DNA from: Paludisphaera soli
GTDB lineage: Bacteria > Planctomycetota > Planctomycetia > Isosphaerales > Isosphaeraceae
Reading direction: 5' to 3'
NCBI RefSeq assembly: GCF_011064595.1
Contig: NZ_JAALJI010000007.1
Coordinates: 124,001-188,000 of the forward strand
DNA length: 64,000 bases
The translations under genes and the position numbers were made by a program. Positions 1 to 64,000 of the stretch are shown here, in pieces. The notes under the pieces are model-generated. The model searched no databases and was not told the origin of the DNA. It worked only from the letters and a program-made list of their open reading frames with translations. How positions within the stretch are numbered: the first letter of the stretch is position 1; every line of letters starts with the position of its first letter.

Positions 1-2134
1 ACTCGTCGAACTGGCCGTCGCGGAGCCGCTTGTCGATCAGCTCGCTGACCAGCCCCTCGATCCGCGACGGGGTCGGCTCCGAGAGGGTCCGGCTGGCGCT
101 CTCCACGCAGTCGGACATCATCAGGATGCCGGCCTCCTTGGTCTGGGGCTTGGGACCGGGGTATCGGAAGGCGCTCTCCTGCACCAGCGCGGCGTCGGGG
201 TTGCCGCCGTTCCGGCGGTTGGCCTCGTGGTAGAAGTATTCCACCAGGGTCGTGCCGTGGTGCTGCTCGATCAGGTCGATGATCCGCTCGGGCAGGTGGT
301 GCTGGCGGCCCAGGTCCACGCCGTCCTTGACGTGGCCGATGATGATCAGGGTGCTCATCGCCGGCGCGAGGTTGGCGTGGCGGTTCGTGGAGCCGACCTG
401 GTTCTCGACGAAGTAGTGGGGCTTGAGCATCTTGCCGATGTCGTGGAAGTAGGCCCCGATCCGCACGAGCAGGCCGTTGGCGCCGATCCGCTCGGCCGCC
501 GCCTCGGCGATGGCGCCGACGGTGATCGAGTGGTTGTGGGTGCCCGGGGCGCGTCGGACCAGCTCTTGGAGGAGCGGGTGGGTGTTGTCGCCCAGCTCCA
601 GCAGGCTGATGCCGGTGACGATGCCGAAGGCGTTCTCCAGGAAGGGGAGGCTCCCACCCATGAAGAAGCCGGCCATCAGGCCCCAGCCGGCGCGCCAGAA
701 GGCGTCGCTGCGGATCAGCTCGATCGGCTGATGCTCCCAGAGGCCCGCCGCCCAGGTCAGGATCATGTAGACGGCGGCCGAGGTGGCCCCGACCTTGATC
801 AGCTTCGTCCGAGTCCGGACGTCGTTGAGCCCGAGGACGCCGGCGGCGGTCCCCCCCATCAGGATGAGGAAGTGGGCGATGCCCGTCCCCAGGGCCATGC
901 AGGTCAGGATCGAGAGCGCGAACGTGGCCATCAGGCCGAAGTTCGGGTTGTAGGCGATCGCCAGGATCATCGCCGCCGCCGCCACCGGGATCAGGTCGGC
1001 GTTCCAGGCCTGGTTCGCCAGCAGCCGGACGACCCCCAGGCAGAGGACGACGAGCGCGCAGAGCGTGGCGATCCGGCCCAGGTCGGACGCGATCCGGTGC
1101 TCATGGCGGGCGACGTAGAAGCCGGCCAGGATGAACAGCGACGAGACCAGGGCGAGCACCCCCAGGGCGCGCTGGAGCTTCTCGCCGAAGGTCAGCTCGG
1201 CGATGGCGGTGTCGTGCTCCATCCTCAGCAGGATGAGCTGCTCCTCGCCGATCGCCTGGCCCTGCTCGACGAGCACCTGGCCCTCGCGGAACGGGTCGTA
1301 GCGTTCGCCGATGGCGTCGCGGGCGATCTCGCGGAGGCGGGCGGTCTCCTCCTGGTCGAACGTGAGGGTCGGGCGGCCGTCGAGGCGGTCGGCGACGAGC
1401 TGGAAGAGGGTCTCGCCCACCCGGCTGGGGGTGAACGCGGCGATGAACTCGCGGGCGACCGGCCCGTCCTGCTTGACGATCCGCTCGGGGACGACGCGCT
1501 CGCGGGGGAAGATCCGGGCCTCGTCGGCGGCCTGGCCCTCGTCGCGGATCGAGAGGGTGCGGCTTGATTCCTCGTTCCGGGGCAGGGCCCCGGGGCCGAG
1601 CACGCCGGCGTCGAGCAAGGGGGCGAACGCCTTGGTGATCTGGACGTGCAGGTTGTCGCGGCGCTGGGGGGTGTCGGTCGCCGCCTTGATGTCGAGGTAG
1701 GCCTCGGGCTTGAGCTTCCAGGTGGAGACGACGATCGGGTCCACGTCCTCGAACCGCTGGGACTTGGCGATGGTGACGGTCAGGTCGTCGAGCCGCTCGG
1801 CCAGGTCCTTGATCGGCGCCGGGTCGTTGATCATGACCAGGGGGACCTGGTCGGCGGCGGCCTGGCGCTCGTTGCTGGTCTTGGTCTGGTTCCGGATCCG
1901 GAACTCCTTGACCTTGACGCGGATCTCCCGCTCCGGGCGCTGGCCCAGGCGGTAGACGAAGGGGGGGCCGGAGCCGTGGACGATCGCCGAGGTCACGAGG
2001 ACCGTGAGGGCGATCAGGGAAAAGCTGACGAGGCGGGCCCGCTGCTTCGCGATCCGGCTTTGCTGGAGCGAGACGCTGGGGAAGGACCGCAACTGGGCCC
2101 GACTCGGCTTCGGGCGCCGTTTACCGATGCTCAT
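1..2134 (-). CDS. 7TM-HD family cyclic-di-AMP phosphodiesterase (PgpH/YqfF-like), 3' end outside window
   Basis: Partial gene; 711 codons are visible and the frame is still open at position 1. It starts at an ATG at 2134. The first 30 residues are basic, followed by a hydrophobic segment, then an extracytoplasmic region (7TMR-HDED type), several hydrophobic segments over roughly residues 270-480, and a cytosolic HD domain. The HD motif reads HDIGKM, with His564-Asp565 encoded at 440-445, and further histidines follow in a QHHGTT stretch. PgpH proteins hydrolyse the second messenger c-di-AMP at the inner face of the membrane; that activity is inferred from the domain order. It lies 161 bases downstream of phoH on the same strand, the usual phoH-pgpH-ybeY arrangement, so ybeY may lie just beyond position 1. 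The family call is firm; the nucleotide substrate is not proven. Confidence 0.9.
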   Translation of the reverse strand, partial: MSIGKRRPKPSRAQLRSFPSVSLQQSRIAKQRARLVSFSLIALTVLVTSAIVHGSGPPFVYRLGQRPEREIRVKVKEFRIRNQTKTSNERQAAADQVPLVMINDPAPIKDLAERLDDLTVTIAKSQRFEDVDPIVVSTWKLKPEAYLDIKAATDTPQRRDNLHVQITKAFAPLLDAGVLGPGALPRNEESSRTLSIRDEGQAADEARIFPRERVVPERIVKQDGPVAREFIAAFTPSRVGETLFQLVADRLDGRPTLTFDQEETARLREIARDAIGERYDPFREGQVLVEQGQAIGEEQLILLRMEHDTAIAELTFGEKLQRALGVLALVSSLFILAGFYVARHEHRIASDLGRIATLCALVVLCLGVVRLLANQAWNADLIPVAAAAMILAIAYNPNFGLMATFALSILTCMALGTGIAHFLILMGGTAAGVLGLNDVRTRTKLIKVGATSAAVYMILTWAAGLWEHQPIELIRSDAFWRAGWGLMAGFFMGGSLPFLENAFGIVTGISLLELGDNTHPLLQELVRRAPGTHNHSITVGAIAEAAAERIGANGLLVRIGAYFHDIGKMLKPHYFVENQVGSTNRHANLAPAMSTLIIIGHVKDGVDLGRQHHLPERIIDLIEQHHGTTLVEYFYHEANRRNGGNPDAALVQESAFRYPGPKPQTKEAGILMMSDCVESASRTLSEPTPSRIEGLVSELIDKRLRDGQFDE

Positions 2135-2295
2135 GGATGACGACTCGACACGCCGCGGCCGGCGCAAGAAGCAGGCCGCGCAGAACCGCGCCGGGGCCAC
2201 GCGGCCCCGAACGCCCTGCGTCCGGTATCCGAGGCGGGTCGTCGGCCTTGCCGACGAACGCTCGTTCCAGGAGTGGGAAGGGGGAGGTCATGGCG

Positions 2296-3327
2296 TCAAT
2301 CCGCGTCGACGTCCGGGGGGATCGGGTCCGCCGCCGGCGCGTGGGGGTGCGAGGGCCGCGCCGGGGTGCCGATCCGTTCCTCGTAATCGGCCGGGGGGCC
2401 TTCCGCGGCTTCGTAAGCGTCGACGATCGCCTGGACGAGCGGGTGCCGCACGATGTCGGCGCGGTCGAGCATGACCGCGGCGACGCCGGGGACGTTCGCG
2501 AGCCGCTCGACCGCGTCGGCTAGGCCGCTCTTCACGGCCGGCGGCAGGTCGACCTGGGTGACGTCGCCGGTGACGATGATCCGCGAGTTCTGCCCCATGC
2601 GGGTCAGGAACATCTTCATCTGCGAGACGGTGGCGTTCTGGCCCTCGTCCAGGATGATCGCGGCGTCGTTCAGCGTCCGCCCACGCATGTAGGCGAGGGG
2701 GGCGATCTCGATCAGGTCGTTGTCCATGTAGCGGCGGATCTGGTCGTACGGCATCAGGTCGTGCAGCGCGTCGAGCAGGGGGCGGAGGTACGGGTTGATC
2801 TTCGCCTCGAGGTCCCCGGGCAGGAAGCCCAGGTGCTCGCCCGCCTCGACGGCCGGGCGCACCAGCACGATCTTCTTGATCCGGCCCTGCCGCAGCGCGG
2901 AGACGGCCGACGAGACGGCCAGGTAGGTCTTGCCGGTCCCCGCGGGACCGACGCAGAGGACCAGCGAATGGTCGCGCAGGGCGTGGAGGTAGCGGTTCTG
3001 GCCGGACGTGCGAGGCCGGACCACGCGGTTTCCCTCGCGGATCTCGACGGCCCCCGGCTCGGCCGGGACCTGGACGGCCTTCTCGATCAGGTCGGCGACG
3101 TCGGCCGCGAGGATGGTCCGGCGCGTGCGGAAGATGGAGCGAAGGCCCTCGAAGATCTCGCGGGCCTGCTCGACGCGGCCGGGCTCGCCCTCGACGCGGA
3201 CCTCGCCGTGCCGGGCCAGGACCTTCACCCCGAGGGCGTCGCGGATCTGGCGGAGATGCTGGTCGCGACTGCCGAAGACTGCGAGTTCCTCGTTCTGGCC
3301 CTCGAGCGCGATGGTGACTTCTGGCAT
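2296..3327 (-). CDS. phoH: PhoH-like ATPase
   Basis: A 343-residue cytosolic P-loop ATPase of the PhoH family, linked to RNA metabolism and phosphate starvation. The N-terminal ~65 residues resemble the KH-like region of PhoH proteins (a GVKVLARHGEVRVEG stretch). Walker A is GPAGTGKT at residues 127-134, and Walker B is the IILDEGQN segment near residue 225, followed by the TGDVTQVDLP stretch typical of the family. The length is normal (about 320-350). It is the first gene of the phoH-pgpH pair. The leader contains a short AT-rich patch at 3405-3450, unusual for this genome, which may hold the promoter. The ATG at 3327 is followed directly by the conserved N-terminus. Confidence 0.95.
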   Translation of the reverse strand: MPEVTIALEGQNEELAVFGSRDQHLRQIRDALGVKVLARHGEVRVEGEPGRVEQAREIFEGLRSIFRTRRTILAADVADLIEKAVQVPAEPGAVEIREGNRVVRPRTSGQNRYLHALRDHSLVLCVGPAGTGKTYLAVSSAVSALRQGRIKKIVLVRPAVEAGEHLGFLPGDLEAKINPYLRPLLDALHDLMPYDQIRRYMDNDLIEIAPLAYMRGRTLNDAAIILDEGQNATVSQMKMFLTRMGQNSRIIVTGDVTQVDLPPAVKSGLADAVERLANVPGVAAVMLDRADIVRHPLVQAIVDAYEAAEGPPADYEERIGTPARPSHPHAPAADPIPPDVDAD

Positions 3328-3413
3328 ACCTCCCCTTTCGCCGACCCGCCCGGCCGCGCCGTCGAGAAACGGCCCGCGTGCCCGGGCCCGACCCGGCTGA
3401 GTTCCATCCTTTT

Positions 3414-3444
3414 ACTATGCTATCAATGTGCCCATCGAAAACAA
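3414..3444 (-). promoter_or_regulatory. possible promoter of phoH
   Basis: On the minus strand TTGTTT (3444-3439) and CATAGT (3419-3414) are separated by 19 bases. Each matches four of six consensus positions, in the only AT-rich patch between cdsA and phoH. The spacing is longer than ideal, so this is a weak call. Confidence 0.25.
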
Positions 3445-3472
3445 TACGGGTCGGATCAAGATGAGATCCCGT

Positions 3473-4384
3473 TCATGGACCCATCCAGGCCCAGAGACCG
3501 TATGCGACCGGCGCGGCGAAGAGGAGGGAGTCGAGCACGTCCAGAACCCCGCCGAAGCCGGGGACCGCCGCCGAGGCGTCCTTGCGCCCGCAGTCGCGCT
3601 TGATCATCGACTCCATCAGGTCGCCAACCTGGGCGACCACGCCGATCACCAGGCCGAAGAGGGCGGCCCCCGCCCATCCGAGGGCGGTCACCCCGATTCG
3701 GTTCACGGCCACCCATTCGACGAGGAGGGCCGCCGCCAGCGCGAAGGCGAGGCCGCCCGCGGCCCCCTCGACGGTCTTGTTCGGGCTGATCGCGGGCCAA
3801 AGCTTCCGCCGACCCGCCAGCCGGCCCACGGTGTAAGCCCCGACGTCGGCCCCCTTGGCGGTCGCGATCAGGAACGCCAGCGGGACCAATCCGTGCCTGC
3901 AGCCCTCGAGCCAGCGCATCTGCACGAGGAAGCTCCCCAGGAGGCCGACGTAGGCGACGACCAGCACGGTCCCGGCGACCGCGGCGACGGATCTCCCCGG
4001 GGCCTCGAAGCGGAGGCTCTCGGCCACGAACGTCGCCATCACGACCGCCGTGAAGCTCAGGAACGGCCAGGCGAGCACGGCGATCGCCGCATCCGGGCCG
4101 TGGACGATCCCGGAGATCGGCTCGGCGGTCTGGCAGATCCGCGTGACGTGGGGGAGCCAGTCGGCCGCAAGGATCGCCAGCAGCCCCCCGGCCGCCACGG
4201 CGCCGGACGGCCGCAGCGGGGACCCGTCCAGCAGGGCGATCAGCTCCCGCGCCGCCGCCCCCATCGCCAGCGCGCAGAGGGCGAACCAGAGGGGGAACCA
4301 GGGCGCGAGCCACTGGTCGACGTAGAGGAGCAGGACCAGGGCGGCGACGATCAGGACGGCGCTGACGACGCGGGTGCGCAGCAT
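3473..4384 (-). CDS. cdsA: phosphatidate cytidylyltransferase
   Basis: An integral membrane enzyme making CDP-diacylglycerol from phosphatidate and CTP, the entry point to phospholipid synthesis. From the ATG at 4384 it has 303 residues and about eight hydrophobic segments. The C-terminal CDP-OH signature is recognisable (SMIKRDCGRKDAS, then GFGGVLDVLDS). In the usual motif His-Gly-Gly-x-x-Asp-Arg follows; here the His is Phe and the final Arg is Ser. A GTG at 4450 would add 22 mostly polar residues; the ATG was preferred because the first hydrophobic segment starts right after it. It lies 99 bases after uppS on the same strand, the common uppS-cdsA order, so the two are probably co-transcribed. 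Confidence 0.9.
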   Translation of the reverse strand: MLRTRVVSAVLIVAALVLLLYVDQWLAPWFPLWFALCALAMGAAARELIALLDGSPLRPSGAVAAGGLLAILAADWLPHVTRICQTAEPISGIVHGPDAAIAVLAWPFLSFTAVVMATFVAESLRFEAPGRSVAAVAGTVLVVAYVGLLGSFLVQMRWLEGCRHGLVPLAFLIATAKGADVGAYTVGRLAGRRKLWPAISPNKTVEGAAGGLAFALAAALLVEWVAVNRIGVTALGWAGAALFGLVIGVVAQVGDLMESMIKRDCGRKDASAAVPGFGGVLDVLDSLLFAAPVAYGLWAWMGP

Positions 4385-4483
4385 GGATCCCAGCGGGGGC
4401 GAGAGGGAGCGGGGGGAGGCGTCCGCAGATGCGCGTCCGAGGGGAGCCACGACTCCACGTCCCGGCGCGGCGAAGGCCCCAGT

Positions 4484-5296
4484 TTAACTCGCCGGGGTCC
4501 CCGCGGCCAGCGAGGAGGCGGGCAGCCCGCCGAACTTCCGCTCCCGATTCGCGTAGTCGGCGCAGGCCTGCAGCAGGTCGCCGCCGCGGAAGTCGGGCCA
4601 GAGGGTCTGGGTGACCCAGAGTTCGGTGTACGAGACCTGCCAGAGCAGGAAGTTGCTGACCCGCATCTCGCCCGCGGTGCGGATCAACAGGTCGGGGTCG
4701 GCCGATCCCGCCGTCTCCAGCATGCCGGCGAAGCTCGACTCGTCGATCTCGGCGGGGTCGAGCCGGCCGGCGCGGGCCTCCTCGGCCAGCCGTCGGGCGG
4801 CGTCGACGATCTCGGTCCGGCCGCCGTAATTGATCGCCAGCCGGAGGATCATGCCGGTGTTGGCGGCGGTCTCCGAGGTGGTGCGGTCGATCTCGTCGAG
4901 GACCTCCGCGGGGAGCCCGTCGCGACGGCCGATCATCTTCAGGCGGACGTTCTGGGCCATCAGCTCGGCCCGCTCGGCCACGAGGAACCGTCGGAGGAGC
5001 CGCAGGAGGAACCGCAACTCGCGCGGGGGCCGCTTCCAGTTCTCGACCGAGAGGCAGTAGAGCGTGAGCTGTTCGAGGCCGAGGCGGACCCCTTCCTCGA
5101 CGACCGAGCGGACGCTCTGGATCCCCCGGCGGTGTCCGACGACCCGGGGGAAGCCGCGCTTCTGCGCCCACCGCCCGTTGCCGTCCATGATGACGGCGAC
5201 GTGGCGGGGGAGCTGCTCGGGCTTCAGGCCCCAGGCCTCCAGCCGGGCCCGGCCTTCCTCGGTGATCTTCAGCGGGGGTCGCTCGTCTGCTCGCAT
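4484..5296 (-). CDS. uppS: isoprenyl diphosphate synthase (undecaprenyl diphosphate synthase)
   Basis: A cytosolic cis-prenyltransferase that extends farnesyl diphosphate with isopentenyl diphosphate to undecaprenyl diphosphate, the carrier lipid for peptidoglycan and polysaccharide assembly. Conserved blocks are all present: HVAVIMDGNGRWA with the catalytic Asp, then LTLYCLSVENWKRP, then DLLIRTAGEMRVSNFLLWQ, then YTELWVTQTLWPDF. The start is taken at the ATG at 5296, preceded by AAGG at a spacing of 7 bases. A start at 5335 would add 13 residues without family support. The length of 270 residues is slightly above the usual 240-250 because of the N-terminal tail. cdsA follows it. Confidence 0.95.
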   Translation of the reverse strand: MRADERPPLKITEEGRARLEAWGLKPEQLPRHVAVIMDGNGRWAQKRGFPRVVGHRRGIQSVRSVVEEGVRLGLEQLTLYCLSVENWKRPPRELRFLLRLLRRFLVAERAELMAQNVRLKMIGRRDGLPAEVLDEIDRTTSETAANTGMILRLAINYGGRTEIVDAARRLAEEARAGRLDPAEIDESSFAGMLETAGSADPDLLIRTAGEMRVSNFLLWQVSYTELWVTQTLWPDFRGGDLLQACADYANRERKFGGLPASSLAAGTPAS

Positions 5297-5390
5297 GGAG
5301 AAACCTTCAGCCCAATCCGTCCGGGGGGGGTCCATGCCGCCGGCGACGCGCCGGATCGCGCGAGGCCGCGGGCCGCGTCCGATCCCTCCT

Positions 5391-6686
5391 TCAGCGGTCC
5401 TTCGGGACCAGGATCGTCTGGCGGCGATCGGGGCCGACGGAGACGATCGACGCCGGGACGCCGACGATCCGGCCCAGGTAGTCGACGTAGTCGCGGGCCG
5501 CCCTGGGCAGGTCGCCCCAGGTCCGCGCGGCGGTCAGGTCCTCGCTCCAGCCCGGCAAGGTCTCGTACACTGGCTTGCAGCGCTCCAGGTCGGCGAGCGA
5601 CGCCGGCAGGACGTCGAGCCGGCGGCCGTCGAGGTCGTAGGAGACCGCCACCTGCAGTTCCTCGATCCCGCTGAGGACGTCGAGCAGCATGACGGCCAGC
5701 TCGGTCGACCCGCTGACCCGCGAGGAGTACCGGACGGCCACGGCGTCGAACCAGCCGCAGCGGCGGGGGCGGCCCGTGACGGTGCCGTACTCGCGGCCGA
5801 CGCGGCGGATCCGCTCGCCGATCTCGTTGTCCTGCTCGGTGGGGAACGGTCCGCCCCCCACGCGGGTCGTGTACGCCTTGACCACGCCGATCCAGCGGTC
5901 GATGCAGCGGGCCGGCACGCCCGAGCCCGGGGCCGTCCCCACGGCGCTGCTGCTGGAGCTGGTGACGTACGGATAGCTGCCGTGGTCCACATCGAGCAGG
6001 GAGCCCTGGGCCCCCTCGAACATCAGCTTGCGGCCCGCCGCGACGGCCTCGTGCAGCTTGGACGTGGAGTCGCAGACGTACGGCCGGAGCTGCTCGGCGT
6101 ATCCCAGGTATTCCTCGGCCACGGCGGCGGCGTCGAACGGCTCGAAGTCGGGGAGCATCGCGTTCAGGAGGCGGTTCTTGTACTCGACGATCCGCGCGAG
6201 CCGCTCGCGGAAGTCCGCCGGCCGGTAGAGGTCGGCGATGCGGACGCCGTGGACCCGCCCCAGCTTGTCCTTGTAGCATGGGCCGATGCCCCGCCGGGTC
6301 GTCCCCAGGTGGTCGGCGGCCGATGAGGATTCCTCGGTCAGCCGCTCCTCGGCCAGGTGATACGGCAGGATGACGTGGGCCCGGTCGCTGATGTGCAGCC
6401 GGCCCTCGAAATTCACCCCCTGGGCCTGGAGCGAGGCGATCTCCTTCAGCAGCGCCGGGGGATGGATCACGACGCCGTTGGCGATGACCGCCTCGACGTT
6501 CTCGCGGAGGATCCCGGTCGGGACCAGCGAGAGCTTGTAGGTCATCCCCTCATGGACGACCGTGTGCCCGGCGTTGGCACCCCCCTGATACCGGACGACC
6601 ACGTCGTGGTCGTCGCACAGCAGGTCCACGATCTTCCCCTTGGCCTCGTCTCCCCATTGGAGGCCGACCACGCACGTCGAACCCAC
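5391..6686 (-). CDS. purA: adenylosuccinate synthetase
   Basis: Catalyses GTP-dependent joining of IMP and aspartate to adenylosuccinate, the first committed step to AMP. The frame is open to 6752, but the family N-terminus begins at the GTG at 6686 (VGSTCVVGLQWGDE), preceded by GGAG at 8 bases, giving 431 residues, a normal length. The GTP P-loop reads GDEAKGK where most PurA proteins have GDEGKGK. Other blocks are intact: GGANAGHTV, the RGIGPCYKDK region, GAQGSLLD, and GVPARCIDRWIGVVKAYTTRVGGGPFPTE (shown here as separate recognisable pieces around residues 250-290). carA lies upstream... on this strand carA is at higher... see carA entry: the two are neighbours but carA is transcribed first. 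Confidence 0.95.
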   Translation of the reverse strand: MGSTCVVGLQWGDEAKGKIVDLLCDDHDVVVRYQGGANAGHTVVHEGMTYKLSLVPTGILRENVEAVIANGVVIHPPALLKEIASLQAQGVNFEGRLHISDRAHVILPYHLAEERLTEESSSAADHLGTTRRGIGPCYKDKLGRVHGVRIADLYRPADFRERLARIVEYKNRLLNAMLPDFEPFDAAAVAEEYLGYAEQLRPYVCDSTSKLHEAVAAGRKLMFEGAQGSLLDVDHGSYPYVTSSSSSAVGTAPGSGVPARCIDRWIGVVKAYTTRVGGGPFPTEQDNEIGERIRRVGREYGTVTGRPRRCGWFDAVAVRYSSRVSGSTELAVMLLDVLSGIEELQVAVSYDLDGRRLDVLPASLADLERCKPVYETLPGWSEDLTAARTWGDLPRAARDYVDYLGRIVGVPASIVSVGPDRRQTILVPKDR

Positions 6687-6798
6687 GGCGCAAGCTCCGA
6701 AGCGGACCGCGACCGCGACGGTCGCTTGGTATCGTAAAGTTACAAGGTACACGGCCCGGCCGGCCCCGTCAATGAGGCGGGGCCGCCGGGCCGAGGGC

Positions 6799-7965
6799 TC
6801 ATCCCATCGCCGCCCGGAAATCGTCGAACAGGTACTGGCTGTCGTGCGGGCCGGCGGAGGCCTCGGGATGGTACTGGACGCTGAAGACGGGCAGGCGGGA
6901 GTGCCGGAGACCTTCCAGGGTCTGGTCGTTCAGGTTGACGTGGCTGGCGACCACGTCGGCCGGGAGGGTGGAGGGGTCGACGGCGAAGCCGTGGTTCTGG
7001 GTGGTGATCTCGACCTTGCCGGTGGCCTCGTTGCGCACCGGGTGGTTCGCGCCCCGGTGGCCGAACTTGAGCTTGAACGTGTCGGCGCCGAAGGCCTGGC
7101 CGAGCAGCTGATGGCCCAGGCAGATGCCGAAGAGGGGGATCCCGCGCGACTCGGCGGCGGTGCGGATCAGGGTCTTGAGCGTCTCGGTGGCCTCGACGAG
7201 CGGGCGGGGGTCGCCGGGGCCGTTCGAGATGAACACGCCGTCGGGCTGGTGCTCCAGCACGGCCTCGGCGGGGGCCGAGCCGGGGACGACCGTGACCCGG
7301 CAGCCGATGTCGACCAGGTGCCGCGGGATGTTCCACTTCATGCCGAAGTCCATCGCCACGACGTGGGGACGCTTCGCCCCTTCGCCGGCCTTGTGGCGGG
7401 GGGAGGCGGCCCCCCCTCGGCCGGAGGCGTCGAACTGGTAGGCCGGGTCCAGGCCGGGCTCCCAGACCGTCGTCCCGCGCGGCATCACCTCGCGGGCGAG
7501 GGCCAGGCCGACCATCCCCGGGCTCTTGCGGGCCTTGGCGACGAGGCTCGCGTCGTCGAGGTCGGTCGTCGAGAGGAATCCCCGGAGGGCGCCGCGCTCG
7601 CGAGTCAGGCGGACGAGGGCCCGGGTGTCGATCCCGGAGACCCCGAGGACGCCGTGCTCCTCCATGTAGGCCGAGAGCGACTTCTCCGAGCGGAAGTTGC
7701 TCACCCGGCCGCTCAGCTCCCGGACGACGAACCCGCGCACCCAGGGGCGGCCGCTCTCCGCGTCCTCGGCGTTGACGCCGTAATTGCCGATCTGGGGATA
7801 GGTCATCGCCACGATCTGGCCGTGGTACGAGGGGTCGGTGAGGATCTCCTGGTAGCCGGTCATGCTCGTGTTGAACACGACTTCGCCGTCGATCTCGCCC
7901 TGCGCCCCGAACGAGCGGCCCGTGAACACCGAGCCGTCCTCGAGCGCCAGTTTCGCCGTTCCCAT
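6799..7965 (-). CDS. carA: carbamoyl phosphate synthase small subunit
   Basis: The glutaminase subunit of carbamoyl phosphate synthase; it releases ammonia from glutamine for the large subunit CarB, feeding pyrimidine and arginine synthesis. From the ATG at 7965 (GGGAG five bases upstream) it has 388 residues, the normal size. The N-terminal CarA domain is followed by a class I glutamine amidotransferase domain with the nucleophile elbow [11 protein letters not shown] and the catalytic HPEAS near the C-terminus. The frame is open back to 8037, but those 24 residues are not family-like. carB is not in the window. It is followed by purA on the same strand after 112 bases. Confidence 0.95.
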
Positions 7966-8092
7966 CGTCGCTCCCGGGGCCGTGATCCGGCCCTCACCCT
8001 CCGGTTTCCCGCGAAAATCGTCGTTTCGGACCCACACGATTCTAGGCGCGTCGGCTCCCGGGCGTCGAGCCGATTCGCCGCGCGAACGGGGA

Positions 8093-9901
8093 TCAACCGG
8101 GCTGGCTGGGGGATTCGCGAGGGTCGAGGAACGCCGAGGCCGCGCACGCCGCCGTCGCCAAGAGGGCCAAAGCCGCGGCGACCGCCGCGCCGCCGTCGGG
8201 CCGTTCGTGGGAAAGGAGCAGCCCCGCGCCGACCGTCGCGACCTGCGGCGACGAGGCCAGCAGGACCGCCGGGGCGACGTTCACCGCCGCCGCCGCCGCG
8301 ACCGCCGCCGCGGCCCTCCAGCGTCGTCCCGCGTTCGCATCGCGGGCCAGTCGACGCGCCTTGTTCCTCCCCGCCCCGGCCAGCAGCGCCGCATCGCGAG
8401 CGCTCGCCGAGCCCCCGCCGCGAGGCGGCCGACGGCCGTCGAGCCGGGCCCAGATCGTCGCCAGCCATACCCCGAGGATCGGCGCGAAGAGCATGCCGCA
8501 ATCGCCTCCTGGAAGCTCCAGGAGTGAGGTCGCCGCGAGCGACGTCCGGGCGTCGACCTGCCCCGCGCCGTGGCGGATGAGCAGGCCGAACGCCAGGATC
8601 GCGACGCCGGCGACCAGCGGCGGCGGGGCGGCGAGCCGGGCGAGGCGTCGGAATCGGCCGGCCGCCGCCGCGCCCGCACCGGCCTCCAGCCGGCCGATCG
8701 CGCGAGCCGAGATGCCGACCAGGGCCGCCACGCCCAGGCCCAGGACCAGGGACCGCCCCAACATCCGCGTCGTGGTCGGATCGACCAGGCGGGCGGTCAA
8801 GGTCCCCGGGCCGGTCGCCTCGCCCCCCGCGTCGCCCAGCATGCCGACCAGCCCCGCCAGCGGCGCGACGGCGAGGCCCGAGGCGAGCCCGAGGATCGTC
8901 GCCAGGGCGAACAGCCGGGGCCAGGACGCGGGGACGCGCGCCGAAGCCTCGTCGCGGCCGCGTCGCGGGGCGTCGTCCAGCCGCGTCGGCCCGGCCCAGA
9001 GTCGCAATCCCCCCCGGACGGCCGCGCAGACGAGCAGCGCCAGCAGGCCCAGGACCGCGACCCGGGGGAACGGGGAGGGCCCTAAGCCGACGGAGACGAC
9101 CTGGAAGCCCAGCGTCCGTCGCAGGCCGAGGATCAACGGGGGGCCGGGATCGGCCAGCGTGATCGCGAAGACGAGGCCGGCGACGCGGGCCATCGCGGGC
9201 CGGATCAGGGGCCAGGCGAGCCGCCGCCAGACGCGGGTCCCGCCGCCTCCCGCCATCCGGGCCGCGTCGCGCCACGACGGGTCGAGCCGATCCAGGGCCG
9301 CCGCGTAGGCCAGGACGCCGGCCGCCGCGCCGGGCAGGGTGGCGGCCCCGAACCAGACGAGCCAGTTCGGATCGGCCGGACAGAAGCGAGCCAGCGGCCC
9401 CGACCGTCCGACCAGGCCCGACCAGGCTCCCGCCGCGTCCCCCGCCAGGAACGTCGCGGCGCCGATCGCCAGCGCCACGGGGGGCATCGAAGCGATCGCG
9501 GTCAGGAGGGCCAGCGCGGCCGGGCGGAGCCGGAACGCGCGATCGCCGATCAGGCGGCCGACGACCACCCCCACGACCACCGCCGTCAGCGAGGCCAGGC
9601 CGGCGGTCGTCGCGCTCTGGCGCAGGCAGGTCCAGACGAACGGGTCGAGCGCCGCGATGGCGACCGGGAAGAGCGTCGCCCGGAGTTCGCCGTCGGGCCC
9701 GAGGTCGACGAGCGCGCAGGCCGCGATCGCGGCGGGCGGGCCGACGACGAGCAACCCCAGCGCGATCGAGGACGACCACCTTGCGACCAGACGAATCAAC
9801 GCGGCACCCGAGGACGGCTGGATTGGGACGAAGCCCGGCCCCTTCGACGTTCGACGCCCGCCCATCCTAGCAGGCGTTTCGCCCGTCCAGCCAGCCGACA
9901 C
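8093..9901 (-). CDS. fused ABC transporter permease (iron/thiamine/molybdate importer type)
   Basis: A 602-residue, strongly hydrophobic protein with about 12 predicted membrane segments in two halves, the layout of single-chain two-domain permeases such as FbpB or ThiP. The first half has an EAA-type cytoplasmic loop ([20 protein letters not shown] near residue 230) that contacts the ATPase. The second half has a weaker copy ([16 protein letters not shown]). It probably works with the ATPase at 11017-12123 and the lipoprotein at 12120-13376, from which it is separated by a plus-strand oxidoreductase gene. The start is unsure: GTG at 9901 gives the longest frame and ATG at 9865 is possible; neither has a clear ribosome binding site. 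The substrate cannot be read from the sequence. Confidence 0.7.
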
Positions 9902-9997
9902 CGGCCGACGGGGGCTCGCGGGCCTTCGACCCGGACCCTACTCTGAAAGGGAGGGCGGCGGCCCCGCCCGCGATTGGTCCTGACGAGGGAGGCGAGG

Positions 9998-11005
9998 ATG
10001 AAGGTCTACCGATTGCACGATTTCAGCGGCCCGGACGGATGGAAGCTCGGCGACGAGCCGAGCCCGACGCCGGGGCCCGGCGAAGTCCTCGTCCGGGTGG
10101 CGGCCGCGTCGATCAACTTCCGCGACCTGATGATCTCGAAGGGGATCTACAACCCGAAGATGCGCTTGCCGCGCATCCCCCTGTCCGACGCGGCCGGCGA
10201 GGTGGTGGCGAACGGTCCGGGGGCCGTGCGATTCGAGCCGGGGACGCGGGTCTCGGCCAATTTCATGGCCCGCTGGGTCGACGGCCCGCTCGACGACGAG
10301 AAGTCGGCCTCGGCCCTCGGCGGCGAGTTGGAGGGGGTCCTGGCCGAGGAGGTCGTCCTCCCCGAGTGCAGCCTCGTGAAGATCCCCGATTCCCTGAGCT
10401 TCGAGGAGGCCGCGACGCTCCCCTGCGCGGCCGTCACCGCCTGGCACGGGCTGTTCGAGACCGGCGGGCTGGAGCCGGGGAGCACCGTGCTGACGCTCGG
10501 CACCGGCGGCGTCTCGGTCTTCGCCGCCCAGTTCGCCCGCCACGCCGGCATGCGGGTGATCGCCACGTCCAGCAGCGACGCCAAGCTCGAACGCATCCGG
10601 TCCCTGGGCGCCTCCGAGACGGTCAACTACAAGACCGAGCCGGACTGGGAGAAGCCCGTCCGCGACCTGACCGACGGCCGGGGCGTCGACCTGGTGGTGG
10701 AAGTCGGCGGCTCGGGGACGCTGCCGAAGTCCGTCCGCGCGGTCCGGACCGGCGGGACGATCGCCCTCATCGGCGTGCTCACGGGGGCCGGCCAGTTCGA
10801 CCCCACGCCGATCCTGATGCGCGGGATCCGCCTGCAGGGGGTGTTCGTCGGATCGCGGGCGATGTACGAGGCGATGAACCGGGCGATCGTCGCGCACGGG
10901 ATCAAGCCGGTGGTCGATCAGGTCTTCGCGTTCGACCAGGCCCCGGACGCGCTCCGGCTGATGGCGGGGGCGTCGCACTTCGGGAAGATCGTGATCAAGG
11001 TCTGA
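9998..11005 (+). CDS. zinc-type alcohol dehydrogenase-like (MDR) oxidoreductase
   Basis: A 335-residue NAD(P)-dependent oxidoreductase of the medium-chain dehydrogenase/reductase superfamily. The GroES-like N-terminal domain contains INFRDLMISKG, typical of zinc-lacking quinone-oxidoreductase-like members. The Rossmann domain has a TLGTGGVSVFAAQFA nucleotide-binding turn near residues 165-180, followed by ATSSSDAKLERIRSLGA. The start at ATG 9998 has a strong ribosome binding site (GAGGGAGGCGAGG). It sits on the plus strand between a permease gene and its presumed ATPase gene, both on the minus strand, and ends 11 bases from the ATPase stop. The substrate is unknown. Confidence 0.85.
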   Translation: MKVYRLHDFSGPDGWKLGDEPSPTPGPGEVLVRVAAASINFRDLMISKGIYNPKMRLPRIPLSDAAGEVVANGPGAVRFEPGTRVSANFMARWVDGPLDDEKSASALGGELEGVLAEEVVLPECSLVKIPDSLSFEEAATLPCAAVTAWHGLFETGGLEPGSTVLTLGTGGVSVFAAQFARHAGMRVIATSSSDAKLERIRSLGASETVNYKTEPDWEKPVRDLTDGRGVDLVVEVGGSGTLPKSVRAVRTGGTIALIGVLTGAGQFDPTPILMRGIRLQGVFVGSRAMYEAMNRAIVAHGIKPVVDQVFAFDQAPDALRLMAGASHFGKIVIKV

Positions 11006-11016
11006 CCCGACCCCGG

Positions 11017-12123
11017 CTACGACCCGCCGCCGACGGCGAACTTGCCGGGCAGGAGCGTGACGTTCTCCGGGGCGATGGAGAGCGTCACGCCCTGGCCTTC
11101 CCGGACGTGGGCGGACTGGCTCTGGAGGGCCAGCGCCGTGACGGGCCAGTCGCCGGGGCCTCGCAGCAGGATGCGGCGGGTCGAGCCCTGGAAGGTGATC
11201 CGCTCGATGGTCGCCGGGAAGCGGTTGGCGTCGGAGGGGACTCCGGGGCCGAGGGCCAGCGACTCGGGCCGGATCGAGACGGTCACCGGGGTCGAGGCCG
11301 AGGGCGACGGCAGGTTGGAGCGGGCGACCAGGCGACCTACCGGGGTGCGCACCACCACTTCGCGGCGGGACGCGTCGTGGCTGAGGCCGTCGACCTGGCC
11401 CTGGAGGAGGTTCGTGGGGCCGAGCAGCCGCGCGACGAAGACGTCGACCGGCTGGGCGTACAGCTCCTGGGGCGGCCCGCTCTGGAGGATGCGTCCGAGG
11501 TCCATCACCGCGAGGCGGTCGGCGCGGGCGAGGGCCTCGGGCGCGGCCGAGGTCAGCAGCAGCGTCGTGAGGCCGGCCTCGGCGCGGGCCCGGCGGATCT
11601 CGTCCCAGGCCTCGTCGCGGCCCTGCGGCTCGATGCCGGCGAGGGGCTCGTCGAGGATCAAAAGCTCGGGCTGGGCGATCAGGGCCCGGGCCAGCGCCAC
11701 GCGGAGCGACTGGCCGGCCGTCAGGGCGGCGGGGCGGAGGTCGGCCAGGGTGTCCACCCGGAGCGAGGCGAGGGCCTCGTCGACCCGCCGTCGCCGCTCG
11801 CGGGCGGGGACGCCCTGGAGCTTCAGCGGATAAGCCACGTTGTCCCGCACCGACAGGGCCGGCCAGAGGGCGTGGTCGCGGAACACCATGCCGACCCCGC
11901 GCTCGCGAGGAGGGAGCGACTGGACCATGCGGTCGCCGAGGTAGATCTCGCCGTCGTCGGGCGATTCCAGTCCGGCGAGGAGCCGGGCGAGAGTCGACTT
12001 CCCCGCCCCGGACGGGCCGAGCAGGCACGTCAGCTCTCCGGGCGGAAGCTCCAGCGACGCGTGGTCGACCGCCGCGACGCGGCCGTAACGCTTGACGAGA
12101 CCTTCGGCGATGACGCGGATCAT
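11017..12123 (-). CDS. ABC transporter ATP-binding protein with TOBE domain and degenerate motifs
   Basis: A 368-residue protein arranged like FbpC/PotA-type importer ATPases: nucleotide-binding domain (residues 1-235) followed by TOBE-like regulatory segments (about 275-365, with VSIRPESLALGPG). Walker A (GPSGAGKST, 36-44) and Walker B (LLILDEP, 154-160) are intact. Three other motifs are not: the Q-loop Gln is Arg82 (VFRDHALWP), the signature is LTAGQ rather than LSGGQ, and the switch His is Ser192 (LLLTSAAPEA). The D-loop is AGIEP. The ATG at 12123 overlaps the stop codon of the upstream lipoprotein gene (ATGA), so the two are translationally coupled. It probably pairs with the permease at 8093-9901; hydrolysis may be slow or absent. 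Confidence 0.85.
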   Translation of the reverse strand: MIRVIAEGLVKRYGRVAAVDHASLELPPGELTCLLGPSGAGKSTLARLLAGLESPDDGEIYLGDRMVQSLPPRERGVGMVFRDHALWPALSVRDNVAYPLKLQGVPARERRRRVDEALASLRVDTLADLRPAALTAGQSLRVALARALIAQPELLILDEPLAGIEPQGRDEAWDEIRRARAEAGLTTLLLTSAAPEALARADRLAVMDLGRILQSGPPQELYAQPVDVFVARLLGPTNLLQGQVDGLSHDASRREVVVRTPVGRLVARSNLPSPSASTPVTVSIRPESLALGPGVPSDANRFPATIERITFQGSTRRILLRGPGDWPVTALALQSQSAHVREGQGVTLSIAPENVTLLPGKFAVGGGS

Positions 12124-13376
12124 GAGTCGCTCGGCAAGGGCGGGGGGACGACCGGCGCGGCGCCCGAGGCGGCCAGTCGCGCCACCCAACGGTAACGCTG
12201 CCGGGCCCACTGCGTCCATTCCGCCCTGAGCCACGACCGGAATCGAGGCTCGCGCGCCAGCCGTCCGCCGTCGGCCTCGGCGACGTCGGCCAGGATTTCG
12301 CGGTCGAGGGCGCGTCGGGGTTTCAGCCAACTCTGCGCGAGCCAGAGGCGGAGGCTCGGCGCGGGGGCGACCTGGCCGATCAGCGTCTCGACCAGAGCGG
12401 GGCCCGCCTCGCCCTCCTTGCGCAGCAGCTTATCGACCGAGGCCGGCGGCCAGGGGGGAGGCTGGGTCAGCAGGTCGACGGCCCAGGTCGGCGAGCCCGC
12501 ATCGCGGACGGCGGCCGCGGCGATTCGCAATTCCTCCTGCGCGTCGACGAGCGTCGCCCCCAGGAGGTCGGCCGCGAGGTCCTCCGCGTCGGCCCCGGCG
12601 CGGGCCATGGACGCGGCCTCGAACCTCGGCCCGGCCTCGCCCTGCCTCCGCTCGATCAGGAAGTTCAGGAACGCCCGCGCCGCGCGGGGACGCCGGGCGT
12701 CGACGGGGATCGCCGCGCCTTCGAGCCACTCGGCCGATGTGGCGGTCGGCGAATCCTCGGAAACGACCGTTCGATCAGCCCGCCCCCGCCGGACGGCCGC
12801 CCGCGCGGAGCCGGAGCGCCAGCCGGCTGGCGCCGAGGTCTCGCCGTAGAGCCCGACCAGGTGCGCGTAACGCGTCCGCCAGGGCTCCGACCCTTCGCCT
12901 TGCAAGCACCAGGCCCGGGTCGCCGGATCGACGCGGGGATCGGCCAGCACCAGTCGGGACGAGGAGGCCGTCGCGTGCGGCAGGTCGACCGCCGATCGCC
13001 GGGCGACGACCCAGTAGGGGCGCGGCGAGCCGTCGCTCAGGCTCGCCAGCGCTCCTTCGGCGGCCAGCCGGGCGTACGCGCCGATCGGCCCGCCGAGCAG
13101 CAGGTCGGGCTGCCGCGCGTCGGCGTCGATCGGCCCTTGCTCGGGCGACTCGATCCAGGCGATCGACGCGGCGTCGACGGAGACGGCGTCGGGCTGAGTG
13201 CGGAGCCAGTCGGCGAACTCCCTCGCGATCGCCGAAGTCTCGGCGCGCGGCCACGCCGTCGCGATGCGCAAGGCGTCATCACGCGGCCTCTCCTCGATGC
13301 AGCCGGCGAGGCTGCAGGCCAGCACGGCGAGCGCGGCCGGAGACCATCGACGGATCGAAGGGGCGGGGAAGATCAT
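12120..13376 (-). CDS. lipoprotein, extracellular solute-binding protein-like
   Basis: A 418-residue predicted lipoprotein. From the ATG at 13376 there is a basic start, a hydrophobic core and the lipobox LAGC at about residues 21-24. The body resembles periplasmic binding proteins of the iron/molybdate type (RIATAWPRAETSAIAREF at the N-terminus; DLLLGGPIGAYARLA; LVLADPRVDPATRAW; a late ARAFLNFLIERR helix typical of the family). The C-terminal ~110 residues (from about 300) are an extra helical part not typical of binding proteins. It is the first gene of a coupled pair with the ATPase. The frame extends upstream to 13586 through the repeat region, but the signal peptide fixes the start. Confidence 0.75.
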   Translation of the reverse strand: MIFPAPSIRRWSPAALAVLACSLAGCIEERPRDDALRIATAWPRAETSAIAREFADWLRTQPDAVSVDAASIAWIESPEQGPIDADARQPDLLLGGPIGAYARLAAEGALASLSDGSPRPYWVVARRSAVDLPHATASSSRLVLADPRVDPATRAWCLQGEGSEPWRTRYAHLVGLYGETSAPAGWRSGSARAAVRRGRADRTVVSEDSPTATSAEWLEGAAIPVDARRPRAARAFLNFLIERRQGEAGPRFEAASMARAGADAEDLAADLLGATLVDAQEELRIAAAAVRDAGSPTWAVDLLTQPPPWPPASVDKLLRKEGEAGPALVETLIGQVAPAPSLRLWLAQSWLKPRRALDREILADVAEADGGRLAREPRFRSWLRAEWTQWARQRYRWVARLAASGAAPVVPPPLPSDS

Positions 13377-13404
13377 GGAACTCGCCGGGTCGACTTCCGT
13401 ATGT

Positions 13405-13452
13405 CCTTCCCCCCTGGTGGGGGAAGGTGCCCCGAAGGGGCGGATGAGGGGG
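13405..13452. repeat. inverted repeat, left copy (REP-like)
   Basis: A 48-base element starting CCTTCCCCCCTGGTGGGGGA and ending GGATGAGGGGG. It contains an internal hairpin, CCTTCCCCC against GGGGGAAGG. It is almost the exact reverse complement of 13563-13608. Together with that copy it brackets about 110 bases, lies directly upstream of the lipoprotein gene, and its frame is open but not protein-like. Confidence 0.8.
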
Positions 13453-13562
13453 ACCATCAAGGCGGACGAAGCGACCGACCGTCGGCCTTCCCGACTTCCC
13501 TCCGCCCCTGGTGGGAGACCATCAAGGCCGACTTCACGGATGAGCGACGGCCTTTCGAGGCG

Positions 13563-13608
13563 CCCCCTCATCCGGCCTTCGGCCACCTTCCCCCACGAGG
13601 GGGGAAGG
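13563..13608. repeat. inverted repeat, right copy (REP-like)
   Basis: Reverse-complement partner of 13405-13452, differing in the loop between the GC arms (GGCCGAAGGCC here, GCCCCGAAGGGGC there). The arms changed in a compensating way, so the hairpin is kept. Between the two copies, GACCATCAAGGC followed by G/C and GAC occurs twice in direct orientation (13452-13467 and 13517-13532). Confidence 0.8.
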
Positions 13609-13655
13609 ACGATGAGCGAGGTCCTTTGAGGTCGCGCCGGCCCGGCTTCGAGATC

Positions 13656-15638
13656 TTATTGCCGGGGCGCGGCGTTGGACTTGCCCAGCTCGACGCGGAG
13701 GTTGACGTCTTTCCCATCGCGCTTGACCAGGACGTCCACGGAGTCGCCCGGCTTGTAGCGGCCGAGGCTCTCCATGTAGTCGTAAATGGTGCCGATCGGC
13801 TTGCCGCCGATGCCGACGATGACGTCACCCCCCTTGATGCCGGCCTTGGCGGCGGGGCCGCCTTCGCGGACGTCGGAGAGCTTCATGCCGGCCTTGGACT
13901 CGTCCGCGTAATCCGGCATGACCCCCAGCGTCACGCTCATGCCCGTCGAGGCCGATTGCGAGGCGGTCGCGCCGTGCTTGGGCGCGGGGGCGCGGGCGAA
14001 CTCGGGCCGGCCGGGCCGACGGACGACTTCCAGGAGCAACAGCTCGACGTAGTCGGCGATCGAGGCCATGCCGGCGTAGTTGATCTTCGTCCAGTCGTCG
14101 CTCGGCCGGTGGTAGTCGGAGTGGATGCCGGTGAAGGCGAAGAGGACCGGGACGTCCTTGGCGTGGAACGACTGGTGGTCGCTGCCGCCGAATCCGTCGG
14201 TCATGCCGGCGACCTTCTTGATCTTCATGCCCGACTCCGCCCCCAGGGCGTCGACGAGGGCGTCGAAGCCGCGCGAGGTGCCGGTGCCGATCATCGTCAG
14301 CTCCTTCTTGTCGTCCATACGGCCGACCATGTCGAAGTTGAACATGGCGACCGTCGACTCGATGGGAAAGGGGGGGTGGTCGACGTAGTACTGCGAGCCC
14401 AGGAGCCCGCGCTCCTCGCCCGAGAAGGCCACGAAGACGACCCGGCGCGGCGGCGGGTCGCGACGGGCGGCGAGCCGGCGGGCCAGCTCCATCACCAGGG
14501 CGGTGCCCGAGGCGTTGTCGTCGGCGCCGTTGTGGATGTCGGACGAGAAGAACGAGAGCGACCCGGACATCAGACCGCCCCGGCCGAGGTGGTCGTAATG
14601 GCCGCCGACCACGATCGTCTCGCCGGCCCTCGGCCCCGCCCCCTCGATCACGCCGATCACGTTCTTCGTCTCGACGCCGGGCCGCTCGATCGCGACCCGG
14701 CCGGTGGCGCTCAGGCCCTTCAGCTCGCGCGAGAGGGGCTTGTAATCCTTCTCGATGCCCGCCTCCAACTCGGCCAGCGGCGGCTCGCCCGCGGCCTTGA
14801 GGATCCGGTCGGCGAAGTCGCGGGTGACGTGGACGATCGGCAGTCGGGCGAGCGTCTCGGGCCCGGCCGAGCCCAGATTCAAGAGAGCGTCGCGGTCGGC
14901 GCCGAGGCCGGCCGCGTCGTTGACGACCAGGAGCATCGCCGCGCCGTGCTGGAAGGCGTTCGTCGCCTTGTGGCGGAACGTGGCGAAGTCGCTGGTCTTC
15001 TTGCCGTCGAACGGGCTGGCTTCGTCGTTCAGGCCGGGCTCGCGACGGAGGGCCATCACGACCTTGCCGGTCGCGTCGATCCCCGCGTAGTCGTCGTAGG
15101 CGAGGTTCTTCTCCGGGCGGTCGGCCGTGATGCCGTAGCCGGCGAAGACGATCCGGGCCGCGTCGGCCGAGCCGGTCGCGCCGATGGCCAGGGGGTTGAA
15201 GTCGGTGCGCGGCGCCCCCTGGATCGAGGCGTCCCCCGGTCCCTTGACGATCAAATCCAGCGGCTCGCCGAGGCGCGGCTGGCCGGTGATCGAGAACTTC
15301 TGGAAGTAGCCGTCCTCGCCGGGAGGGGGCTGGAGGCCCAGCTCCTTGAACCTGTCGGCGATGTACTGGGCCGAGGCCTCGATGCCCTTGGTGCCGGGGG
15401 CGCGGCCCTCCTGGGCGTCGTCGGCGAGGAACGAGACGTCTTGCTTGAGCCGGGCCTCGGCCGGCGAGACGTAGGTGGTCGACGCGGTCACCGCGGCGGG
15501 CGAGTCGCCCCCGCCGTTGCCCACCGGCGCCTGGGCCCGCGCCCCGACGACCGCCGGCCCGAGCGTCAGCCCGGCGAGGGCCGCCAGGCCCGTCACTTCC
15601 ATGAACCGCCCCGGCCCCCCCGCGCGATGCCTCATCAT
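13656..15638 (-). CDS. M28 family metallopeptidase with PA and PDZ domains, secreted
   Basis: A 660-residue exported peptidase. A hydrophobic signal region with an AQA cleavage site lies at residues 13-36. Next come a protease-associated domain inserted in the peptidase (about 120-330) and the M28 zinc aminopeptidase core. Its metal and catalytic residues are visible: GGHYDHLG (His347), NGADDNASG (Asp373/374), GEERGLLG (Glu408/409), FNFDMVGR (Asp436) and a late SDYHRPSDD. A PDZ domain fills roughly residues 565-650 (VREGGPAAKAGIKGGDVIVGI). It probably removes N-terminal residues from peptides outside the cytoplasm. AGGA lies eight bases before the ATG at 15638. It is transcribed away from the neighbour at 15822. 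Confidence 0.9.
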   Translation of the reverse strand: MMRHRAGGPGRFMEVTGLAALAGLTLGPAVVGARAQAPVGNGGGDSPAAVTASTTYVSPAEARLKQDVSFLADDAQEGRAPGTKGIEASAQYIADRFKELGLQPPPGEDGYFQKFSITGQPRLGEPLDLIVKGPGDASIQGAPRTDFNPLAIGATGSADAARIVFAGYGITADRPEKNLAYDDYAGIDATGKVVMALRREPGLNDEASPFDGKKTSDFATFRHKATNAFQHGAAMLLVVNDAAGLGADRDALLNLGSAGPETLARLPIVHVTRDFADRILKAAGEPPLAELEAGIEKDYKPLSRELKGLSATGRVAIERPGVETKNVIGVIEGAGPRAGETIVVGGHYDHLGRGGLMSGSLSFFSSDIHNGADDNASGTALVMELARRLAARRDPPPRRVVFVAFSGEERGLLGSQYYVDHPPFPIESTVAMFNFDMVGRMDDKKELTMIGTGTSRGFDALVDALGAESGMKIKKVAGMTDGFGGSDHQSFHAKDVPVLFAFTGIHSDYHRPSDDWTKINYAGMASIADYVELLLLEVVRRPGRPEFARAPAPKHGATASQSASTGMSVTLGVMPDYADESKAGMKLSDVREGGPAAKAGIKGGDVIVGIGGKPIGTIYDYMESLGRYKPGDSVDVLVKRDGKDVNLRVELGKSNAAPRQ

Positions 15639-15739
15639 CCGGTCGTTCCTTTCTCGACGTCCCGTTCGTCCTCGGATGCGTCGATTCTCGGGGCCCGCGC
15701 CGGCAGGGTCAAGCCGTCTCCCGGCCGGCCCCCGCCGCG

Positions 15740-15768
15740 TTGCAACCGCTCGGGTCGGCGGCTAGACT
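15740..15768 (+). promoter_or_regulatory. possible promoter of the gene at 15822
   Basis: TTGCAA (15740-15745) and TAGACT (15763-15768) are spaced 17 bases apart, about 54 bases before the start codon. Each hexamer matches four of six consensus positions. The same TAGACT box occurs in the candidate at 34388-34417. Confidence 0.35.
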
Positions 15769-15821
15769 GAAATCCGGCGGATCTAGGACAGTTGTCGCGT
15801 GCGGCGGGAGGCTCGAACAGC

Positions 15822-17138
15822 ATGATCGCAACGAACGGTCGTCGGCGGTTCTCGCGGTGGCTCCCGGCGCTCTTCCTGGCGACCGGGGCTTGTCTCGCAG
15901 TCGGTCAGGAGGCGTCGGACGCGGCGCTCCGCGACCGGGTCTTGCAGCTCGTCGAGCGGCTGGACTCGGGCGCCCCGGAGGCCCGTGACGCGGCCGAGGC
16001 CGCGCTCAAGAAGCTCGGGGCCAGGGCCTTGCCGCTGCTGCCCGACCAGGCGGACGTCCCGAAGGAGCGGGCCGAGCGGCTGGCGAGGGTCCGCGAGGCG
16101 ATCCGCGAGGCCGGGCCGAGCGACGACCCTTCGGCCCCCTCGCGGGTGACGCTCAAGGCGCAGGGAGTCCGGCTCAGCGACGCCCTCCTCCAGCTCCAGA
16201 AGCAGACCGGCAACCCGATCACGGACCTCCGCGAGCAGTTCGGCGCCGAGGCGACCAACCCGTCGTTCGACCTCGACCTGGACGGCGTCCCGTTCCTCGA
16301 GGCCCTCGATGAGGTGGCCCGTAAGGCGGGGGTGGCGACGACCCCGTTCACCGGCGACGCCTCGATCGGCGTGATCGCCGCCGAGCCCCGCGCGGCGAAC
16401 GCCGGCGAGGGGGCTCCGGTTCGTTACGTCGGCCCCTTCCGCGTGACCTTGCGGCAACTGACCCAGATGCGCGACTTTAAGGCGGGGGCCTCGGCCGCCA
16501 ACGCGGCGTTGGAGATCGCCTGGGAGCCGAGGATCCGCCCCATGCTGCTGGCGCTCAAGGCCGACCGAATCGAGGTCAAGGACGACCAGGGCCGTCCGAT
16601 CAAGCCGCAGGTGGCGATGGAGTCGAGCGACGTGGTGCTCCGACCGGAGAACCCGTCGGCCGAGGTGAACGTGAACCTGGAGGCGCCCGAGCGGTCGGCG
16701 ATCCGCCTCGCCTCGTTCCGCGTCCAGGCCGAGATGACCCTCCCCGCCGGCGTGAAGACCTTCCGCTTCCCCAAGCTCTCCGAGGAGCGGACGATCCAGC
16801 AGGGGGACGTGGGGGTGACCTGCAAGGGCGTGGAAGTCGACGAACAGGTCTGGAAAGTGGGGGTGATCCTGAGCTACCCCGGCGAGGGGCCCGCTTTCGA
16901 GAGCTACCGACAGGGCTTGTTCAACAACCGGCTCTGGCTTCAGAAGGCCGACGGGTCCAGGTTCGAACAGAACGGGGGTTTCTCGAACACCGGCAGCGAC
17001 GGCGGCCGGCTCGGGTTCGAGTACCTGTTCGTGGACGTGCCCGGCGAGCCCGGGGATTACCAGCTCGTCTATGAGACGCCGAGCCGGGTCGTCGCCGTGC
17101 CGCTGGACTTCACGTTCGAGGACGTGCCGTTGCCTTGA
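15822..17138 (+). CDS. secreted protein of unknown function with STN-like segment
   Basis: A 438-residue protein from the ATG at 15822. A basic start and hydrophobic core (residues 10-28) indicate a signal peptide. A helical stretch follows (LVERLDSGAPEARDAAEAAL, HEAT-like). Then comes a segment resembling the short N-terminal domain of secretins (VTLKAQGVRLSDALLQLQKQ, then FDLDLDGVPFLEALDEVARKAG). The C-terminal half is predicted beta-rich and ends close to VVAVPLDFTFEDVPLP. I do not recognise the family; such proteins recur in planctomycetes. It probably sits in the periplasm or at the outer membrane. Confidence 0.75.
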   Translation: MIATNGRRRFSRWLPALFLATGACLAVGQEASDAALRDRVLQLVERLDSGAPEARDAAEAALKKLGARALPLLPDQADVPKERAERLARVREAIREAGPSDDPSAPSRVTLKAQGVRLSDALLQLQKQTGNPITDLREQFGAEATNPSFDLDLDGVPFLEALDEVARKAGVATTPFTGDASIGVIAAEPRAANAGEGAPVRYVGPFRVTLRQLTQMRDFKAGASAANAALEIAWEPRIRPMLLALKADRIEVKDDQGRPIKPQVAMESSDVVLRPENPSAEVNVNLEAPERSAIRLASFRVQAEMTLPAGVKTFRFPKLSEERTIQQGDVGVTCKGVEVDEQVWKVGVILSYPGEGPAFESYRQGLFNNRLWLQKADGSRFEQNGGFSNTGSDGGRLGFEYLFVDVPGEPGDYQLVYETPSRVVAVPLDFTFEDVPLP

Positions 17139-17460
17139 CGCCCAGCCGCCTCGGCTGCCGTCGTCGAGCCCACCTCGAACCTTGCCTCCCGCGGGTCCGG
17201 CCGTCTGCCGGATCCGAGGTCGCATCGCCCTGCGCGCGCGTAAAGAAATCGTTGGGATGGTTCGGGGCGGCATGAATCGCGAAAGTTTCGATTTGCTTGT
17301 TGACTTAGCCGAACGTCTCGCTCATTGTGTCCGTCCGTTGCCGGCATGCTACCGCGCTTGGAGTCGAAGACGACCCTCTCCCGGCAAGCGGGGAGATCGC
17401 GGGAGCGCCGGGGCAGGCGTTCGAGGCATCACCGAGACGGACCTTCGATGAGGTGGCCAT
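17139..17460. other. intergenic region upstream of the dockerin peptidase
   Basis: About 320 bases without a gene. It contains one promoter-like pair (17300-17328) and a GAGGTGG ribosome binding site just before the TTG start at 17461. No hairpin or repeat was seen. Confidence 0.5.
17300..17328 (+). promoter_or_regulatory. possible promoter of the gene at 17461
   Basis: TTGACT (17300-17305) and CATTGT (17323-17328) with a 17-base spacer. The -35 box is good (five of six); the -10 box is weak (three of six). Confidence 0.35.
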
Positions 17461-20367
17461 TTGCTGCGTAACCATTCGGAAGACGATCGGCGTCGACCTC
17501 GTCGGCGGACCCGTCGCCCGGTCTCCTGGTCCCCCCGGACCGAAGTCCTGGAGGACCGCCGGCTGATGGCCGGCGGGCTCCTGCCCCGGTCCACTCCGCT
17601 GCTGACGGCGCAACTCCTGGGAAGGCCCGACGCGCAGGTGCAGCGGTTGTCGAGCCAGTTGGCGAGCCTCGTCGCCGCGTCGCGCGCGGCGCCCGTCGGC
17701 GTGAGCCCGGCCCAGATCATCGACGCCCAGCCGTTGCCGATCCTCCGGGACGCCGAGGGCCGGGTCGCCGTCTCCGTCACGGCGACGGACGTCGGCCGGC
17801 TGACGCCGGATCTGCAGCGGCTCGGCTTCCAGGTGCTGTCGTCGATGCCGGCCCTCCACCTGGTCGAGGGCTTCCTGCCGATCGCCTCGCTCGTCGACGC
17901 GACGACGCTGGCCGCGTCCGGGCTCCTGGGCCTCTCGGCGATCGCCCGGCCGCAGACCGCGGCCGGCGCCGTCACGAGCCAGGCCGACTTCGTCCTCGAG
18001 GCCGATCGCGTGCGCAACACGGCCCCGGTCGGGCTCACGGGGGCCGGCGTGAAGGTCGGGGTGCTCAGCGACAGCTTCAACCAACGGGGAGGTTATGCGG
18101 CGGGGGTCGCCTCCGGTGACCTGCCGGCCGGCGTGGTCAACCTCCTCGAAGGCCCGGCCGGCAGTTCCGACGAAGGTCGCGCCATGGCCGAGCTGGTCCA
18201 CGACCTGGCCCCCGGCTCGCCGCTCGCGTTCGCCTCGGCGTTCTATGGCCAGGGGGCGTTCGGCGACCTGATCCGGGCCCTCGCCGACCCCGACTTCTTC
18301 GGGGCCTCGGTCATCACCGACGACGTCTTTTACTTCGAGGAACCCCTGTTCCAGGACGGCCCGATCGCCCAGGCGATCGACGACGTCGTCGCGGATCGCG
18401 ACGTGGCCTACTTCGCCCTGGCGGGTAACCTGGGGACGCAGTCGTACGAATCCGCCACGCCCGCCTTCGGCTCCGACTTCCAGTACTCCGGGAGCTTCTA
18501 CGACTTCAACCCCGGCGCGGGGGTCGACACCCGCCAGCGGATCACGCTCGGCCCGGGTCAGGCCCTCATCCTGAATTTGCAGTGGGACGATCCGTTCTAT
18601 ACCGTGAACGGCGTCGACACCGACCTCGACATCTACCTGATCGACGCCGCCACCAACACCATCGTGGCCGGCTCCGCCGCGGACAACCCGGCGATCCAGA
18701 CCCCGAGCGAGCTGTTCAGCTACCAGAACACGACGGGATCGACCCGTTCCTACGACATCCTGATCAACAAGTTCGACGGCCCGGATCCCGGCCGGGTCAA
18801 GTGGGTGAACTACGGCGCCAACAACTTCGGCGCGATCAATGTGGTGGACTTCCCCACCAACAGCTCGACGGTCATCCCGCACTCGTCGGCGGCCGGGCTC
18901 TCCGTCGGGGCGGCCCCGTTCTTCGACCAGCTCAATCCGGAGTCCTACACCTCGGCGGGCCCGAACACGATCCTGTTCGCGCCCGACGGGGCCCGGCTCG
19001 CCGCCCCGGAGGTCCGGGCCACGCCCGACGTCACGTCGATCGACGGTGCCGACACGACCTTCTTCGGCTTCGACGCCGACGGCAACGGCCGCCCGAATTT
19101 CTTCGGGACCTCGGCCGCCGCGCCCCACGCCGCGGCCGTCGCCGCGCTGCTGCGGCAGTCCCGGCCGGACTTCACGGCGCAGCAGGTCTACGACCGGCTC
19201 ACCTCCACCGCGGACGACCTCGTAAGCAGCGGGATCGGCTTCGATTCCCGGACGGGATTTGGGCTGATCAACGCCTTCGACGCGATCTTCGGCGACCCCG
19301 CCGCGGCCTTCCCGAGCGTCCTCGACGGCTTCGAATCCCGGGCGCTCGGCGTGCAATGGGAGACGTACAACGCAGGGGCCGCCCGCATGCTCGTCACCCC
19401 GGCGAACGGGCCCTCGGCCGGGTCTTACCACCTGACCATGGATTCGAGCGTCAACGGCCTGTTCGGCCTCAGCGAGGCCGTGCTGCACGTCAACCTGGCC
19501 GGTCGGAAGGGGGTGCAGCTCGACTTCCGGCAAAAGGAGGCCGGGGACGGCGACGAGCCGATGCCGGCCGCGTTCACCGGCCGGATCGCCGCCGACGGCG
19601 TCGCCTTCTCGATAGACGGAGTGAACTGGCACCGGCTGATCAGCCTCACGGGGGCGAACTCCACGTCGACCTACCAGGCCCGAAGCTTCGACCTCTCGGC
19701 GATCGCCGAGGGCCTTGGGCTGACCCTCGGCGCCGACGTTCGGATCAAGTTCCAGCACGTCGGCGACCGCTCGTACGGCGGCGGCGGGTTCGCCTTCGAC
19801 GCGGTGAAGCTGACGGCCCTCTCGCAGGCCGTCGACCTCCTCGTCGACGACGGGACGGCGCAACGTTCGCGCATCCGGTCGATCACGATCGACGTTGCGG
19901 GCAAGCTGGCGACCGTGCCCGCCTCGGCGTTCACGCTCACGCGGACCGGCGACGGCGCCGTGGTGCCGGTCGTCCCGTCGTTCGTCGTCCGTCCGGACGG
20001 CAGCACCCGCATCGTGCTGACCTTCCAGGCCTCGGCCTTGCAGGGGGGCTCGTTGCCCGACGGCCGATACACCTTGCGGGTCGACGGGGCCGCGATCCTC
20101 GACGACGCCGGCAATCCGATCGACGCCGGGTCGATCGGCGTCCGTGGGAGCGTCGGCACCGTGGCGTTCCACCGATTCTTCGGCGATTCCAACGGCGACG
20201 GCCTGGTCGACGCCGTCGACTTCCTGGCCTTCCGGGCCGCGGCGCTCGGCGTCGACCCCACGTCGCCGTCGGCCTCGATCTTCGACTCCGACGGGGACGG
20301 CGACATCGACCTCCTCGATCAAACCGCCTTCACGGCCAACTTCCGCAAGCGCCGGCTCCCGGTCTGA
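17461..20367 (+). CDS. sedolisin/subtilisin-fold serine peptidase with C-terminal dockerin
   Basis: A 968-residue protein starting at TTG 17461, six bases after GAGGTGG; no ATG precedes the conserved part. The N-terminus is Arg-rich and carries VLEDRRLMAG (residues 29-38), a planctomycete surface-protein motif. The peptidase domain (about 190-620) has Asp204 (VLSDSF), Glu238 in DEGRAMAELVHDLAP and Ser551 in GTSAAAPHAAAVAALL; Asn323 (AGNLG) could form the oxyanion hole. The Glu in place of the subtilisin His points to the S53-like group. A beta-sandwich region follows. The last 60 residues form two dockerin-like calcium loops (DSNGDGLVDAVDF and DSDGDGDIDLLDQ). It is probably extracellular and attached through its dockerin. 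Confidence 0.85.
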   Translation: MLRNHSEDDRRRPRRRTRRPVSWSPRTEVLEDRRLMAGGLLPRSTPLLTAQLLGRPDAQVQRLSSQLASLVAASRAAPVGVSPAQIIDAQPLPILRDAEGRVAVSVTATDVGRLTPDLQRLGFQVLSSMPALHLVEGFLPIASLVDATTLAASGLLGLSAIARPQTAAGAVTSQADFVLEADRVRNTAPVGLTGAGVKVGVLSDSFNQRGGYAAGVASGDLPAGVVNLLEGPAGSSDEGRAMAELVHDLAPGSPLAFASAFYGQGAFGDLIRALADPDFFGASVITDDVFYFEEPLFQDGPIAQAIDDVVADRDVAYFALAGNLGTQSYESATPAFGSDFQYSGSFYDFNPGAGVDTRQRITLGPGQALILNLQWDDPFYTVNGVDTDLDIYLIDAATNTIVAGSAADNPAIQTPSELFSYQNTTGSTRSYDILINKFDGPDPGRVKWVNYGANNFGAINVVDFPTNSSTVIPHSSAAGLSVGAAPFFDQLNPESYTSAGPNTILFAPDGARLAAPEVRATPDVTSIDGADTTFFGFDADGNGRPNFFGTSAAAPHAAAVAALLRQSRPDFTAQQVYDRLTSTADDLVSSGIGFDSRTGFGLINAFDAIFGDPAAAFPSVLDGFESRALGVQWETYNAGAARMLVTPANGPSAGSYHLTMDSSVNGLFGLSEAVLHVNLAGRKGVQLDFRQKEAGDGDEPMPAAFTGRIAADGVAFSIDGVNWHRLISLTGANSTSTYQARSFDLSAIAEGLGLTLGADVRIKFQHVGDRSYGGGGFAFDAVKLTALSQAVDLLVDDGTAQRSRIRSITIDVAGKLATVPASAFTLTRTGDGAVVPVVPSFVVRPDGSTRIVLTFQASALQGGSLPDGRYTLRVDGAAILDDAGNPIDAGSIGVRGSVGTVAFHRFFGDSNGDGLVDAVDFLAFRAAALGVDPTSPSASIFDSDGDGDIDLLDQTAFTANFRKRRLPV

Positions 20368-20477
20368 CCGTCCGCGAGGTCGCGTCGTCGGCGGACGTCG
20401 GCGACGCGGCCTCGGCCCTCATCCTCTCGTCCTCCCGCCGACCGTCCTCGTCCCATCTTCATCCAGGATGAATCCCC

Positions 20478-21104
20478 ATGCGATTGATCGGTGCGTCCGC
20501 CCTCGCTCTCGGCTTCCTCGCCTGCTTCCCGGTCGGGGCCGCCCGGGCCGACCTGTTCCTCACCCTGGAGCCCTCCTCGGCCGTCGTCGACGTCGGGGAC
20601 GTCATCGTCGTCGACGTCCTGCTGAGCCAGGACGGGACGGGCCCTCAGGTCGACGCGCTCAACCCGCTCTTCTCGGCGGGAGTCCGGGTGTCGTTCGGCG
20701 ATCCCGCCGGGATCCTCGGCGTGGACCTGGGGTCGATCGCCTACCTCCTGGACTGGGTCGCGGACGCGGACTTCGACGGCCCGTCGGCGATCACGATCGG
20801 CCTGACCTCGCTGACGGGCTTCGACGACCTGTCGACGCCTCTCCTGCTGGCGCGGTTGACCTTCACCGGCCTCGCAGCGGGCACCACGGTCGTCAGCGTG
20901 GCCGACCTGGACCCCCAGTCGCCCGACTTCGCGACGCTGAACGGGGACGTGCTCGACCCCGCCAACGTCGCGACAGCCCGCATCACCGTGAGGCCGGCCG
21001 ACGTGGCGGTCCCGGAGCCTTCGTCGCTGGCGATGGGGCTGCTGGCCGTCGCCGCGGCCTCGGCCGTCGCCCGGCGGGGGCGGCCGGTGGTCGTCGCGGG
21101 TTGA
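20478..21104 (+). CDS. cohesin-like PEP-CTERM protein
   Basis: A 208-residue exported protein. A signal peptide ends at ARA near residue 24. A single beta-sandwich domain follows, with the opening typical of cohesins (LTLEPSSAVVDVGDVIVVDV). The C-terminus is a PEP-CTERM sorting tail: VPEPSS, a hydrophobic helix, then ARRGRP. PEP-CTERM proteins are cut and anchored by an exosortase, which is not in this window. It lies 110 bases after the dockerin-bearing peptidase on the same strand and ends 63 bases from the convergent regulator gene. The adjacency suggests it may be a dockerin receptor; the cohesin call rests only on the domain opening and size. Confidence 0.75.
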   Translation: MRLIGASALALGFLACFPVGAARADLFLTLEPSSAVVDVGDVIVVDVLLSQDGTGPQVDALNPLFSAGVRVSFGDPAGILGVDLGSIAYLLDWVADADFDGPSAITIGLTSLTGFDDLSTPLLLARLTFTGLAAGTTVVSVADLDPQSPDFATLNGDVLDPANVATARITVRPADVAVPEPSSLAMGLLAVAAASAVARRGRPVVVAG

Positions 21105-21167
21105 GCCGAAGCACGGTCCAGGGCCGAGGGGGCGGCGCGATCGAGCGACCGCCGCCGCTCTCGCGCG

Positions 21168-22577
<1,410 letters not shown>

Positions 22578-22651
22578 GGGTCCATCCTTCCGCCGTCGTC
22601 GTGGTGCGCTGATTCCATGCGGGACGGTCCGGTCGCCGACGATTTTCGCAG

Positions 22652-23794
22652 CTACGGCAGGGGTTTGGGAAGATCCGTCCCCTCGTTTCGTCCGTTTTTC
22701 GGCGTCGATTCCGCGTTCGGTTCGTCGCTCTCGGCCGGCGACGGCGGCCCGGGAGGCCGCGGCGAGGGGAGAAAGGCGCCCGGTCGGGGGACGGTGCGGA
22801 CCTTGATCGAGAGGGTCTCGTCGCCGCGGACCACCGTCAGCGTTACCTCGTCGCCGACCGGCCTCCGGTCGATCGCGCGTTGGAACGCCTGGGAATCCGG
22901 GACGTCGCGGCCGTCGACGGCCGTGATCCGATCGCCGGGACGCAGCAGGATACGCTCGGCCGGGCTCTCCTTCGCCACCCCGATCACCAGGGCGCCGGGT
23001 GCGTCGAGGCCACGGGCCGCCGGGAGCGGCCGGTCGGGGCCGAGCAGGACGCCGAGATAGCTCCTCGGAGGACCTCCCCCCTCATCGAAATCGGCGATCG
23101 CCGCGCGGATGCGGGCGGACGGGATCGCCGTCGTGAAACTCCCACGCGGCCTGCCGAGGACGAACGGCCCCTCGATCGGGACGGCGACCCCCACCGTGAG
23201 GCCCTCGCGATCGAGGACGGGGCCGCCCGCGTTCTCGACGGCCACCATCGCGTCGATGGGGAACGACGCGAGTTCGGAGCCGGGATCGTCACGGTCGCGA
23301 CTCGAGGCGACGATGCCGGCCGTCGCCAGGATCCGGCCCTCCGGCGAGCGTCCGATCGCAAAGAGATCGTCACCCAGCTGCAGCCTGGTCGAATCGCCCA
23401 ATTCGGCAGCCACGAGCCCTGGCGTCGCCGGGTCGACCTGGAGGAGGAGGAGCTCTCCGGCCGGATCGGCGTGGAAGACGCGGAGGACCGGCCGGGGCTC
23501 GCCGTCGGACAGGACGACCTCGGCCCGGAAACCTCCGAACAACGCCCGGCCCGTGGTGGCGACGAGCCCTCGCCCGGCGTCCACGACGACCCCCGCGCCC
23601 GACGGTCCGGCGATATCGCGCATCGGGTTTCGGACCGCACGGATCGCCGCGACGGAGGGGCCGACCTTCGCCGCCGCCCGGCGGATCGCCTCGGCCCGCG
23701 AGTTCGGGCCCGCTTCCTGAGCCGGGGCCACCGCCGGGGCCACGATCATCGCGAGGGCCAGGGCCCATCGACGACCAATCTTCGAGGTGAGCAT
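22652..23794 (-). CDS. HtrA/DegP-like protein with PDZ domain, catalytic triad lost
   Basis: A 380-residue exported protein: signal peptide (residues 8-26), a trypsin-fold domain (about 40-240) and one PDZ domain (about 255-345, with LRPGDRITAVDGRDVPDSQAF), then a proline-rich tail. The fold is recognisable by GPSGAGVVVD and ENAGGPVLD, but all three catalytic positions are changed: the His region reads VATTGRAL, the Asp position is Glu114 in DPAGELLLLQV, and the Ser is Ala189. It is therefore probably a non-proteolytic binding or chaperone protein of the envelope. GGAG lies eight bases before the ATG at 23794. It follows the TPR gene after 82 bases and precedes the NtrC regulator. Confidence 0.85.
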   Translation of the reverse strand: MLTSKIGRRWALALAMIVAPAVAPAQEAGPNSRAEAIRRAAAKVGPSVAAIRAVRNPMRDIAGPSGAGVVVDAGRGLVATTGRALFGGFRAEVVLSDGEPRPVLRVFHADPAGELLLLQVDPATPGLVAAELGDSTRLQLGDDLFAIGRSPEGRILATAGIVASSRDRDDPGSELASFPIDAMVAVENAGGPVLDREGLTVGVAVPIEGPFVLGRPRGSFTTAIPSARIRAAIADFDEGGGPPRSYLGVLLGPDRPLPAARGLDAPGALVIGVAKESPAERILLRPGDRITAVDGRDVPDSQAFQRAIDRRPVGDEVTLTVVRGDETLSIKVRTVPRPGAFLPSPRPPGPPSPAESDEPNAESTPKNGRNEGTDLPKPLP

Positions 23795-23876
23795 GAGAAT
23801 CGCTCCGTTCCGATCGGCAGGGTCGACGCCCGCCTCATCGAGCCTATCGCGGGCGTGCGGTCGTTCGCAACGGCCG

Positions 23877-25229
23877 TCAACGGATCGGGATCAGGTCTCG
23901 GGGCTTCGTCTCGGGCTTGCCGGCATCGGTCTTGGGCGCCTCGCCCTTGTCGGAGCCGGCGCCTAGCTTCTCCTCGACGGACTGGCGGAGGATGCCGGGG
24001 CTGACGAACGGGAGAGCTTTCGTGCGGCGGCCGCCCTTCAGGATGACGACGACGGGCTTGGCCTGGGGGTCGTTCGGGGCCAGGGTGACGGTCTTCTTCT
24101 CCTCGGCGGCGTCCCCCTCGTGGGTGATCGTCTCCAGGGTCAGCCGGGTCGTCGGCTTGGCGGGGTCGGTCGCGATGGGCATGATCCGCACGGTGTAAGC
24201 GCCGTCGAAGCCTCGGGGGCAGACGTAGATCTCCTCGGGGCGGCTGCCCAGGCCGTTCTTGATGAGGGCGCCGCCGAAGACGGAGCGCGGCATGGAGTAG
24301 GAGACCGTGGCACCCAGGGGCTCCTCGACGACGAGGTCGAAGTCCGCCTCGCCGTCCCAGGTCAGGCGGATGTAGACGTCGCGGGCCTCGGCGGCGGGGA
24401 GGCTTGCAAGGAGCTTCTCGGCCTCGTCCGTCCGGGCTTCCTCGGTGAGCGCCTTGGCCAGGATCTCGGCCTGCTTGCGGCTCTCGCCGCGGAAATACTC
24501 ATCCTGGCCGGGCCAGCCCAGCGAGAGGAGCCTGGCGATGGACTCGGCCATCCTCTGAGGATCGCGGGTCTTCTGGGCCAGGTTGATCGACATGGCCAGC
24601 GGCTCGGCGCGGTGGGGGACCTTCTCGGCGGCCTCGTCGAGAAGGGGGCCGACGCGGTCGGTGAACCCCTTGAGCAGGAGCTTGTCGGCGGCGCTGACGA
24701 GGTGGTTGGGGTTGTGCGAGCGCTGGGCGAGGTCGGCCGCGTAGTTGAGGGCCTTCTCGACGTCAGCCGGCTTGCCGCCGTTCATCTCGATGGCGAGGGC
24801 GAGCGCCTCATACATCCAGAATTCGGCGTTCTTGGGCCGGTGCTGCAGGTAGCCGAGGATCGCCGCGTGGACCTCGCGAGCGAGGGCGGCGGCGTTTTCC
24901 TCGCTCTCGCTGGCGCTGCGATTGAGCAGGCGGACGGTCTCGTGAAGCTGGTCGGGCGTCTCGTCGTGCTTGCGATAGTATTCCGACCAGTAGGCGTAGG
25001 GGTCGTTGCCGCCGGGGGCCGGTTTGGCGTTCGCAGGGCCGCCGGTGATCGGGATGAGCCCGTCACGGGCCGAGCGGCCGGGGGAGGTGGGGGCGTTGCG
25101 GACCTTGGGGCCGGCGTTCTTCTCGGGAACGCCAGCGGGACCAGCCGGCTTGCGACCGGGCTGGTCCCGCGGAGCTTCGTTAGCGGGCCGGTTGGATCCG
25201 GCCCCAAACGGGGTCAGTTGCTTTTTTTT
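23877..25229 (-). CDS. TPR-like C-terminal region, in -1 frame of the upstream gene, no own start codon
   Basis: A frame of about 450 codons that runs from the A9 run to the stop at 23877. The first ATG, GTG or TTG is at 24815, well inside protein-like sequence; codons from 25213 to 24816 read as coherent protein (for example DPYAYWSEYYRKHDETPDQL). The order is a polar linker, helical TPR-like repeats (about residues 70-280), a beta-rich domain (YIRLTWDGEADFDLVVEEP) and a charged tail. It could be expressed as an extension of the secretin-like protein by slippage on the A9 run, from the CTG at 25217, or the run may be mis-sequenced by one base. Function unknown; probably in the envelope. Confidence 0.75.
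   Translation of the reverse strand, partial: KKKQLTPFGAGSNRPANEAPRDQPGRKPAGPAGVPEKNAGPKVRNAPTSPGRSARDGLIPITGGPANAKPAPGGNDPYAYWSEYYRKHDETPDQLHETVRLLNRSASESEENAAALAREVHAAILGYLQHRPKNAEFWMYEALALAIEMNGGKPADVEKALNYAADLAQRSHNPNHLVSAADKLLLKGFTDRVGPLLDEAAEKVPHRAEPLAMSINLAQKTRDPQRMAESIARLLSLGWPGQDEYFRGESRKQAEILAKALTEEARTDEAEKLLASLPAAEARDVYIRLTWDGEADFDLVVEEPLGATVSYSMPRSVFGGALIKNGLGSRPEEIYVCPRGFDGAYTVRIMPIATDPAKPTTRLTLETITHEGDAAEEKKTVTLAPNDPQAKPVVVILKGGRRTKALPFVSPGILRQSVEEKLGAGSDKGEAPKTDAGKPETKPRDLIPIR
25136..25169 (-). other. RNA hairpin downstream of the A9 run
   Basis: A perfect 11-base-pair stem, CGGGACCAGCC (25136-25146) against GGCTGGTCCCG (25159-25169), inside the TPR-frame coding region. A second smaller stem (GGGCCGG 25185-25191 with CCGGCCC 25198-25204) lies nearer the run, starting 17 bases after it in the transcript. 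Such structures could assist frameshifting, but they may simply reflect high GC. Confidence 0.5.
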
Positions 25230-26956
25230 TGCATGAGGGCGCCCGCGGGGTCGTCCTGGGTCGGGACGACCGGGATGGACATCATGCCCATACCGCCGCC
25301 CATGCCGCCCATGCCACCCATGCCGCCGCCGCCCATGCCGCCCATACCGCCGCCCATGCCGCCCATGCCGCCGCCCATGCCGCCCATGCCGCCGCCCATA
25401 CCGCCACCCATGCCGCCGCCGCCCGAGATGAGCGAGATCGGGATGAGGGCGAGGTCGGCGACGGGGTAGACGCGGATCTCGGTCTGCTGGTCTTCGGACT
25501 CCTGCGAGGTGACCATCAGGAAGCCGTCCTTGACGGTGTACGTCAGGCCGATCTGGCGGAGCATCAGGCGGAGCGTGGTCTTCAGGGGCACGCCGTCGAG
25601 GTCGAGCGAGACCGGCGAGGTCATCGTCTTGTCGGCTTCATTGAGGCCGATCGGGTCGACGTAGATGGGGATGCCGTTGTCGGCCGGGGTCTGGGTGGCC
25701 TGCTTGACGTACTTGAGGACGTCCTCGAGGGGCGTCTCGTTGGGGAAGTTCATCGCCAGGGGCTCGTCGAGCTTGGCGAGGATCTGCTTGGTCTTGGGGT
25801 CGCGGTCGAACACGTCGACGGCCTTGCCGTAGCGGGCGATCCGGCGCTCGGAGAGGCTGCGGAAGAGGGCCGCGTCGGGATACTCGATGATCTTGTCGTC
25901 GGGGAAGGGGACCGCGGCGCGGGCGACGTCTTGCATCGTCAGCATGAAGCGGTATTCCTTCAGCTCCTCGAACTGCTTCTCCTGCGAGAGGAAGCCCATG
26001 GTCGTGGAGACGAACATGCCGGCGTAGGGGGCCGGGCTCTCGTCGCTATAGGGGAGGGTGCCCTTGTGCATGAGCGACCGCGCGTGCTGAGCGAGCAGGC
26101 GGGCGTCGTAGAACGGTGCCGTCGACAGGCCGATGTTCCCCATGCCGCCGTTGTAGAGGGAGTTGTAGACGCCCTCGCCCATCAGCGTGTCGAACTGGTT
26201 CATCATGGCCTTGATGGTCTCCTGGTTGGCCACCAGTTGCGACAGGCCGCGATTGCGCTGCTCGGCGGCCGACTCGACCCGCTGACGCTCGATCCGCTCG
26301 GAGACGATGCGTTCCTCGTCGCGGATGGTCGACAGGTACTGGGCCTGGATGCGGCGGTCGAGTTGGTTGCGGACGCTCTCGGGGACGTTCGAGGCCGACC
26401 GCACGACGTTCTGGGCCAGGCGGAGGGTGTCGAGGGCCGCCTCCGGATTGCCGTTGCGGACCATCTCGCGGGCCGCGCTCATCCGCTGCTCGACGTCGCT
26501 GGTGAGCTGCTGGCGGGCGATAGCGTCGGCGCGGTCCGACTCCTCGAGCGTGGCCCGGCTGTTGGGGCCGGCGTCGGGCGGGGCGGGGGGCGTCGGTTGG
26601 GCCGGCTCGGCGGGGGGCGTCGGCTGGGCCGGCTGGGCGGGGAGGGTCTCGGCGACGCCGGGGGCCGGAGGAGCCGGGGCGTCCTGCAGGGCCACCTTGA
26701 AGAGGCGGTCCTGGGCGGCCTTGGCCTCGTCGAGGCCCTTCACGGCGTCGGCGTTGTCGGGGTCGATCTCCAGCGCCTTCTGGAAGAAGGAGCGGGCCAT
26801 CCCGCCGGCACCCTGCGCCAGCGCCTGCCGGCCGAGGTCCGTCAGTTGTTCGGATAGCGGCGGGGCATCGTCGCCGCGCGACGCGGCCCCGGACAGCAAT
26901 ACGCCGCCCAGGGTCAGCAGCCCGGCGCCTTTCCACAGTCTCGCGGTTCGGGACAT
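25214..26956 (-). CDS. secretin-like envelope protein with TPR, STN-like module and Gly-Met-rich tail
   Basis: A 580-residue exported protein from the ATG at 26956 (GGAGAG upstream). A signal peptide ends near residue 28. One TPR-like helix pair follows (about 35-75), then a Pro-rich linker, a long helical region, and a module like the secretin N-terminal short domain (about 445-530: NETPLEDVLKYVKQAT, GIPIYVDP, VSLDLDGVPLKTTLRLML, YTVKDGFLMV). The C-terminus is a Gly-Met-rich run encoded at about 25290-25420. The protein stops two codons after an A9 run (MQKKSN). Unlike true secretins it lacks the large beta-barrel domain. The same module occurs at 62972-64000. Confidence 0.85.
   Translation of the reverse strand: MSRTARLWKGAGLLTLGGVLLSGAASRGDDAPPLSEQLTDLGRQALAQGAGGMARSFFQKALEIDPDNADAVKGLDEAKAAQDRLFKVALQDAPAPPAPGVAETLPAQPAQPTPPAEPAQPTPPAPPDAGPNSRATLEESDRADAIARQQLTSDVEQRMSAAREMVRNGNPEAALDTLRLAQNVVRSASNVPESVRNQLDRRIQAQYLSTIRDEERIVSERIERQRVESAAEQRNRGLSQLVANQETIKAMMNQFDTLMGEGVYNSLYNGGMGNIGLSTAPFYDARLLAQHARSLMHKGTLPYSDESPAPYAGMFVSTTMGFLSQEKQFEELKEYRFMLTMQDVARAAVPFPDDKIIEYPDAALFRSLSERRIARYGKAVDVFDRDPKTKQILAKLDEPLAMNFPNETPLEDVLKYVKQATQTPADNGIPIYVDPIGLNEADKTMTSPVSLDLDGVPLKTTLRLMLRQIGLTYTVKDGFLMVTSQESEDQQTEIRVYPVADLALIPISLISGGGGMGGGMGGGMGGMGGGMGGMGGGMGGMGGGGMGGMGGMGGGMGMMSIPVVPTQDDPAGALMQKKSN
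25222..25230 (-). promoter_or_regulatory. A9 slippery run (possible recoding or transcriptional slippage site)
   Basis: Nine consecutive A on the minus strand, read in frame as CAA AAA AAA AGC, then AAC TGA. It contains the heptamer A AAA AAA. A -1 shift, or insertion of one A by RNA polymerase, bypasses the TGA and enters the long open frame ending at 23877. A9 runs are known to cause transcriptional slippage in Thermus dnaX. A sequencing error of one base in the run would look the same. Confidence 0.55.
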
Positions 26957-27233
26957 GATCGATGCTCTCCAGCAGAAGGGATCACCGGCGCCACGACCGG
27001 TCTGGGCGCTGTAGGTGTTTACTCGTCGCGTTTGCACGGATCGCCGACGACACGGCGGGACGCCGACGCCTTGGCGATCCGGGTTGAACTCGGCCCGGCC
27101 CGACCGGGATGGACGCACGGGACCCGGGAGCCCCGCGGCCGATCGCATCCCCTGGGTGGTGCTGATCCTCGTCGGTTCCTCGGGAGTCCCATGAGGCGGT
27201 TCGATGCTGGCTTCGTTCGGTTCGTCGTCAACC

Positions 27234-27263
27234 ATTATGCCACACGGTTTCCGGCGCGGCCAA
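27234..27263 (-). promoter_or_regulatory. possible promoter of the secretin-like gene
   Basis: On the minus strand TTGGCC (27263-27258) and CATAAT (27239-27234), spacer 18 bases. The -10 box matches five of six positions. It lies about 280 bases before the start codon. Confidence 0.3.
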
Positions 27264-27385
27264 ACCGGGGGAGGCGAATGGACCCGCAGCCGCGCGCGAC
27301 CTGCGCCCCATCAAGACGAATCCGGCCCCGAGTTTCTTCGATCCACCCGCGCGATTTCCCGCCGCGACAGTCCCTCTCGGCCCAT

Positions 27386-27414
27386 TTTGACAAGGCAACA
27401 CGGCCGTCCTACTA
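27386..27414 (+). promoter_or_regulatory. possible promoter of the gene at 27508
   Basis: A perfect TTGACA (27386-27391) followed after 17 bases by TACTAG (27409-27414); TAGATT three bases later is an alternative -10. It lies about 95 bases before the start codon. Confidence 0.45.
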
Positions 27415-27507
27415 GATTCTCATCCGGCGAAGACGCGGCCGAGTCGGTCGTCGCCCTCCCGAACCGAGCCTCGCCGTCCCCCCTGCGGGACGGCCGGAGA
27501 TTTCCCG

Positions 27508-27939
27508 ATGAGCGACACCACAGACGACCCGAAGCCGGCCGAAGCCCCGTTCGACTTCTCCGCCTACCCGGCGAACACGGTCTTCCACGAGCGACGACTC
27601 GGCAAGGAGCGTCGCGGCCCGTTCCGCGTCCGGGGCGGCGCCGAAGTCCCCGCCGAGCCCAGGCCCGCCCGGCCCGCCGAGCGTCGGGAGAAGAAGGAGC
27701 GCCGCAAGCGCATCGACCCCACGACGTTCGAGAAGCAGTACACCGACGATGAGATGGAGTTCATGAACGCGATGCAGCGGTTCAAGGAGCTGTCGGGCAA
27801 GGCCTTCCCCTCCTATGCGGAGGTGATCAAGGTCGCCGTCGGCCTCGGCTACCGGAAGGCCGTCGACGACGCCCCCCCGCCGGTCTTTGACGAGGAGACC
27901 AGCCTCCTCCTGTTCAGTCGCGTGGAGCAGGACGCCTGA
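27508..27939 (+). CDS. small charged protein of unknown function
   Basis: A 143-residue, probably cytosolic protein. The first half is rich in Arg, Pro and Lys and predicted disordered (HERRLGKERRG, ERREKKERRKR). The second half is helical (DDEMEFMNAMQRFKELSGKAFPSYAEVIKVAVGLGYRK) and could be a small binding domain. No known family recognised. GGAG precedes the ATG, and a strong hairpin terminator follows at 27984-28029, so it is probably a single-gene transcript. Confidence 0.75.
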   Translation: MSDTTDDPKPAEAPFDFSAYPANTVFHERRLGKERRGPFRVRGGAEVPAEPRPARPAERREKKERRKRIDPTTFEKQYTDDEMEFMNAMQRFKELSGKAFPSYAEVIKVAVGLGYRKAVDDAPPPVFDEETSLLLFSRVEQDA

Positions 27940-27983
27940 GGCCAGCATCCGCCGGCGTCGAGCCTCGGGATTCGAAACGTCGA

Positions 27984-28029
27984 ACGCGGCGGTCGTCGGG
28001 GAGAGTCACCCGGCGACCGCCGCGTTTTT
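27984..28029 (+). terminator. intrinsic terminator
   Basis: Stem ACGCGGCGGTCG (27984-27995) against CGACCGCCGCGT (28014-28025), perfect over 12 pairs, followed by a T run to 28029. It lies 45 bases after the stop of the gene at 27508. Confidence 0.85.
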
Positions 28030-28062
28030 AATCTGGCGAGAACGATCGGCGCCCGGTGCGGT

Positions 28063-29226
28063 TCAGCGGGTCACGGAGGCGGTGTGCGAGGCCGTCACCA
28101 CCGCCGGGCCGGTGAGGACGTTCACCCAGGCGCCGAGAGCCTCGCGGGTCAGGCGGACGGCCCGATTCACCTCGGGAGGAACGGTGGGTTCGGGCTCGGC
28201 GAGGCTGGCGACCATCGGGTCGGCCGGGGCGAAGACGTCGTCCGGCAGAGCTGCGAAGTCGGCGTCGGCGACGGTCGGCAGGTGTGCCGCCTCGGCGAGT
28301 CCGGCGATCACCGGGGCGATCGGGGCGAAGACGTCGTCCGGCAGGGCGACTACGCCGGCGTCCGCGACGCTCGGCAGGGGGGCCGCCTCGGCGACCGGGG
28401 CGGGGGCCGCGGCGAACGCCTCGGGAGCGGGGGCCGACTCGTCGACGAGCGGGGCCGCGAAGTAGAGGTCGGCGCTCTGCTCCAGGACCTCGAAGCCGGG
28501 CAGGGGGGCGGGCGCGGCCGGAGTTTCGACCACGCGGGCCGGAGCGGTCTCGGCGGCAGCCACCAGCTCGGGCTCGGGGGCGGGGGCGACGTCGGACTGG
28601 AGGGCGAATTCGCCGTCGAAGTACAGGTTGTCGGAGGACTCCAGGGCCGCGAAGGCCAGGTCCAGGCTCTCGCGGGCCTCGGCGTCGCGGAGGCCCTGGA
28701 CGATGCCCTCGGCGAGCCGCGTCCCGGCGTCGCCGAAGCGGTCCCAGGCCAGCCGGGCCAGATCGTCGAACCGGGCGGCGACGACCACCGGCTCCGGGGC
28801 CGATTCGGGCTCGGTCGTCGCGACCGAGGAGCCGGCGGCCGTCAGGAAGTCGTCGAGCTTCGGGAGGGCGAAGGGGAGGGTGAGGGCGACGGCCGCCGTG
28901 GCGGGCCGTCCGGCGAGCATCTCGGCTCGGTGGCGGGGGGAGGTCGGGTGCGGGAGCGCGATCGTCGCCATATGGGGCGCGACCGGCGGCTCGACCGTAC
29001 GGGTGCGGCGGGCGAGGCGGGCGGCGCGAGCCCGCTCCATCTCCGCCGCCAGCAGGTCGTGGATCACCACGTACTGCTTCTCCTCCCCCCGCCGGACGTC
29101 GATCTCGGCGAGGCGGGCGTTCATCCATTTCTGAGTGGAGTCGACCCAACCTTCGATCTTCGGCCAGGCGGGGAGGCCGAGGCCCAATCCCGCCACCAAG
29201 CTGACCAAGACAAGCCGCAGCGTCAT
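28063..29226 (-). CDS. Ala/Pro-rich envelope protein with internal repeats, unknown function
   Basis: A 387-residue protein from the ATG at 29226 (GGAG nine bases upstream). A single hydrophobic segment at residues 2-20 suggests a signal anchor. A helical segment follows (WVDSTQKWMNARLAEIDVRRGEEKQYVVIHDLLAAEMERAR, residues about 27-70, shown as two joined blocks in the protein), then a long Ala/Pro/Glu-rich region. Near the C-terminus a unit of about 31 residues is repeated twice (LPSVADAGVVALPDDVFAP and LPTVADADFAALPDDVFAP). No family recognised. It shares the terminator region with the convergent gene at 27508. Confidence 0.7.
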   Translation of the reverse strand: MTLRLVLVSLVAGLGLGLPAWPKIEGWVDSTQKWMNARLAEIDVRRGEEKQYVVIHDLLAAEMERARAARLARRTRTVEPPVAPHMATIALPHPTSPRHRAEMLAGRPATAAVALTLPFALPKLDDFLTAAGSSVATTEPESAPEPVVVAARFDDLARLAWDRFGDAGTRLAEGIVQGLRDAEARESLDLAFAALESSDNLYFDGEFALQSDVAPAPEPELVAAAETAPARVVETPAAPAPLPGFEVLEQSADLYFAAPLVDESAPAPEAFAAAPAPVAEAAPLPSVADAGVVALPDDVFAPIAPVIAGLAEAAHLPTVADADFAALPDDVFAPADPMVASLAEPEPTVPPEVNRAVRLTREALGAWVNVLTGPAVVTASHTASVTR

Positions 29227-29577
29227 CGGTCGTTCTCCGGGTCGTGTCGGATTCATCGTTTGCCGCTTTCCCATGCGATTCCGGAAGTCAGCAAGAAGAG
29301 TGTTTGATGATGGCTCCTATGGAAGGTGTATCGACGGGGTTCCCTTCTCGCTTTACGGAGTATCGAGAAAATAGCGAGCCTGGCTTGATGAGGGGTTTCG
29401 TTCTGGGTGCGGGTTTCAGGGTGTCCTGGGGCTTCGGATGGGTGCAGCCGTTGCGGGTTGCGATGATTGCGCCCGGGTTCGCGTGGTCAAGAAGCAGGGG
29501 ACGCCTTAAGATGGGTTCCCATTCAGCTTTCGTGGACGCCCCGGCGACGAACGGCCGGGCGAGGGAGTGAACGACAC
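29227..29577. other. divergent intergenic region, relatively AT-rich
   Basis: About 350 bases between divergent genes, with visibly lower GC than the flanks. No protein-like frame and no convincing promoter pair were seen; regulatory sites for both genes probably lie here. Confidence 0.45.
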
Positions 29578-30561
29578 ATGGGCAAGGCGGTCCTGGTCAC
29601 CGGCGCGGGGGGGTTCATCGGCAGCCATCTGACGGAAAGGCTGGTGAGCCTTGGGCATCGGGTCCGCGTCCTGGTGCGCTACAACGGCCGCGACGATCGC
29701 GGGCACCTGGACGACCTGCCGAAGGAGATGCAGGCCGAGATCGAGGTGCACCGCGCCGACCTGAAGGATCCCGACGCCGTGGCGAGGGCCGTCGAAGGCC
29801 GCGAGCAGGTGTTCCACCTGGGCGCCCTGATCGCCATCCCGTACTCGTACCAGAACCCTTACGACGTCGTGCAAACGAACGTCAACGGCACGGCGCACGT
29901 GCTGGACGCCTGCCGGCGATCGAAGGCGTTGGAGCGGGTGGTGCTGACCTCGACCTCCGAGGTCTACGGCACGGCCCAGTACGTCCCGATCGACGAGAAG
30001 CATCCCTTGCGCGGGCAGTCCCCCTACGCGGCGACCAAGATCGCCTCGGACGCGCTCGGCGAGAGCTATTTCCGGTCGTTCGGGACGCCGGTGTCGGTGC
30101 TCCGGCCGTTCAACACGTTCGGCCCCCGCCAGTCGGCCCGTGCGATCATCCCGACCATCATCAGCCAGGCGCTCACCCGGCCCGTGGTGAAGCTCGGCCG
30201 GCTCGACCCCCGCCGCGACCTGACCTACGTCAAGGACACGGCCGAGGCGTTCGTGGCCGTCGCCTCGTGCGACGCGGCCCTGGGACGGGTCGTGAACGTC
30301 GGGCGAGGTTCGGACGTGAGCATCGGCGACCTGGTCGACCGGATCGGCGCGATCCTCGGCCGGACGCTGGAGGTCGAGACCGAGTCGGACCGCCTCCGGC
30401 CGCCGGCCAGCGAGGTCGAGCGGCTGCTCGCCGGTACCGCGCTGGCCCAGGATCTCTGGAAGTGGAAGCCGCGCTATAGCCTGGAGGACGGCCTGGCCGA
30501 GACGGTCGAATGGATCCGCGGCCATCTCGACCGCTTCCGTCCCGACGTCTACACCACCTGA
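29578..30561 (+). CDS. NAD-dependent epimerase/dehydratase (GDP-mannose 4,6-dehydratase type)
   Basis: A 327-residue short-chain dehydrogenase acting on nucleotide sugars. The NAD-binding turn GAGGFIGSH is at residues 8-16. Catalytic residues are seen in TSTSEVYG (Ser/Thr) and SPYAATKIASD (Tyr and Lys). The substrate side contains RPFNTFGPRQS and RDLTYVKDTAEAF, typical of extended SDRs for cell-surface polysaccharide precursors. The start is the ATG at 29578, with GAGGGAG upstream; longer frames lack similarity. The exact sugar cannot be read. Confidence 0.9.
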   Translation: MGKAVLVTGAGGFIGSHLTERLVSLGHRVRVLVRYNGRDDRGHLDDLPKEMQAEIEVHRADLKDPDAVARAVEGREQVFHLGALIAIPYSYQNPYDVVQTNVNGTAHVLDACRRSKALERVVLTSTSEVYGTAQYVPIDEKHPLRGQSPYAATKIASDALGESYFRSFGTPVSVLRPFNTFGPRQSARAIIPTIISQALTRPVVKLGRLDPRRDLTYVKDTAEAFVAVASCDAALGRVVNVGRGSDVSIGDLVDRIGAILGRTLEVETESDRLRPPASEVERLLAGTALAQDLWKWKPRYSLEDGLAETVEWIRGHLDRFRPDVYTT

Positions 30562-30621
30562 GGCCGACGCCCGAGCCGAGGCGAGAACACCCCAACCGAA
30601 GCCCCTGGATCGAGCCCGACG

Positions 30622-31626
30622 ATGATCGACTGGACCCCGCTCGCCGACCTGCTGGAGAAGTACGACCGATTCCTGGTCACGGCCCACATCCGCCCCGACG
30701 GCGATGCGCTGGGGTCCGAGGTCGGCATGGCGGGCCTGCTCCGCCAGAAGGGGAAGGACGTCCGGGTCGTCAACACCAGCCGGACCCCACCCCGGTACGA
30801 CTACCTCGACCCGGACGGCACGTTCTTCGAGCACTTCGGCAGCCTTCCGGCCGGGAGCCTCGACGACCGGGAGGTCGCGATCATCCTCGACCTGTCCGCC
30901 TGGTCGCAACTCGGCGACATGGCAGATTTCCTGCGGGCCTTCCCCGGGCCGATGGTCGTGGTCGACCACCACGTCAGCCAGGACGACCTGGGCGCGATCT
31001 TCCTCAAGGACACCTCGGCCGAGGCCGCCGGCACGCTGGTCATGCAGGCCGTGAAGGCGCTCGGCGGGACGTTCACGAAGGAGGTCGCCACCGGCCTCTT
31101 CACGGCGATCGCCATGGACACCGGCTGGTTCCGCCACCCGAACACCCGGCCCTCGACGCTGCTGGCCGCGTCCGAGCTGATCGAGGCCGGCGCGGAGATC
31201 GACCGGATCTACCGCGACCTGTTCGAACGCAACACGCTGAGCCGGCTTCGGCTCACCGGCGAGTTCCTCGCCGGGATGAAGACCGACCTCGGCGGCCGGG
31301 TCGCCTACGCGACCGTCACGCTCGACGACCTGGAGCGGACCGGCGCGATCCCGCACGACACCGAGGACCTGATCGACTACACGGTGAGCCTCGCCGGGGT
31401 CGAGATCGGCCTGATGATGATGGAGCTGCCCCGGGGGGCCGTGAAGGCCTCGCTGCGGTCGCGTGCGGGCGCCGACTGCGCCAGGATCGCGGCCGAGTTC
31501 GGCGGCGGCGGCCACAAGGCGGCGGCCGGGCTGACCGTGCAGGGGCCGCTCTCGACGGCCCTCGACCGCCTGCTGGCCGCGATCCGCAAGGCCCTTGATC
31601 CGGCCTCGGTCGGCGCGTCACGATAG
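30622..31626 (+). CDS. DHH family phosphoesterase (NrnA-like oligoribonuclease/pAp phosphatase)
   Basis: A 334-residue cytosolic enzyme with the DHH domain (AHIRPDGDALGSE with the metal-binding Asp residues; IILDLSAWSQ; VVVDHHVS with the DHH motif; AIAMDTGWFRHPNT) and a DHHA1 domain ending in FGGGGHKAAAG. These proteins degrade short RNA oligonucleotides and 3'-phosphoadenosine 5'-phosphate. The length is normal. It follows the epimerase after 60 bases on the same strand. Confidence 0.9.
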   Translation: MIDWTPLADLLEKYDRFLVTAHIRPDGDALGSEVGMAGLLRQKGKDVRVVNTSRTPPRYDYLDPDGTFFEHFGSLPAGSLDDREVAIILDLSAWSQLGDMADFLRAFPGPMVVVDHHVSQDDLGAIFLKDTSAEAAGTLVMQAVKALGGTFTKEVATGLFTAIAMDTGWFRHPNTRPSTLLAASELIEAGAEIDRIYRDLFERNTLSRLRLTGEFLAGMKTDLGGRVAYATVTLDDLERTGAIPHDTEDLIDYTVSLAGVEIGLMMMELPRGAVKASLRSRAGADCARIAAEFGGGGHKAAAGLTVQGPLSTALDRLLAAIRKALDPASVGASR

Positions 31627-31816
31627 TCTCCGGAATCGCGAGCGTCGCGGCGTCCCCGCCGCGCGCACGCCAGCCCGCACCCGGCCCAAGGCGAACCGCC
31701 GAGGGCCGGGCCCGCCGACCGCCGGGCGTCGAGGCCGCCCCCGCGAGGGCCGCCGATCGGCGTCCGCGCCGCCGACGCGCCCTTGCGCGCCCTCCCACCA
31801 CGAAGAGGCCCCCCGC

Positions 31817-32353
31817 ATGAATCGACGCGACTTCCACCGCCTGGGGACGAAGGCCCTGGGCGCCCTGGTCAAGCTGACGGTCGCGCTGCCCGCGGCCGCC
31901 TTCCTCCTCAACCCGCTGCGAAAGGCCTCGCCCGCCGGCGCCGACGCCCCGGTCTTCGAGGGCCTCGTCCCGCTCAGCCAGCTCAAAGTCGGCGTGCCGC
32001 AGTCTTTCGGCGTGGTCCGCGACCAGGTCGACGCCTGGGTCAAGTATCCCAAGGAGCCGGCCGGCTCCGTCTGGCTCGTCCGCCAGCCGGATGGGGCCGA
32101 GCCCCCGGTGATCGCCTACTCCGCCGAGTGTCCCCACCTGGGGTGCGCGATCAACCTCGCGGGCGACGCCAAGAGCTTCATCTGCCCCTGCCACACCAGC
32201 GCCTTCGCCCTGGACGGGACGCCGCAGAACCACGTCCCGCCCCGGCCCATGGATCGGCTCGACGTCGAGCTGAGCGACGACGCCGACCCCGAGGTCCGCG
32301 TCCGATTCCAGCGCTTCCGGACCCTCGCCGAGGAGAAGATCCCCCTTGCGTAA
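31817..32353 (+). CDS. Rieske iron-sulfur protein of a cytochrome bc-type complex
   Basis: A 178-residue protein. The N-terminus NRRDFHRLG plus a hydrophobic stretch is a Tat-type signal anchor. The Rieske [2Fe-2S] ligands are in CPHLGC and CPCHTSAF (about residues 105-135). It passes electrons from quinol to the c-type haem. The start is the ATG at 31817; the longer frame upstream is Arg/Pro noise. Its last codons overlap the start of the cytochrome b gene, so the two are co-translated. Confidence 0.95.
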   Translation: MNRRDFHRLGTKALGALVKLTVALPAAAFLLNPLRKASPAGADAPVFEGLVPLSQLKVGVPQSFGVVRDQVDAWVKYPKEPAGSVWLVRQPDGAEPPVIAYSAECPHLGCAINLAGDAKSFICPCHTSAFALDGTPQNHVPPRPMDRLDVELSDDADPEVRVRFQRFRTLAEEKIPLA

Positions 32354-34139
32354 ACTCCTGGTCGACTGGTTCGAGGACCGCACCGGGCTGAACGGCCGGC
32401 TGCGGGCCCTTCGCGACGAGCCCCTCCCCGCCGGCCCCCGCTGGGGCTACGTCTGCGGCTCCGCCCTGCTCGCCATCCTGCTCATCCAGGCCTTCACCGG
32501 CCTGATGATGATGACCGCCTACAGCGCCTCCTCCTCGACCGCGTGGGGGAGCGTCTTCTACATCGAGAAGCAGATGTGGATGGGCTGGTTCATCCGGGGG
32601 CTCCACCATTTCGGCGCCCAGACCGTGATGGTCCTGCTCCTCGTCCACCTGCTCCAGGTGCTCTTCACGGCCGCGTACCGGGCCCCTCGCGAGGTCAACT
32701 GGTGGCTCGGCCTGGCCCTGATGACGCTGATTTTGGCGTTCAGCCACACCGGCTATCAGCTCCCCTGGGACCAGAAGGGCTACTGGGCCACCAAGGTCGT
32801 CACCAACATCATGGGGGGGGCCCCGGTCCTCGGCCCCTACGTCAAGACCGTGGTCGTCGGCGGATCCGAATACGGCAACCAGACCGTCACGCGGTTCTAC
32901 GGCCTGCACGTCGGGATCCTGCCCGTGCTGCTGGCCGTCTGCCTCGGCGCCCACCTGGCGCTCCGATATCGACACGGCCTGAAGGCCCCCGCGAACCCGA
33001 CCCCGCCCCCGGAAGGGGCACCCTCGACCTACCACCCCGACCAGACCTTTCGCAACTCGCTGGCCGTCGCGGCGATCCTGGGCGTGATGGTGGGCCTGGT
33101 GTTCTGGGAAGGCGGGGCCCCGCTCGACGCCCCGGCCGACCCTTCCAGCTCGGATTACCCCGCGCGGCCGGAGTGGTTCTTCCGGTTCCTCTTCCAGATG
33201 CTCAAGCTGTTCCCGGGCAGGCTGGAGTGGGTCGGCTCGATCGCGATCCCCGGAGCGCTCATGACCACGCTGGCCTTGCTCCCCCTGCTGGACAAGGTCC
33301 TCCCCTCGAAGCCGCTGCACTTCCTGGTCTGCTCCACGGTCTTCGCCCTCGCGGGGGGCGCCGGCTACCTGACCCTCGAGTCGTTCCGCGAGGACATGGC
33401 CAGCACCCAGTTCCAGGAAGCCCGCGAGAAGGCCGACAAATCGACCGAGCGGGCCTTGTTCCTCGCCTCGCACCCCGATTTCGGAGTCCCGCCGGAGGGG
33501 TCCAGCTACCTGATGCGGCTCGACCCGCTCACGCGCGGGGCGGAGCTGCTCGACAAGACCTGCCTGGGCTGCCACCGCCTGGGGGGCGAGGGGACCGGCG
33601 AGCAGTCGGCGCCCGACCTGAAGGATTTCGGCTCCTACGCCTGGATCCGCGGCCTGCTGGAGAAGCCCGACGCCGACGCTTATTTCGGCAAGTCGCCGGA
33701 GTGCGACGGAATGACCGAATGGAAGCAGAATTCGAAGCTCGACGCCAAGCAGCTCGACCAGGTCGCGGAGTTCGTGGCGTCGTTCGCCAGCATTCCCGCC
33801 GACCAGACGGTCGACGAGTGGCTCAACACGCCGGGCGTCGTCGACCATCCGGGCAACGAGCTTTTCCAGAAGGACTGCGGCACCTGCCACCTGATCGACG
33901 GCTACACCGAAGGCGGCCTCCGCGACGCCCCCGACCTCTTCGCGTGGGGCTCCCCGCGCTGGATGAAGCGGATGATCCGCAAGCCGGGCGAGGCGGCGCT
34001 CTACGGCTATCTGGAAGAGAAGCAGCGGATGCCCGCCGCCGCCCCCGAGGACCTGAACGAGTCCGACCTCAGCATGATCGTCCGCTACATCAAGGGCGAC
34101 TACCTCAAGCCCGAGGCCCCGGCCGCCCCCCGGCCCTGA
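32346..34139 (+). CDS. cytochrome b fused to a two-haem cytochrome c domain
   Basis: A 597-residue membrane protein. It starts at TTG 32346, overlapping the Rieske gene by 8 bases. Residues 1-340 cover cytochrome b6 plus subunit IV: haem b ligands His87, His101, His188 and His203 (spacings 14 and 15, as in b6), and the quinol-site motif PEWF at 275-278 (PEWY in most). Residues 380-597 form a periplasmic c-type part with two haem sites, CLGCH (406-410) and CGTCH (511-515). With the Rieske protein it makes a compact quinol:acceptor oxidoreductase. No separate cytochrome c1 or f gene is present. A strong terminator follows. Confidence 0.92.
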   Translation: MRKLLVDWFEDRTGLNGRLRALRDEPLPAGPRWGYVCGSALLAILLIQAFTGLMMMTAYSASSSTAWGSVFYIEKQMWMGWFIRGLHHFGAQTVMVLLLVHLLQVLFTAAYRAPREVNWWLGLALMTLILAFSHTGYQLPWDQKGYWATKVVTNIMGGAPVLGPYVKTVVVGGSEYGNQTVTRFYGLHVGILPVLLAVCLGAHLALRYRHGLKAPANPTPPPEGAPSTYHPDQTFRNSLAVAAILGVMVGLVFWEGGAPLDAPADPSSSDYPARPEWFFRFLFQMLKLFPGRLEWVGSIAIPGALMTTLALLPLLDKVLPSKPLHFLVCSTVFALAGGAGYLTLESFREDMASTQFQEAREKADKSTERALFLASHPDFGVPPEGSSYLMRLDPLTRGAELLDKTCLGCHRLGGEGTGEQSAPDLKDFGSYAWIRGLLEKPDADAYFGKSPECDGMTEWKQNSKLDAKQLDQVAEFVASFASIPADQTVDEWLNTPGVVDHPGNELFQKDCGTCHLIDGYTEGGLRDAPDLFAWGSPRWMKRMIRKPGEAALYGYLEEKQRMPAAAPEDLNESDLSMIVRYIKGDYLKPEAPAAPRP

Positions 34140-34144
34140 ACCCT

Positions 34145-34185
34145 CGCGGGGCGCGTCGGCTTCGGCGCGCCCCGCGTCCTTTCTC
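34145..34185 (+). terminator. intrinsic terminator after the Rieske/cytochrome b operon
   Basis: Perfect 11-base-pair stem, CGCGGGGCGCG (34145-34155) and CGCGCCCCGCG (34166-34176), loop of 10 bases, followed by a T-rich tract (TCCTTTCTC). Confidence 0.8.
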
Positions 34186-34387
34186 GAAATCCGACCGCGA
34201 GCTTCCCACCGGGCGGGGGACTTCAGGTTCCCAAAATGACGGGGGCGGCGAGACCTCGGCGTCGACCGGCGGCGGACTCGGTGGCATTTGAACACGTGTC
34301 GCGGAGGGGGCCTGGCATACCCGGCTTCCCGTCGGTCGATCGGGTCCGCAAATTCAACGTAAACCGGCGATTTGCCGGGAAAATCGC

Positions 34388-34417
34388 TTGATATCGGGGT
34401 GGTGGGATCGCTAGACT
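34388..34417 (+). promoter_or_regulatory. possible promoter of the C26-like gene
   Basis: TTGATA (34388-34393, five of six) and TAGACT (34412-34417, four of six) with an 18-base spacer. It lies 281 bases before the start codon. Confidence 0.4.
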
Positions 34418-34697
34418 CCACCGGCCTTGAACGCTCGGCCCACGGAGGGGAACGCAGAGTTCGGAACAGGCGATCCCCCCCTCTCCCAACGGGCCCACCC
34501 GATACACCCGACGACCTGAAAGGGTCCTCGCTTCGAGACCTGGTCGATACGTCGACCCGGCTCCGCCAATCCTTCGTCGATCTCGCAACTGCGCGGTCCT
34601 CCGTAGGGCGTCCCGACGGCTCCAGGCCTCGGCGCGCCTCGTGAGGATGGGAACGGATTCCGCCTCGCCACCAAACATCTTCGGAAGGGATTCCGCC

Positions 34698-35450
34698 ATG
34701 AACCACCGACCGCTCATCGGCATCAACATGGATCTCCGGGCTTCGGGCAAGAGCCGCACCCCCCACAGCCTGGCCCAGACCGGCTACTATGACGCGCTGA
34801 TGACCGCCGGCGCCCTGCCGATCATGATCCCGCCGTTCACCCGCGAGAGCGACATGCTCCCGATCCTCGACAAGCTCGACGGCGTGGTGCTGACCGGCGG
34901 CGACGACCTCGACCCCCGCAAGATGGGCCTGGCGCCCCACCCCTCGGTCACCGTCATGTCCGAGCGTCGCGAGCTGTCCGACCGGCTGCTCTGCAAGCTG
35001 GTCCAGCAGGAGAAGATCACGACCCTGGGAATCGGCCTGGGCATGCAGGAGCTGAACGTGGTCGCCGGCGGCGGCCTGTTCGTCCACCTCCCCGAAGACC
35101 TGCCCAAGTGCATCCCGCACTACGATCCCCACGGCGGCGCCCATCGTCACACGGTGACCATGCGGCCGAAGACCCGCCTGGCCGAGATCTACGGGCCGGG
35201 CGAGGTCCGGGTGAACAGCTACCACCACATGGGCGTCCGCAAGCTCGCCCCCGGCTTCCGCATCGCGGCCCTCGCGCCGGACGGGCTGATCGAGGCCTAC
35301 GAAGGCAAGGATCCGGGCTGGTGGGTCGTCGGCGTCCAGTGGCACCCCGAGAACGAGGGCCACATCTCGCTCGACATGCAGCTCATGGAAGCCTTCGTCG
35401 AGGCCGCCCGCGACGCCAAGGCCGCGCCGACGCTCGCCCGCGTGGGCTGA
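34698..35450 (+). CDS. class I glutamine amidotransferase-like (peptidase C26/PuuD type), nucleophile missing
   Basis: A 250-residue cytosolic protein with the fold of gamma-glutamyl-gamma-aminobutyrate hydrolases. Recognisable blocks are GVVLTGGDDLDP, then TLGIGLGMQELNVVAGG, then VNSYHHMGVRKLAPG, and VQWHPENEG. The nucleophile elbow normally reads GICRGMQ; here it is GIGLGMQ, with Gly113 at the Cys position and Leu114 at the Arg position. His and Glu of the triad are kept (HPE). It cannot work by the usual thiol mechanism, so it may bind a ligand without hydrolysing it. Start at ATG 34698. Confidence 0.85.
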   Translation: MNHRPLIGINMDLRASGKSRTPHSLAQTGYYDALMTAGALPIMIPPFTRESDMLPILDKLDGVVLTGGDDLDPRKMGLAPHPSVTVMSERRELSDRLLCKLVQQEKITTLGIGLGMQELNVVAGGGLFVHLPEDLPKCIPHYDPHGGAHRHTVTMRPKTRLAEIYGPGEVRVNSYHHMGVRKLAPGFRIAALAPDGLIEAYEGKDPGWWVVGVQWHPENEGHISLDMQLMEAFVEAARDAKAAPTLARVG

Positions 35451-35483
35451 GCCCCGCAGCCGGTCTCGAAGCTCCCTTGCCAC

Positions 35484-35515
35484 GGCCTCGCGCCCCTCTC
35501 ATCGGGCGCGAGGCC
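35484..35515 (+). terminator. hairpin terminator after the C26-like gene
   Basis: Perfect 12-base-pair stem GGCCTCGCGCCC (35484-35495) and GGGCGCGAGGCC (35504-35515), loop of 8 bases, located 34 bases after the stop. The following T tract is weak (GCTTCGATTTCG). Confidence 0.65.
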
Positions 35516-35696
35516 GCTTCGATTTCGAAGGCCGCCCCGGCGCGCGGCTTGCACTGGGTGAAGTTCGCGGGGTCGGGGCGTGGACGGCGCGCGTCGCTTG
35601 CGCTAAGATCGCACCGTTGGACCCAAGGACGCGCCCGAAGCCGGTCCGCCGGCCGTCGTCGTCCCGAGCCCCGATCCGCGCGGAGAAGCTTGAGAT

Positions 35697-36785
35697 ATGA
35701 CGGAACCAAGACCCCGCGACCGCCGGCCCCGGCCTCGTGCGAGCGTCGCCGCGCTCCTGACGGCGATCCTGGCCCCTCTCGCAGCCCTGCCGACCAGGCT
35801 AGACGCCCAGACCTCGCCGGCGTCGGTCTCGACGGAGGGGAGCGTCCACGCCCTCGGCCGGATCGAGCCCGCGACCGGGCTGATCACCGTCGGCTCGCGG
35901 CCCGGCCAGCGGATCGACGAGATCAAAACGGCCCCGGGCGACGAGGTGGCCGCCGGCCAGGTCCTGGCGATCCTCGAGGGGCGGAAGCAGGCCGAGGCGC
36001 AACTCGCCCTCGCGGTATTGCAGCAGCGGCAGGTCGAGTTCAAGCGGAAATCGCGCCGTGACGAGATCAACCTGGAACGCTCGCAGTTCGACAAGACCCA
36101 CGGTCCCAAGGTCCAGGCGGCGGCCAAGTTGGCCGGGGAACTCCGCAAGCTCCTGGACAAGGCCACCCCCCTGTACAACGTCGGATCGCTCGTGGGCGCC
36201 GCCGATCCCGCCAAGCTGGAGCAGGGGGGACGCTACGTCGAGCTCCTCGCCAAGACGACGCAGGCCGAGCTGGACAAGAGCCTCCTGGATATCGAGGCCG
36301 AGCTGACCGCCGAGAAGCGGAAACTGGAAGACGCCCAGCTCGGCGACGAGAACCCCGACTTCCAGCTCGCCGCCGCCCAGGTCGAGCTGGCGAAGGCGGG
36401 CCTGGAGCAGACCCAGGTCGTCGCCCCCCGGGCCGGCAAGGTGCTGGACGTGATCGGCCATGCCGGCGAGGTCGGCTCGGGCCAGCTCCTCGTCATGGGC
36501 GACGTTTCGGCGCTCGTGGCCGTCGCCGAGGTCTTCCAGGCCGACGTCCTCCGGATCAAGGAGGGTGACGCCGCGACCGTCGCGATCGGCGGCGAGACGA
36601 TCGCCGGCAAGGTGACCAAGGTGGGCTCGCTGGTCGGCCGCAACCAGGCCGCGAGCATCGACCCCCGTGCCCTGAAGGACGTCCGGGTGGTGAAGGTCTG
36701 GGTGGCCCTGGACGACCCCGGCAAGGCCGCCCGCCTGATCAACCTGGAGGCCGAGGTCGAAATCACCCCCGGCGGGGGGGGCTGA
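35697..36785 (+). CDS. HlyD/DevB-type membrane fusion protein
   Basis: A 362-residue periplasmic adaptor of an ABC exporter. A basic N-terminus and one hydrophobic segment (residues 17-37) anchor it. Barrel-sandwich halves flank a coiled-coil hairpin (about 95-245): GRIEPATGLITVGSRPGQRI before and VVAPRAGKVLDVIGHAGEVG after. A beta-barrel domain follows (VAVAEVFQADVLRIKEGD). The order of genes after it (two DevC-type permeases, then ATPase) matches cyanobacterial DevBCA. Its stop overlaps the start of the next gene by one base. Confidence 0.88.
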   Translation: MTEPRPRDRRPRPRASVAALLTAILAPLAALPTRLDAQTSPASVSTEGSVHALGRIEPATGLITVGSRPGQRIDEIKTAPGDEVAAGQVLAILEGRKQAEAQLALAVLQQRQVEFKRKSRRDEINLERSQFDKTHGPKVQAAAKLAGELRKLLDKATPLYNVGSLVGAADPAKLEQGGRYVELLAKTTQAELDKSLLDIEAELTAEKRKLEDAQLGDENPDFQLAAAQVELAKAGLEQTQVVAPRAGKVLDVIGHAGEVGSGQLLVMGDVSALVAVAEVFQADVLRIKEGDAATVAIGGETIAGKVTKVGSLVGRNQAASIDPRALKDVRVVKVWVALDDPGKAARLINLEAEVEITPGGGG

Positions 36786-38038
36786 TGTCGCTGACGTCTC
36801 GCCTCGGGTTCCGGAACCCTCCGCTCGCCTGGAGGAACGTGGCGCACGGCGGCCGACGGTCGCTCGCCGCGATCTCGGGGGCGGCCTTCTCGCTGACGAT
36901 GGTGCTGCTCCAGCTCGGCTTCCTGCAGGCGGTCCGGATCACGGCCACGAACAACTTCGACGTGCTGGACTTCGACGTCCTGCTTACCTCGCAGCGATTC
37001 GAGCAGTTCTACGGTCCGGGCTTCCTGCCGCTGGAGCGGCTGCGCCAGGCCGAGGGGCTCGACACGGTCGTCGCCGCAACGCCGCTCTACGCGACCTTCG
37101 CCCTCTGGCGATGTCCCCCGAACCCGCTCTCCGACCCGCCGTCGGATTCGGCGCCCTCGCCCGGGGCGCTGACGCGTTGGCTGGCCGGAGCGGACGCGCC
37201 TCGGCCGCTGCAGCGTCGGCAGCTCTACGTGATGGGGTTCGACCTCGACCATCCGCCGTTCCGGTCGCCGATCCTGGAGTCGATCGAGGTCAACAAGGCG
37301 AGGCTGCGGGTGCCGAACCGGATCCTCCTGAATGAGCAATCCCACGTCGACTTCGGTTGGCAGGTGCGCGACCGCTACCACGACTGGGAGCTGGAGCATA
37401 CGGCCGTGGAGATCGTCGGCGGCTTCTCGATGCTCCGAGGCTTCGCCGCCGACTCGACGGTGCTCTGCTCGGACGACGACTTCGTGCGGATCTGCGGCTA
37501 CGAGTCCCGCGAGACGACCAATTTCGGGCTGTTGAAGGTCAAGCCGGGGACCGTCGAAGCGACCGTGGCTCGGCTGCGGGACGCCCTCCCTCCGGACGTC
37601 CGCGTCGATTCGCGCGAGGCGATCCTGGAGGAAGAGGTCGACCACTGGGTGAACCAGACCTCGACCGGCCAGCTCTTCGCGATCGGCGTCCTGGTGGCGA
37701 TGTGCGTGGCGGCCGTAGTGGTCTACCAGGTGCTCTCGAACGACGTCCGCGAGCACTTGCCGGAGTACGCGACCCTGCGGGCGATGGGCTACTCGACCCT
37801 CCGTCTGGCGGGGATCCTGGTCTTCCAGTCGATGCTCTACATGCTGATCTCGTTCGCGGTCGCCGTCGCGATCGCGGCGGTCGTCTATCGGGCGACCGAG
37901 GTCCTGGCGGGCATCCCGATGGTCCTGACGCGCCAGAACCTGGCGCTCTCGTTCGGCCTGGCGCTCGCCGTGGGCGCGGTCACGGGGGGCCTGACGGTCA
38001 ACCGGCTGCGGGCCGCGGAGCCGGCCGATCTGTTCTGA
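36785..38038 (+). CDS. DevC-type ABC exporter permease, first copy
   Basis: A 417-residue FtsX/MacB-fold permease: one N-terminal membrane segment (LAAISGAAFSLTMVLLQLGF), a large extracytoplasmic domain (about 60-290), and three C-terminal segments. The DevC hallmark VYQVLSNDVREHLPEYATL with the following RAMGYS is present near residue 315. It has an extra Pro/Ser-rich stretch around residues 115-140 that the second copy lacks. It overlaps devB by one base and probably forms a heterodimer with the next permease. Confidence 0.88.
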   Translation: MSLTSRLGFRNPPLAWRNVAHGGRRSLAAISGAAFSLTMVLLQLGFLQAVRITATNNFDVLDFDVLLTSQRFEQFYGPGFLPLERLRQAEGLDTVVAATPLYATFALWRCPPNPLSDPPSDSAPSPGALTRWLAGADAPRPLQRRQLYVMGFDLDHPPFRSPILESIEVNKARLRVPNRILLNEQSHVDFGWQVRDRYHDWELEHTAVEIVGGFSMLRGFAADSTVLCSDDDFVRICGYESRETTNFGLLKVKPGTVEATVARLRDALPPDVRVDSREAILEEEVDHWVNQTSTGQLFAIGVLVAMCVAAVVVYQVLSNDVREHLPEYATLRAMGYSTLRLAGILVFQSMLYMLISFAVAVAIAAVVYRATEVLAGIPMVLTRQNLALSFGLALAVGAVTGGLTVNRLRAAEPADLF

Positions 38039-38105
38039 ATCCTCGATCGGAAACCGAACGCCCCGGCGGCGCCGGCCGCCCGTCCCCGTCGACGGAACTC
38101 ATCGC

Positions 38106-39275
38106 ATGCAGCTTGGCCGCCACGTCCCCCTGTCCTGGCGCAACCTTACCGAGCACAAGCTCCGGCTGCTCGCGTCGGTCGCCGGCGTCGCCTTCGCGAC
38201 GACCCTGATGTTCATGGAGAACGGCTTCCGCAAGTCGATCCTGGACAGCATGGTCAACGTGATCGAGCGGATCGACGGCCAGGTGGTGCTCGTCAGCCGC
38301 ACGCTGTACACGCTGTCGGTCCCGTTCCCGTTCCCGCTGGAGCGGATCGTCCAGGCTCGCGGGGTGGCCGGGGTGGCCTCGTCGAGCCCGCTCTACACCG
38401 TCACCCGGTCTTCGTACTGGCGCAATCCCGAGACCGGGCGCGACGCGAGGGTCTGCGTGGTCGGCTACCCGCCGGAGGACGACGTCCTGGACCTCCCCGA
38501 GCTGAAGGCGGCGCGCGACCTCTGGAGTCGCCCGAACACGGCGATGGCCGACGAGCGATCGCGCCAGGACCAGTTCGGCGAGTTCCGGGCGGGACAGGTC
38601 TCGGAACTGGCCGGCAAGCGATTCGAGGTCGTCGGCACGTTCTCGCTGGGGATCAACGTCCAGACGAACGGCAACCTCGTGGTCAGCGACCGCAACATGA
38701 TGGCGGCGTTCCCGGAGCTGGACGGCCCGTCGCTGATGGACCGCCGGGTCCACGTCGGCGTGCTGCGGACCAGCCCCGGGGCCGACCCCCGCCGGGTCCG
38801 CGACGCCGTGGCCGCCGCCCTCCCGCCCGACGTCCGCGTCATGACCCTGGACCAGTTCATCGCCCGCGAGCGCGACTTCTGGGACAAGGTGGCCCCGATC
38901 GGCACCGTGTTCTACATCGGCGTCGTGATGGGGTTCATCGTCGGCTCGGTCATCTGCTACCAGGTGCTCTATTCCGACATCAGCGACCGGCTCCCGGAGT
39001 TCGCCACTCTCAAGGCGATCGGCTACTCGAACGCGGCGCTTTACCGCGTGGTGCTGACCCAGGCGCTGTATCTGGCGCTCCTCGGCTACGCGGCGGGGCT
39101 GGCCGTCAGCTTCTTCCTGTTCCAGTGGGTCCACCGGCTGACGGGCCTGCCGATGGACGTCCCCCGCAACAATCCGTACCTGATCCTGGCCCTGACGATC
39201 GCGATGTGCCTGGGATCGGGCGCATTCGCGGCGCGTCGGCTGATCTCGGCGGACCCGGCCCAGCTCTTCGCCTAA
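38106..39275 (+). CDS. DevC-type ABC exporter permease, second copy
   Basis: A 389-residue permease with the same layout as its neighbour (one membrane segment, extracytoplasmic domain, three membrane segments) and the hallmark CYQVLYSDISDRLPEFATL followed by KAIGYS. It is clearly homologous to, but much diverged from, the copy at 36785, so the duplication is old. It lies 67 bases after that gene and 24 bases before the ATPase gene. Confidence 0.88.
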   Translation: MQLGRHVPLSWRNLTEHKLRLLASVAGVAFATTLMFMENGFRKSILDSMVNVIERIDGQVVLVSRTLYTLSVPFPFPLERIVQARGVAGVASSSPLYTVTRSSYWRNPETGRDARVCVVGYPPEDDVLDLPELKAARDLWSRPNTAMADERSRQDQFGEFRAGQVSELAGKRFEVVGTFSLGINVQTNGNLVVSDRNMMAAFPELDGPSLMDRRVHVGVLRTSPGADPRRVRDAVAAALPPDVRVMTLDQFIARERDFWDKVAPIGTVFYIGVVMGFIVGSVICYQVLYSDISDRLPEFATLKAIGYSNAALYRVVLTQALYLALLGYAAGLAVSFFLFQWVHRLTGLPMDVPRNNPYLILALTIAMCLGSGAFAARRLISADPAQLFA

Positions 39276-39299
39276 GGCTTCGCGATCGAGGAAACCAGC

Positions 39300-40469
39300 A
39301 TGAGTTCGGCCACCTTCACGACGACCATGACCCGGGCCGTGAACCTGCCCGCCGGCGGCGACGTCGTGATCCGCGCCGTGGGCGTGAACTACGCCTACGG
39401 CGCCGGCGAGACGCGGACGCAGGTCCTGTTCGACAACCACCTGGAGATCAGCCGCGGCGAGGTCGTCATCATGACCGGCCCGTCGGGGTCCGGGAAGTCG
39501 ACCCTTCTGACCCTCATCGGGGCGCTCCGGAAGATGCAGGAGGGCTACCTGGAAGTCCTGCACAAGAACCTGTCGAAGGCGGGGGAGGGGGAGCAGGTCG
39601 ACCTCCGGAAGGACGTCGGCTTCATCTTCCAGCAGCACAATCTGTTCTCCTCGCTCTCGGCGCTGGAGAACGTCCGGATGGCGACGGCCCTCAAGCCGGC
39701 GTCGGCCGAGGAGATGGACCGTCGCTGCGTCGACATCCTGACGAAGATGGGGCTCGGCGACCGCATCCACCACCGCCCCGCCGAGCTGTCCGGCGGCCAG
39801 AAGCAGCGGGTGGCGATCGCCCGGGCGCTGGTGAACCAGCCCCGACTGGTGCTGGCCGACGAGCCGACGGCCTCGCTCGACGCCAAGTCCAGCCAGATCG
39901 TCCTGGACCTGCTCCGCGGCCTGGCCGACGGCCCGACGAAGACCACGATCCTCCTCGTCACGCACGACCAGCGGGTTATCGACAAGGCCGACCGGATCGT
40001 CAACATGATCGGCGGCCGGATCGTCACCAACTCGCTGACCAAGGTCGCCGTGCGGATCGTCCGCGCCCTGGCCGCCACCCCCTGGCTGGAGGGCCTCTCC
40101 GAGGCGACGCTCTCGAGGATCGCCAACGCCATGACCGTCGAGGCGCGCGTCCCCGGGGAGACGATCGTTCGTCAGGGGGACGAGTGCGACCGCTTCTTCG
40201 TCGTCGGCTCGGGCGTGGCCGACGCCTACAAGGACGGCCAGTTCGACGAGGAGAAATGCTACGGCGAGAGCTTTGGGATGATCTCGGCCTACTTCAAGAT
40301 GCCCGTGCCCGAGACCGTCACCGCCAGGACCGAGATGGAGCTGTACGTCCTGACCAAGGACGACTTCCTCCACGCTCTCGCCGAGGACCAGTCCTTCGAG
40401 ACCCGCATCCGCAGCATCCTGGCCGGCGCCTCGCCGGTCGCCCAGCCGTCTTCCCCGTCCGCTCCTTGA
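39300..40469 (+). CDS. DevA-type ABC exporter ATPase fused to a cNMP-binding-like domain
   Basis: A 389-residue protein. Residues about 20-245 are a LolD/DevA-type ATPase with complete motifs: GPSGSGKST, FIFQQHNLFSSL, LSGGQKQR, LVLADEPTASLD, LLVTHD. Residues about 255-385 have the cyclic-nucleotide-binding fold (LSEATLSRIANAM, VPGETIVRQGDECDRFFVV, YGESFGMISAY, ELYVLTKDDF). The phosphate-binding cassette keeps Gly-Glu but lacks the usual Arg (PVPETVTA in place of RRAATVTA), so it may not bind cAMP. It energises the two permeases; the extra domain suggests ligand or conformational control of export. Confidence 0.9.
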   Translation: MSSATFTTTMTRAVNLPAGGDVVIRAVGVNYAYGAGETRTQVLFDNHLEISRGEVVIMTGPSGSGKSTLLTLIGALRKMQEGYLEVLHKNLSKAGEGEQVDLRKDVGFIFQQHNLFSSLSALENVRMATALKPASAEEMDRRCVDILTKMGLGDRIHHRPAELSGGQKQRVAIARALVNQPRLVLADEPTASLDAKSSQIVLDLLRGLADGPTKTTILLVTHDQRVIDKADRIVNMIGGRIVTNSLTKVAVRIVRALAATPWLEGLSEATLSRIANAMTVEARVPGETIVRQGDECDRFFVVGSGVADAYKDGQFDEEKCYGESFGMISAYFKMPVPETVTARTEMELYVLTKDDFLHALAEDQSFETRIRSILAGASPVAQPSSPSAP

Positions 40470-40518
40470 GCGCGTCCCGTCCCACCGCACCCTGGAATTC
40501 ACACCCGAGGGTTCGCCG

Positions 40519-41946
40519 ATGAACCGAGCGTCAGTCCTGCTCGCCGCCCTACTGCTGCCGATCCCAGCCCCGGAAGTCGCGGAGGCCGCCGACGCCGTCG
40601 CGGTGGGAGTCGCCAAGGTCGACGTCACGCCGACGCACCCGACCTTGCTCGCCGGCTACGGCCACCGCGTCGGCGAGCACAAGGCCGTCGACGCGCCGCT
40701 GTCGGCGCGGGCGCTGGCCATCGGCGACGCCGACCCGGTGGTCCTGGTCGCGGTCGAGAACTGCGGCGTCCCCGCGACGGTCGTCGCCGAGGTCCGTCGC
40801 CTCGCGGGCGAGAAGGGGGGCTTCGACCCGGCCCGACTCGTCGTCGCTTCCACCCACACCCACAATTCGCCGACGCTCGACGGCTACGCCCCGCTCATCT
40901 GGGAGGGGCGGGACACGCCCGAGGAGCACGGGCGTACGGGCGCCTACACGAAATGGCTGACCGAGAAGATCGTCGAGGTCGCGCTAGAGGCCGTCCGCGA
41001 CCGCAGCCCCGCCGAGCTTTCGTGGGGGCAGGGGCGGGCGACGTTCGGCGGCAATCGCCGCTGGATGAAGGACGGCAAGTGGGTCGGCTTCGGATTCGCC
41101 GAGAAGGCCCCGGTCGACCACAGCATGCCCGCGCTGTTCGCGCGCCGCGACGGCAAGCTCGTGGCCGTCTGGGCCAATTACGCCTGCCATTGCACCAGCG
41201 CCGGGAGCGAGAACCGGGTCGGCGGCGATTGGGCCGGCTTCGCCGCGACCGACATCGAGCAGGCCGCGCCGGGGGCCACGGCCCTGATCACCATCGGTTG
41301 CGGCGCCGACGTCGGGCCCCAGCCGACCGGCAACCTCGACCTGTCGCGACGCCACGGCCGCGCGATCGCCGCCGAGGTCACGCGCCTGGCCGGCTCGTCC
41401 CTCACCCCGCTCAAGGCCGCCCCCGACGTCGTCCGGAAGGCGATCGAGCTGCCGCTGGAGACCACCCACGACCGCGCCCACTGGGAACGCGAGGCCAAGC
41501 GCGAGGGCTTCGAGGGCCGGCACGCCAGGCGCATGCTCGCGCAACTCGACCGCGACGGCAGGCTGCCGACGGTTGTCCCGTATCCCATCACCACCTGGCG
41601 GTTCGGCGACGACCTGGCGATCGTTTTCCTGCCCGGCGAGGTCACGGTCGACTACGCCGTCCGCCTCAAGCGCGAGCTGGACTGGACCCGCCTCTGGGTC
41701 AACGGCTGGAGTGACGACGTCCCCGGCTACATCCCCTCGCGACGCGTGCTGGCCGAGGGGGGCTACGAGCCCGATTTCTCGCAGATCTACTACGGCTGGC
41801 CTTCGCGCTATACCCCGGCCGTCGAGGATCTGGTGATCGGGACCGTCGAGGGCCTCGTCGGCGAGGGCTACAGGCGGACCTCCGCGACCCCGGAGCCCGA
41901 CTTCCTCTCTGTGCCCGAGTCATTGCTGCCCTCGATGCGGAAGTGA
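40519..41946 (+). CDS. neutral/alkaline ceramidase-like amidase, secreted
   Basis: A 475-residue exported protein. Signal peptide at residues 4-24. The family blocks are AVGVAKVDVTPTHPTLLAGYG, VVASTHTHNSPTLD with zinc-binding His residues, ANYACHCTSAGSENRVGGDWAG, and VFLPGEVTVDYAVRLK (each a separate block). Ceramidases cleave the amide of ceramide; many bacterial members have unknown amide substrates. It follows the exporter operon after 49 bases, with GAGGG seven bases before the ATG, so it may be co-transcribed. Ends at a hairpin shared with the convergent gene. Confidence 0.85.
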   Translation: MNRASVLLAALLLPIPAPEVAEAADAVAVGVAKVDVTPTHPTLLAGYGHRVGEHKAVDAPLSARALAIGDADPVVLVAVENCGVPATVVAEVRRLAGEKGGFDPARLVVASTHTHNSPTLDGYAPLIWEGRDTPEEHGRTGAYTKWLTEKIVEVALEAVRDRSPAELSWGQGRATFGGNRRWMKDGKWVGFGFAEKAPVDHSMPALFARRDGKLVAVWANYACHCTSAGSENRVGGDWAGFAATDIEQAAPGATALITIGCGADVGPQPTGNLDLSRRHGRAIAAEVTRLAGSSLTPLKAAPDVVRKAIELPLETTHDRAHWEREAKREGFEGRHARRMLAQLDRDGRLPTVVPYPITTWRFGDDLAIVFLPGEVTVDYAVRLKRELDWTRLWVNGWSDDVPGYIPSRRVLAEGGYEPDFSQIYYGWPSRYTPAVEDLVIGTVEGLVGEGYRRTSATPEPDFLSVPESLLPSMRK

Positions 41947-41963
41947 GCGTCCCGCGGGAGTGG

Positions 41964-41988
41964 GCGACCCGACGGTGCGTCGGGTCGC
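41964..41988. terminator. hairpin between convergent genes
   Basis: Perfect 11-base-pair stem GCGACCCGACG (41964-41974) and CGTCGGGTCGC (41978-41988) with a GTG loop, midway between two convergent stop codons. It could end transcription from both sides; no T run. Confidence 0.6.
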
Positions 41989-42007
41989 GGCTTCTCGCAT
42001 ACGGCCC

Positions 42008-43453
42008 TCAACGGCCCGCGAGCGGCCGCCCCGGCGGGGGGTAGTTCTTCGAGGCGTCGTCCAGCACCAGAACCCAGTCGAGGCCCTCGCCGGGGGCCGG
42101 GGGCATGAACCGGCGCTCCCCCTGGTTGGCGAACTCGCCGATCGACTCGGCCTTCCCGGTCCGAGGGTCGTACCACCAGGCCCGCACCGTGGGGCCCTTG
42201 ATGGAGTCCATTCGGACGGAAAAAGCCCGGCCGATCGGCGCGTAGACCATGGCGTAGGAGCCGTCGCGGTCGCGGGTGGCGACGAATCGGTAGCGACCGG
42301 CGCCGGGGACGGAGGTCGCCACGCGGTCGGTTACGATCACGGAGTCGTCGGGGATGCGGTTGGCCGTCGGACGCGACTCGATCAGCCTGCGTCCGTGCTG
42401 CATCTGGCCGGCTCCGGGGTCGTCCAGGGCCTCGCTCCAGGGCAGGAGGGGGTTGTTGATCGGGGCGCGGCCGGGCTGCCACATCTGCCAGACCGAATGA
42501 TGGCCGTAAGTGTGCCCGCAGGCCCCGGTGAAGAGGTTCCAGTAGAGCGGCCGACGCACGTCGGCGGCGATCGAGTGGCCGTTGCGGTCGGCCTTGAACG
42601 AGATCGGATGCGCCTCGTAGAGCGGCTCGCCGTCGATCACCGGCTTGCGGGGCTGCAGGTCGTAGTCCCTTTTGGTGTGGTCGTACGTCCCGGTGTAGTC
42701 GGTGTTATGGCCGTTCTGCCGCATGTTGAACGACAGCCAGTCGGACTTGTGGAACCACTGCGACGAGCCCTGACCCCCCGTCGGGTGGAGCGTCATCAGC
42801 CGCTTGACGCCGCCCCCGCGTCGAAGCCCGTGGGCCATGGCCTCGACGATCCCGCGCTGCGCGTCGTTCTCGATGTTGCGGTCGCCCCCCAGGATCCAGA
42901 TCACCCCCTTGCCGCCGTACCGCTTGCCGATCCACTCGCCGTACTTCGCGGCGTTCTCGGCGTCGAACAGGGGCTTGCCGTCCTTCACCGGGTCGTGCCA
43001 GTAGCGGCCCCAGGTCGGCAGGAACCCGATCGTCAGGCCGAGGGCGTTGGCGCGGTCGACGATGAAATCGACATGGTCCCAGTAGTCGTTCTCGGGCCCG
43101 TCCTTCACCGCCGGCCGGGCCGGATCGAGGTCGACGAGCGGCAGATGGCCGTAGGGATTGGGGGTGGAGTGCCCGTCCAGCTCGGCGAGGGCCACGGCCT
43201 GGACGACGGTGAAGCCCTTCGTGGCGCGGTCCTTCAGGTACCGATAGGCCTGCTCGCGGTCGAGGCGGTGGAACAGCTCCCAGGCGGTGTCGCCCAGGTA
43301 GAAGAACGGCTTCCCGTCCTCGGCCAGCAGCGATCGGCCGTCGGGGCTGACTTGGGTCGGGAACCGGCGGGGCGGCTCGTCGGCCCTCGTGGAAGCCGGA
43401 GGATTTGTCGCGAGGGAGGCGACCAGCAGCAGGAGCCAGGGGAGGCGACTCAT
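42008..43453 (-). CDS. DUF4038/GH140-like glycoside hydrolase, secreted
   Basis: A 481-residue exported protein from the ATG at 43453: signal peptide (1-25), then a TIM-barrel of the apiosidase-like DUF4038 group. Typical blocks are [19 protein letters not shown] near the N-terminus, [22 protein letters not shown] (acid/base candidate region), [12 protein letters not shown] (nucleophile candidate Glu), and [15 protein letters not shown]-terminal beta-sandwich ([19 protein letters not shown]) matches the collagen-binding-like domain of the family. Probable role: breakdown of plant or algal glycans. The substrate is not certain. Confidence 0.88.
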
Positions 43454-43524
43454 GAGCGGGGCTTTCCGGCCCGGGGCCGTGCGGAGGAGAGGGGACGCGC
43501 CGCGTCGCGATCGGCGCGCGACGC

Positions 43525-43554
43525 GGGGCCGACAGGATGCGTCCCGTCGGCCCC
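43525..43554 (-). terminator. possible terminator after thiC
   Basis: Nine-base-pair stem GGGGCCGAC (43525-43533) with GTCGGCCCC (43546-43554), 42 bases after the thiC stop on the minus strand. There is no T run, so the call is modest. Confidence 0.4.
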
Positions 43555-43595
43555 TCGGTCGTTTCCGCACGTTTTACGCGAACCGGGGCCCGACT

Positions 43596-44990
<1,395 letters not shown>

Positions 44991-45064
44991 TCAGGTCTGC
45001 TGGGGCACCCGTCCCAGCCGGGTGACGGGGCTCCTCCCATCGTAGACCGGCGTCCAGCTCGCGG

Positions 45065-47923
45065 TCAATTCTCGGCGGTTCGACGACCGGTCGGGCCGGT
45101 CCGCCGCGCCGTCGCGCCGAGGGCCGGCCTGGGGATGCCGCCGACCGATTCGCGGGGGCTCCGCGACATCTGGGCCAGGCGGAACTTGTGCGGGCCCGGG
45201 CTCGTCGTGAGGGGATACTGGTAATACTCGGCCGAGCCGGTCGCGGGGTCGATGCGGAATCCGGGCTCCTCGCGGACGTGGAGCCGCGTCCCCTCGGGGG
45301 TCGGCTCGATCGAGTCCAGGGTCCACGCGTGGACGCCGCCGTCGCCGTGCTCGACGAACAGCGTGCGGCCGGCGACCGCCAGGCCCTCGGGGAGCTTGTC
45401 GGGCGTCAGGAACCAGCCACGGCCCCGCTCGCCGACGCCTCGCGTCGCCTCGGTGATCGCGCCGCGGACGCTCTTGTGAGACACGAGCTTGCCCGCCGCC
45501 TCCGCGAAGCTGCCGCCCGCCAGGACGACCTCGTCGCCCCGGATCCGCACGGCCAGGCCGTCGGTCGAGACGTACCGGCCGTTCGCGAGCTGGACCCGGA
45601 TGGTCGTGCCGGCCGTCCTGTTGAAGATCAGGTGCTCGGACCCGTGGGGCGAGTCGATCAGGAGCACGACGGCCTCGCCGATCGACTCGACTCGGCCGAC
45701 CCGGTCCAGCGGGGCGACGCCCGGCTCGATCGGCTCGAACACGGTGACGAAGACCGTGCGCAGGCCGTCGCCGGCCTCGGAGCGGCGGCGGACGATCAGG
45801 CTGGAGCGCGTCGCCGTCGACGCCTCGCCCGGGGCCTCGGGGGCGTCGGCGGAGTCGGCCGTGATGAGCGTCGACGGCGAGTCGCCCAGCACGTGGAGCC
45901 TGAGCGCGGGGGCCTGGCCCGCCGCACCGGGGCCGCCGAGGCTCGCGAGCTGGGCGTCCGACGCGGGCTTCGACACGCCGAGCTCGACCTGCGTCGGCCC
46001 CGAGACGGCGGCCTGGAGGCGGGGCCGGAATTCGCCGTAAGACTGCACGAACCAACGCCCTTCCTCGGGCCGGGCCTTGGGGAGGAAGGCGATCGAGGGG
46101 GGGAGCAGGCTCCCCGCCGCGGGGGAGGAGCGGCCCAGCGGCCGCCACGACGCCCCCACGCCGGCCGATGCGTGGAAGATCTGGTCGTGCTGGAGGCCGC
46201 CGTCGACCTCGAAGATCGAGATCGCGAAGCGGCGGTCGGCCGACCCGCTCACCAGGACGGTCTGGCGGTATCGGCTGGTGGAGATCGGATAGGCGTAGCG
46301 GTCGGAGGCGGTGACCACCTGGAAGTCGGGGTCGGCGGCGAAGAACTTGAAGTCGCTGCCGAGGGTGGGGATGCGGGCCGCCTGGGGCGTCTCGCGCTGG
46401 TTGAGGCCGTCGACGACCACCGTGTTGTGGCTCGCGGTCGCCAGGTCCCAGCCGTTGGCCGTGGGGGGCCGCTCGTCGAGGTCGTCGATCAGCGGGACGC
46501 CCCCCGCGCTCAGCCGGAACGCGAGCCGCGCCGAGCGGCGGTCGGTCAGGCCGTCGGGGCCTCGCAGCTCCACGTCGAGCGATCGGGGCCCCTCGCCGAC
46601 GGAGAGCAGGGCGAGGCCCGCGCCCCCCAGCAGCATCGGCCGCCGGCTCGATTCGTAGCCGGTCTCCACGGGCCAGGAGACGCGCTGGACGTCGCGGTCC
46701 GCGGGCCGCGAGGGGACCGCGGAGGCGGCGGCGCGGGCCAGGTCGATCATGGGGAGCGCGGCCTTGCCGGCCGTCGCGTCCGCCTCGCGTCCGCCGCCCA
46801 GGGCCGGCCGGCCGGCCGCCAGGCCGTCGATCCAGCCGTCGAGCAGGCCGAGCACGCGACGGTGGCCGACGACGTCGGCGGTCCGCCAGAAGCCGTCGTG
46901 GTAGAAGCCCCGGCGGGTGAACTCGTCGACGCGGGAGAGGGCCTCGCGGACCATGACCTCGTTCCCCACGAGCCGGCCGACGCCGAGGAGCCCGCGGTAG
47001 ACGTGCAGCGACTCCTCCGTGAAGTCGTCCGGCTGGCGGCTCGCCAGCTCGGCCGAGGCCAGGAAGAAGTCGTCCTCGATCACGCGCCTGGGGTCTGCGC
47101 AGTCCAGCAGGCGTCCGGCCTCGGCCCAGTCGGCGGCGTCGCGGATCAGGCTGTAGGCCAGGATCAGGTTCATCGGGGTTTCCAGGCTGCCGTTCCACTC
47201 CCACTTGCCGGTCTGGAATCCTCGGCGGTACGGGGGGGGCACGCGGGCGGGCTGGAACTGCTTGGCGACCCCCGGCTGGTCGGTGTGCATCGCGTACTGG
47301 GGATAGACCTGGGCGAACCGAAGGAGGATGACGGCGGCCATCTGGGGGAGGAAGGGATCGCGCTCGGCGGGCTCCTGCTCATGCCAGCGGACGGCCGCGT
47401 AGAGGGCGGCCTTCGAGAGGTAGGCGCGGGCCTCGTAGTCGCATTTGGCGTTGATGTAGAGCCGCTCGTCGGCGTACTCGGCCTTCTCCACTACGACCGG
47501 GTGGTAGGGGTACATGTGCCAGACGCCCGGGAGCACCTCGACCTTCTCGGTCGGGATCAGCCCGTCGGCCTTGTTGGGGAGCGGGTAGGCGGGGTTGGGG
47601 AAGGTCTCCTTGCACCTGCGGCATTCGACGTCCTTCGGCTTCTCGATCGACCAGGCCAGGGGGTCGCTCCGCTCGGGGGCGCCGCAGGCCGGGCAGGCGC
47701 AGAACTTCAGGCCCGACTGCACCGGGACGAGATCGGCGAGTTGCCTCGGGCAGAGATTCAGGAGCGTCTGGGCCTGGGGCGTCGCCCAGAATCGGTCCTG
47801 CCATTCCCTGGGGAGATGGACGGGGCCCAGCGGTGGCTCGGCGGCGGGCGCCGCGGTCCTCGCGACAAGGACGAGCGCGATCGCCAGCGGGAGCAGGAGG
47901 GGGCGGGGCGGTCGGAACGTCAT
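45065..47923 (-). CDS. heparinase II/III-like protein, secreted
   Basis: A 952-residue exported protein: signal peptide (residues 8-27), a four-cysteine zinc-ribbon-like element (CACPACGAP and ECRRCKETF, about residues 74-106), an alpha/alpha toroid (about 130-420) and a C-terminal beta-sandwich of the heparinase II/III type (SHNTVVVDGLNQRE, YRQTVLVSGSADRRFAISIFEVDG in two parts, HGSEHLIFN). Such enzymes are lyases for acidic polysaccharides; the catalytic Tyr/His cannot be assigned by eye. A low-complexity Arg/Pro tail ends the protein. It precedes thiC on the same strand. Confidence 0.8.
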   Translation of the reverse strand: MTFRPPRPLLLPLAIALVLVARTAAPAAEPPLGPVHLPREWQDRFWATPQAQTLLNLCPRQLADLVPVQSGLKFCACPACGAPERSDPLAWSIEKPKDVECRRCKETFPNPAYPLPNKADGLIPTEKVEVLPGVWHMYPYHPVVVEKAEYADERLYINAKCDYEARAYLSKAALYAAVRWHEQEPAERDPFLPQMAAVILLRFAQVYPQYAMHTDQPGVAKQFQPARVPPPYRRGFQTGKWEWNGSLETPMNLILAYSLIRDAADWAEAGRLLDCADPRRVIEDDFFLASAELASRQPDDFTEESLHVYRGLLGVGRLVGNEVMVREALSRVDEFTRRGFYHDGFWRTADVVGHRRVLGLLDGWIDGLAAGRPALGGGREADATAGKAALPMIDLARAAASAVPSRPADRDVQRVSWPVETGYESSRRPMLLGGAGLALLSVGEGPRSLDVELRGPDGLTDRRSARLAFRLSAGGVPLIDDLDERPPTANGWDLATASHNTVVVDGLNQRETPQAARIPTLGSDFKFFAADPDFQVVTASDRYAYPISTSRYRQTVLVSGSADRRFAISIFEVDGGLQHDQIFHASAGVGASWRPLGRSSPAAGSLLPPSIAFLPKARPEEGRWFVQSYGEFRPRLQAAVSGPTQVELGVSKPASDAQLASLGGPGAAGQAPALRLHVLGDSPSTLITADSADAPEAPGEASTATRSSLIVRRRSEAGDGLRTVFVTVFEPIEPGVAPLDRVGRVESIGEAVVLLIDSPHGSEHLIFNRTAGTTIRVQLANGRYVSTDGLAVRIRGDEVVLAGGSFAEAAGKLVSHKSVRGAITEATRGVGERGRGWFLTPDKLPEGLAVAGRTLFVEHGDGGVHAWTLDSIEPTPEGTRLHVREEPGFRIDPATGSAEYYQYPLTTSPGPHKFRLAQMSRSPRESVGGIPRPALGATARRTGPTGRRTAEN

Positions 47924-47959
47924 CCTTGAAGTTCTCCGGGTTCCGTCGCAGGGCTTCGA

Positions 47960-48286
47960 TCAGGCGGGGGCGGTCGGCGGGACGTCGGCGGGCTCCGGGG
48001 GGGCCTCGTCGCCGACGCAGTCGAGTTCCGTGTCGCGTCGGTCGGGGTCGAGGCGGAACAGGCGGACGTCGCCCATGGATTCGCCGACCTCGAGCTTCAG
48101 GCCGTCGCGGTGGGACCGGCCTCGCGCCAGCTGGGCGTCGCGGTGGATCGCGCAGGCCAGGCCGTAGTTCTTCAGCTCGCGTCGGGGGCCGTCGCTCCAG
48201 GGAGCGGCGATCTTGTAGACGGCCGGCTCCCGACATCCGGGCGCGGAGCAGACCGGCCGATAGCGGAAGCGTCTGGGCGGCTCCAT
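47960..48286 (-). CDS. small Cys-containing protein of unknown function
   Basis: A 108-residue protein from the ATG at 48286. The N-terminal part has a Cys pattern that could bind zinc (CSAPGC, then YGLACAIH), separated by a basic stretch (WSDGPRRELKNYG). The last 30 residues are acidic and Pro-rich. No signal peptide. I do not recognise the family. The gene lies 36 bases before the heparinase-like gene on the same strand and may be in its operon. Confidence 0.65.
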   Translation of the reverse strand: MEPPRRFRYRPVCSAPGCREPAVYKIAAPWSDGPRRELKNYGLACAIHRDAQLARGRSHRDGLKLEVGESMGDVRLFRLDPDRRDTELDCVGDEAPPEPADVPPTAPA

Positions 48287-48458
48287 CCGAGCGGGACTCC
48301 CCTTGCGGTTCGGCTCGACCTTCGATCCGAGGCCGGCGACACGATACCCGCCCGGGACTTGCAGGGCAACGGCGACCGGCGGGAGGGATGGGGATGCGGG
48401 GGATCGGGCGTCGGCGGAGAGGACGACGGCCGAGGCGGGCGGGGGGGCGGGGGCGGGC

Positions 48459-50261
48459 TCAGCGGGCGAGCTTGCGGGGGTCGCTCTCGGTGCCGTCGAA
48501 GATGGTGGTGATGAACGTCTTCTTGCGGATCTGGGCGATGAGGGCCTGGCGTTCCTGTCCGGACTTCTCGTTCTCCAGCGTCTTGCGGATCTCGTCCTGC
48601 AGCTCGGCGAACGAGGCCGGGCCCGCGGAGCGTCGGGATTCGACGCGGACGACGTGGAAGCTCGTCGGGCCTTCGATGACGCCGCTGACGGCACCGAGCG
48701 GGAGGGTCTCGATGGCCTGGTTCACGGCGGCCACGACGTAGCTCCCCGGGGCGGTTTCCATCAGGCCGCCGTCGGCCTTGACCCGGCTGGGACCTTCGCT
48801 CTCGGCGGCGGCGAGGGCGGCGAAATCCTCGCCCTTGTCGAGGCGGGCTCGGAGCGCGTCGATCTTGGCGCGGGCCTCGGCCTCGGTGGCGTGGCGGCCC
48901 TTCTCGACGAGGATCTCGCGCCAGACGATGGCGGCGGTGCGGTGGTTCTCCTTGTCGTTGACGTGCTTGTTGTAGTAGGCGAGCATCTCGGGCAGGCCGA
49001 CGGCGACCTTCCCGCTGAGTCGCTGCTGCATGAAGACGTGGGCGAGGAACTCCTGCCGGAAGTTCTGGTGCATCGCCGAGAGGGAGCGTCCTTCTTCCGA
49101 GAGCTTCCGTCGGAGCTGGACGTCGTCGTCCGCGAGGTTCTGGTGGCGTAGCACGGGCAGCTCCTCCTCGCGCCAGACCTTGTCGGCGACGTCCAGGAGC
49201 CGCTTGATCTGCTTGTCGTCGTCCTTGAGGTGGTGCTTGGCCTCCTGGACCAGCATGGTGCGCTCGATGAGCGCCGCGAGGACGTGCTTGGCGACCATGT
49301 TCAGCTCCTGGCGAGAGAGCTGGCCGGCCTTGCCTCCCTGCTTGCGCACGGCCTCCCTGACGGCCGTGCTGAGCTCGCCCATCGTGATGACGTCGTCGCC
49401 GATGCGCGCCGCGGCGAGACCGGCCTCTTTCACGTTCGCGGAGCCGACGACGTCGGCCGCTGGGGCGGCCGACGTCGTGGCGACTTGGCGGACCTGGCCG
49501 TCGCCCCGGGGGGCGACGTAACCCGCCGAGGGGGCGTCGGCCTTGGCCGGCGCCGGGGACAGGTCGGGGGCTTCCTCGGCCGGCGCGGGCGCCGGAGACG
49601 GCTCGGGCTCGGGCTCGGCCGACGGGGCGGCCTTCGGCTTCGCGGGTGCCTCGGCGGGGGCGGGGGCGACCTCGATCGCCGGCATCAGTTCGGGCTTCGG
49701 GCCCAGCAGAGGGTCGCCCTCGGATTCGACCTCGGCCTGGTAAGGGGCCGGGGCGGGCTCGGCGTCGGGGAGCGGCGGGGCCTGCATCGCGACGTCGGAG
49801 TTGGGGTCGGGGTCGGCCTCCAGGGCCGGCGGCAGGGCGGGCGCATCGCTCGCGACGGCCTCTTCCGGCTTCGGGAGATCGCCCGAGGTCGGCGTCGCTT
49901 CAAATGCCGGGGCCGCGGCGAGCTGCCGGGGAGACTCGCCTTGGCGGGCCTGCGGCGGGGTAGGGGCCGGCGTCGTGGACGGCGGCCCTCCGTCCGACGC
50001 GGCGACCCTGGGCGCGAGGCCGGTCTCGGGCCGCTTGGCGATCAGGGGGTGGCCCGACCAGTTCGGGTTCGCCGGGTCGGGGAGCGTCGCGCGTGCGACG
50101 GATGGGTGGGTCCCGCGATTGATCGTGTCGTGGATCGAGGGGACCGCCTCCATCCCGACCGGCCCGTCGCCCGACGTTTCGGGCATCCGGGCGTTTCGCG
50201 ATTGCGCGCAGCCGCCGATCGCGACTCCGATCAGGGCGACTGCGAGGGTCTGTCTCTTCAT
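48459..50261 (-). CDS. SurA/PrsA-like peptidyl-prolyl isomerase lipoprotein
   Basis: A 600-residue predicted lipoprotein. From the ATG at 50261 the lipobox IGGC is at residues 15-18. Residues about 70-285 are a Pro/Ala/Glu-rich, probably disordered linker. A SurA-type N-terminal helical domain follows (residues 290-430: AARIGDDVITMGELSTAVRE, then LNMVAKHVLAALIERTML). A parvulin-type rotamase domain ends the protein (about 435-560: HRTAAIVWREILVEKG, LPLGAVSGVIEGPTSFHVVRV). It probably helps fold outer-membrane or secreted proteins. The long linker would let the isomerase reach away from the membrane. Confidence 0.85.
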   Translation of the reverse strand: MKRQTLAVALIGVAIGGCAQSRNARMPETSGDGPVGMEAVPSIHDTINRGTHPSVARATLPDPANPNWSGHPLIAKRPETGLAPRVAASDGGPPSTTPAPTPPQARQGESPRQLAAAPAFEATPTSGDLPKPEEAVASDAPALPPALEADPDPNSDVAMQAPPLPDAEPAPAPYQAEVESEGDPLLGPKPELMPAIEVAPAPAEAPAKPKAAPSAEPEPEPSPAPAPAEEAPDLSPAPAKADAPSAGYVAPRGDGQVRQVATTSAAPAADVVGSANVKEAGLAAARIGDDVITMGELSTAVREAVRKQGGKAGQLSRQELNMVAKHVLAALIERTMLVQEAKHHLKDDDKQIKRLLDVADKVWREEELPVLRHQNLADDDVQLRRKLSEEGRSLSAMHQNFRQEFLAHVFMQQRLSGKVAVGLPEMLAYYNKHVNDKENHRTAAIVWREILVEKGRHATEAEARAKIDALRARLDKGEDFAALAAAESEGPSRVKADGGLMETAPGSYVVAAVNQAIETLPLGAVSGVIEGPTSFHVVRVESRRSAGPASFAELQDEIRKTLENEKSGQERQALIAQIRKKTFITTIFDGTESDPRKLAR

Positions 50262-50581
50262 CGCTACCGTCTCCATCCTTGGAGAGCCGAGGCCCCGCCG
50301 CGCGGGACGAGCAGGCCCCGCCCGCGAAGCCGCGAGGGAACGGCCCGCGAGGGCCGATCGCGTCTACTTCACTGTTTTTGAAGCTCCGAGGCCGGCCCCC
50401 TCATGCGACAGGCTGGGGCCCGGGTCGGTTCCCGTCCGGGACGTCGGTTCGAAGACGTGGCGTTCGCGGAGTCCCGCGTCGTGCAAGATATCGGAATCTC
50501 GGTTCCGGGCAAGGTCGATCGGCGGGCCGTCCCGGGATTGGCGACGGCCCGCCGATCGCGATGGGGGCGATGAGGTCCGGC
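50262..50581. other. intergenic region between SurA-like and Gfo/Idh genes
   Basis: About 320 bases. It holds the hairpin at 50517-50557 and an AT-rich spot around 50365-50385 that could belong to the promoter of the SurA-like gene. No protein-like frame seen. Confidence 0.45.
50517..50557 (-). terminator. long hairpin, likely terminator of the Gfo/Idh gene
   Basis: Perfect 15-base-pair stem GATCGGCGGGCCGTC (50517-50531) with GACGGCCCGCCGATC (50543-50557), loop of 11 bases, 25 bases after the minus-strand stop at 50582. No long T run follows. Confidence 0.65.
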
Positions 50582-51916
50582 TCAGACCTTCCAGGCCTCG
50601 CGGAACGGGCGGGTGCGGAGGCCGTCGGCCTCGTCGTCGTTCACGAAAGCCTCCTTGACCGGGTCGAATTCGAGCTTGCGGCCGAGGATCCAGGATGCGG
50701 CGGCGGCGTGGCAGGCGACGTGGGAGCGCCGCATGACCTCGGCGTTGGCCGCGGGCTTCTCGCGGGACTTGATGCAGTCCAGCCAGTTGCGGGCGTGGGC
50801 GCCGACGTCGAGGCCGCTGTCGGGCGTGCCGGCGGGGAGGTCGTTGAGCTTGGCCTTGAGCCCATCGGGCCGGATCTCGACGCCGCCGTTGTCGCCGGTC
50901 TCCACCCAGCCGTCCTCGCCGACGAACCGGACCGGGCAGGTCCCCAGCGGGGTGATCCAGCCCGTGCGCTCGCCGAACGGGGTCTTGAGGAAGTCCAGGA
51001 CCAGCTCCACGCCGTTGGCGTAGCGGGCGGTGATGCGGGTTTCGGAAGGCTCGAACGAGATCGGCGTGGTGCCGTCGGCGTCGTTCGCCCACTGGCAGAG
51101 GTCGACGGTATGGGCTCCCCAGTCCAGGAGCCGGGCCCCCGAGTCGAAGTCGTACTGCCCGCGCCAGCGACCCTCGACGTAGGCGTGGTTGTAGGGCCGC
51201 CAGGGGGCGGGGCCGAGCCAGAGGTCCCAATCGACCTCGTCCTTCTTCGGCGTCGGCTCGGTCGGCAGCCACTGGGTGTCGATCGACGGGGTGTAGACCG
51301 AGGCGTACAGGGTCTTCAGCTTGCCGAGCTTGCCGCTCCGGGCGAGGTCGACGGCGAACTGGAAGTTCGGCACGCTCCGGCGTTGGGTGCCCGCCTGGAA
51401 GACCCGCCCGGTCTCCTGGATCGTGTCGGCGAGCTTCCGACAGAGGTCGATGGTCAGGCCGCAGGGCTTCTCGCTGTAGACGTCCTTCCCGGCTCGGGCG
51501 GCCAGGATCGAGGCGTGGGCGTGCCAGCGGTCGCCGGTGGCGATCAGAACGGCGTCGACGTCCTTGCGGTCGAGCACCTCGCGGAAGTCGCGGACCGAGG
51601 CGCAGTCCTGGCTGCCGTAATGCTTGTCGACCCGCTCCTTGGCCGCGTTCCGTCGCTTCGCCTGGACGTCGCAGACGACGAGGGCCTGGACGTCCCGCTG
51701 GGCGAGCATCGGGCCGAGGTCGTAGGTGCATCGCGGCCCGTAGCCGATGACGCCGAGGCCGATCCGCTCGCTCGGCGCCGCGACGCCCCCGCGGCCGAGC
51801 GCGCGGGCCGGGACGATGGTCGGGAAGCTCGCGGCGACGCCCCAGGCCGCGGCCGTGGTCAGGAAGCCTCGTCGGCTGGCCCCGGTTTCGGTCCTGGCTT
51901 TCCGTTCGATCGTCAT
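50582..51916 (-). CDS. Gfo/Idh/MocA family oxidoreductase with Tat signal
   Basis: A 444-residue NAD(P)-dependent oxidoreductase exported by the Tat route: SRRGFLTTAAAWG near residues 14-26. The Rossmann part has GLGVIGYGPR and the family motif SEKPCGLTID (Glu-Lys-Pro, about residue 145). The C-terminal domain includes LLDWGAHTVDLCQWA with the catalytic His region. Exported members of this family are numerous in planctomycetes and usually act on sugars or sugar acids. Start at ATG 51916; transcription is away from the gene at 52098. Confidence 0.9.
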   Translation of the reverse strand: MTIERKARTETGASRRGFLTTAAAWGVAASFPTIVPARALGRGGVAAPSERIGLGVIGYGPRCTYDLGPMLAQRDVQALVVCDVQAKRRNAAKERVDKHYGSQDCASVRDFREVLDRKDVDAVLIATGDRWHAHASILAARAGKDVYSEKPCGLTIDLCRKLADTIQETGRVFQAGTQRRSVPNFQFAVDLARSGKLGKLKTLYASVYTPSIDTQWLPTEPTPKKDEVDWDLWLGPAPWRPYNHAYVEGRWRGQYDFDSGARLLDWGAHTVDLCQWANDADGTTPISFEPSETRITARYANGVELVLDFLKTPFGERTGWITPLGTCPVRFVGEDGWVETGDNGGVEIRPDGLKAKLNDLPAGTPDSGLDVGAHARNWLDCIKSREKPAANAEVMRRSHVACHAAAASWILGRKLEFDPVKEAFVNDDEADGLRTRPFREAWKV

Positions 51917-52019
51917 GGCGGGTCCTCGGGAGGGGGGAAGGGGGGACCATCCTCGCAACGCGCCGACTGTATCCCGGGCGTAAGGCGCGATCAACGGGGC
52001 GCCCGGCCGCCCCGCCGGC

Positions 52020-52048
52020 TTGACGCGTCCTCCGGGGCCTCCTAACCT
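52020..52048 (+). promoter_or_regulatory. possible promoter of the gene at 52098
   Basis: TTGACG (52020-52025, five of six) and TAACCT (52043-52048, three of six) with a 17-base spacer, 50 bases before the start codon. Confidence 0.35.
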
Positions 52049-52097
52049 TCAGGGACTTCCGCAAGACCAGGACTTGAAGTTCGCCAGGAGAGACGCG

Positions 52098-53132
52098 ATG
52101 CGCGAGGTCCCTTCCCCCAAGAAGCTCGTCGGCCTCGCGCTGCTCGTCCTCGGCCTGGGGACTCTCCCGGCCGTTCACGCGGAAGACGGGTCGGTCGTCG
52201 TCTACTCGGCGCTCGACCGCGAGTTCTCGGATCCGGTGCTTACGGACCTGACGAAGCGGGAAGGGCTCACCCTGCGGGCGAAGTACGACGTGGAGAGCAC
52301 GAAGACCGTCGGCCTGGTGAACGCGATCATGGCCGAGTCGGTCAACACCCGCTGCGACCTGTTCTGGAACAACGAGATCCTCAACACGATCCGTCTCAAG
52401 CGGAAGGGGCTGCTGCAGCCCTTCCACCCGCGCTCCTCGGGAGACGTGCCGGACGCGTTCAAGGACCCCGAGGGATGCTGGTACGGCTTCGCGGGCCGGG
52501 CCCGGGTCCTCATCGTCAACACTCGGTTCATCCCCAAGCCCGAGCGTCCCAAAGGGATCGCCGACCTGGCCTCCTTTCGCTGGAACGGCCGGGTGGGGAT
52601 CGCCAAGCCCCTGTTCGGCACGACGGCGACCCACGCCGCCTGCCTCTTCGCCGCCTGGGGTGACGACAAGGCCAAGTCGTTCTTCCGGAGCCTCAAGGCC
52701 AACGACGTCCAGCTGCTCGCGGGCAACCGACAGGTCGCCGCGGCGGTCGCCTCGGGCCAGCTCGTCTTCGGCCTGACCGACACCGACGACGCGATGCTGG
52801 AGATCGAGGCCGGCGCCCCCGTCGAGATCATCTATCCCGACCGCGAGCCCGGCGGCCTCGGCACGCTGTTCATCCCCAACACCCTCGCCGTCATCAAGGG
52901 GGCCCCCCACCCCGTCGCGGCGGGCAAGCTCGCCGACGCCATCCTCTCACCGGAAGTCGAGAACCGCCTGGCCGACGGTCCGAGCGCCCAGATCCCCCTC
53001 CTGAAGTCCGTCACCAAGCCCGCCCGCGTCGAGACCCCGGCCACCGTCCCCGCCATGAAGGTCGACTTCCAGGCCGCGGCCGACGCGTGGGACCGGGCCG
53101 CCGCCTTCCTCGCCGCCGAGTTCGCCGAGTAG
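52098..53132 (+). CDS. iron(III)-type ABC transporter substrate-binding protein
   Basis: A 344-residue periplasmic binding protein. Signal peptide at 1-28 (cleavage after VHA). The FutA/FbpA-like start VVVYSALDREFSDPVL is followed by the hinge segments WYGFAGRARVLIVNTRF and GRVGIAKPLFGTTATHAACL and the late FIPNTLAVIKGAPHP. Iron-binding tyrosines cannot be assigned with certainty. No permease or ATPase is adjacent; the only importer of this type in the window is at 8-13 kb, which has its own binding-protein-like lipoprotein. Confidence 0.88.
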   Translation: MREVPSPKKLVGLALLVLGLGTLPAVHAEDGSVVVYSALDREFSDPVLTDLTKREGLTLRAKYDVESTKTVGLVNAIMAESVNTRCDLFWNNEILNTIRLKRKGLLQPFHPRSSGDVPDAFKDPEGCWYGFAGRARVLIVNTRFIPKPERPKGIADLASFRWNGRVGIAKPLFGTTATHAACLFAAWGDDKAKSFFRSLKANDVQLLAGNRQVAAAVASGQLVFGLTDTDDAMLEIEAGAPVEIIYPDREPGGLGTLFIPNTLAVIKGAPHPVAAGKLADAILSPEVENRLADGPSAQIPLLKSVTKPARVETPATVPAMKVDFQAAADAWDRAAAFLAAEFAE

Positions 53133-53302
53133 GGTCGACCCCGCGGGATCGCCCGAGGCTCCGCCGGCGGCGGGGACGGGTATTTTCAGGCTCCTCGGTT
53201 GCTCTCGGGCCGATCGCCGGGACAATAGGCGTCTGGTCGATCAGGTGGAACCGGTCCGCCGCGCCTCCGCATTCCTCCGACTCCTTGATGGTTTCCTCGC
53301 TC

Positions 53303-54241
53303 ATGATATTGTGCGTGACGCTGAATCCGTGCCTGGACAAAACGCTGGTGGTTCCGGGTTGGAAGCCCGGCGATTCGGTGCGCGGCAAGGCGGTCCGCGA
53401 CGTCGTCGGCGGCAAGGGGAACAACGTGGCCCGGGCGCTGAAGCGGCTTGGGAGGTCGTCGCGGCCGGTGACGTTCCTGGGCGGGGCCGCCGGCGCGACC
53501 TGCCGGGCCCTCCTGGCCGAGGTCGACGGCCTGGATCCGATCGTTGTGGAGACGCGGTCGACGACGCGGGTGATCCTGACCGTCGCGACCGAGGGGACGA
53601 CCGACCAGACGGCCTTCTTCGACCCCGACCCGGCGATCTCTCAGGCCGAGGCCGACGAGCTGGTCGCGCAGGTCGAGCGGGCCCTGTCCGAGCCCGGCGT
53701 GGAGGCGTTGACGCTCTCCGGCTCCAGCCCCTCCCCCACGACGCACGGGGTGTACAGCGAGCTGATCTCGCTGGCTCGGGCCCGCCGCATCCCCGTCTTC
53801 CTCGACACCTACGGCCCGGCGCTGGAGGCCATCTGGGGGTTCTGGCCGACCGTCATCCAGATGAACCGACGCGAGGCGGCGATGCGTCTGGGCAAGCCCT
53901 CGGTCGACGACGAGGACGTCGTCCGGCTACTCCGCGACTGGAGGCGACGGGGCGTCGCCTGTGGGATCGTCACCGACGGCCCCGACCCGGCCCTGGTCCA
54001 GTTCGGCGACGTGCTCTATCAGGTCGCCCCGCCGGAGATCCCGTTGAAGAACCCGATCGGCTCGGGCGACTCGCTGCTCGCCGGGCTCGTCGACGGCTGG
54101 CTCAAGGGGAGCGAACCGGAGGCCGTCATTCGCCGCGCCGTCGCCTGCGCGGCCGCCAACGCCTCCGTCTGGGACGCCGGCGCGATCGAGCCCGAGACGG
54201 TCGAGCGCCTCGAAGACGAGCTGGAGTTGGAGGCATTCTGA
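53303..54241 (+). CDS. PfkB-type hexose-phosphate kinase (1-phosphofructokinase/tagatose-6-phosphate kinase family)
   Basis: A 312-residue ribokinase-fold kinase. The N-terminus MILCVTLNPCLDKTLVV is the family start; ATG 53288 five codons upstream is an alternative. GGKGNNVARALKRLG is the first PfkB signature, and NPIGSGDSLLAGLVDG carries the catalytic Asp near residue 250. It phosphorylates a sugar phosphate with ATP; which one cannot be told from sequence. Regulators and a PTS are not nearby, so it is unlikely to be part of a fructose PTS operon. Confidence 0.88.
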   Translation: MILCVTLNPCLDKTLVVPGWKPGDSVRGKAVRDVVGGKGNNVARALKRLGRSSRPVTFLGGAAGATCRALLAEVDGLDPIVVETRSTTRVILTVATEGTTDQTAFFDPDPAISQAEADELVAQVERALSEPGVEALTLSGSSPSPTTHGVYSELISLARARRIPVFLDTYGPALEAIWGFWPTVIQMNRREAAMRLGKPSVDDEDVVRLLRDWRRRGVACGIVTDGPDPALVQFGDVLYQVAPPEIPLKNPIGSGDSLLAGLVDGWLKGSEPEAVIRRAVACAAANASVWDAGAIEPETVERLEDELELEAF

Positions 54242-54445
54242 ACGTCGGGGCCTTCGCCGCGCCCGCGAACGGCCCGAGCTTCTAACCCAGGACCGGCCCG
54301 TCCCGCCCGGGTAGCCCCTGGCGACCCGCCGGGCGGTGGGGTAGCCTCGCAGGCGTGAGCGGGGGCGAGCGGCGGGTCGTCTCGTCGCCCCCCGGCGGGC
54401 GGTTCGACCGCCCGGAACGACCCTCCGGAATCAGGGAATCCCAAG

Positions 54446-55309
54446 ATGTCCACGCAACGCGACGCGAATCTCTCCCGACGCGGCCTCCTGGGCGGCGGCC
54501 TCGCCGCGCTCGGCGCGTTGGCCGCCGGGCGGCCCCTCATGGCGGGCACGCTCGGCGCCGCCATCGCCAAGGCGCCCTTCCGGCTCGGCCTCCAGAGCTA
54601 CTCGCTCCGGGGCTATAAAGAAGGCGGCCAGTCCAGCGTCGAGAGGGCCCTGGCCGTCTCCCGCGACCTGGGAATCCGATACTGGGAAGCCTACCCCGGC
54701 CACATCCCCATGAGCGAAGATTCCGACGCCCTGGCCAAGTCCCAGGCCCTGCTCAAGCGGGCCGACGTCGAGGTCGTGGGCTACGGCGTCATCCCCTTCA
54801 AGAAGGGCGACCCGAACAACCGCAAGCCGTTCGAGTTCGCCAAGAAGATGGGGGTCGAGTACCTTTCCGCCGACCCCGACCCCGACAGCTTCGACGAGCT
54901 GGACAAGCTGGTCGAGGAGTTCGGCATCGGCGTGGGCATCCACAACCACGGCCCCGGTCACCGCTACGACCGGATCGACGTCATCGCCAAGGCGATCGAG
55001 GGCCACAGCCCGAAGATCGGCTGCTGCATCGACGCCGGCCACTTCCTCCGCTCCAAGGAAGACCCCGTCCGCGCCGCCGAGGTCTTCGGCGACCGCGTCT
55101 TCGGCGTCCACCTGAAGGACGTGAAGGACGCCGAACACTTCACCATCCTGGGCAAGGGGGACCTCAACTACCCCGGCCTGTTCAAGGTGCTCGCCGCCAA
55201 CGGCTACACGGGCCTCGTCGCCCTGGAGTACGAGGAGAACGAGCAGGACCCGGCCGACGACATCCGCGTCTGCCTGGAAGAAGCCTACAAGGCGCTCGGC
55301 GCCCTCTGA
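54446..55309 (+). CDS. sugar phosphate isomerase/epimerase-like protein with Tat signal
   Basis: A 287-residue xylose-isomerase-like TIM barrel. The N-terminus has SRRGLLGGGLAALGALAAG, a Tat signal. Barrel blocks include FRLGLQSYSLRGY, VGIHNHGPGHRYD (metal-binding His), IGCCIDAGHFLRS (Asp and His), FGVHLKDVKD and LVALEYEENE (Glu). Metal-dependent isomerase or epimerase activity on a sugar is likely; substrate unknown. It is followed after 33 bases by a methyltransferase gene. Confidence 0.9.
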   Translation: MSTQRDANLSRRGLLGGGLAALGALAAGRPLMAGTLGAAIAKAPFRLGLQSYSLRGYKEGGQSSVERALAVSRDLGIRYWEAYPGHIPMSEDSDALAKSQALLKRADVEVVGYGVIPFKKGDPNNRKPFEFAKKMGVEYLSADPDPDSFDELDKLVEEFGIGVGIHNHGPGHRYDRIDVIAKAIEGHSPKIGCCIDAGHFLRSKEDPVRAAEVFGDRVFGVHLKDVKDAEHFTILGKGDLNYPGLFKVLAANGYTGLVALEYEENEQDPADDIRVCLEEAYKALGAL

Positions 55310-55342
55310 CCTCCCTCCGTCGTCTCGAAAGGAGCCGCCTCG

Positions 55343-56014
55343 ATGATCCCCCGCGTCCTCGAACCGGAGTCGATGGACGGGCCCGACGAAGTGGCCCAGT
55401 ATGACGCGATGGACCATCGGGCGGTCAACGACCGCTTCGTGGCCGACTTCCTCGCCGCCCACGGCCCCTGCCGTGGCGGCGAGATCCTCGACGTGGGGAC
55501 CGGCACCGCCCGCATCCCCATCGCCCTGGCCCTGGCCGACCCGAAGGCGCGAATCGTCGGCTTCGACCTCGCCCCGGCGATGCTCGAACGCGCCGGGCGG
55601 AACGTCGCCGAGGCCGGCGTAGCCGATCGGATCCGGTTCATCCTGGGCGACGCCAAGTCGCCGGCCTCCCTGGGGGACGTCCGGTACGAGGCCGTCCTCT
55701 CCAACACGATCGTCCACCACATCCCGGACCCGGCCCCGGCACTCGCGGCGATGGTGGAACGCCTGGAGCCCGGCGGCACGTTGATGATCCGCGACCTGGC
55801 CCGTCCCGACGACGCGGAGACGCTCGCCGCGCTGGTCGAGCGATACGCCGGCGAGGAGTCGCCCGAGGCCCGCGAGCTGTTCCGCGCCTCGCTCCACGCC
55901 GCCCTGACGGTCGACGAGGCGACGAGGCTCGCGGCCGGCGCCGGACTCCCCGCCGACTGCATCGCGATGACCTCCGACCGTCACTGGACCCTGACCTGGC
56001 GGCGGCCGGCCTGA
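55343..56014 (+). CDS. class I SAM-dependent methyltransferase
   Basis: A 223-residue cytosolic protein with a Rossmann-type methyltransferase core. Motif I is GEILDVGTGTARIPIALA (about residues 45-62), the acidic ribose contact is in RIVGFDLAPAML, and later motifs are FILGDAKSP and AVLSNTIVHHIPDP. AGGAG lies eight bases before the ATG. The methyl acceptor is unknown. Confidence 0.88.
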   Translation: MIPRVLEPESMDGPDEVAQYDAMDHRAVNDRFVADFLAAHGPCRGGEILDVGTGTARIPIALALADPKARIVGFDLAPAMLERAGRNVAEAGVADRIRFILGDAKSPASLGDVRYEAVLSNTIVHHIPDPAPALAAMVERLEPGGTLMIRDLARPDDAETLAALVERYAGEESPEARELFRASLHAALTVDEATRLAAGAGLPADCIAMTSDRHWTLTWRRPA

Positions 56015-56204
56015 CGTTTTCGCGGCTTCCTGCGCAACTCGGCGTTGGAGCGGCGCGGAATTTTCATAGTTGGATCGACGGCCGACGACCGAGTCGCCGG
56101 CGGTGGGCCGTCCTCCGCGTAGCAATGTCGCAGCCCGCGTCCCGCCAGGGCCGGATTCGCCTGCGCGAACGTCCGCCGAGAGTCCAGAGCCGAGAGCCGG
56201 TGAT

Positions 56205-57323
56205 ATGACGACTGACATCGAACGACCTGCGGGCGTGGCCGAAGAACTCGCACCGGCCGGCCGGGCCAGGGCCGGCGAGGAGATCCGGCTCTTCGCCCTG
56301 ATCGCCCTGACCGTCCTCCTCCTGGGGCTCTCCGTCGTCCTGGCCTTCCCGTTCCTCCCCTCGATCACCTGGGCGGTGGCGCTGGCGATCCTCGCCTGGC
56401 CGATGCACGTCAGGCTGCGCCAGTACATCCCCTGGCCCTCGGCGGCCGCCGGGCTGAGCACCACCATCGTGGTCGTCGTGCTCCTGGGGATCGGCGGCTT
56501 CGTGGTCTACAACCTCGCCGCCGAGGCCGGGGCCGCGGTCCAGCACCTGGAGAAGAAGACGAGCGAGGGTGGCGGAGTCGAGGCGACCGTCGCCGAGATC
56601 CCCTTCGTCGGTGCCGCCATGAAGTGGCTGGAGGACAAGGGCGTGGACGTCGAGGGGCAGGCCCGACGACTCGCCGGCTCGCTCGCGCAGTACGTCTCGG
56701 GCTTCACCCAGGTCTCGGCGGTGGCCACCATCCAGTTCCTGGTCGCCGCGTTCATCCTCTTCTACCTGTTTCGGGACCCACGGGCGTTCTTGACCGAGAT
56801 CCAGGACCTGCTGCCGATGCCGCGGTCGGAGAGCGACTTCATCATCAAACGCGCGGGCGACTCGGTGCACGCCAATCTCTACGCTACCCTGATCACCGGC
56901 CTGCTCAACGCGGGCAGCTACGGGCTGCTGTTCTGGTGGTTCGGCCTGCCCGCGCCGCTGCTCTGGACGGTCATCATGTTCATCCTCTGCATCCTGCCGA
57001 TCCTGGGGGCCGGCCTGGTGTGGGGGCCGGCCGCGATCTACCTGGCGATGAACGGCCAGTGGATCGGGGCGATCGTCCTGGTGGGCTGGGGCGTGCTGAC
57101 GTTCATCATCATCGGCTACTTCCTCTACGGCCGGATCGTCGGCGAGCGGATGAAGATGCACGACGTCCCGGCCCTGCTCGCGTTCCTCGGCGGCCTGGCG
57201 GTCTTCGGGCTGTCAGGCATGATCCTGGGCCCCGCGATCGTGGCCGTCACAATGGCCCTGATCGAGGTCTGGAAGCGACGCATGGCGGCCTCCGAGGCGA
57301 GGGCGATCGCCGCCGGCGACTGA
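56205..57323 (+). CDS. AI-2E/PerM family membrane protein
   Basis: A 372-residue membrane protein with about seven membrane segments: two near the N-terminus, a soluble amphipathic part (about 95-165), then hydrophobic segments including the family region around LITGLLNAGSYGLLFWW and ILGAGLVWGPAAIYLAM and the late FLGGLAVFGLSGMILGPAIV (three separate stretches). Members are called AI-2 exporters or PerM permeases; many act as transporters of unknown small molecules. The start is the ATG at 56205; the frame is open back to 56070 but not protein-like there. Confidence 0.9.
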   Translation: MTTDIERPAGVAEELAPAGRARAGEEIRLFALIALTVLLLGLSVVLAFPFLPSITWAVALAILAWPMHVRLRQYIPWPSAAAGLSTTIVVVVLLGIGGFVVYNLAAEAGAAVQHLEKKTSEGGGVEATVAEIPFVGAAMKWLEDKGVDVEGQARRLAGSLAQYVSGFTQVSAVATIQFLVAAFILFYLFRDPRAFLTEIQDLLPMPRSESDFIIKRAGDSVHANLYATLITGLLNAGSYGLLFWWFGLPAPLLWTVIMFILCILPILGAGLVWGPAAIYLAMNGQWIGAIVLVGWGVLTFIIIGYFLYGRIVGERMKMHDVPALLAFLGGLAVFGLSGMILGPAIVAVTMALIEVWKRRMAASEARAIAAGD

Positions 57324-57442
57324 GCCGTCGTCGGTCGGTCGGTCGACTCCGGGGGCCTCGGTCGTTATGATCGGGGCCTCTCCCGAGCCGCGCCGAAGGC
57401 GCGCCGACGTCAAGCCTTGGACTCCAGGGAAGCCGGATCGCG

Positions 57443-57904
57443 ATGAGCACGTCGAGCGAGATGGCCGCTTTGCTCGCGGAGTACCGAGTGGTGGTCGTCC
57501 AGCCCGTCCAGTGGGGCGAGCAGGACCCGTTCGGCCATGTCAACCACGTCCACTACTTTCGGTGGTACGAAACCTCCCGGATCGCCTACGCCCGGAAGGT
57601 CGGCCTGATGGAACTCCATCAACGCGACGGCGTCGGCCCGATCCTTGCGTCGATCGCGAACGACTACCGCCGCCAGCTCACCTATCCCGACACCGTGCAC
57701 GTCGGCGTACGCGTGACGCGGATCGGCGTCGCCAGCATCTCGCTCGAGCACAAGATCTTCAGCGAGAGCCAGGGCTCCCTCGCCGCCGAGGGGACCTCTA
57801 CGCTCGTCATCTTCGATTACCGGGCCCAGCGGCCGACCCGCGTCCCCGACGCGATCCGATCGGCGATCGAGGCCCTCGAAGGCCGCGAGTTCCCGCGCTC
57901 CTGA
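57443..57904 (+). CDS. acyl-CoA thioesterase (4HBT/YbgC-like hot-dog fold)
   Basis: A 153-residue cytosolic enzyme. The 4-hydroxybenzoyl-CoA-thioesterase-type active site reads QDPFGHVNHVHYFRWYET: the Asp (here in QDPFGHVNH) is the catalytic carboxylate of this subfamily. Later blocks YRRQLTYPDTVHVGVRV and EGTSTLVIFDY match the family. It hydrolyses an acyl-CoA thioester; the acyl chain is unknown. Length is normal. Confidence 0.88.
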   Translation: MSTSSEMAALLAEYRVVVVQPVQWGEQDPFGHVNHVHYFRWYETSRIAYARKVGLMELHQRDGVGPILASIANDYRRQLTYPDTVHVGVRVTRIGVASISLEHKIFSESQGSLAAEGTSTLVIFDYRAQRPTRVPDAIRSAIEALEGREFPRS

Positions 57905-57965
57905 ACGCTAGTCCGACCCGGCGTTCGCCGCACGACGCCCCAACCCCCCCACGCAGGGACCCGAC

Positions 57966-59282
57966 GTGAGCATCGACGCCCCGCCCGCCCCGCCGAGCCC
58001 CCGCCTTTCGCGCCGGCAACTCGTCACGATCGCCCTCCTCATGGCCGGCTACACGGGCTACTACTTCTGCCGATCCAATTTCCCGGTCTGCTCCCCGATG
58101 ATCCGCGAGGAGCTGGCGCGGGGCGGGATGAGCCTGGACGACGCCAAGATCGGCCTGGGCTCCATCATCACGCTGGGGGCGCTCGCGTATGCGGCCGGCA
58201 AGTTCCTCGGCGGCGGGATCACGGACCGGCTGGGGGGACGTCGGATCTACCTGGCGGGCATGCTGGGCTCGATCGTCTGCACCCTGGCGTTCACGCTGGG
58301 CGCGACCCTCCCCTTCTTCCTGATCACGTCGGTGGGCAATCGCTTCGCCCAGTCGCTGGGGTGGGTGGGGGTGGTCCGGGTGGTCTCGCGGTGGGTGCCG
58401 CACAACCGGTTCGGGACCGTCATGGGCTTCGTCAGCCTGAGCTACCTGTTCGGCGACGCGCTCTCGCGCAAATTTATGAAAGTCCTCCTGGATTACGATT
58501 TCACCTGGCGAGGGGTCTACTACGCCACGGCGGGCGTCCTGGGCGCGATGTTCGTCGCCAACCTGGCCTTCCTCCGCGAGAGCCCGGCCGACGTCGGCGA
58601 GCCGGAGCCCGAGCCGAACCCGGACAACCTCTTCGGCGCCGAGGGGGCCGAGTCGAAGCCCTCTCGGTTGGCGGACGTGCTGGGGCCCCTCTTCCGAAGC
58701 CGGGTGTTCTGGTACGCCTGCCTGCTCTCGATCGGCCTGACGCTCCTCCGCGAGACGTTCCAGAACTGGACGCCCCTCTACTTCAAGGACGACCTGGGCT
58801 TCACCGACGCCGAGGCCGCCGACAAGAGTTCGTGGTTCCCGTTCTTCGGCGGGATCTCGGTCCTGCTGGTGGGCTTCCTCAGCGACCGTCTGGGCAAGGG
58901 CGGCCGGGCCCTGGTGATCGTATCCGGGCTGTTGCTGGCCACGGTCGCCCTGCTGTTCCTGGCGATGAAGGTGCCCCACGGGACGGCCTTCGGGCCGGCG
59001 GCGGTCGTGGCGCTCATCGGGTTCCTGCTCGTCGGCCCGTACTCGTTCCTGGCCGGGGCCGTGGCGCTGGACTTCGGGGGCAAGAAGGGGGCGGCGGCGG
59101 CGGCCGGCATCATCGACGGCGTCAGCTACATCGGCGCGATGCTCTCCGGCCTGGTCATGGCCCAGATCTCCGTCACCTTCGGCTGGTCGGGGGCCTTCGC
59201 CGTGCTCGCCGCGGTCGCCCTGCTGACCGGGGGCGTGGCCGTCTTCTTCTACTGGGACCAGCGCCGGGGCGTCCGGGCCTGA
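57966..59282 (+). CDS. OPA family (GlpT/UhpT-like) organophosphate:phosphate antiporter, MFS
   Basis: A 438-residue membrane protein with about 12 membrane segments, starting at GTG 57966. The OPA signature is visible in the first segment and loop (GYTGYYFCRSNFPVCSPMI), followed by KFLGGGITDRLGGRRIYLAG between segments 2 and 3 and RVVSRWVPHNRFGTVMGF. Relatives exchange inorganic phosphate for glycerol-3-phosphate or hexose phosphates. Its stop is only 7 bases from the stop of the convergent gene. Confidence 0.9.
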   Translation: MSIDAPPAPPSPRLSRRQLVTIALLMAGYTGYYFCRSNFPVCSPMIREELARGGMSLDDAKIGLGSIITLGALAYAAGKFLGGGITDRLGGRRIYLAGMLGSIVCTLAFTLGATLPFFLITSVGNRFAQSLGWVGVVRVVSRWVPHNRFGTVMGFVSLSYLFGDALSRKFMKVLLDYDFTWRGVYYATAGVLGAMFVANLAFLRESPADVGEPEPEPNPDNLFGAEGAESKPSRLADVLGPLFRSRVFWYACLLSIGLTLLRETFQNWTPLYFKDDLGFTDAEAADKSSWFPFFGGISVLLVGFLSDRLGKGGRALVIVSGLLLATVALLFLAMKVPHGTAFGPAAVVALIGFLLVGPYSFLAGAVALDFGGKKGAAAAAGIIDGVSYIGAMLSGLVMAQISVTFGWSGAFAVLAAVALLTGGVAVFFYWDQRRGVRA

Positions 59283-59289
59283 TCGGGCG

Positions 59290-62040
59290 TCAGTCGACCG
59301 TCTCCGGCGTTCGAACCGGGTGTTCGCGCGCCCCGGGCGCCTCGACGATCGGCCACGACGCCCGCAACTCGTCCGGGTAAGGCCCGATCTTCTCGACCGG
59401 GATCGGCTTGAAGCCCAGGTCGAAGGCGGGCGAGCCCGTCTGGAGGCGGAAGTCGTCCCGGGCGGCGTCGACGAACCGGGGATCGGCGACGACCGAGTGG
59501 GCGTCCATCCCCATCGCCCGCCACGACGCCCATTCGTCGAGCGTCTCGGTCTCGTGCAGCGAGACGCTTCGCACGTAGACGGCCCCTTCCCGCTCGGGAA
59601 AGTCGACCCGCGCCCGGAAGTCCTTCATCGCCTCATGATGCCCCGACTGGCCCGGCCCCGGGATCGTGAAAAGGAATTCGACGTCGCGCCACTCCGTCCC
59701 GAGCTTCGCCTCGTTCGGCGAGTTCGCCCAGAAGAAGGCGCCGGCCTCGTAGCCCTGGAGCATGACCTGCGCCCGGAGCCCGGGCTTCGAGGCCCGGAGC
59801 GACGCCTTCAATCGGTAGCTGCTCCCGGGCTTCGCCGGAAAGAGGCGGCTGACGACGATGGGGTAGTTGTCGCGTTCCTTCGAATCGTCGAACGCGGCGT
59901 CGATCCGCAGGGCTCGCGTCCCGCCGTCATCCTCGATCGCCGCCTTCGCGGTCGGCGTGCGGATCTGCCACTGCCAATCGTCGGGAAGTTCGCCGACGGC
60001 GCCGCCCGCGAAGTCGGCGTTGGGGACCAACTCGCCGGAGACGTCGGGCCCGGCCTTGCGCTGGCCGGTCCGGATCGGCAGGCCGTGATGCCAGACGAGA
60101 TTGAAGTCGAAGAGGTTGTGATCGAACGGCACGTCGTTGGTTCGGACGAGCGCGGCCTCCCGCCCGGCGTAGGCGACGATGTTGCGCACGAACTCGTTGC
60201 CGGTCATGATCTGCCCGTTCGGCAGGGGGGCGTCCTGCGGGCGGGTCGACATCCCCCGCATGCCCTTCCACGCGGGGCTGTCGGCCACCTTCGCGTAGCC
60301 TTCGAGCATCGTCTTGAGGTGGTCCTTCCAGTACGAGTGGCTCGCCGTCCAGCCCGAGTACTCGTACTGCTGCTGGCCGTTGTCGACGAAGACGTTGTTC
60401 TCGATGTGGTTGTCGCGACCGTTGTGCAGGTGCAGCCCGGCGCGCGAGCAGCGATAGACGATGTTGCCGACGACGTCCACGCCCCCCGTATTGTCGTCCA
60501 GATAAACGCCCCACGCGAAGTGCGGCGAGACCCAACGTCCCTGGCCGTCCTTGCCGAACCCCAGCATGTCGTGCATCAGGTTGTAGCGGATGACCGTCCC
60601 GCGCGAGGAGATCCAGTCGCGGCCGCCGGTGTACACGGCTCCGGTATCCTCGGTCTCCAGATTCATGTGGCGGATGTGGTTGTATTCCAGGACGAGATTG
60701 TTGCCGCTGAACAGGATGCCCATGCGCGGGCCGTCGTGGATCAGGTTGTGCGACGCGACGTTGCCGACGCCCTCCATCGAGACGCCGACGCCGTGCTTGT
60801 ACAGGACACCGACGTGGTGGATGTAGTTGTTGTCGGCCCGGTTGTCGGCCGGGGTCAACGTCACCCGGTCGCCGCCTCCCAGGTAGACCCCGTGCGAGCC
60901 GACGTCGGAGACGTCGTTGCCGACGATCCGGTTGTGCGTCCCGCCCGAGACGCTGAGCGCGGCGTGATTGTAGTCGCCGACGCCGCGCACCGTGCAGGCC
61001 GCCACGGCGCAGGAGTCGGTCCCTTCCATGGAGACGGCCTCGCCGGTGCAGGCTTCCAGGGTGAGCCCCCGGAACGTCAGGTGCGCCGAACCTGGCTCGA
61101 CCCGGATCAGGTTGCCGACCACCGGCGCGGCGACGACGTGGCCGGCGTCGAGCGGAGCGGGGGGCCAGAAGTAGAGCACGCCGGCCTCGCGGTCGACGTA
61201 CCACTCCCCGGGGGCGTCGAGATCCTCGCGACCTCCCCGAAAGTAGTACCGGTCGCCGGGGCGGATCGGATACGAGGCGTCGGCCGTCAGGGTGATGACG
61301 CGTTGCGCCTCGTCGATCGAGCGGATCGGGACGATGTTGTTCCACCAATTGTAGCGGGGGAAGACGAAGACCTCGACCTCCTCGGGCCGCTTCCACCCCC
61401 GCGCGTCCTTGGCCTTGTAGCGGAGCGAGTTGCGGACCTCGCCGGGGACGTCCTGGTACATCGGCACACGCTCGCCGTCGGCGAAGGCCCAGCCGCCGCC
61501 GTACGGGTTGTCGGCCTCGAAGTTCGGATGGCGCGCCAGCGGCAGCCGGGCACCGTCGAGGAACAGCTCGCGGAACGTCAGATCCGTGAAGCCCTGCGCC
61601 TTCAGGTCCGCCTTCAGCACCTTTCCCTCGTGCGGCGCGAAGCCGACCACCGCGCGGGCGCCTCGGACCACGGGCCGCTCGCTGGGGAAGGCTCGGTAGA
61701 CGATTGGAGCCGCCGCCGATCCGCCGTCCTCCTTCGCGAACCGGAGCGTCCGCGCCTGGGGATACTCGCCGCCCCGGATGAAGATCTCGACCCCCTCGCG
61801 GGCTTCGGGACTCACCTTGAGGTCTCGTACGACCTCGCGGGCGCGATCCAGAGTGGCGAGCGGTCCGTCGCCGCCCCCCGGCCTCGGATCGGCGAGCCGG
61901 CCCGACCAGGAGTCGTCCCCCTTGTTGGAGACATAGAGCTTGAGCGGCCCGGCCTCCACCCCACGCGTCGCCGACGACAGCCCGGCGGCCACGATCAATG
62001 CCTGAATCAACACGCCCTGAAGCCCCGAAGTCCGAGACAT
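59290..62040 (-). CDS. large secreted right-handed beta-helix protein
   Basis: A 916-residue exported protein. Signal peptide at 1-30. It begins with the PL6/DUF1565-type opening KLYVSNKGDDSWSGRLADP and REVVRDLK, then EIFIRGGEYPQA. Residues about 330-620 are parallel beta-helix rungs rich in Asn and His (NRIVGNDVSDVGSHGVYLGG, NYIHHVGVLYKHGVG, NIVYRCSRAGLHLHNG). A carbohydrate-binding-like beta-sandwich follows (about 690-830). The C-terminus DARDDFRLQTGSPAFDLGFKP style ending (around 860-890) is common in planctomycete beta-helix proteins. Probable polysaccharide lyase or glycosidase; catalytic residues not assigned. Confidence 0.85.
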   Translation of the reverse strand: MSRTSGLQGVLIQALIVAAGLSSATRGVEAGPLKLYVSNKGDDSWSGRLADPRPGGGDGPLATLDRAREVVRDLKVSPEAREGVEIFIRGGEYPQARTLRFAKEDGGSAAAPIVYRAFPSERPVVRGARAVVGFAPHEGKVLKADLKAQGFTDLTFRELFLDGARLPLARHPNFEADNPYGGGWAFADGERVPMYQDVPGEVRNSLRYKAKDARGWKRPEEVEVFVFPRYNWWNNIVPIRSIDEAQRVITLTADASYPIRPGDRYYFRGGREDLDAPGEWYVDREAGVLYFWPPAPLDAGHVVAAPVVGNLIRVEPGSAHLTFRGLTLEACTGEAVSMEGTDSCAVAACTVRGVGDYNHAALSVSGGTHNRIVGNDVSDVGSHGVYLGGGDRVTLTPADNRADNNYIHHVGVLYKHGVGVSMEGVGNVASHNLIHDGPRMGILFSGNNLVLEYNHIRHMNLETEDTGAVYTGGRDWISSRGTVIRYNLMHDMLGFGKDGQGRWVSPHFAWGVYLDDNTGGVDVVGNIVYRCSRAGLHLHNGRDNHIENNVFVDNGQQQYEYSGWTASHSYWKDHLKTMLEGYAKVADSPAWKGMRGMSTRPQDAPLPNGQIMTGNEFVRNIVAYAGREAALVRTNDVPFDHNLFDFNLVWHHGLPIRTGQRKAGPDVSGELVPNADFAGGAVGELPDDWQWQIRTPTAKAAIEDDGGTRALRIDAAFDDSKERDNYPIVVSRLFPAKPGSSYRLKASLRASKPGLRAQVMLQGYEAGAFFWANSPNEAKLGTEWRDVEFLFTIPGPGQSGHHEAMKDFRARVDFPEREGAVYVRSVSLHETETLDEWASWRAMGMDAHSVVADPRFVDAARDDFRLQTGSPAFDLGFKPIPVEKIGPYPDELRASWPIVEAPGAREHPVRTPETVD

Positions 62041-62129
62041 CGCGACACCTCTCGATCCGGATAGATGACCCCATCGGAGGATATCGCACGCCGAGGGGGC
62101 GAGATAGGCGCCCCTCGTCCCGGAACATC

Positions 62130-62771
62130 TCAGCGGAGGATCGGCGAGGGGCCGGGGAGGTCGTAATTCGCCAGGAACGTGGGGACGGAGACGCCCACGG
62201 CGGGCAGCGCGTTCCAGCTCTTCATGCCCGGCCGGGTCTGGACCATGTAGGCCCAGTGGCCCACCTGGGCCCCCGACGAGGTGGGCGTGAACATCTGGTT
62301 CTCCATCGTCCATTGGCCGTGCTTGCGCGTCATCTGGCCGAAGCCCTGGACCACCTCGGTCGAGGATGAGAAGGTCAGGAGCACCCGCCCCTGGGGCGTC
62401 ACCGAGCCCACCAACGCCGAACTCATCGGCTCGCCCGAGCCGAGTTGCGAGACCGTTTCGCCCCAGAAGTAGCCATTGCGGTAGCCGCTGACGTGGTAAA
62501 CCGTCTGGTCGAGCACGGGGACGATCGCGCCCGTGCTCGGGTCGAAGATCGTCGCCGACAGATTCGGTTTTGGGACGTATCAGTAGGCGTCCGCCAGCCA
62601 GGACCACCGGCTCGGAGCCGCCCTCGACGCGTTGGGAAGCTGGCGGACGCCCGCCACCTCGGCCGCCCGATGCGCCATCGGGGCCCGCGGGGTCGTCGAG
62701 AGGAGCAGGCGGCTTTCGAGCGACTCCAAAGTTAGACCGGGACGGCGGCGAGTTGCAGGGGATTCGGCCAA
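62130..62771 (-). pseudogene. LESR-motif secreted protein interrupted by an in-frame TGA
   Basis: Two blocks in one frame are separated only by a TGA at 62580-62582. The first block (63 residues from TTG 62771, with GAGG eight bases upstream) contains LTLESLESRLLLS, a planctomycete surface-protein N-terminus, and ends in SRWSWLADAY. The second block continues without a break in style (YVPKPNLSATIFDPSTGAIV, then FWGETVSQLGSG and MVQTRPGMKSWNALPAVGV) to the stop at 62130. A TGG Trp codon at the TGA position would restore a 212-residue protein. The start is uncertain. It may be a recent null allele, a sequencing error or a readthrough gene. Confidence 0.65.
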
Positions 62772-62971
62772 CTTCGTGCCCTCGAGTGATCGGCCTGGCG
62801 GGAGAGACGTTGCCAGTAAACGCCGAGCGCGGCCGGCATTTACGGTGATGGGCCGCCAAGCCGCCACTCGACGCCAGTTTAGATCACGAAATGGGCGAAT
62901 GCGGAGGGAAGCCTTGGGGAGGCTCCGGAATCCCCTAATTCCGAGCGAGGAAAGACGCTCCCGCGAGTCTC

Positions 62972-64000
62972 TCACCTCTCCTTGAGCTGGCGTGGCGCGA
63001 TCTTCGGTAGTTCGAAATCCCCGACGGCCGGCAACCGCTCTTCGATCAGTCGGGTCAGCCGATCGAGCTTCTCCTCGATGGCGTCGACGCGAAGATCGGC
63101 GGCCCCGGCCCGGGTGTCGATCATCAAGAAGCCGTCCTTCACGGCGTAGCCGAGGTCCAGCACCGCAAGGTAGTCCCTCAGGTAAACGCCGATCGGGACG
63201 GTCTTCGCCTTCATGTCGACCGTCGACCTCAGATGCTTGTCCGTGATGGAGAGGGCGTAGGGATTGACGTAGATCGGGATGCCCGGATCGCTGGGAGTGG
63301 CCGAGGACTCCTTCAGCCACTTCAGGAGTTTCTCCAACTCGATCCCTTCCGGGAAATCGAAGTCGTGCCTCTCGGCGAGCTTGGCCCGGATGATCGCATT
63401 TTTGGCCTCGCGTTCCTCCCGACTCGGAGGCCCTGGGATCGGCTCAGGTTCGGAGGTCGGTGGCGTGGCGGGGGGCGAGACCGGGACGGCCGCCGACGGC
63501 TGCGGCGTCGGTTTGGTGGGCCCGGCTTGCTGGGCCAGGACGACGGAGCCGACGACGCCGAGCGTCGCCAGCGACGAGAAGGCGACGGGCTTCCAGGATG
63601 CAAGGGTCATGGCGACGAGGGCTCCTTTCGCGAGCGAGGAGATCGACAACGGGACGGCCGCAGTTCGGGTCGAGAGCGCCAGCAGGGACTGGATCACCGG
63701 GGCGGGGGGGGCCGCGAGGACGAACGGTCCCGGCACGATGACGCCCCGTGGCGTCAATCTTGATTCGAGACGCCTCCGTCCCCGCTGGAGCCGCCCGCGC
63801 AGGGCCGGTTCGGAGACGCCGAGCGCCCGGGCCGCTTGTTCGTAGGAAAGCCCCTCGAGGCCGCACAGGATGATCGGCCCGCGGTAGCGTTCGGGGAGCC
63901 GGTCGATCTCGGCGTGGATCAGGGCCGTCGCGTCCTCCGGGGGGGCCTCGCGGGCCGCGAGCGTGGCCGGGTCGACGAGGCTCAGGCGATTCCTTCGGTC
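62972..64000 (-). CDS. ECF-type sigma factor with C-terminal membrane segment and STN-like module (N-terminus outside window)
   Basis: Partial gene of at least 342 codons, open at the window end. The first visible residues form sigma region 4 with a helix-turn-helix (DRLPERYRGPIILCGLEGLS, then YEQAARALGVSEPALRGRLQRG). After it come a basic stretch, hydrophobic segments around visible residues 90-160 (ending GVVGSVVLAQQAG), a Pro-rich linker and a module of about 90 residues (FPEGIELEKLLKWLKES, GIPIYVNP, GYAVKDGFLMIDTR) homologous to the one at 25.5 kb. Sigma region 2 must lie beyond 64000. The extension could anchor the sigma factor to the membrane and sense an envelope signal. No anti-sigma gene is seen downstream. 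Confidence 0.85.
   Translation of the reverse strand, partial: DRRNRLSLVDPATLAAREAPPEDATALIHAEIDRLPERYRGPIILCGLEGLSYEQAARALGVSEPALRGRLQRGRRRLESRLTPRGVIVPGPFVLAAPPAPVIQSLLALSTRTAAVPLSISSLAKGALVAMTLASWKPVAFSSLATLGVVGSVVLAQQAGPTKPTPQPSAAVPVSPPATPPTSEPEPIPGPPSREEREAKNAIIRAKLAERHDFDFPEGIELEKLLKWLKESSATPSDPGIPIYVNPYALSITDKHLRSTVDMKAKTVPIGVYLRDYLAVLDLGYAVKDGFLMIDTRAGAADLRVDAIEEKLDRLTRLIEERLPAVGDFELPKIAPRQLKER

Follow-up and report, generated by a model that had tools for sequence, protein, structure and literature searches.

The two-frame gene joined by a run of nine A in the window (the whole stretch of 64,000 nucleotides of Paludisphaera soli DNA that was analyzed) is confirmed as real, with all the features originally described for it present, and the recurrence of its A9 junction among related genomes is far beyond chance. 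From the comparison of sequences we consider it likely that this is a single gene in which a selected A9 run holds the two halves in different frames and which would be read through transcriptional slippage in combination with a gated terminator. It seems moderately probable that the number of A written by RNA polymerase acts in cis on each transcript, setting its reading frame as well as determining whether transcription stops at a terminator inside the gene, some hundred bases further on.

In the proposed mechanism, RNA polymerase would slip on the A9 run and thereby produce mRNAs with differing numbers of A. The unslipped A9 mRNA would encode a short form of 580 amino acids, ending two codons past the run, and on A10 mRNA (A8 or A11 in the few genomes that need a +1 shift) ribosomes would enter the downstream frame and make a long form of about 1030 amino acids with TPR and DUF2135-like domains. 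If the RNA is unslipped (A9), the ribosome would halt before a hairpin, which could then fold and end transcription, leaving a short mRNA. After slippage the ribosome that trails the polymerase would cover the hairpin, and transcription would go on to a long mRNA. Each transcript would in this way owe both its frame and its 3' end to the A count. As no signal peptide was found on the downstream half itself, the fusion would be the route by which this half is exported, and both forms are predicted to leave the cytoplasm. The original prediction of a short form and a long form of this size, made by slippage, is still the best reading of the locus.

Layout of the two-frame gene

The positions of all features are given in Table 1. 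The short form consists, in order, of a putative N-terminal export signal, a TPR-like N-terminus, a long helical region, an STN domain and a Gly/Met-rich tail. It had been called secretin-like, a label that has to be given up: the domain search yielded only a weak STN match in the upstream half (PF07660, E = 2.5e-4 in P0001; also matched in 20/32 homologues) and a secretin barrel domain in neither half. The STN-like region is alpha/beta in the predicted model, and Foldseek with the model of the upstream half returned nothing significant.

The stop codon two codons behind the run and the long open -1 frame were borne out as predicted. The downstream frame would form the C-terminal half of the putative long form, and its first ATG, GTG or TTG past the run lies at 24815, which is codon 138. 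Its TPR-like domain is based on an AlphaFold model with pLDDT mostly above 90, on Foldseek hits, which were to TPR proteins only, and on Pfam TPR matches in homologues. PF09906 (DUF2135) was matched in 4 of 57 homologues with a best E of 2e-4 and not in P0002 itself; a VWA domain was not matched in the Isosphaeraceae form of the window. The gene neighbours in the window are partly common to Isosphaeraceae and were not found around the copies of Planctomycetaceae, so they give no functional clue.

Table 1. Features of the two-frame gene, in positions of the window.
Feature	Position	Strand	Remarks
Upstream frame, short form, 580 aa	25214..26956	(-)	ends ...ALMQKKSN*
STN (secretin N-terminal short domain)-like region	25505..25759	(-)	P0001 residues ~400-484
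Gly/Met-rich linker	25283..25426	(-)	disordered, immediately 5' of junction
A9 run, putative slippage site	25222..25230	(-)	
Short-form stop codon	25214..25216	(-)	TGA
Downstream (-1) frame, 450 codons	25229 to stop at 23877	(-)	KKKQLTPFG...PIR*
Weak hairpin, probably incidental	25185..25204	(-)	z = -1.5, not conserved
Terminator-like stem-loop	25132..25173	(-)	inside downstream frame, 40 nt past short-form stop
TPR-like helical repeat domain	24387..25001	(-)	P0002 residues 77-281
Beta domain, DUF2135-like	24039..24383	(-)	P0002 residues 283-397; strands in model

Alignment with orthologues, which had been suggested as a check, showed that the run and the two frames are kept. Counting one genome per species, exactly nine A are found at the junction in 103 of 106 genomes from 52 genera (43/44 Isosphaeraceae and 60/62 Planctomycetaceae), and protein identity between A9 carriers of the two families is only about 25%. 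The family names were tied down with plasmids of three species, Isosphaera pallida, Singulisphaera acidiphila and Planctopirus limnophila; I. pallida and P. limnophila DSM 3776 themselves have the A9. Ten A, with both halves in frame, occur in only two of the 106 genomes (G163 and G166), and in a further genome, G157, the run is A8 followed by G (AAAAAAAAG), which contains the heptamer A AAA AAG. In the A9 families the stop of the upstream frame invariably comes 1-10 codons past the run; counted to the end of the stop codon, the distance is 8 nt in nearly all Isosphaeraceae and 3-30 nt in Planctomycetaceae. Runs of at least nine A are found at only five places in genome G000 (7.97 Mb), where no other A9 run was seen joining two long conserved frames; most of these adjoin inverted repeats or fall outside clear genes, with L063 uncertain.

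Both frames are under purifying selection, with dN/dS of 0.2-0.34 for the downstream frame. Taken by themselves, the codons that precede its first start give 0.22-0.37. Most other families of the class Planctomycetia carry a single-frame form without an A run, and the A9 state shows two changes on the tree, only one of them forced by well-supported branches, so that it may have arisen a single time or separately in each family. A related-locus search of genome contigs returned three loci and little that was new.

A terminator-like hairpin behind the stop codon

Both GC hairpins reported originally do exist, but only the second one (core 25136-25169, fold z = -4.1) is conserved. A strong stem-loop, in most relatives with a T-enriched tail, was found in 40 of 43 genera and begins at a median of 47 nt past the upstream stop, compared to 40 nt in the window, and at medians of 53 and 64 nt past the run. 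The mean best stem score is 29-33 versus 18-21 in control windows and shuffles, and the same search showed no raised score in single-frame families. The stem is stable and G+C-rich on the sense RNA and co-varies, with 33 G-U versus 12 A-C. This hairpin was revealed by a 150-nt stem search; a fold scan in 70-nt segments had given little more than a faint signal, since the hairpin lies across a segment boundary. L166, L167 and L172 (Planctomycetaceae) and genus g3 have no clear hairpin in this place.

For this second hairpin, judged from its sequence, a terminator seems a better reading than a frameshift stimulator. In E. coli a terminator is fully active when it lies more than 27-30 bp past a stop codon, and termination is suppressed when the insertion of one base takes ribosomes over it (PMC4824070). 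It is also conceivable, if rather unlikely, that slippage yields both forms and that the hairpin, instead of terminating transcription, stabilizes the RNA, protects its 3' end or plays another role. The U tract is indeed imperfect in many genomes, and, as happens in many Isosphaeraceae, the window's own hairpin has a poor T tail (CGTTCCC), so that termination in this genome could be weak or Rho-assisted; a consensus terminator scan did not list this hairpin, and a 3' hairpin that remains after Rho termination would look alike. Against such a role stand the T fraction of 0.34 versus 0.17 in the 9 nt past the stem over genera (p = 2.6e-6; no enrichment in controls) and the A-rich sequence just before the stem. 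In addition, the distance between stop and stem resembles that of short-only paralogues, which have true terminators 48-61 nt past their stop, and runs of 4-8 T follow the stem in several genomes, including textbook terminators such as that of L169 (...CGCCCGT TTTTTTTG). With regard to the gate, of the two in-frame A10 genomes G163 is without a strong hairpin, which speaks for gating, and G166 has kept it, which counts against gating.

Routes into the downstream frame

Two routes had been proposed for the run, -1 ribosomal frameshifting and transcriptional slippage, and the phase, length and direction of the shift favour the latter. It appears improbable to us that ribosomes undergo programmed -1 frameshifting on an A AAA AAA/G heptamer of the run, stimulated by the hairpin that lies downstream. 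The heptamer A AAA AAA is available in any of the three phases of A9 and a conserved hairpin does lie downstream, but all nine positions of the run are equally invariant, even though the heptamer needs only seven. The codon phase of the run is 0, 1 or 2 depending on the genome, with at least six phase changes on the gene tree, and a +1 instead of a -1 shift is needed despite A9 in G076, G142 and G067, three genomes from two genera. Mixed-length transcripts allow both directions of shift and a -1 heptamer does not, hence these genomes argue for slippage. Of the traits of frameshift genes of the E. coli dnaX type, a shift that is always -1 and a structure 5-9 nt downstream are lacking, the hairpin usually lying 48-75 nt past the run and having terminator traits, and an SD-like stimulator upstream of the run was detected in only 2/43 and 2/38 cases.

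Slippage is also in line with codon usage: the AAA share of lysine codons is low (0.23/0.48), and AAG would therefore be expected in the run. The smallest shift window, that of L081, measures 7 nt and lies within the run. One-base insertions dominate slippage on A/T runs (PMC5574713), which matches the prevailing -1 arrangement, and run length and overlapping-frame organization are both conserved in the homologues, which PMC1088944 uses as a criterion of programmed slippage. The A8G run of G157 should slip less readily, and in this genome frameshifting by the ribosome may contribute or be at work.

Phase variation, in which mutation of the DNA run from nine to ten A and back would turn production of the long form on and off within a population, is very improbable. 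The two A10 genomes would fit, one of them being the sister species of G036, from which G166 differs by one A within near-identical flanks. Free switching would give a mix rather than 103 of 106 genomes at nine, and purifying selection acts on the downstream half although it is out of frame nearly everywhere.

Still less credible are two independent genes, with the downstream frame translated from its own start. This is really the case in family f16, whose second gene has its own GTG start and a signal-peptide-like N-terminus. In the A9 families no downstream start codon is conserved; the first one lies anywhere from codon 4 to codon 138, signal peptides are absent, the codons before it are under selection, and conservation of the run would be needless. 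In these families the own downstream start that would have spoken against the original prediction was thus not found. Termination-reinitiation at CTGA or TTGA, or a separate downstream gene, was rejected as well, since the codon overlapping the upstream stop is CTG, TTG, CTA, GTA, TTA or ATA depending on the genome and no start is conserved there. A sequencing or assembly error in the error-prone homopolymer, once named as the main rival, or a pseudogene is ruled out by orthologues, the same nine A recurring in 52 genera of two families, single-contig finished genomes included, with both frames under purifying selection.

Significance and known systems

Scattered examples of programmed transcriptional slippage are known in ordinary chromosomal genes, and the planctomycete site, if the explanation is true, would be among the most widely conserved of them. 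To our knowledge no earlier slippage site is coupled to an intragenic terminator; no report of such a gene was found in the literature searched, and the main text of a survey covering two planctomycete species does not mention the gene family. Stuttering on the A run probably decides for each transcript whether a short or a long exported protein is made. The gate, if it works, requires ribosomes that trail RNA polymerase closely; it would allow transcription-translation coupling to be tested directly in planctomycetes, a group whose cell organization has been debated. In A9 genomes, annotation pipelines may take the downstream half for a pseudogene or assign it a wrong start.

The closest parallel is dnaX of Thermus thermophilus, where slippage on A9 gives tau and gamma (PMC1088944). 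Both systems have nine A's in a GC-rich host and two forms of one protein, but the A9 of dnaX encodes the long form, which slippage truncates, whereas the planctomycete A9 encodes the short form, which slippage would extend. We know of no terminator behind the dnaX run. In mxiE, spa13 and spa33 of Shigella and tssM of Citrobacter rodentium a poly-A run likewise restores or changes the frame of a bacterial gene (PMC5009743, PMC4256274); these cases concern single species or lineages, whereas the planctomycete site spans 52 genera of two families and is accompanied by a terminator-like hairpin. IS elements of Deinococcus, Nostoc and others share a conserved 9A run between two ORFs, with slippage producing an ORFA-ORFB fusion (PMC1088944), but they are mobile and the planctomycete gene is resident, with a predicted exported product. 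The proposed gate resembles the tR2 position constructs of E. coli, in which an extra base that takes ribosomes over the terminator suppresses it (PMC4824070). As in translation-controlled attenuation (pyrBI, amino-acid operons), the position of the ribosome would decide whether the terminator forms; the switch in attenuation is ribosome stalling in a leader peptide, and here it would be RNA polymerase slippage in coding sequence. Finally, the exported VWA-STN-TPR-DUF2135 proteins of other Planctomycetia have the same order of STN, Gly linker, TPR and DUF2135-like domains, but are encoded in one frame of 1,330-1,600 aa with neither A run nor hairpin.

Conservation of the split gene and its A run

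Re-reading the window confirmed the coordinates of the originally predicted two-frame gene joined by a run of nine A (A9), and ATG, GTG and TTG are all absent from the -1 frame before 24815. A trypsin-like/PDZ (HtrA-like) protease gene lies immediately downstream (22652-23794, minus strand); a similar neighbor is present in the related genome G028, and none was found around the Planctomycetaceae copies.

Features of the split gene in the window
Feature	Position	Strand	Remarks
Upstream frame, 580 codons	26956..25214	minus	3' end ALM CAA AAA AAA AGC AAC TGA
A9 run	25222-25230	minus	two codons ahead of upstream stop
-1 frame, 450 codons	from run to 23877	minus	begins KKKQLTPFG; open throughout
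Stem-loop, full stem	25132-25173	minus	core 25136-25169

The upstream protein is present in all 59 related genomes searched, and in Isosphaeraceae most upstream frames are open for ~560-740 codons and end at the same point. The run is indeed kept in the orthologues, as every Isosphaeraceae locus of this set that reaches the junction has nine A. We then searched for the downstream half in 249 genomes of the class, with one genome per species. Outside Isosphaeraceae, both halves form in most families a single open frame of 1,300-1,600 codons without A run, and Planctomycetaceae are one further family with a split gene, where the junction is again exactly nine A. The family names follow from plasmids, which identify Isosphaera pallida (G024), Singulisphaera acidiphila (G031) and Planctopirus limnophila (G097); G002, from the genus of the window, is ‘Planctomyces’ sp. 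SH-PL62, with a plasmid similar to that of Paludisphaera borealis. The run is A9 in 43 of the 44 readable Isosphaeraceae genomes (45 in the set) and A10 in one, and the 62 Planctomycetaceae comprise 60 A9, one A10 and one A8 followed by G (G157, AAAAAAAAG), which amounts to A9 in 103/106 genomes from 52 genera. In both A10 genomes (G163, G166) the two halves read as one frame, and G036 has A9 where its close relative G166 has A10, a single-base difference between nearly identical flanks (L126 versus L124). G157 and G166 are exceptions to this pattern. In G041 of family f6 (L079, L080), the two halves are out of frame with each other although no A run is present, and the contig breaks there; an assembly error, separate genes or a different type of recoding may account for this.

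Selection and the two products

Both frames are under selection: comparisons among species of the window's genus give dN/dS values of 0.18-0.24 (upstream frame), 0.20-0.34 (downstream frame) and 0.22-0.37 (codons from the run to the first start codon). In nearly all Isosphaeraceae the stop codon of the upstream frame ends 8 nt past the run (one cut contig is not readable); the distance is 10 nt in genus g3, which has the run in a different phase, and 3-30 nt in Planctomycetaceae. The first start codon of the downstream frame is scattered between codons 4 and 138.

The upstream half combines TPR-like helices and a long helical region with an STN domain and a Gly/Met linker; in the downstream half, a TPR-like domain (pLDDT mostly >90) and a DUF2135-related beta domain follow a disordered linker. 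A VWA domain stands ahead of these parts in Planctomycetaceae and, by reading of the sequence, in the single-frame homologues. The gene probably encodes an exported protein with a scaffolding or binding role. In family f16 (L083, G153, 2591-2760) each half forms a separate gene, and the second of these has its own GTG start and a signal-peptide-like N-terminus (VRTFVVTTLTACSLGGLALVGVSRAEE). Unlike this gene, the downstream half in Isosphaeraceae and Planctomycetaceae has no signal-peptide-like N-terminus of its own, and fusion is therefore its likely route for export. Furthermore, Singulisphaera (G031, L128) and G014 (L129) carry a second gene copy with the short form only and no A run, which favors a role of the short form in its own right.

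A terminator-like stem-loop behind the upstream stop codon

The original prediction placed two GC hairpins downstream of the run, and it is the second that belongs to a conserved stem-loop. The mean best-stem score in the 150 nt past the run is 29.7 in Isosphaeraceae and 33.4 in Planctomycetaceae versus 17-21 for windows elsewhere in these genes, and with one locus per genus the best stem outscores all ten shuffles in 36/43 genera. A median of 47 nt (10th-90th percentile, 31-66 nt) separates the start of the structure from the upstream stop codon. Its sequence differs among genera, and within the window's genus two stem pairs are altered on both sides with pairing kept. Because G-U (33) exceeds A-C (12) among the non-Watson-Crick stem positions, the folding strand is, judged from these counts, the sense RNA. 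The T fraction in the nine bases past the stem is 0.34 versus 0.17 (p = 2.6e-6), a tail absent from the control windows, and the A fraction in the eight bases ahead of it is 0.39 versus 0.21. Textbook intrinsic terminators occur among the copies, for instance at L169 (17-bp stem followed by a T run), L170, L158 and L163; the window's own copy has a poor U tract. The short-only paralogues (L128, L129) end in an ordinary, textbook intrinsic terminator 48-61 nt past the stop codon. No comparable stem-loop was found in the linker of the single-frame families, and no strong one in the A10 genome G163.

Probable polymerase slippage and a proposed gated terminator

The frame shift must, from the reading frames, occur inside the run, since at L081 only 7 nt separate the downstream-frame stop from the upstream-frame stop. 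The phase of the run relative to the upstream codons is 2 in most Isosphaeraceae, 0 in most Planctomycetaceae and 1 in genera g3, g49 and g105, and the gene tree requires at least six phase changes. AAA makes up 23% of lysine codons in the Isosphaeraceae genes and 48% in those of Planctomycetaceae. A -1 ribosomal frameshift signal would use a heptamer, seven of the nine A's and a different seven in each phase, and all nine are nevertheless kept; moreover, SD-like elements are missing upstream of the run in the genes of both families. Among the 103 A9 genomes, 99 are arranged -1, three +1 (two species of g45, and G067), and in the remaining one the contig is cut off ahead of the run. Shift direction changed twice on the tree with A9 retained. 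A -1 ribosomal signal can hardly explain this, and both directions are expected if RNA polymerase makes transcripts of mixed lengths. A conserved run length in homologues has been proposed by Baranov and colleagues as the hallmark of purposeful transcriptional slippage (PMC1088944). In bacterial A/T runs one-base insertions dominate (PMC5574713), in keeping with -1 as the commonest arrangement here.

Further A9 runs occur in the window's own genome and in G002. Those at L065 (G000:C165:97383) and L188 (G002:C1:1191820), on the same strand, ~51-52 kb off and with similar flanks, are apparently close to F-type ATP synthase genes. At L064 (G000:C154:222092) and L189 (G002) the run adjoins a GC inverted repeat (CCGCCGGTCG..CGACCGGCGG) and is kept in both species; at L064 it is located behind a gene for an RpoD-type sigma factor and is probably the terminator of that gene.

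Run, stop codon and terminator-like hairpin are conserved together with selection on both frames. RNA polymerase probably slips at the run, transcription would terminate at the hairpin, ribosomes would gate this terminator and the products would be exported. Terminators of E. coli are fully effective when they lie more than ~27-30 bp past a stop codon, and one inserted base that sends ribosomes into the terminator suppresses it strongly (PMC4824070). As the same stop-terminator geometry recurs at the split gene, we propose a slippage-gated terminator, in which slippage of RNA polymerase would take the part played by the inserted base in the E. coli constructs.

Follow-up and report, generated by a model that had tools for sequence, protein, structure and literature searches.

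Near its right-hand end, the window, by which we mean the whole stretch of 64,000 nucleotides analysed here (G000:C165:124001-188000, from a host genome of 7.97 Mb), encodes most of an ECF sigma factor whose long tail resembles part of an envelope protein encoded elsewhere in the window. This raises the question of what a sigma factor does with such a tail, and whether it could read the state of the envelope directly, as the initial annotation had suggested.

Domain layout of the sigma factor

P0001 is an ECF sigma factor (group 4) of 456 amino acids, with sigma regions 2 and 4, encoded on the minus strand at G000:C165:186972-188342. Its start lies 342 bases past the window end, and sigma region 2 is also outside the window. 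Matches were obtained to Sigma70_r2 (3.3e-10) and Sigma70_r4_2 (2.2e-13) in Pfam and, above the cut-off, to TIGR02937, and the sigma domains were delimited to residues 26-196 from the sequence and an orthologue alignment; the last 260 residues have no Pfam match. The features of the gene, in window coordinates, are as follows.

62972-64000, minus strand: last 342 codons and stop codon of P0001; the gene runs on to window-equivalent 64342
63767-63922, minus strand: sigma region 4, residues 141-192 (Sigma70_r4_2, E 2.2e-13)
63593-63754, minus strand: neck, residues 197-250, ending in a conserved SxLAKGAxxAM before the membrane segment (orthologue alignment)
63533-63589, minus strand: predicted single transmembrane segment PVAFSSLATLGVVGSVVLA, residues 252-270 (hydropathy 1.85, dG 2.4)
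63407-63532, minus strand: Pro/Ala-rich linker, residues 271-312 (sequence; low conservation among orthologues)
63080-63406, minus strand: predicted STN/N0-fold module, residues 313-421, about 110 amino acids (similarity, model and structure matches)
62975-63079, minus strand: C-terminal tail, residues 422-456, in which an EEKLDxL amphipathic helix is conserved (alignment; helix in the AlphaFold2 model)

The reading frame, sigma region 4 and the peptides of the GIPIYVNP and VKDGFLMIDT type were all found where the initial annotation had placed them. It had also mentioned several hydrophobic segments; such stretches exist, but of three, only residues 252-270 form a conserved segment resembling a single membrane span.

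Full-length orthologues of P0001 are present in all five genus relatives, at 45-61% identity. Among them, conservation is higher in the sigma domains and in the hydrophobic segment than in the neck or the linker, and the modules are 33-59% identical. In most of these relatives, the orthologue and a thioredoxin-like gene are divergently oriented, and a second sigma-STN gene, of the P0003 type, lies several kb away with one long gene between them (about 1100 amino acids), which, judging from its start, may be mfd. The thioredoxin-domain protein encoded divergently from P0001 has two matched stretches (L018:4301-5518); it is kept in the genus (L112, L114, L189, L190) and has its own conserved upstream block, GTTACRGTCGTANGAG. 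P0003 itself is encoded 6 kb past the window end (L018:10248-13436), and its gene is followed by genes for an FHA-domain protein and an LTXXQ (Spy/CpxP-like) protein; FHA-like genes adjoin sigma-STN genes in L109, L116, L117 and L118 as well.

The shared module, its fold and its hosts

The tail module of P0001 has a counterpart in P0005, whose gene forms part of a run of genes on the minus strand of the window.

25214-26956, minus strand: P0005, TPR-STN envelope protein with a signal peptide, candidate partner
25478-25795, minus strand: STN module of P0005
23877-24815, minus strand: unnamed protein directly downstream of P0005, the same neighbour in 18 of 19 loci (tblastn)
22652-23794, minus strand: HtrA-type trypsin and PDZ protease, candidate first-cut protease (Pfam Trypsin_2, PDZ_2)
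21168-22577, minus strand: NtrC-type response regulator, same gene run (Pfam Response_reg and Sigma54_activat)

The two modules align over 110 amino acids with 38% identity (phmmer, 69 bits, E 2.7e-20), compared with E 0.08 for the best of 2000 shuffles, which bears out the earlier claim that both proteins share a module. P0005 consists of a signal peptide, one TPR, a long middle part, the STN module and a Gly/Met-rich end, and proteins of this TPR-STN type are found throughout the family. The end is a long Gly/Met repeat of the type GGMGGGMGG (window 25214-25480), and some other module proteins have comparable stretches (L111, P0004, P0006). P0005 had previously been described as secretin-like, a description that does not extend beyond the STN module: Pfam gives no secretin channel domain in P0005, which was therefore rejected as a secretin, and the two secretins of the genome are located elsewhere.

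About ten copies of the module were found in the genome, four of them in the ECF sigma factors P0001, P0002, P0003 and P0004. The other hosts have one copy each: P0005 (TPR), P0006 (DUF4139/DUF4140), P0007, which is a membrane-anchored module protein of 164 amino acids, and a secretin frame of 1560 amino acids that matches the module profile in its STN part (E 2.3e-15). All 45 family genomes contain the module, in 1 to 13 copies each, and weaker copies were detected with the profile outside the family, including two fused to sigma factors in a different family of the class. A survey of ECF proteins with this tail, which the initial annotation had called for, yielded 47 distinct sigma-STN proteins in the fetched loci; these loci were chosen from the best matches to a profile built on this genome, so they are not random and counts depend on that choice. 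In several genera, the module sits inside the DUF4139 domain of DUF4140/DUF4139 proteins (L005:1582-1908, L188, L192, L195, L200), and in L108, L110 and L124 it occurs ahead of the last membrane segment in each of several multi-membrane proteins encoded in tandem. For one multi-membrane host, identity as a BlaR-type protease was considered and rejected, as it has no Pfam match.

An AlphaFold2 model of the P0001 module with eight relatives (pLDDT 88.3, pTM 0.80) has the helix and strand order of STN domains; a full-length model of a relative was set aside (pLDDT 50). The top Foldseek entries were the N0 domains of PilQ and EscC, weak by score at E 0.03-0.04, and since this search gave no match below E 0.001, the assignment rests on topology, Z scores and sequence hits. 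With VIA-align, the module matched the N0 domains of EscC (Z 7.9) and of XcpQ and GspD (Z 6.5-7.1), the FecR-type anti-sigma structures 4m0h and 4m0n (Z 7.7-7.8, 2.1-2.2 Å over 73-74 residues), and the signalling domains of PupB and FpvA (Z 5.4-6.0). Spike domains of phage baseplates and injection systems matched at equally high Z, and the assignment therefore leans also on sequence: Pfam STN is matched by 22 of 37 modules (best 5.5e-7), among which the module of P0001 is not found, and P0003, P0004 and P0005 fall under the curated cut-off. We conclude that the module is confidently predicted to have an STN/N0 fold, which alone is no proof of STN function.

To relate the sigma tails to the envelope proteins, 39 sigma-tail modules were set against TPR-STN modules from 12 genera. 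In each of the 11 genera having both, likeness to the TPR-STN module of the same genus exceeded that to other genera (mean +8.6 points, permutation p 2e-4), and in a module tree, sigma-tail modules often have TPR-STN or STN-only modules from their own genome as neighbours. Simple ancient divergence would leave no such own-genus preference, and we see no evident way in which the choice of loci alone could create it. It suggests co-evolution of partners, gene conversion, or both. Several within-genome pairs have more synonymous codons in common than expected (z 3-5, up to 4.7) and others do not, so both processes may act.

For the proteins of the window, the preference is mild, the P0001 and P0005 modules being 42% alike compared with 36% for other genera, and this pair carries no synonymous-codon signal and no trace of recent DNA exchange. 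The sigma factor most like P0005 is P0003, whose module is 69% identical to that of P0005, a much closer pair. The pairing of P0001 with P0005 that had been put forward is thus suggestive only, favoured by the class-wide match and weakened by the modest likeness of this particular pair.

The likeness could also have come from DNA exchange with no working contact between the proteins, the modules being mobile blocks homogenised by gene conversion, a reading that is compatible with a membrane tether. It would explain the codon signal, the insertion in a DUF4139 protein and the presence in multi-membrane proteins, as well as the mixing of host types within genomes on the module tree. The own-genus match, however, holds in every genus compared, including pairs that lack the codon signal, and we regard this reading as possible but on the unlikely side.

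Gene neighbourhoods were also inspected. Of the 33 sigma-STN genes with sufficient flanking sequence, about a third lie no more than 2.5 kb from another module gene, and the two share a strand in every case; in four genera an STN-only protein is among these neighbours. One such protein (L117:5681-6517) keeps the sigma-type neck and membrane segment without the sigma domain and adjoins an intact sigma-STN gene. Downstream of P0005, some members of the family have genes for an HtrA-type protease and an NtrC-type regulator, as the window does. In some sigma release pathways, the initial cleavage is carried out by an HtrA protease, such as DegS in the RpoE pathway, so the protease encoded near P0005 is a candidate for this step, as a lead only.

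Origin of the sigma fusions and a putative promoter of the window clade

In a tree of sigma domains, the clade of the window protein (7 proteins) is apart from the main sigma-STN clade (31 proteins), and a two-module sigma factor and the two sigma fusions of the other family are also separate. Four changes of tail label are needed on this tree, at least two of them forced by supported branches, and a single origin of the fusions is accordingly disfavoured; a single clade for both main groups was not rejected (AU p 0.12), for which reason repeated capture is likely rather than proven. STN tails were thus likely gained more than once, on a common chassis of tethered sigma factors.

An alignment of five genomes revealed a conserved block in the region separating the sigma gene from the thioredoxin gene. 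It contains the motif GAGGAT-N11-GGGCACTA, of which exactly seven perfect copies exist in six whole genomes, all upstream of sigma genes of the window clade; the 1.39 Mb of fetched sequence likewise hold seven distinct sites. The motif lies about 41-46 bases from the sigma gene start in six cases. Among the genes marked by it is P0002, which is encoded elsewhere in the genome. The copy before P0001 is just outside the window, at C165:188386-188410 (window-equivalent 64386-64410), and the others are in L262-L267. Allowing one mismatch added one match, compared with four for a reversed-pattern control. The motif is absent before the divergent thioredoxin gene, and a regulon search with it gave no further convincing targets, so that it marks sigma genes only; the conserved block upstream of the P0003 group is a different one. 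Positive autoregulation is common among ECF sigma factors, and the motif is likely an autoregulated promoter, which P0001 itself may read.

A putative membrane tether and a proposed one-chain pathway

Membrane segments were scored by windowed hydropathy and on a dG scale that was checked on known helices. A segment below 2 kcal/mol was present in 92.5% of 80 distinct long-tailed ECF sigma factors, at a median of 61 residues past the sigma domain, compared with 2.5% of their sigma domains. The segment of P0001 is the weakest among the module-bearing sigma factors (orthologues range from 0.3 to 2.4, with P0001 at 2.4); it is 71-81% identical in four genus orthologues and 33% in the fifth, and the charge bias flanking the segments is not decisive for direction. 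A hydrophobic segment is thus general in this class of sigma factors and supports P0001 being a tethered one, which fits the recovery of ECF sigma factors in detergent fractions of a planctomycete proteome (PMC8567305). The module of P0001 would then be on the extracytoplasmic side, since the sigma domains must be inside, since other hosts of the module carry signal peptides or N-terminal anchors, and because of where STN domains are known to work. The earlier view of a membrane-tethered sigma factor with an outside module therefore gains from the fold, the class-wide segment and the other hosts, and its soft point is the segment of P0001 itself.

In Pseudomonas, PupR and FoxR make contact with the receptor's STN signalling domain through an STN subdomain (PMC7186176, with a PupR:PupB structure; PMC11637429), and the anti-sigma factor FoxR is thereby protected from proteolysis (PMC11637429). 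IutY, which combines sigma and anti-sigma parts in one chain, is released by Prc and RseP, and its truncated form is active (PMC5411451). In the genome studied here, no FecR family member was detected, P0001 included, and no TonB plug domain, while control genomes gave plug matches; M50 proteases are present. A FecR-type partner is thus excluded, and signalling of the FecR or TonB type was rejected. The earlier statement that P0001 works without an anti-sigma factor stands to this extent, the search having covered the FecR and TonB-plug families.

From the Pseudomonas precedents, the lack of FecR and plug domains and the presence of M50 proteases, we propose a one-chain system with an STN-STN contact outside the membrane. 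P0001 would be held at the inner membrane by its own tail with the sigma domains in the cytoplasm, one membrane helix following region 4 and a flexible linker holding the STN/N0 domain and a short, putatively oligomerising helix on the far side. As STN domains pair with each other in secretins and in TonB transducer/FecR-type pairs, the tail STN would most likely contact an envelope STN, which may be that of the TPR-STN protein, of an STN-only membrane protein or of another sigma-STN protein. A changed contact would open the tail to proteolysis, with a first cut by an HtrA- or Prc-type protease and a second by an M50 site-2 protease; the freed sigma domains would then act on their own gene through the clade-specific promoter. 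To the computed features (domain order, STN fold, hydrophobic segment, conservation, non-random module link and promoter-like motif), the model adds what we infer, namely the membrane crossing and far-side location, the STN-STN partner, the proteolytic release, the signal direction and the autoregulation of P0001. We give a probability of about 0.5 to P0001 being a one-chain analogue of IutY-type surface signalling, released by proteolysis on a changed STN-STN contact.

The tail of a tethered P0001 could instead sense a ligand, peptidoglycan or crowding by itself, or self-associate, without any partner STN protein. This would be in keeping with the lack of a module gene within 2.5 kb of P0001, with the mild match between its module and that of P0005, and with the conserved C-terminal amphipathic helix, which suggests oligomers; against this, STN-only membrane proteins and second sigma-STN genes adjoin sigma-STN genes in several genera, and there is the own-genus match with the TPR-STN module, so that we consider a partnerless sensor doubtful. 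Action at the membrane by a sigma factor that is never released is improbable. In its favour, cleavage of P0001 is a predicted step, and ECF sigma factors of another planctomycete fractionate with detergent-soluble material (PMC8567305), but IutY, the best-studied tethered ECF sigma factor, requires proteolysis and is active in truncated form (PMC5411451). A hydrophobic stretch that does not span the membrane, leaving the STN-like tail in the cytoplasm to control the sigma domains in cis in the manner of ECF41, would suit the high dG and unclear charge asymmetry of P0001, but is hardly to be expected given a segment at a fixed place in nearly all of the 80 paralogues and orthologues, and a module that elsewhere follows signal peptides or N-terminal membrane anchors.

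The one-chain system proposed for P0001 has several relatives among known regulators. Like P0001, IutY of Pseudomonas putida (ECF243) joins a cytoplasmic ECF sigma factor to one membrane helix and a periplasmic domain that controls release (PMC5411451, PMC8999054); it differs in having a FecR-type anti-sigma part that is read by a TonB-dependent receptor, whereas the far side of P0001 consists of the linker and one STN module, with no FecR match. P0001 is not a member of the IutY type, because the FecR part and the TonB receptor are absent. FecR, PupR and FoxR carry a C-terminal STN fold on a membrane-anchored regulator (4m0h, Z 7.8; PMC7186176), but there the anti-sigma factor is a separate protein, while in P0001 the STN module is on the sigma factor itself. 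ECF48, ECF52 and ECF53 of Actinobacteria also have a membrane-spanning C-terminal extension fused to the ECF sigma factor (PMC8999054); they differ in a zinc-finger anti-sigma part and other far-side domains, among which the literature covered here reports no STN. Long-tailed planctomycete ECF sigma factors, including those with WD40 tails (described in PMC8567305), share the same chassis of sigma domains, neck and membrane helix and are abundant in the class; the tail of P0001 differs in being an STN module common to envelope proteins. The N0/STN domains of secretins, including the genome's own, resemble the P0001 module in fold and profile, but P0001, like P0005, has no secretin channel domain. 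Within the incomplete coverage of our literature search, no publication joining planctomycetes, STN domains and sigma factors was found.

For the sigma factor class in the Isosphaeraceae as a whole, we tentatively suggest that each chain may contain an entire envelope-to-gene pathway, with the tail STN as the receptor contact, matched genus by genus to the STN module of the conserved TPR-STN protein, without either an anti-sigma factor or a TonB receptor, and with STN tails captured more than once.

Planctomycete genomes encode dozens of sigma factors whose long tails are unexplained. Should the STN module of a common envelope protein read the STN tail, this would offer a direct test of envelope sensing by such sigma factors, for which the promoter motif is a ready reporter. 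Surface signalling would then operate here with neither an anti-sigma factor nor a TonB receptor.
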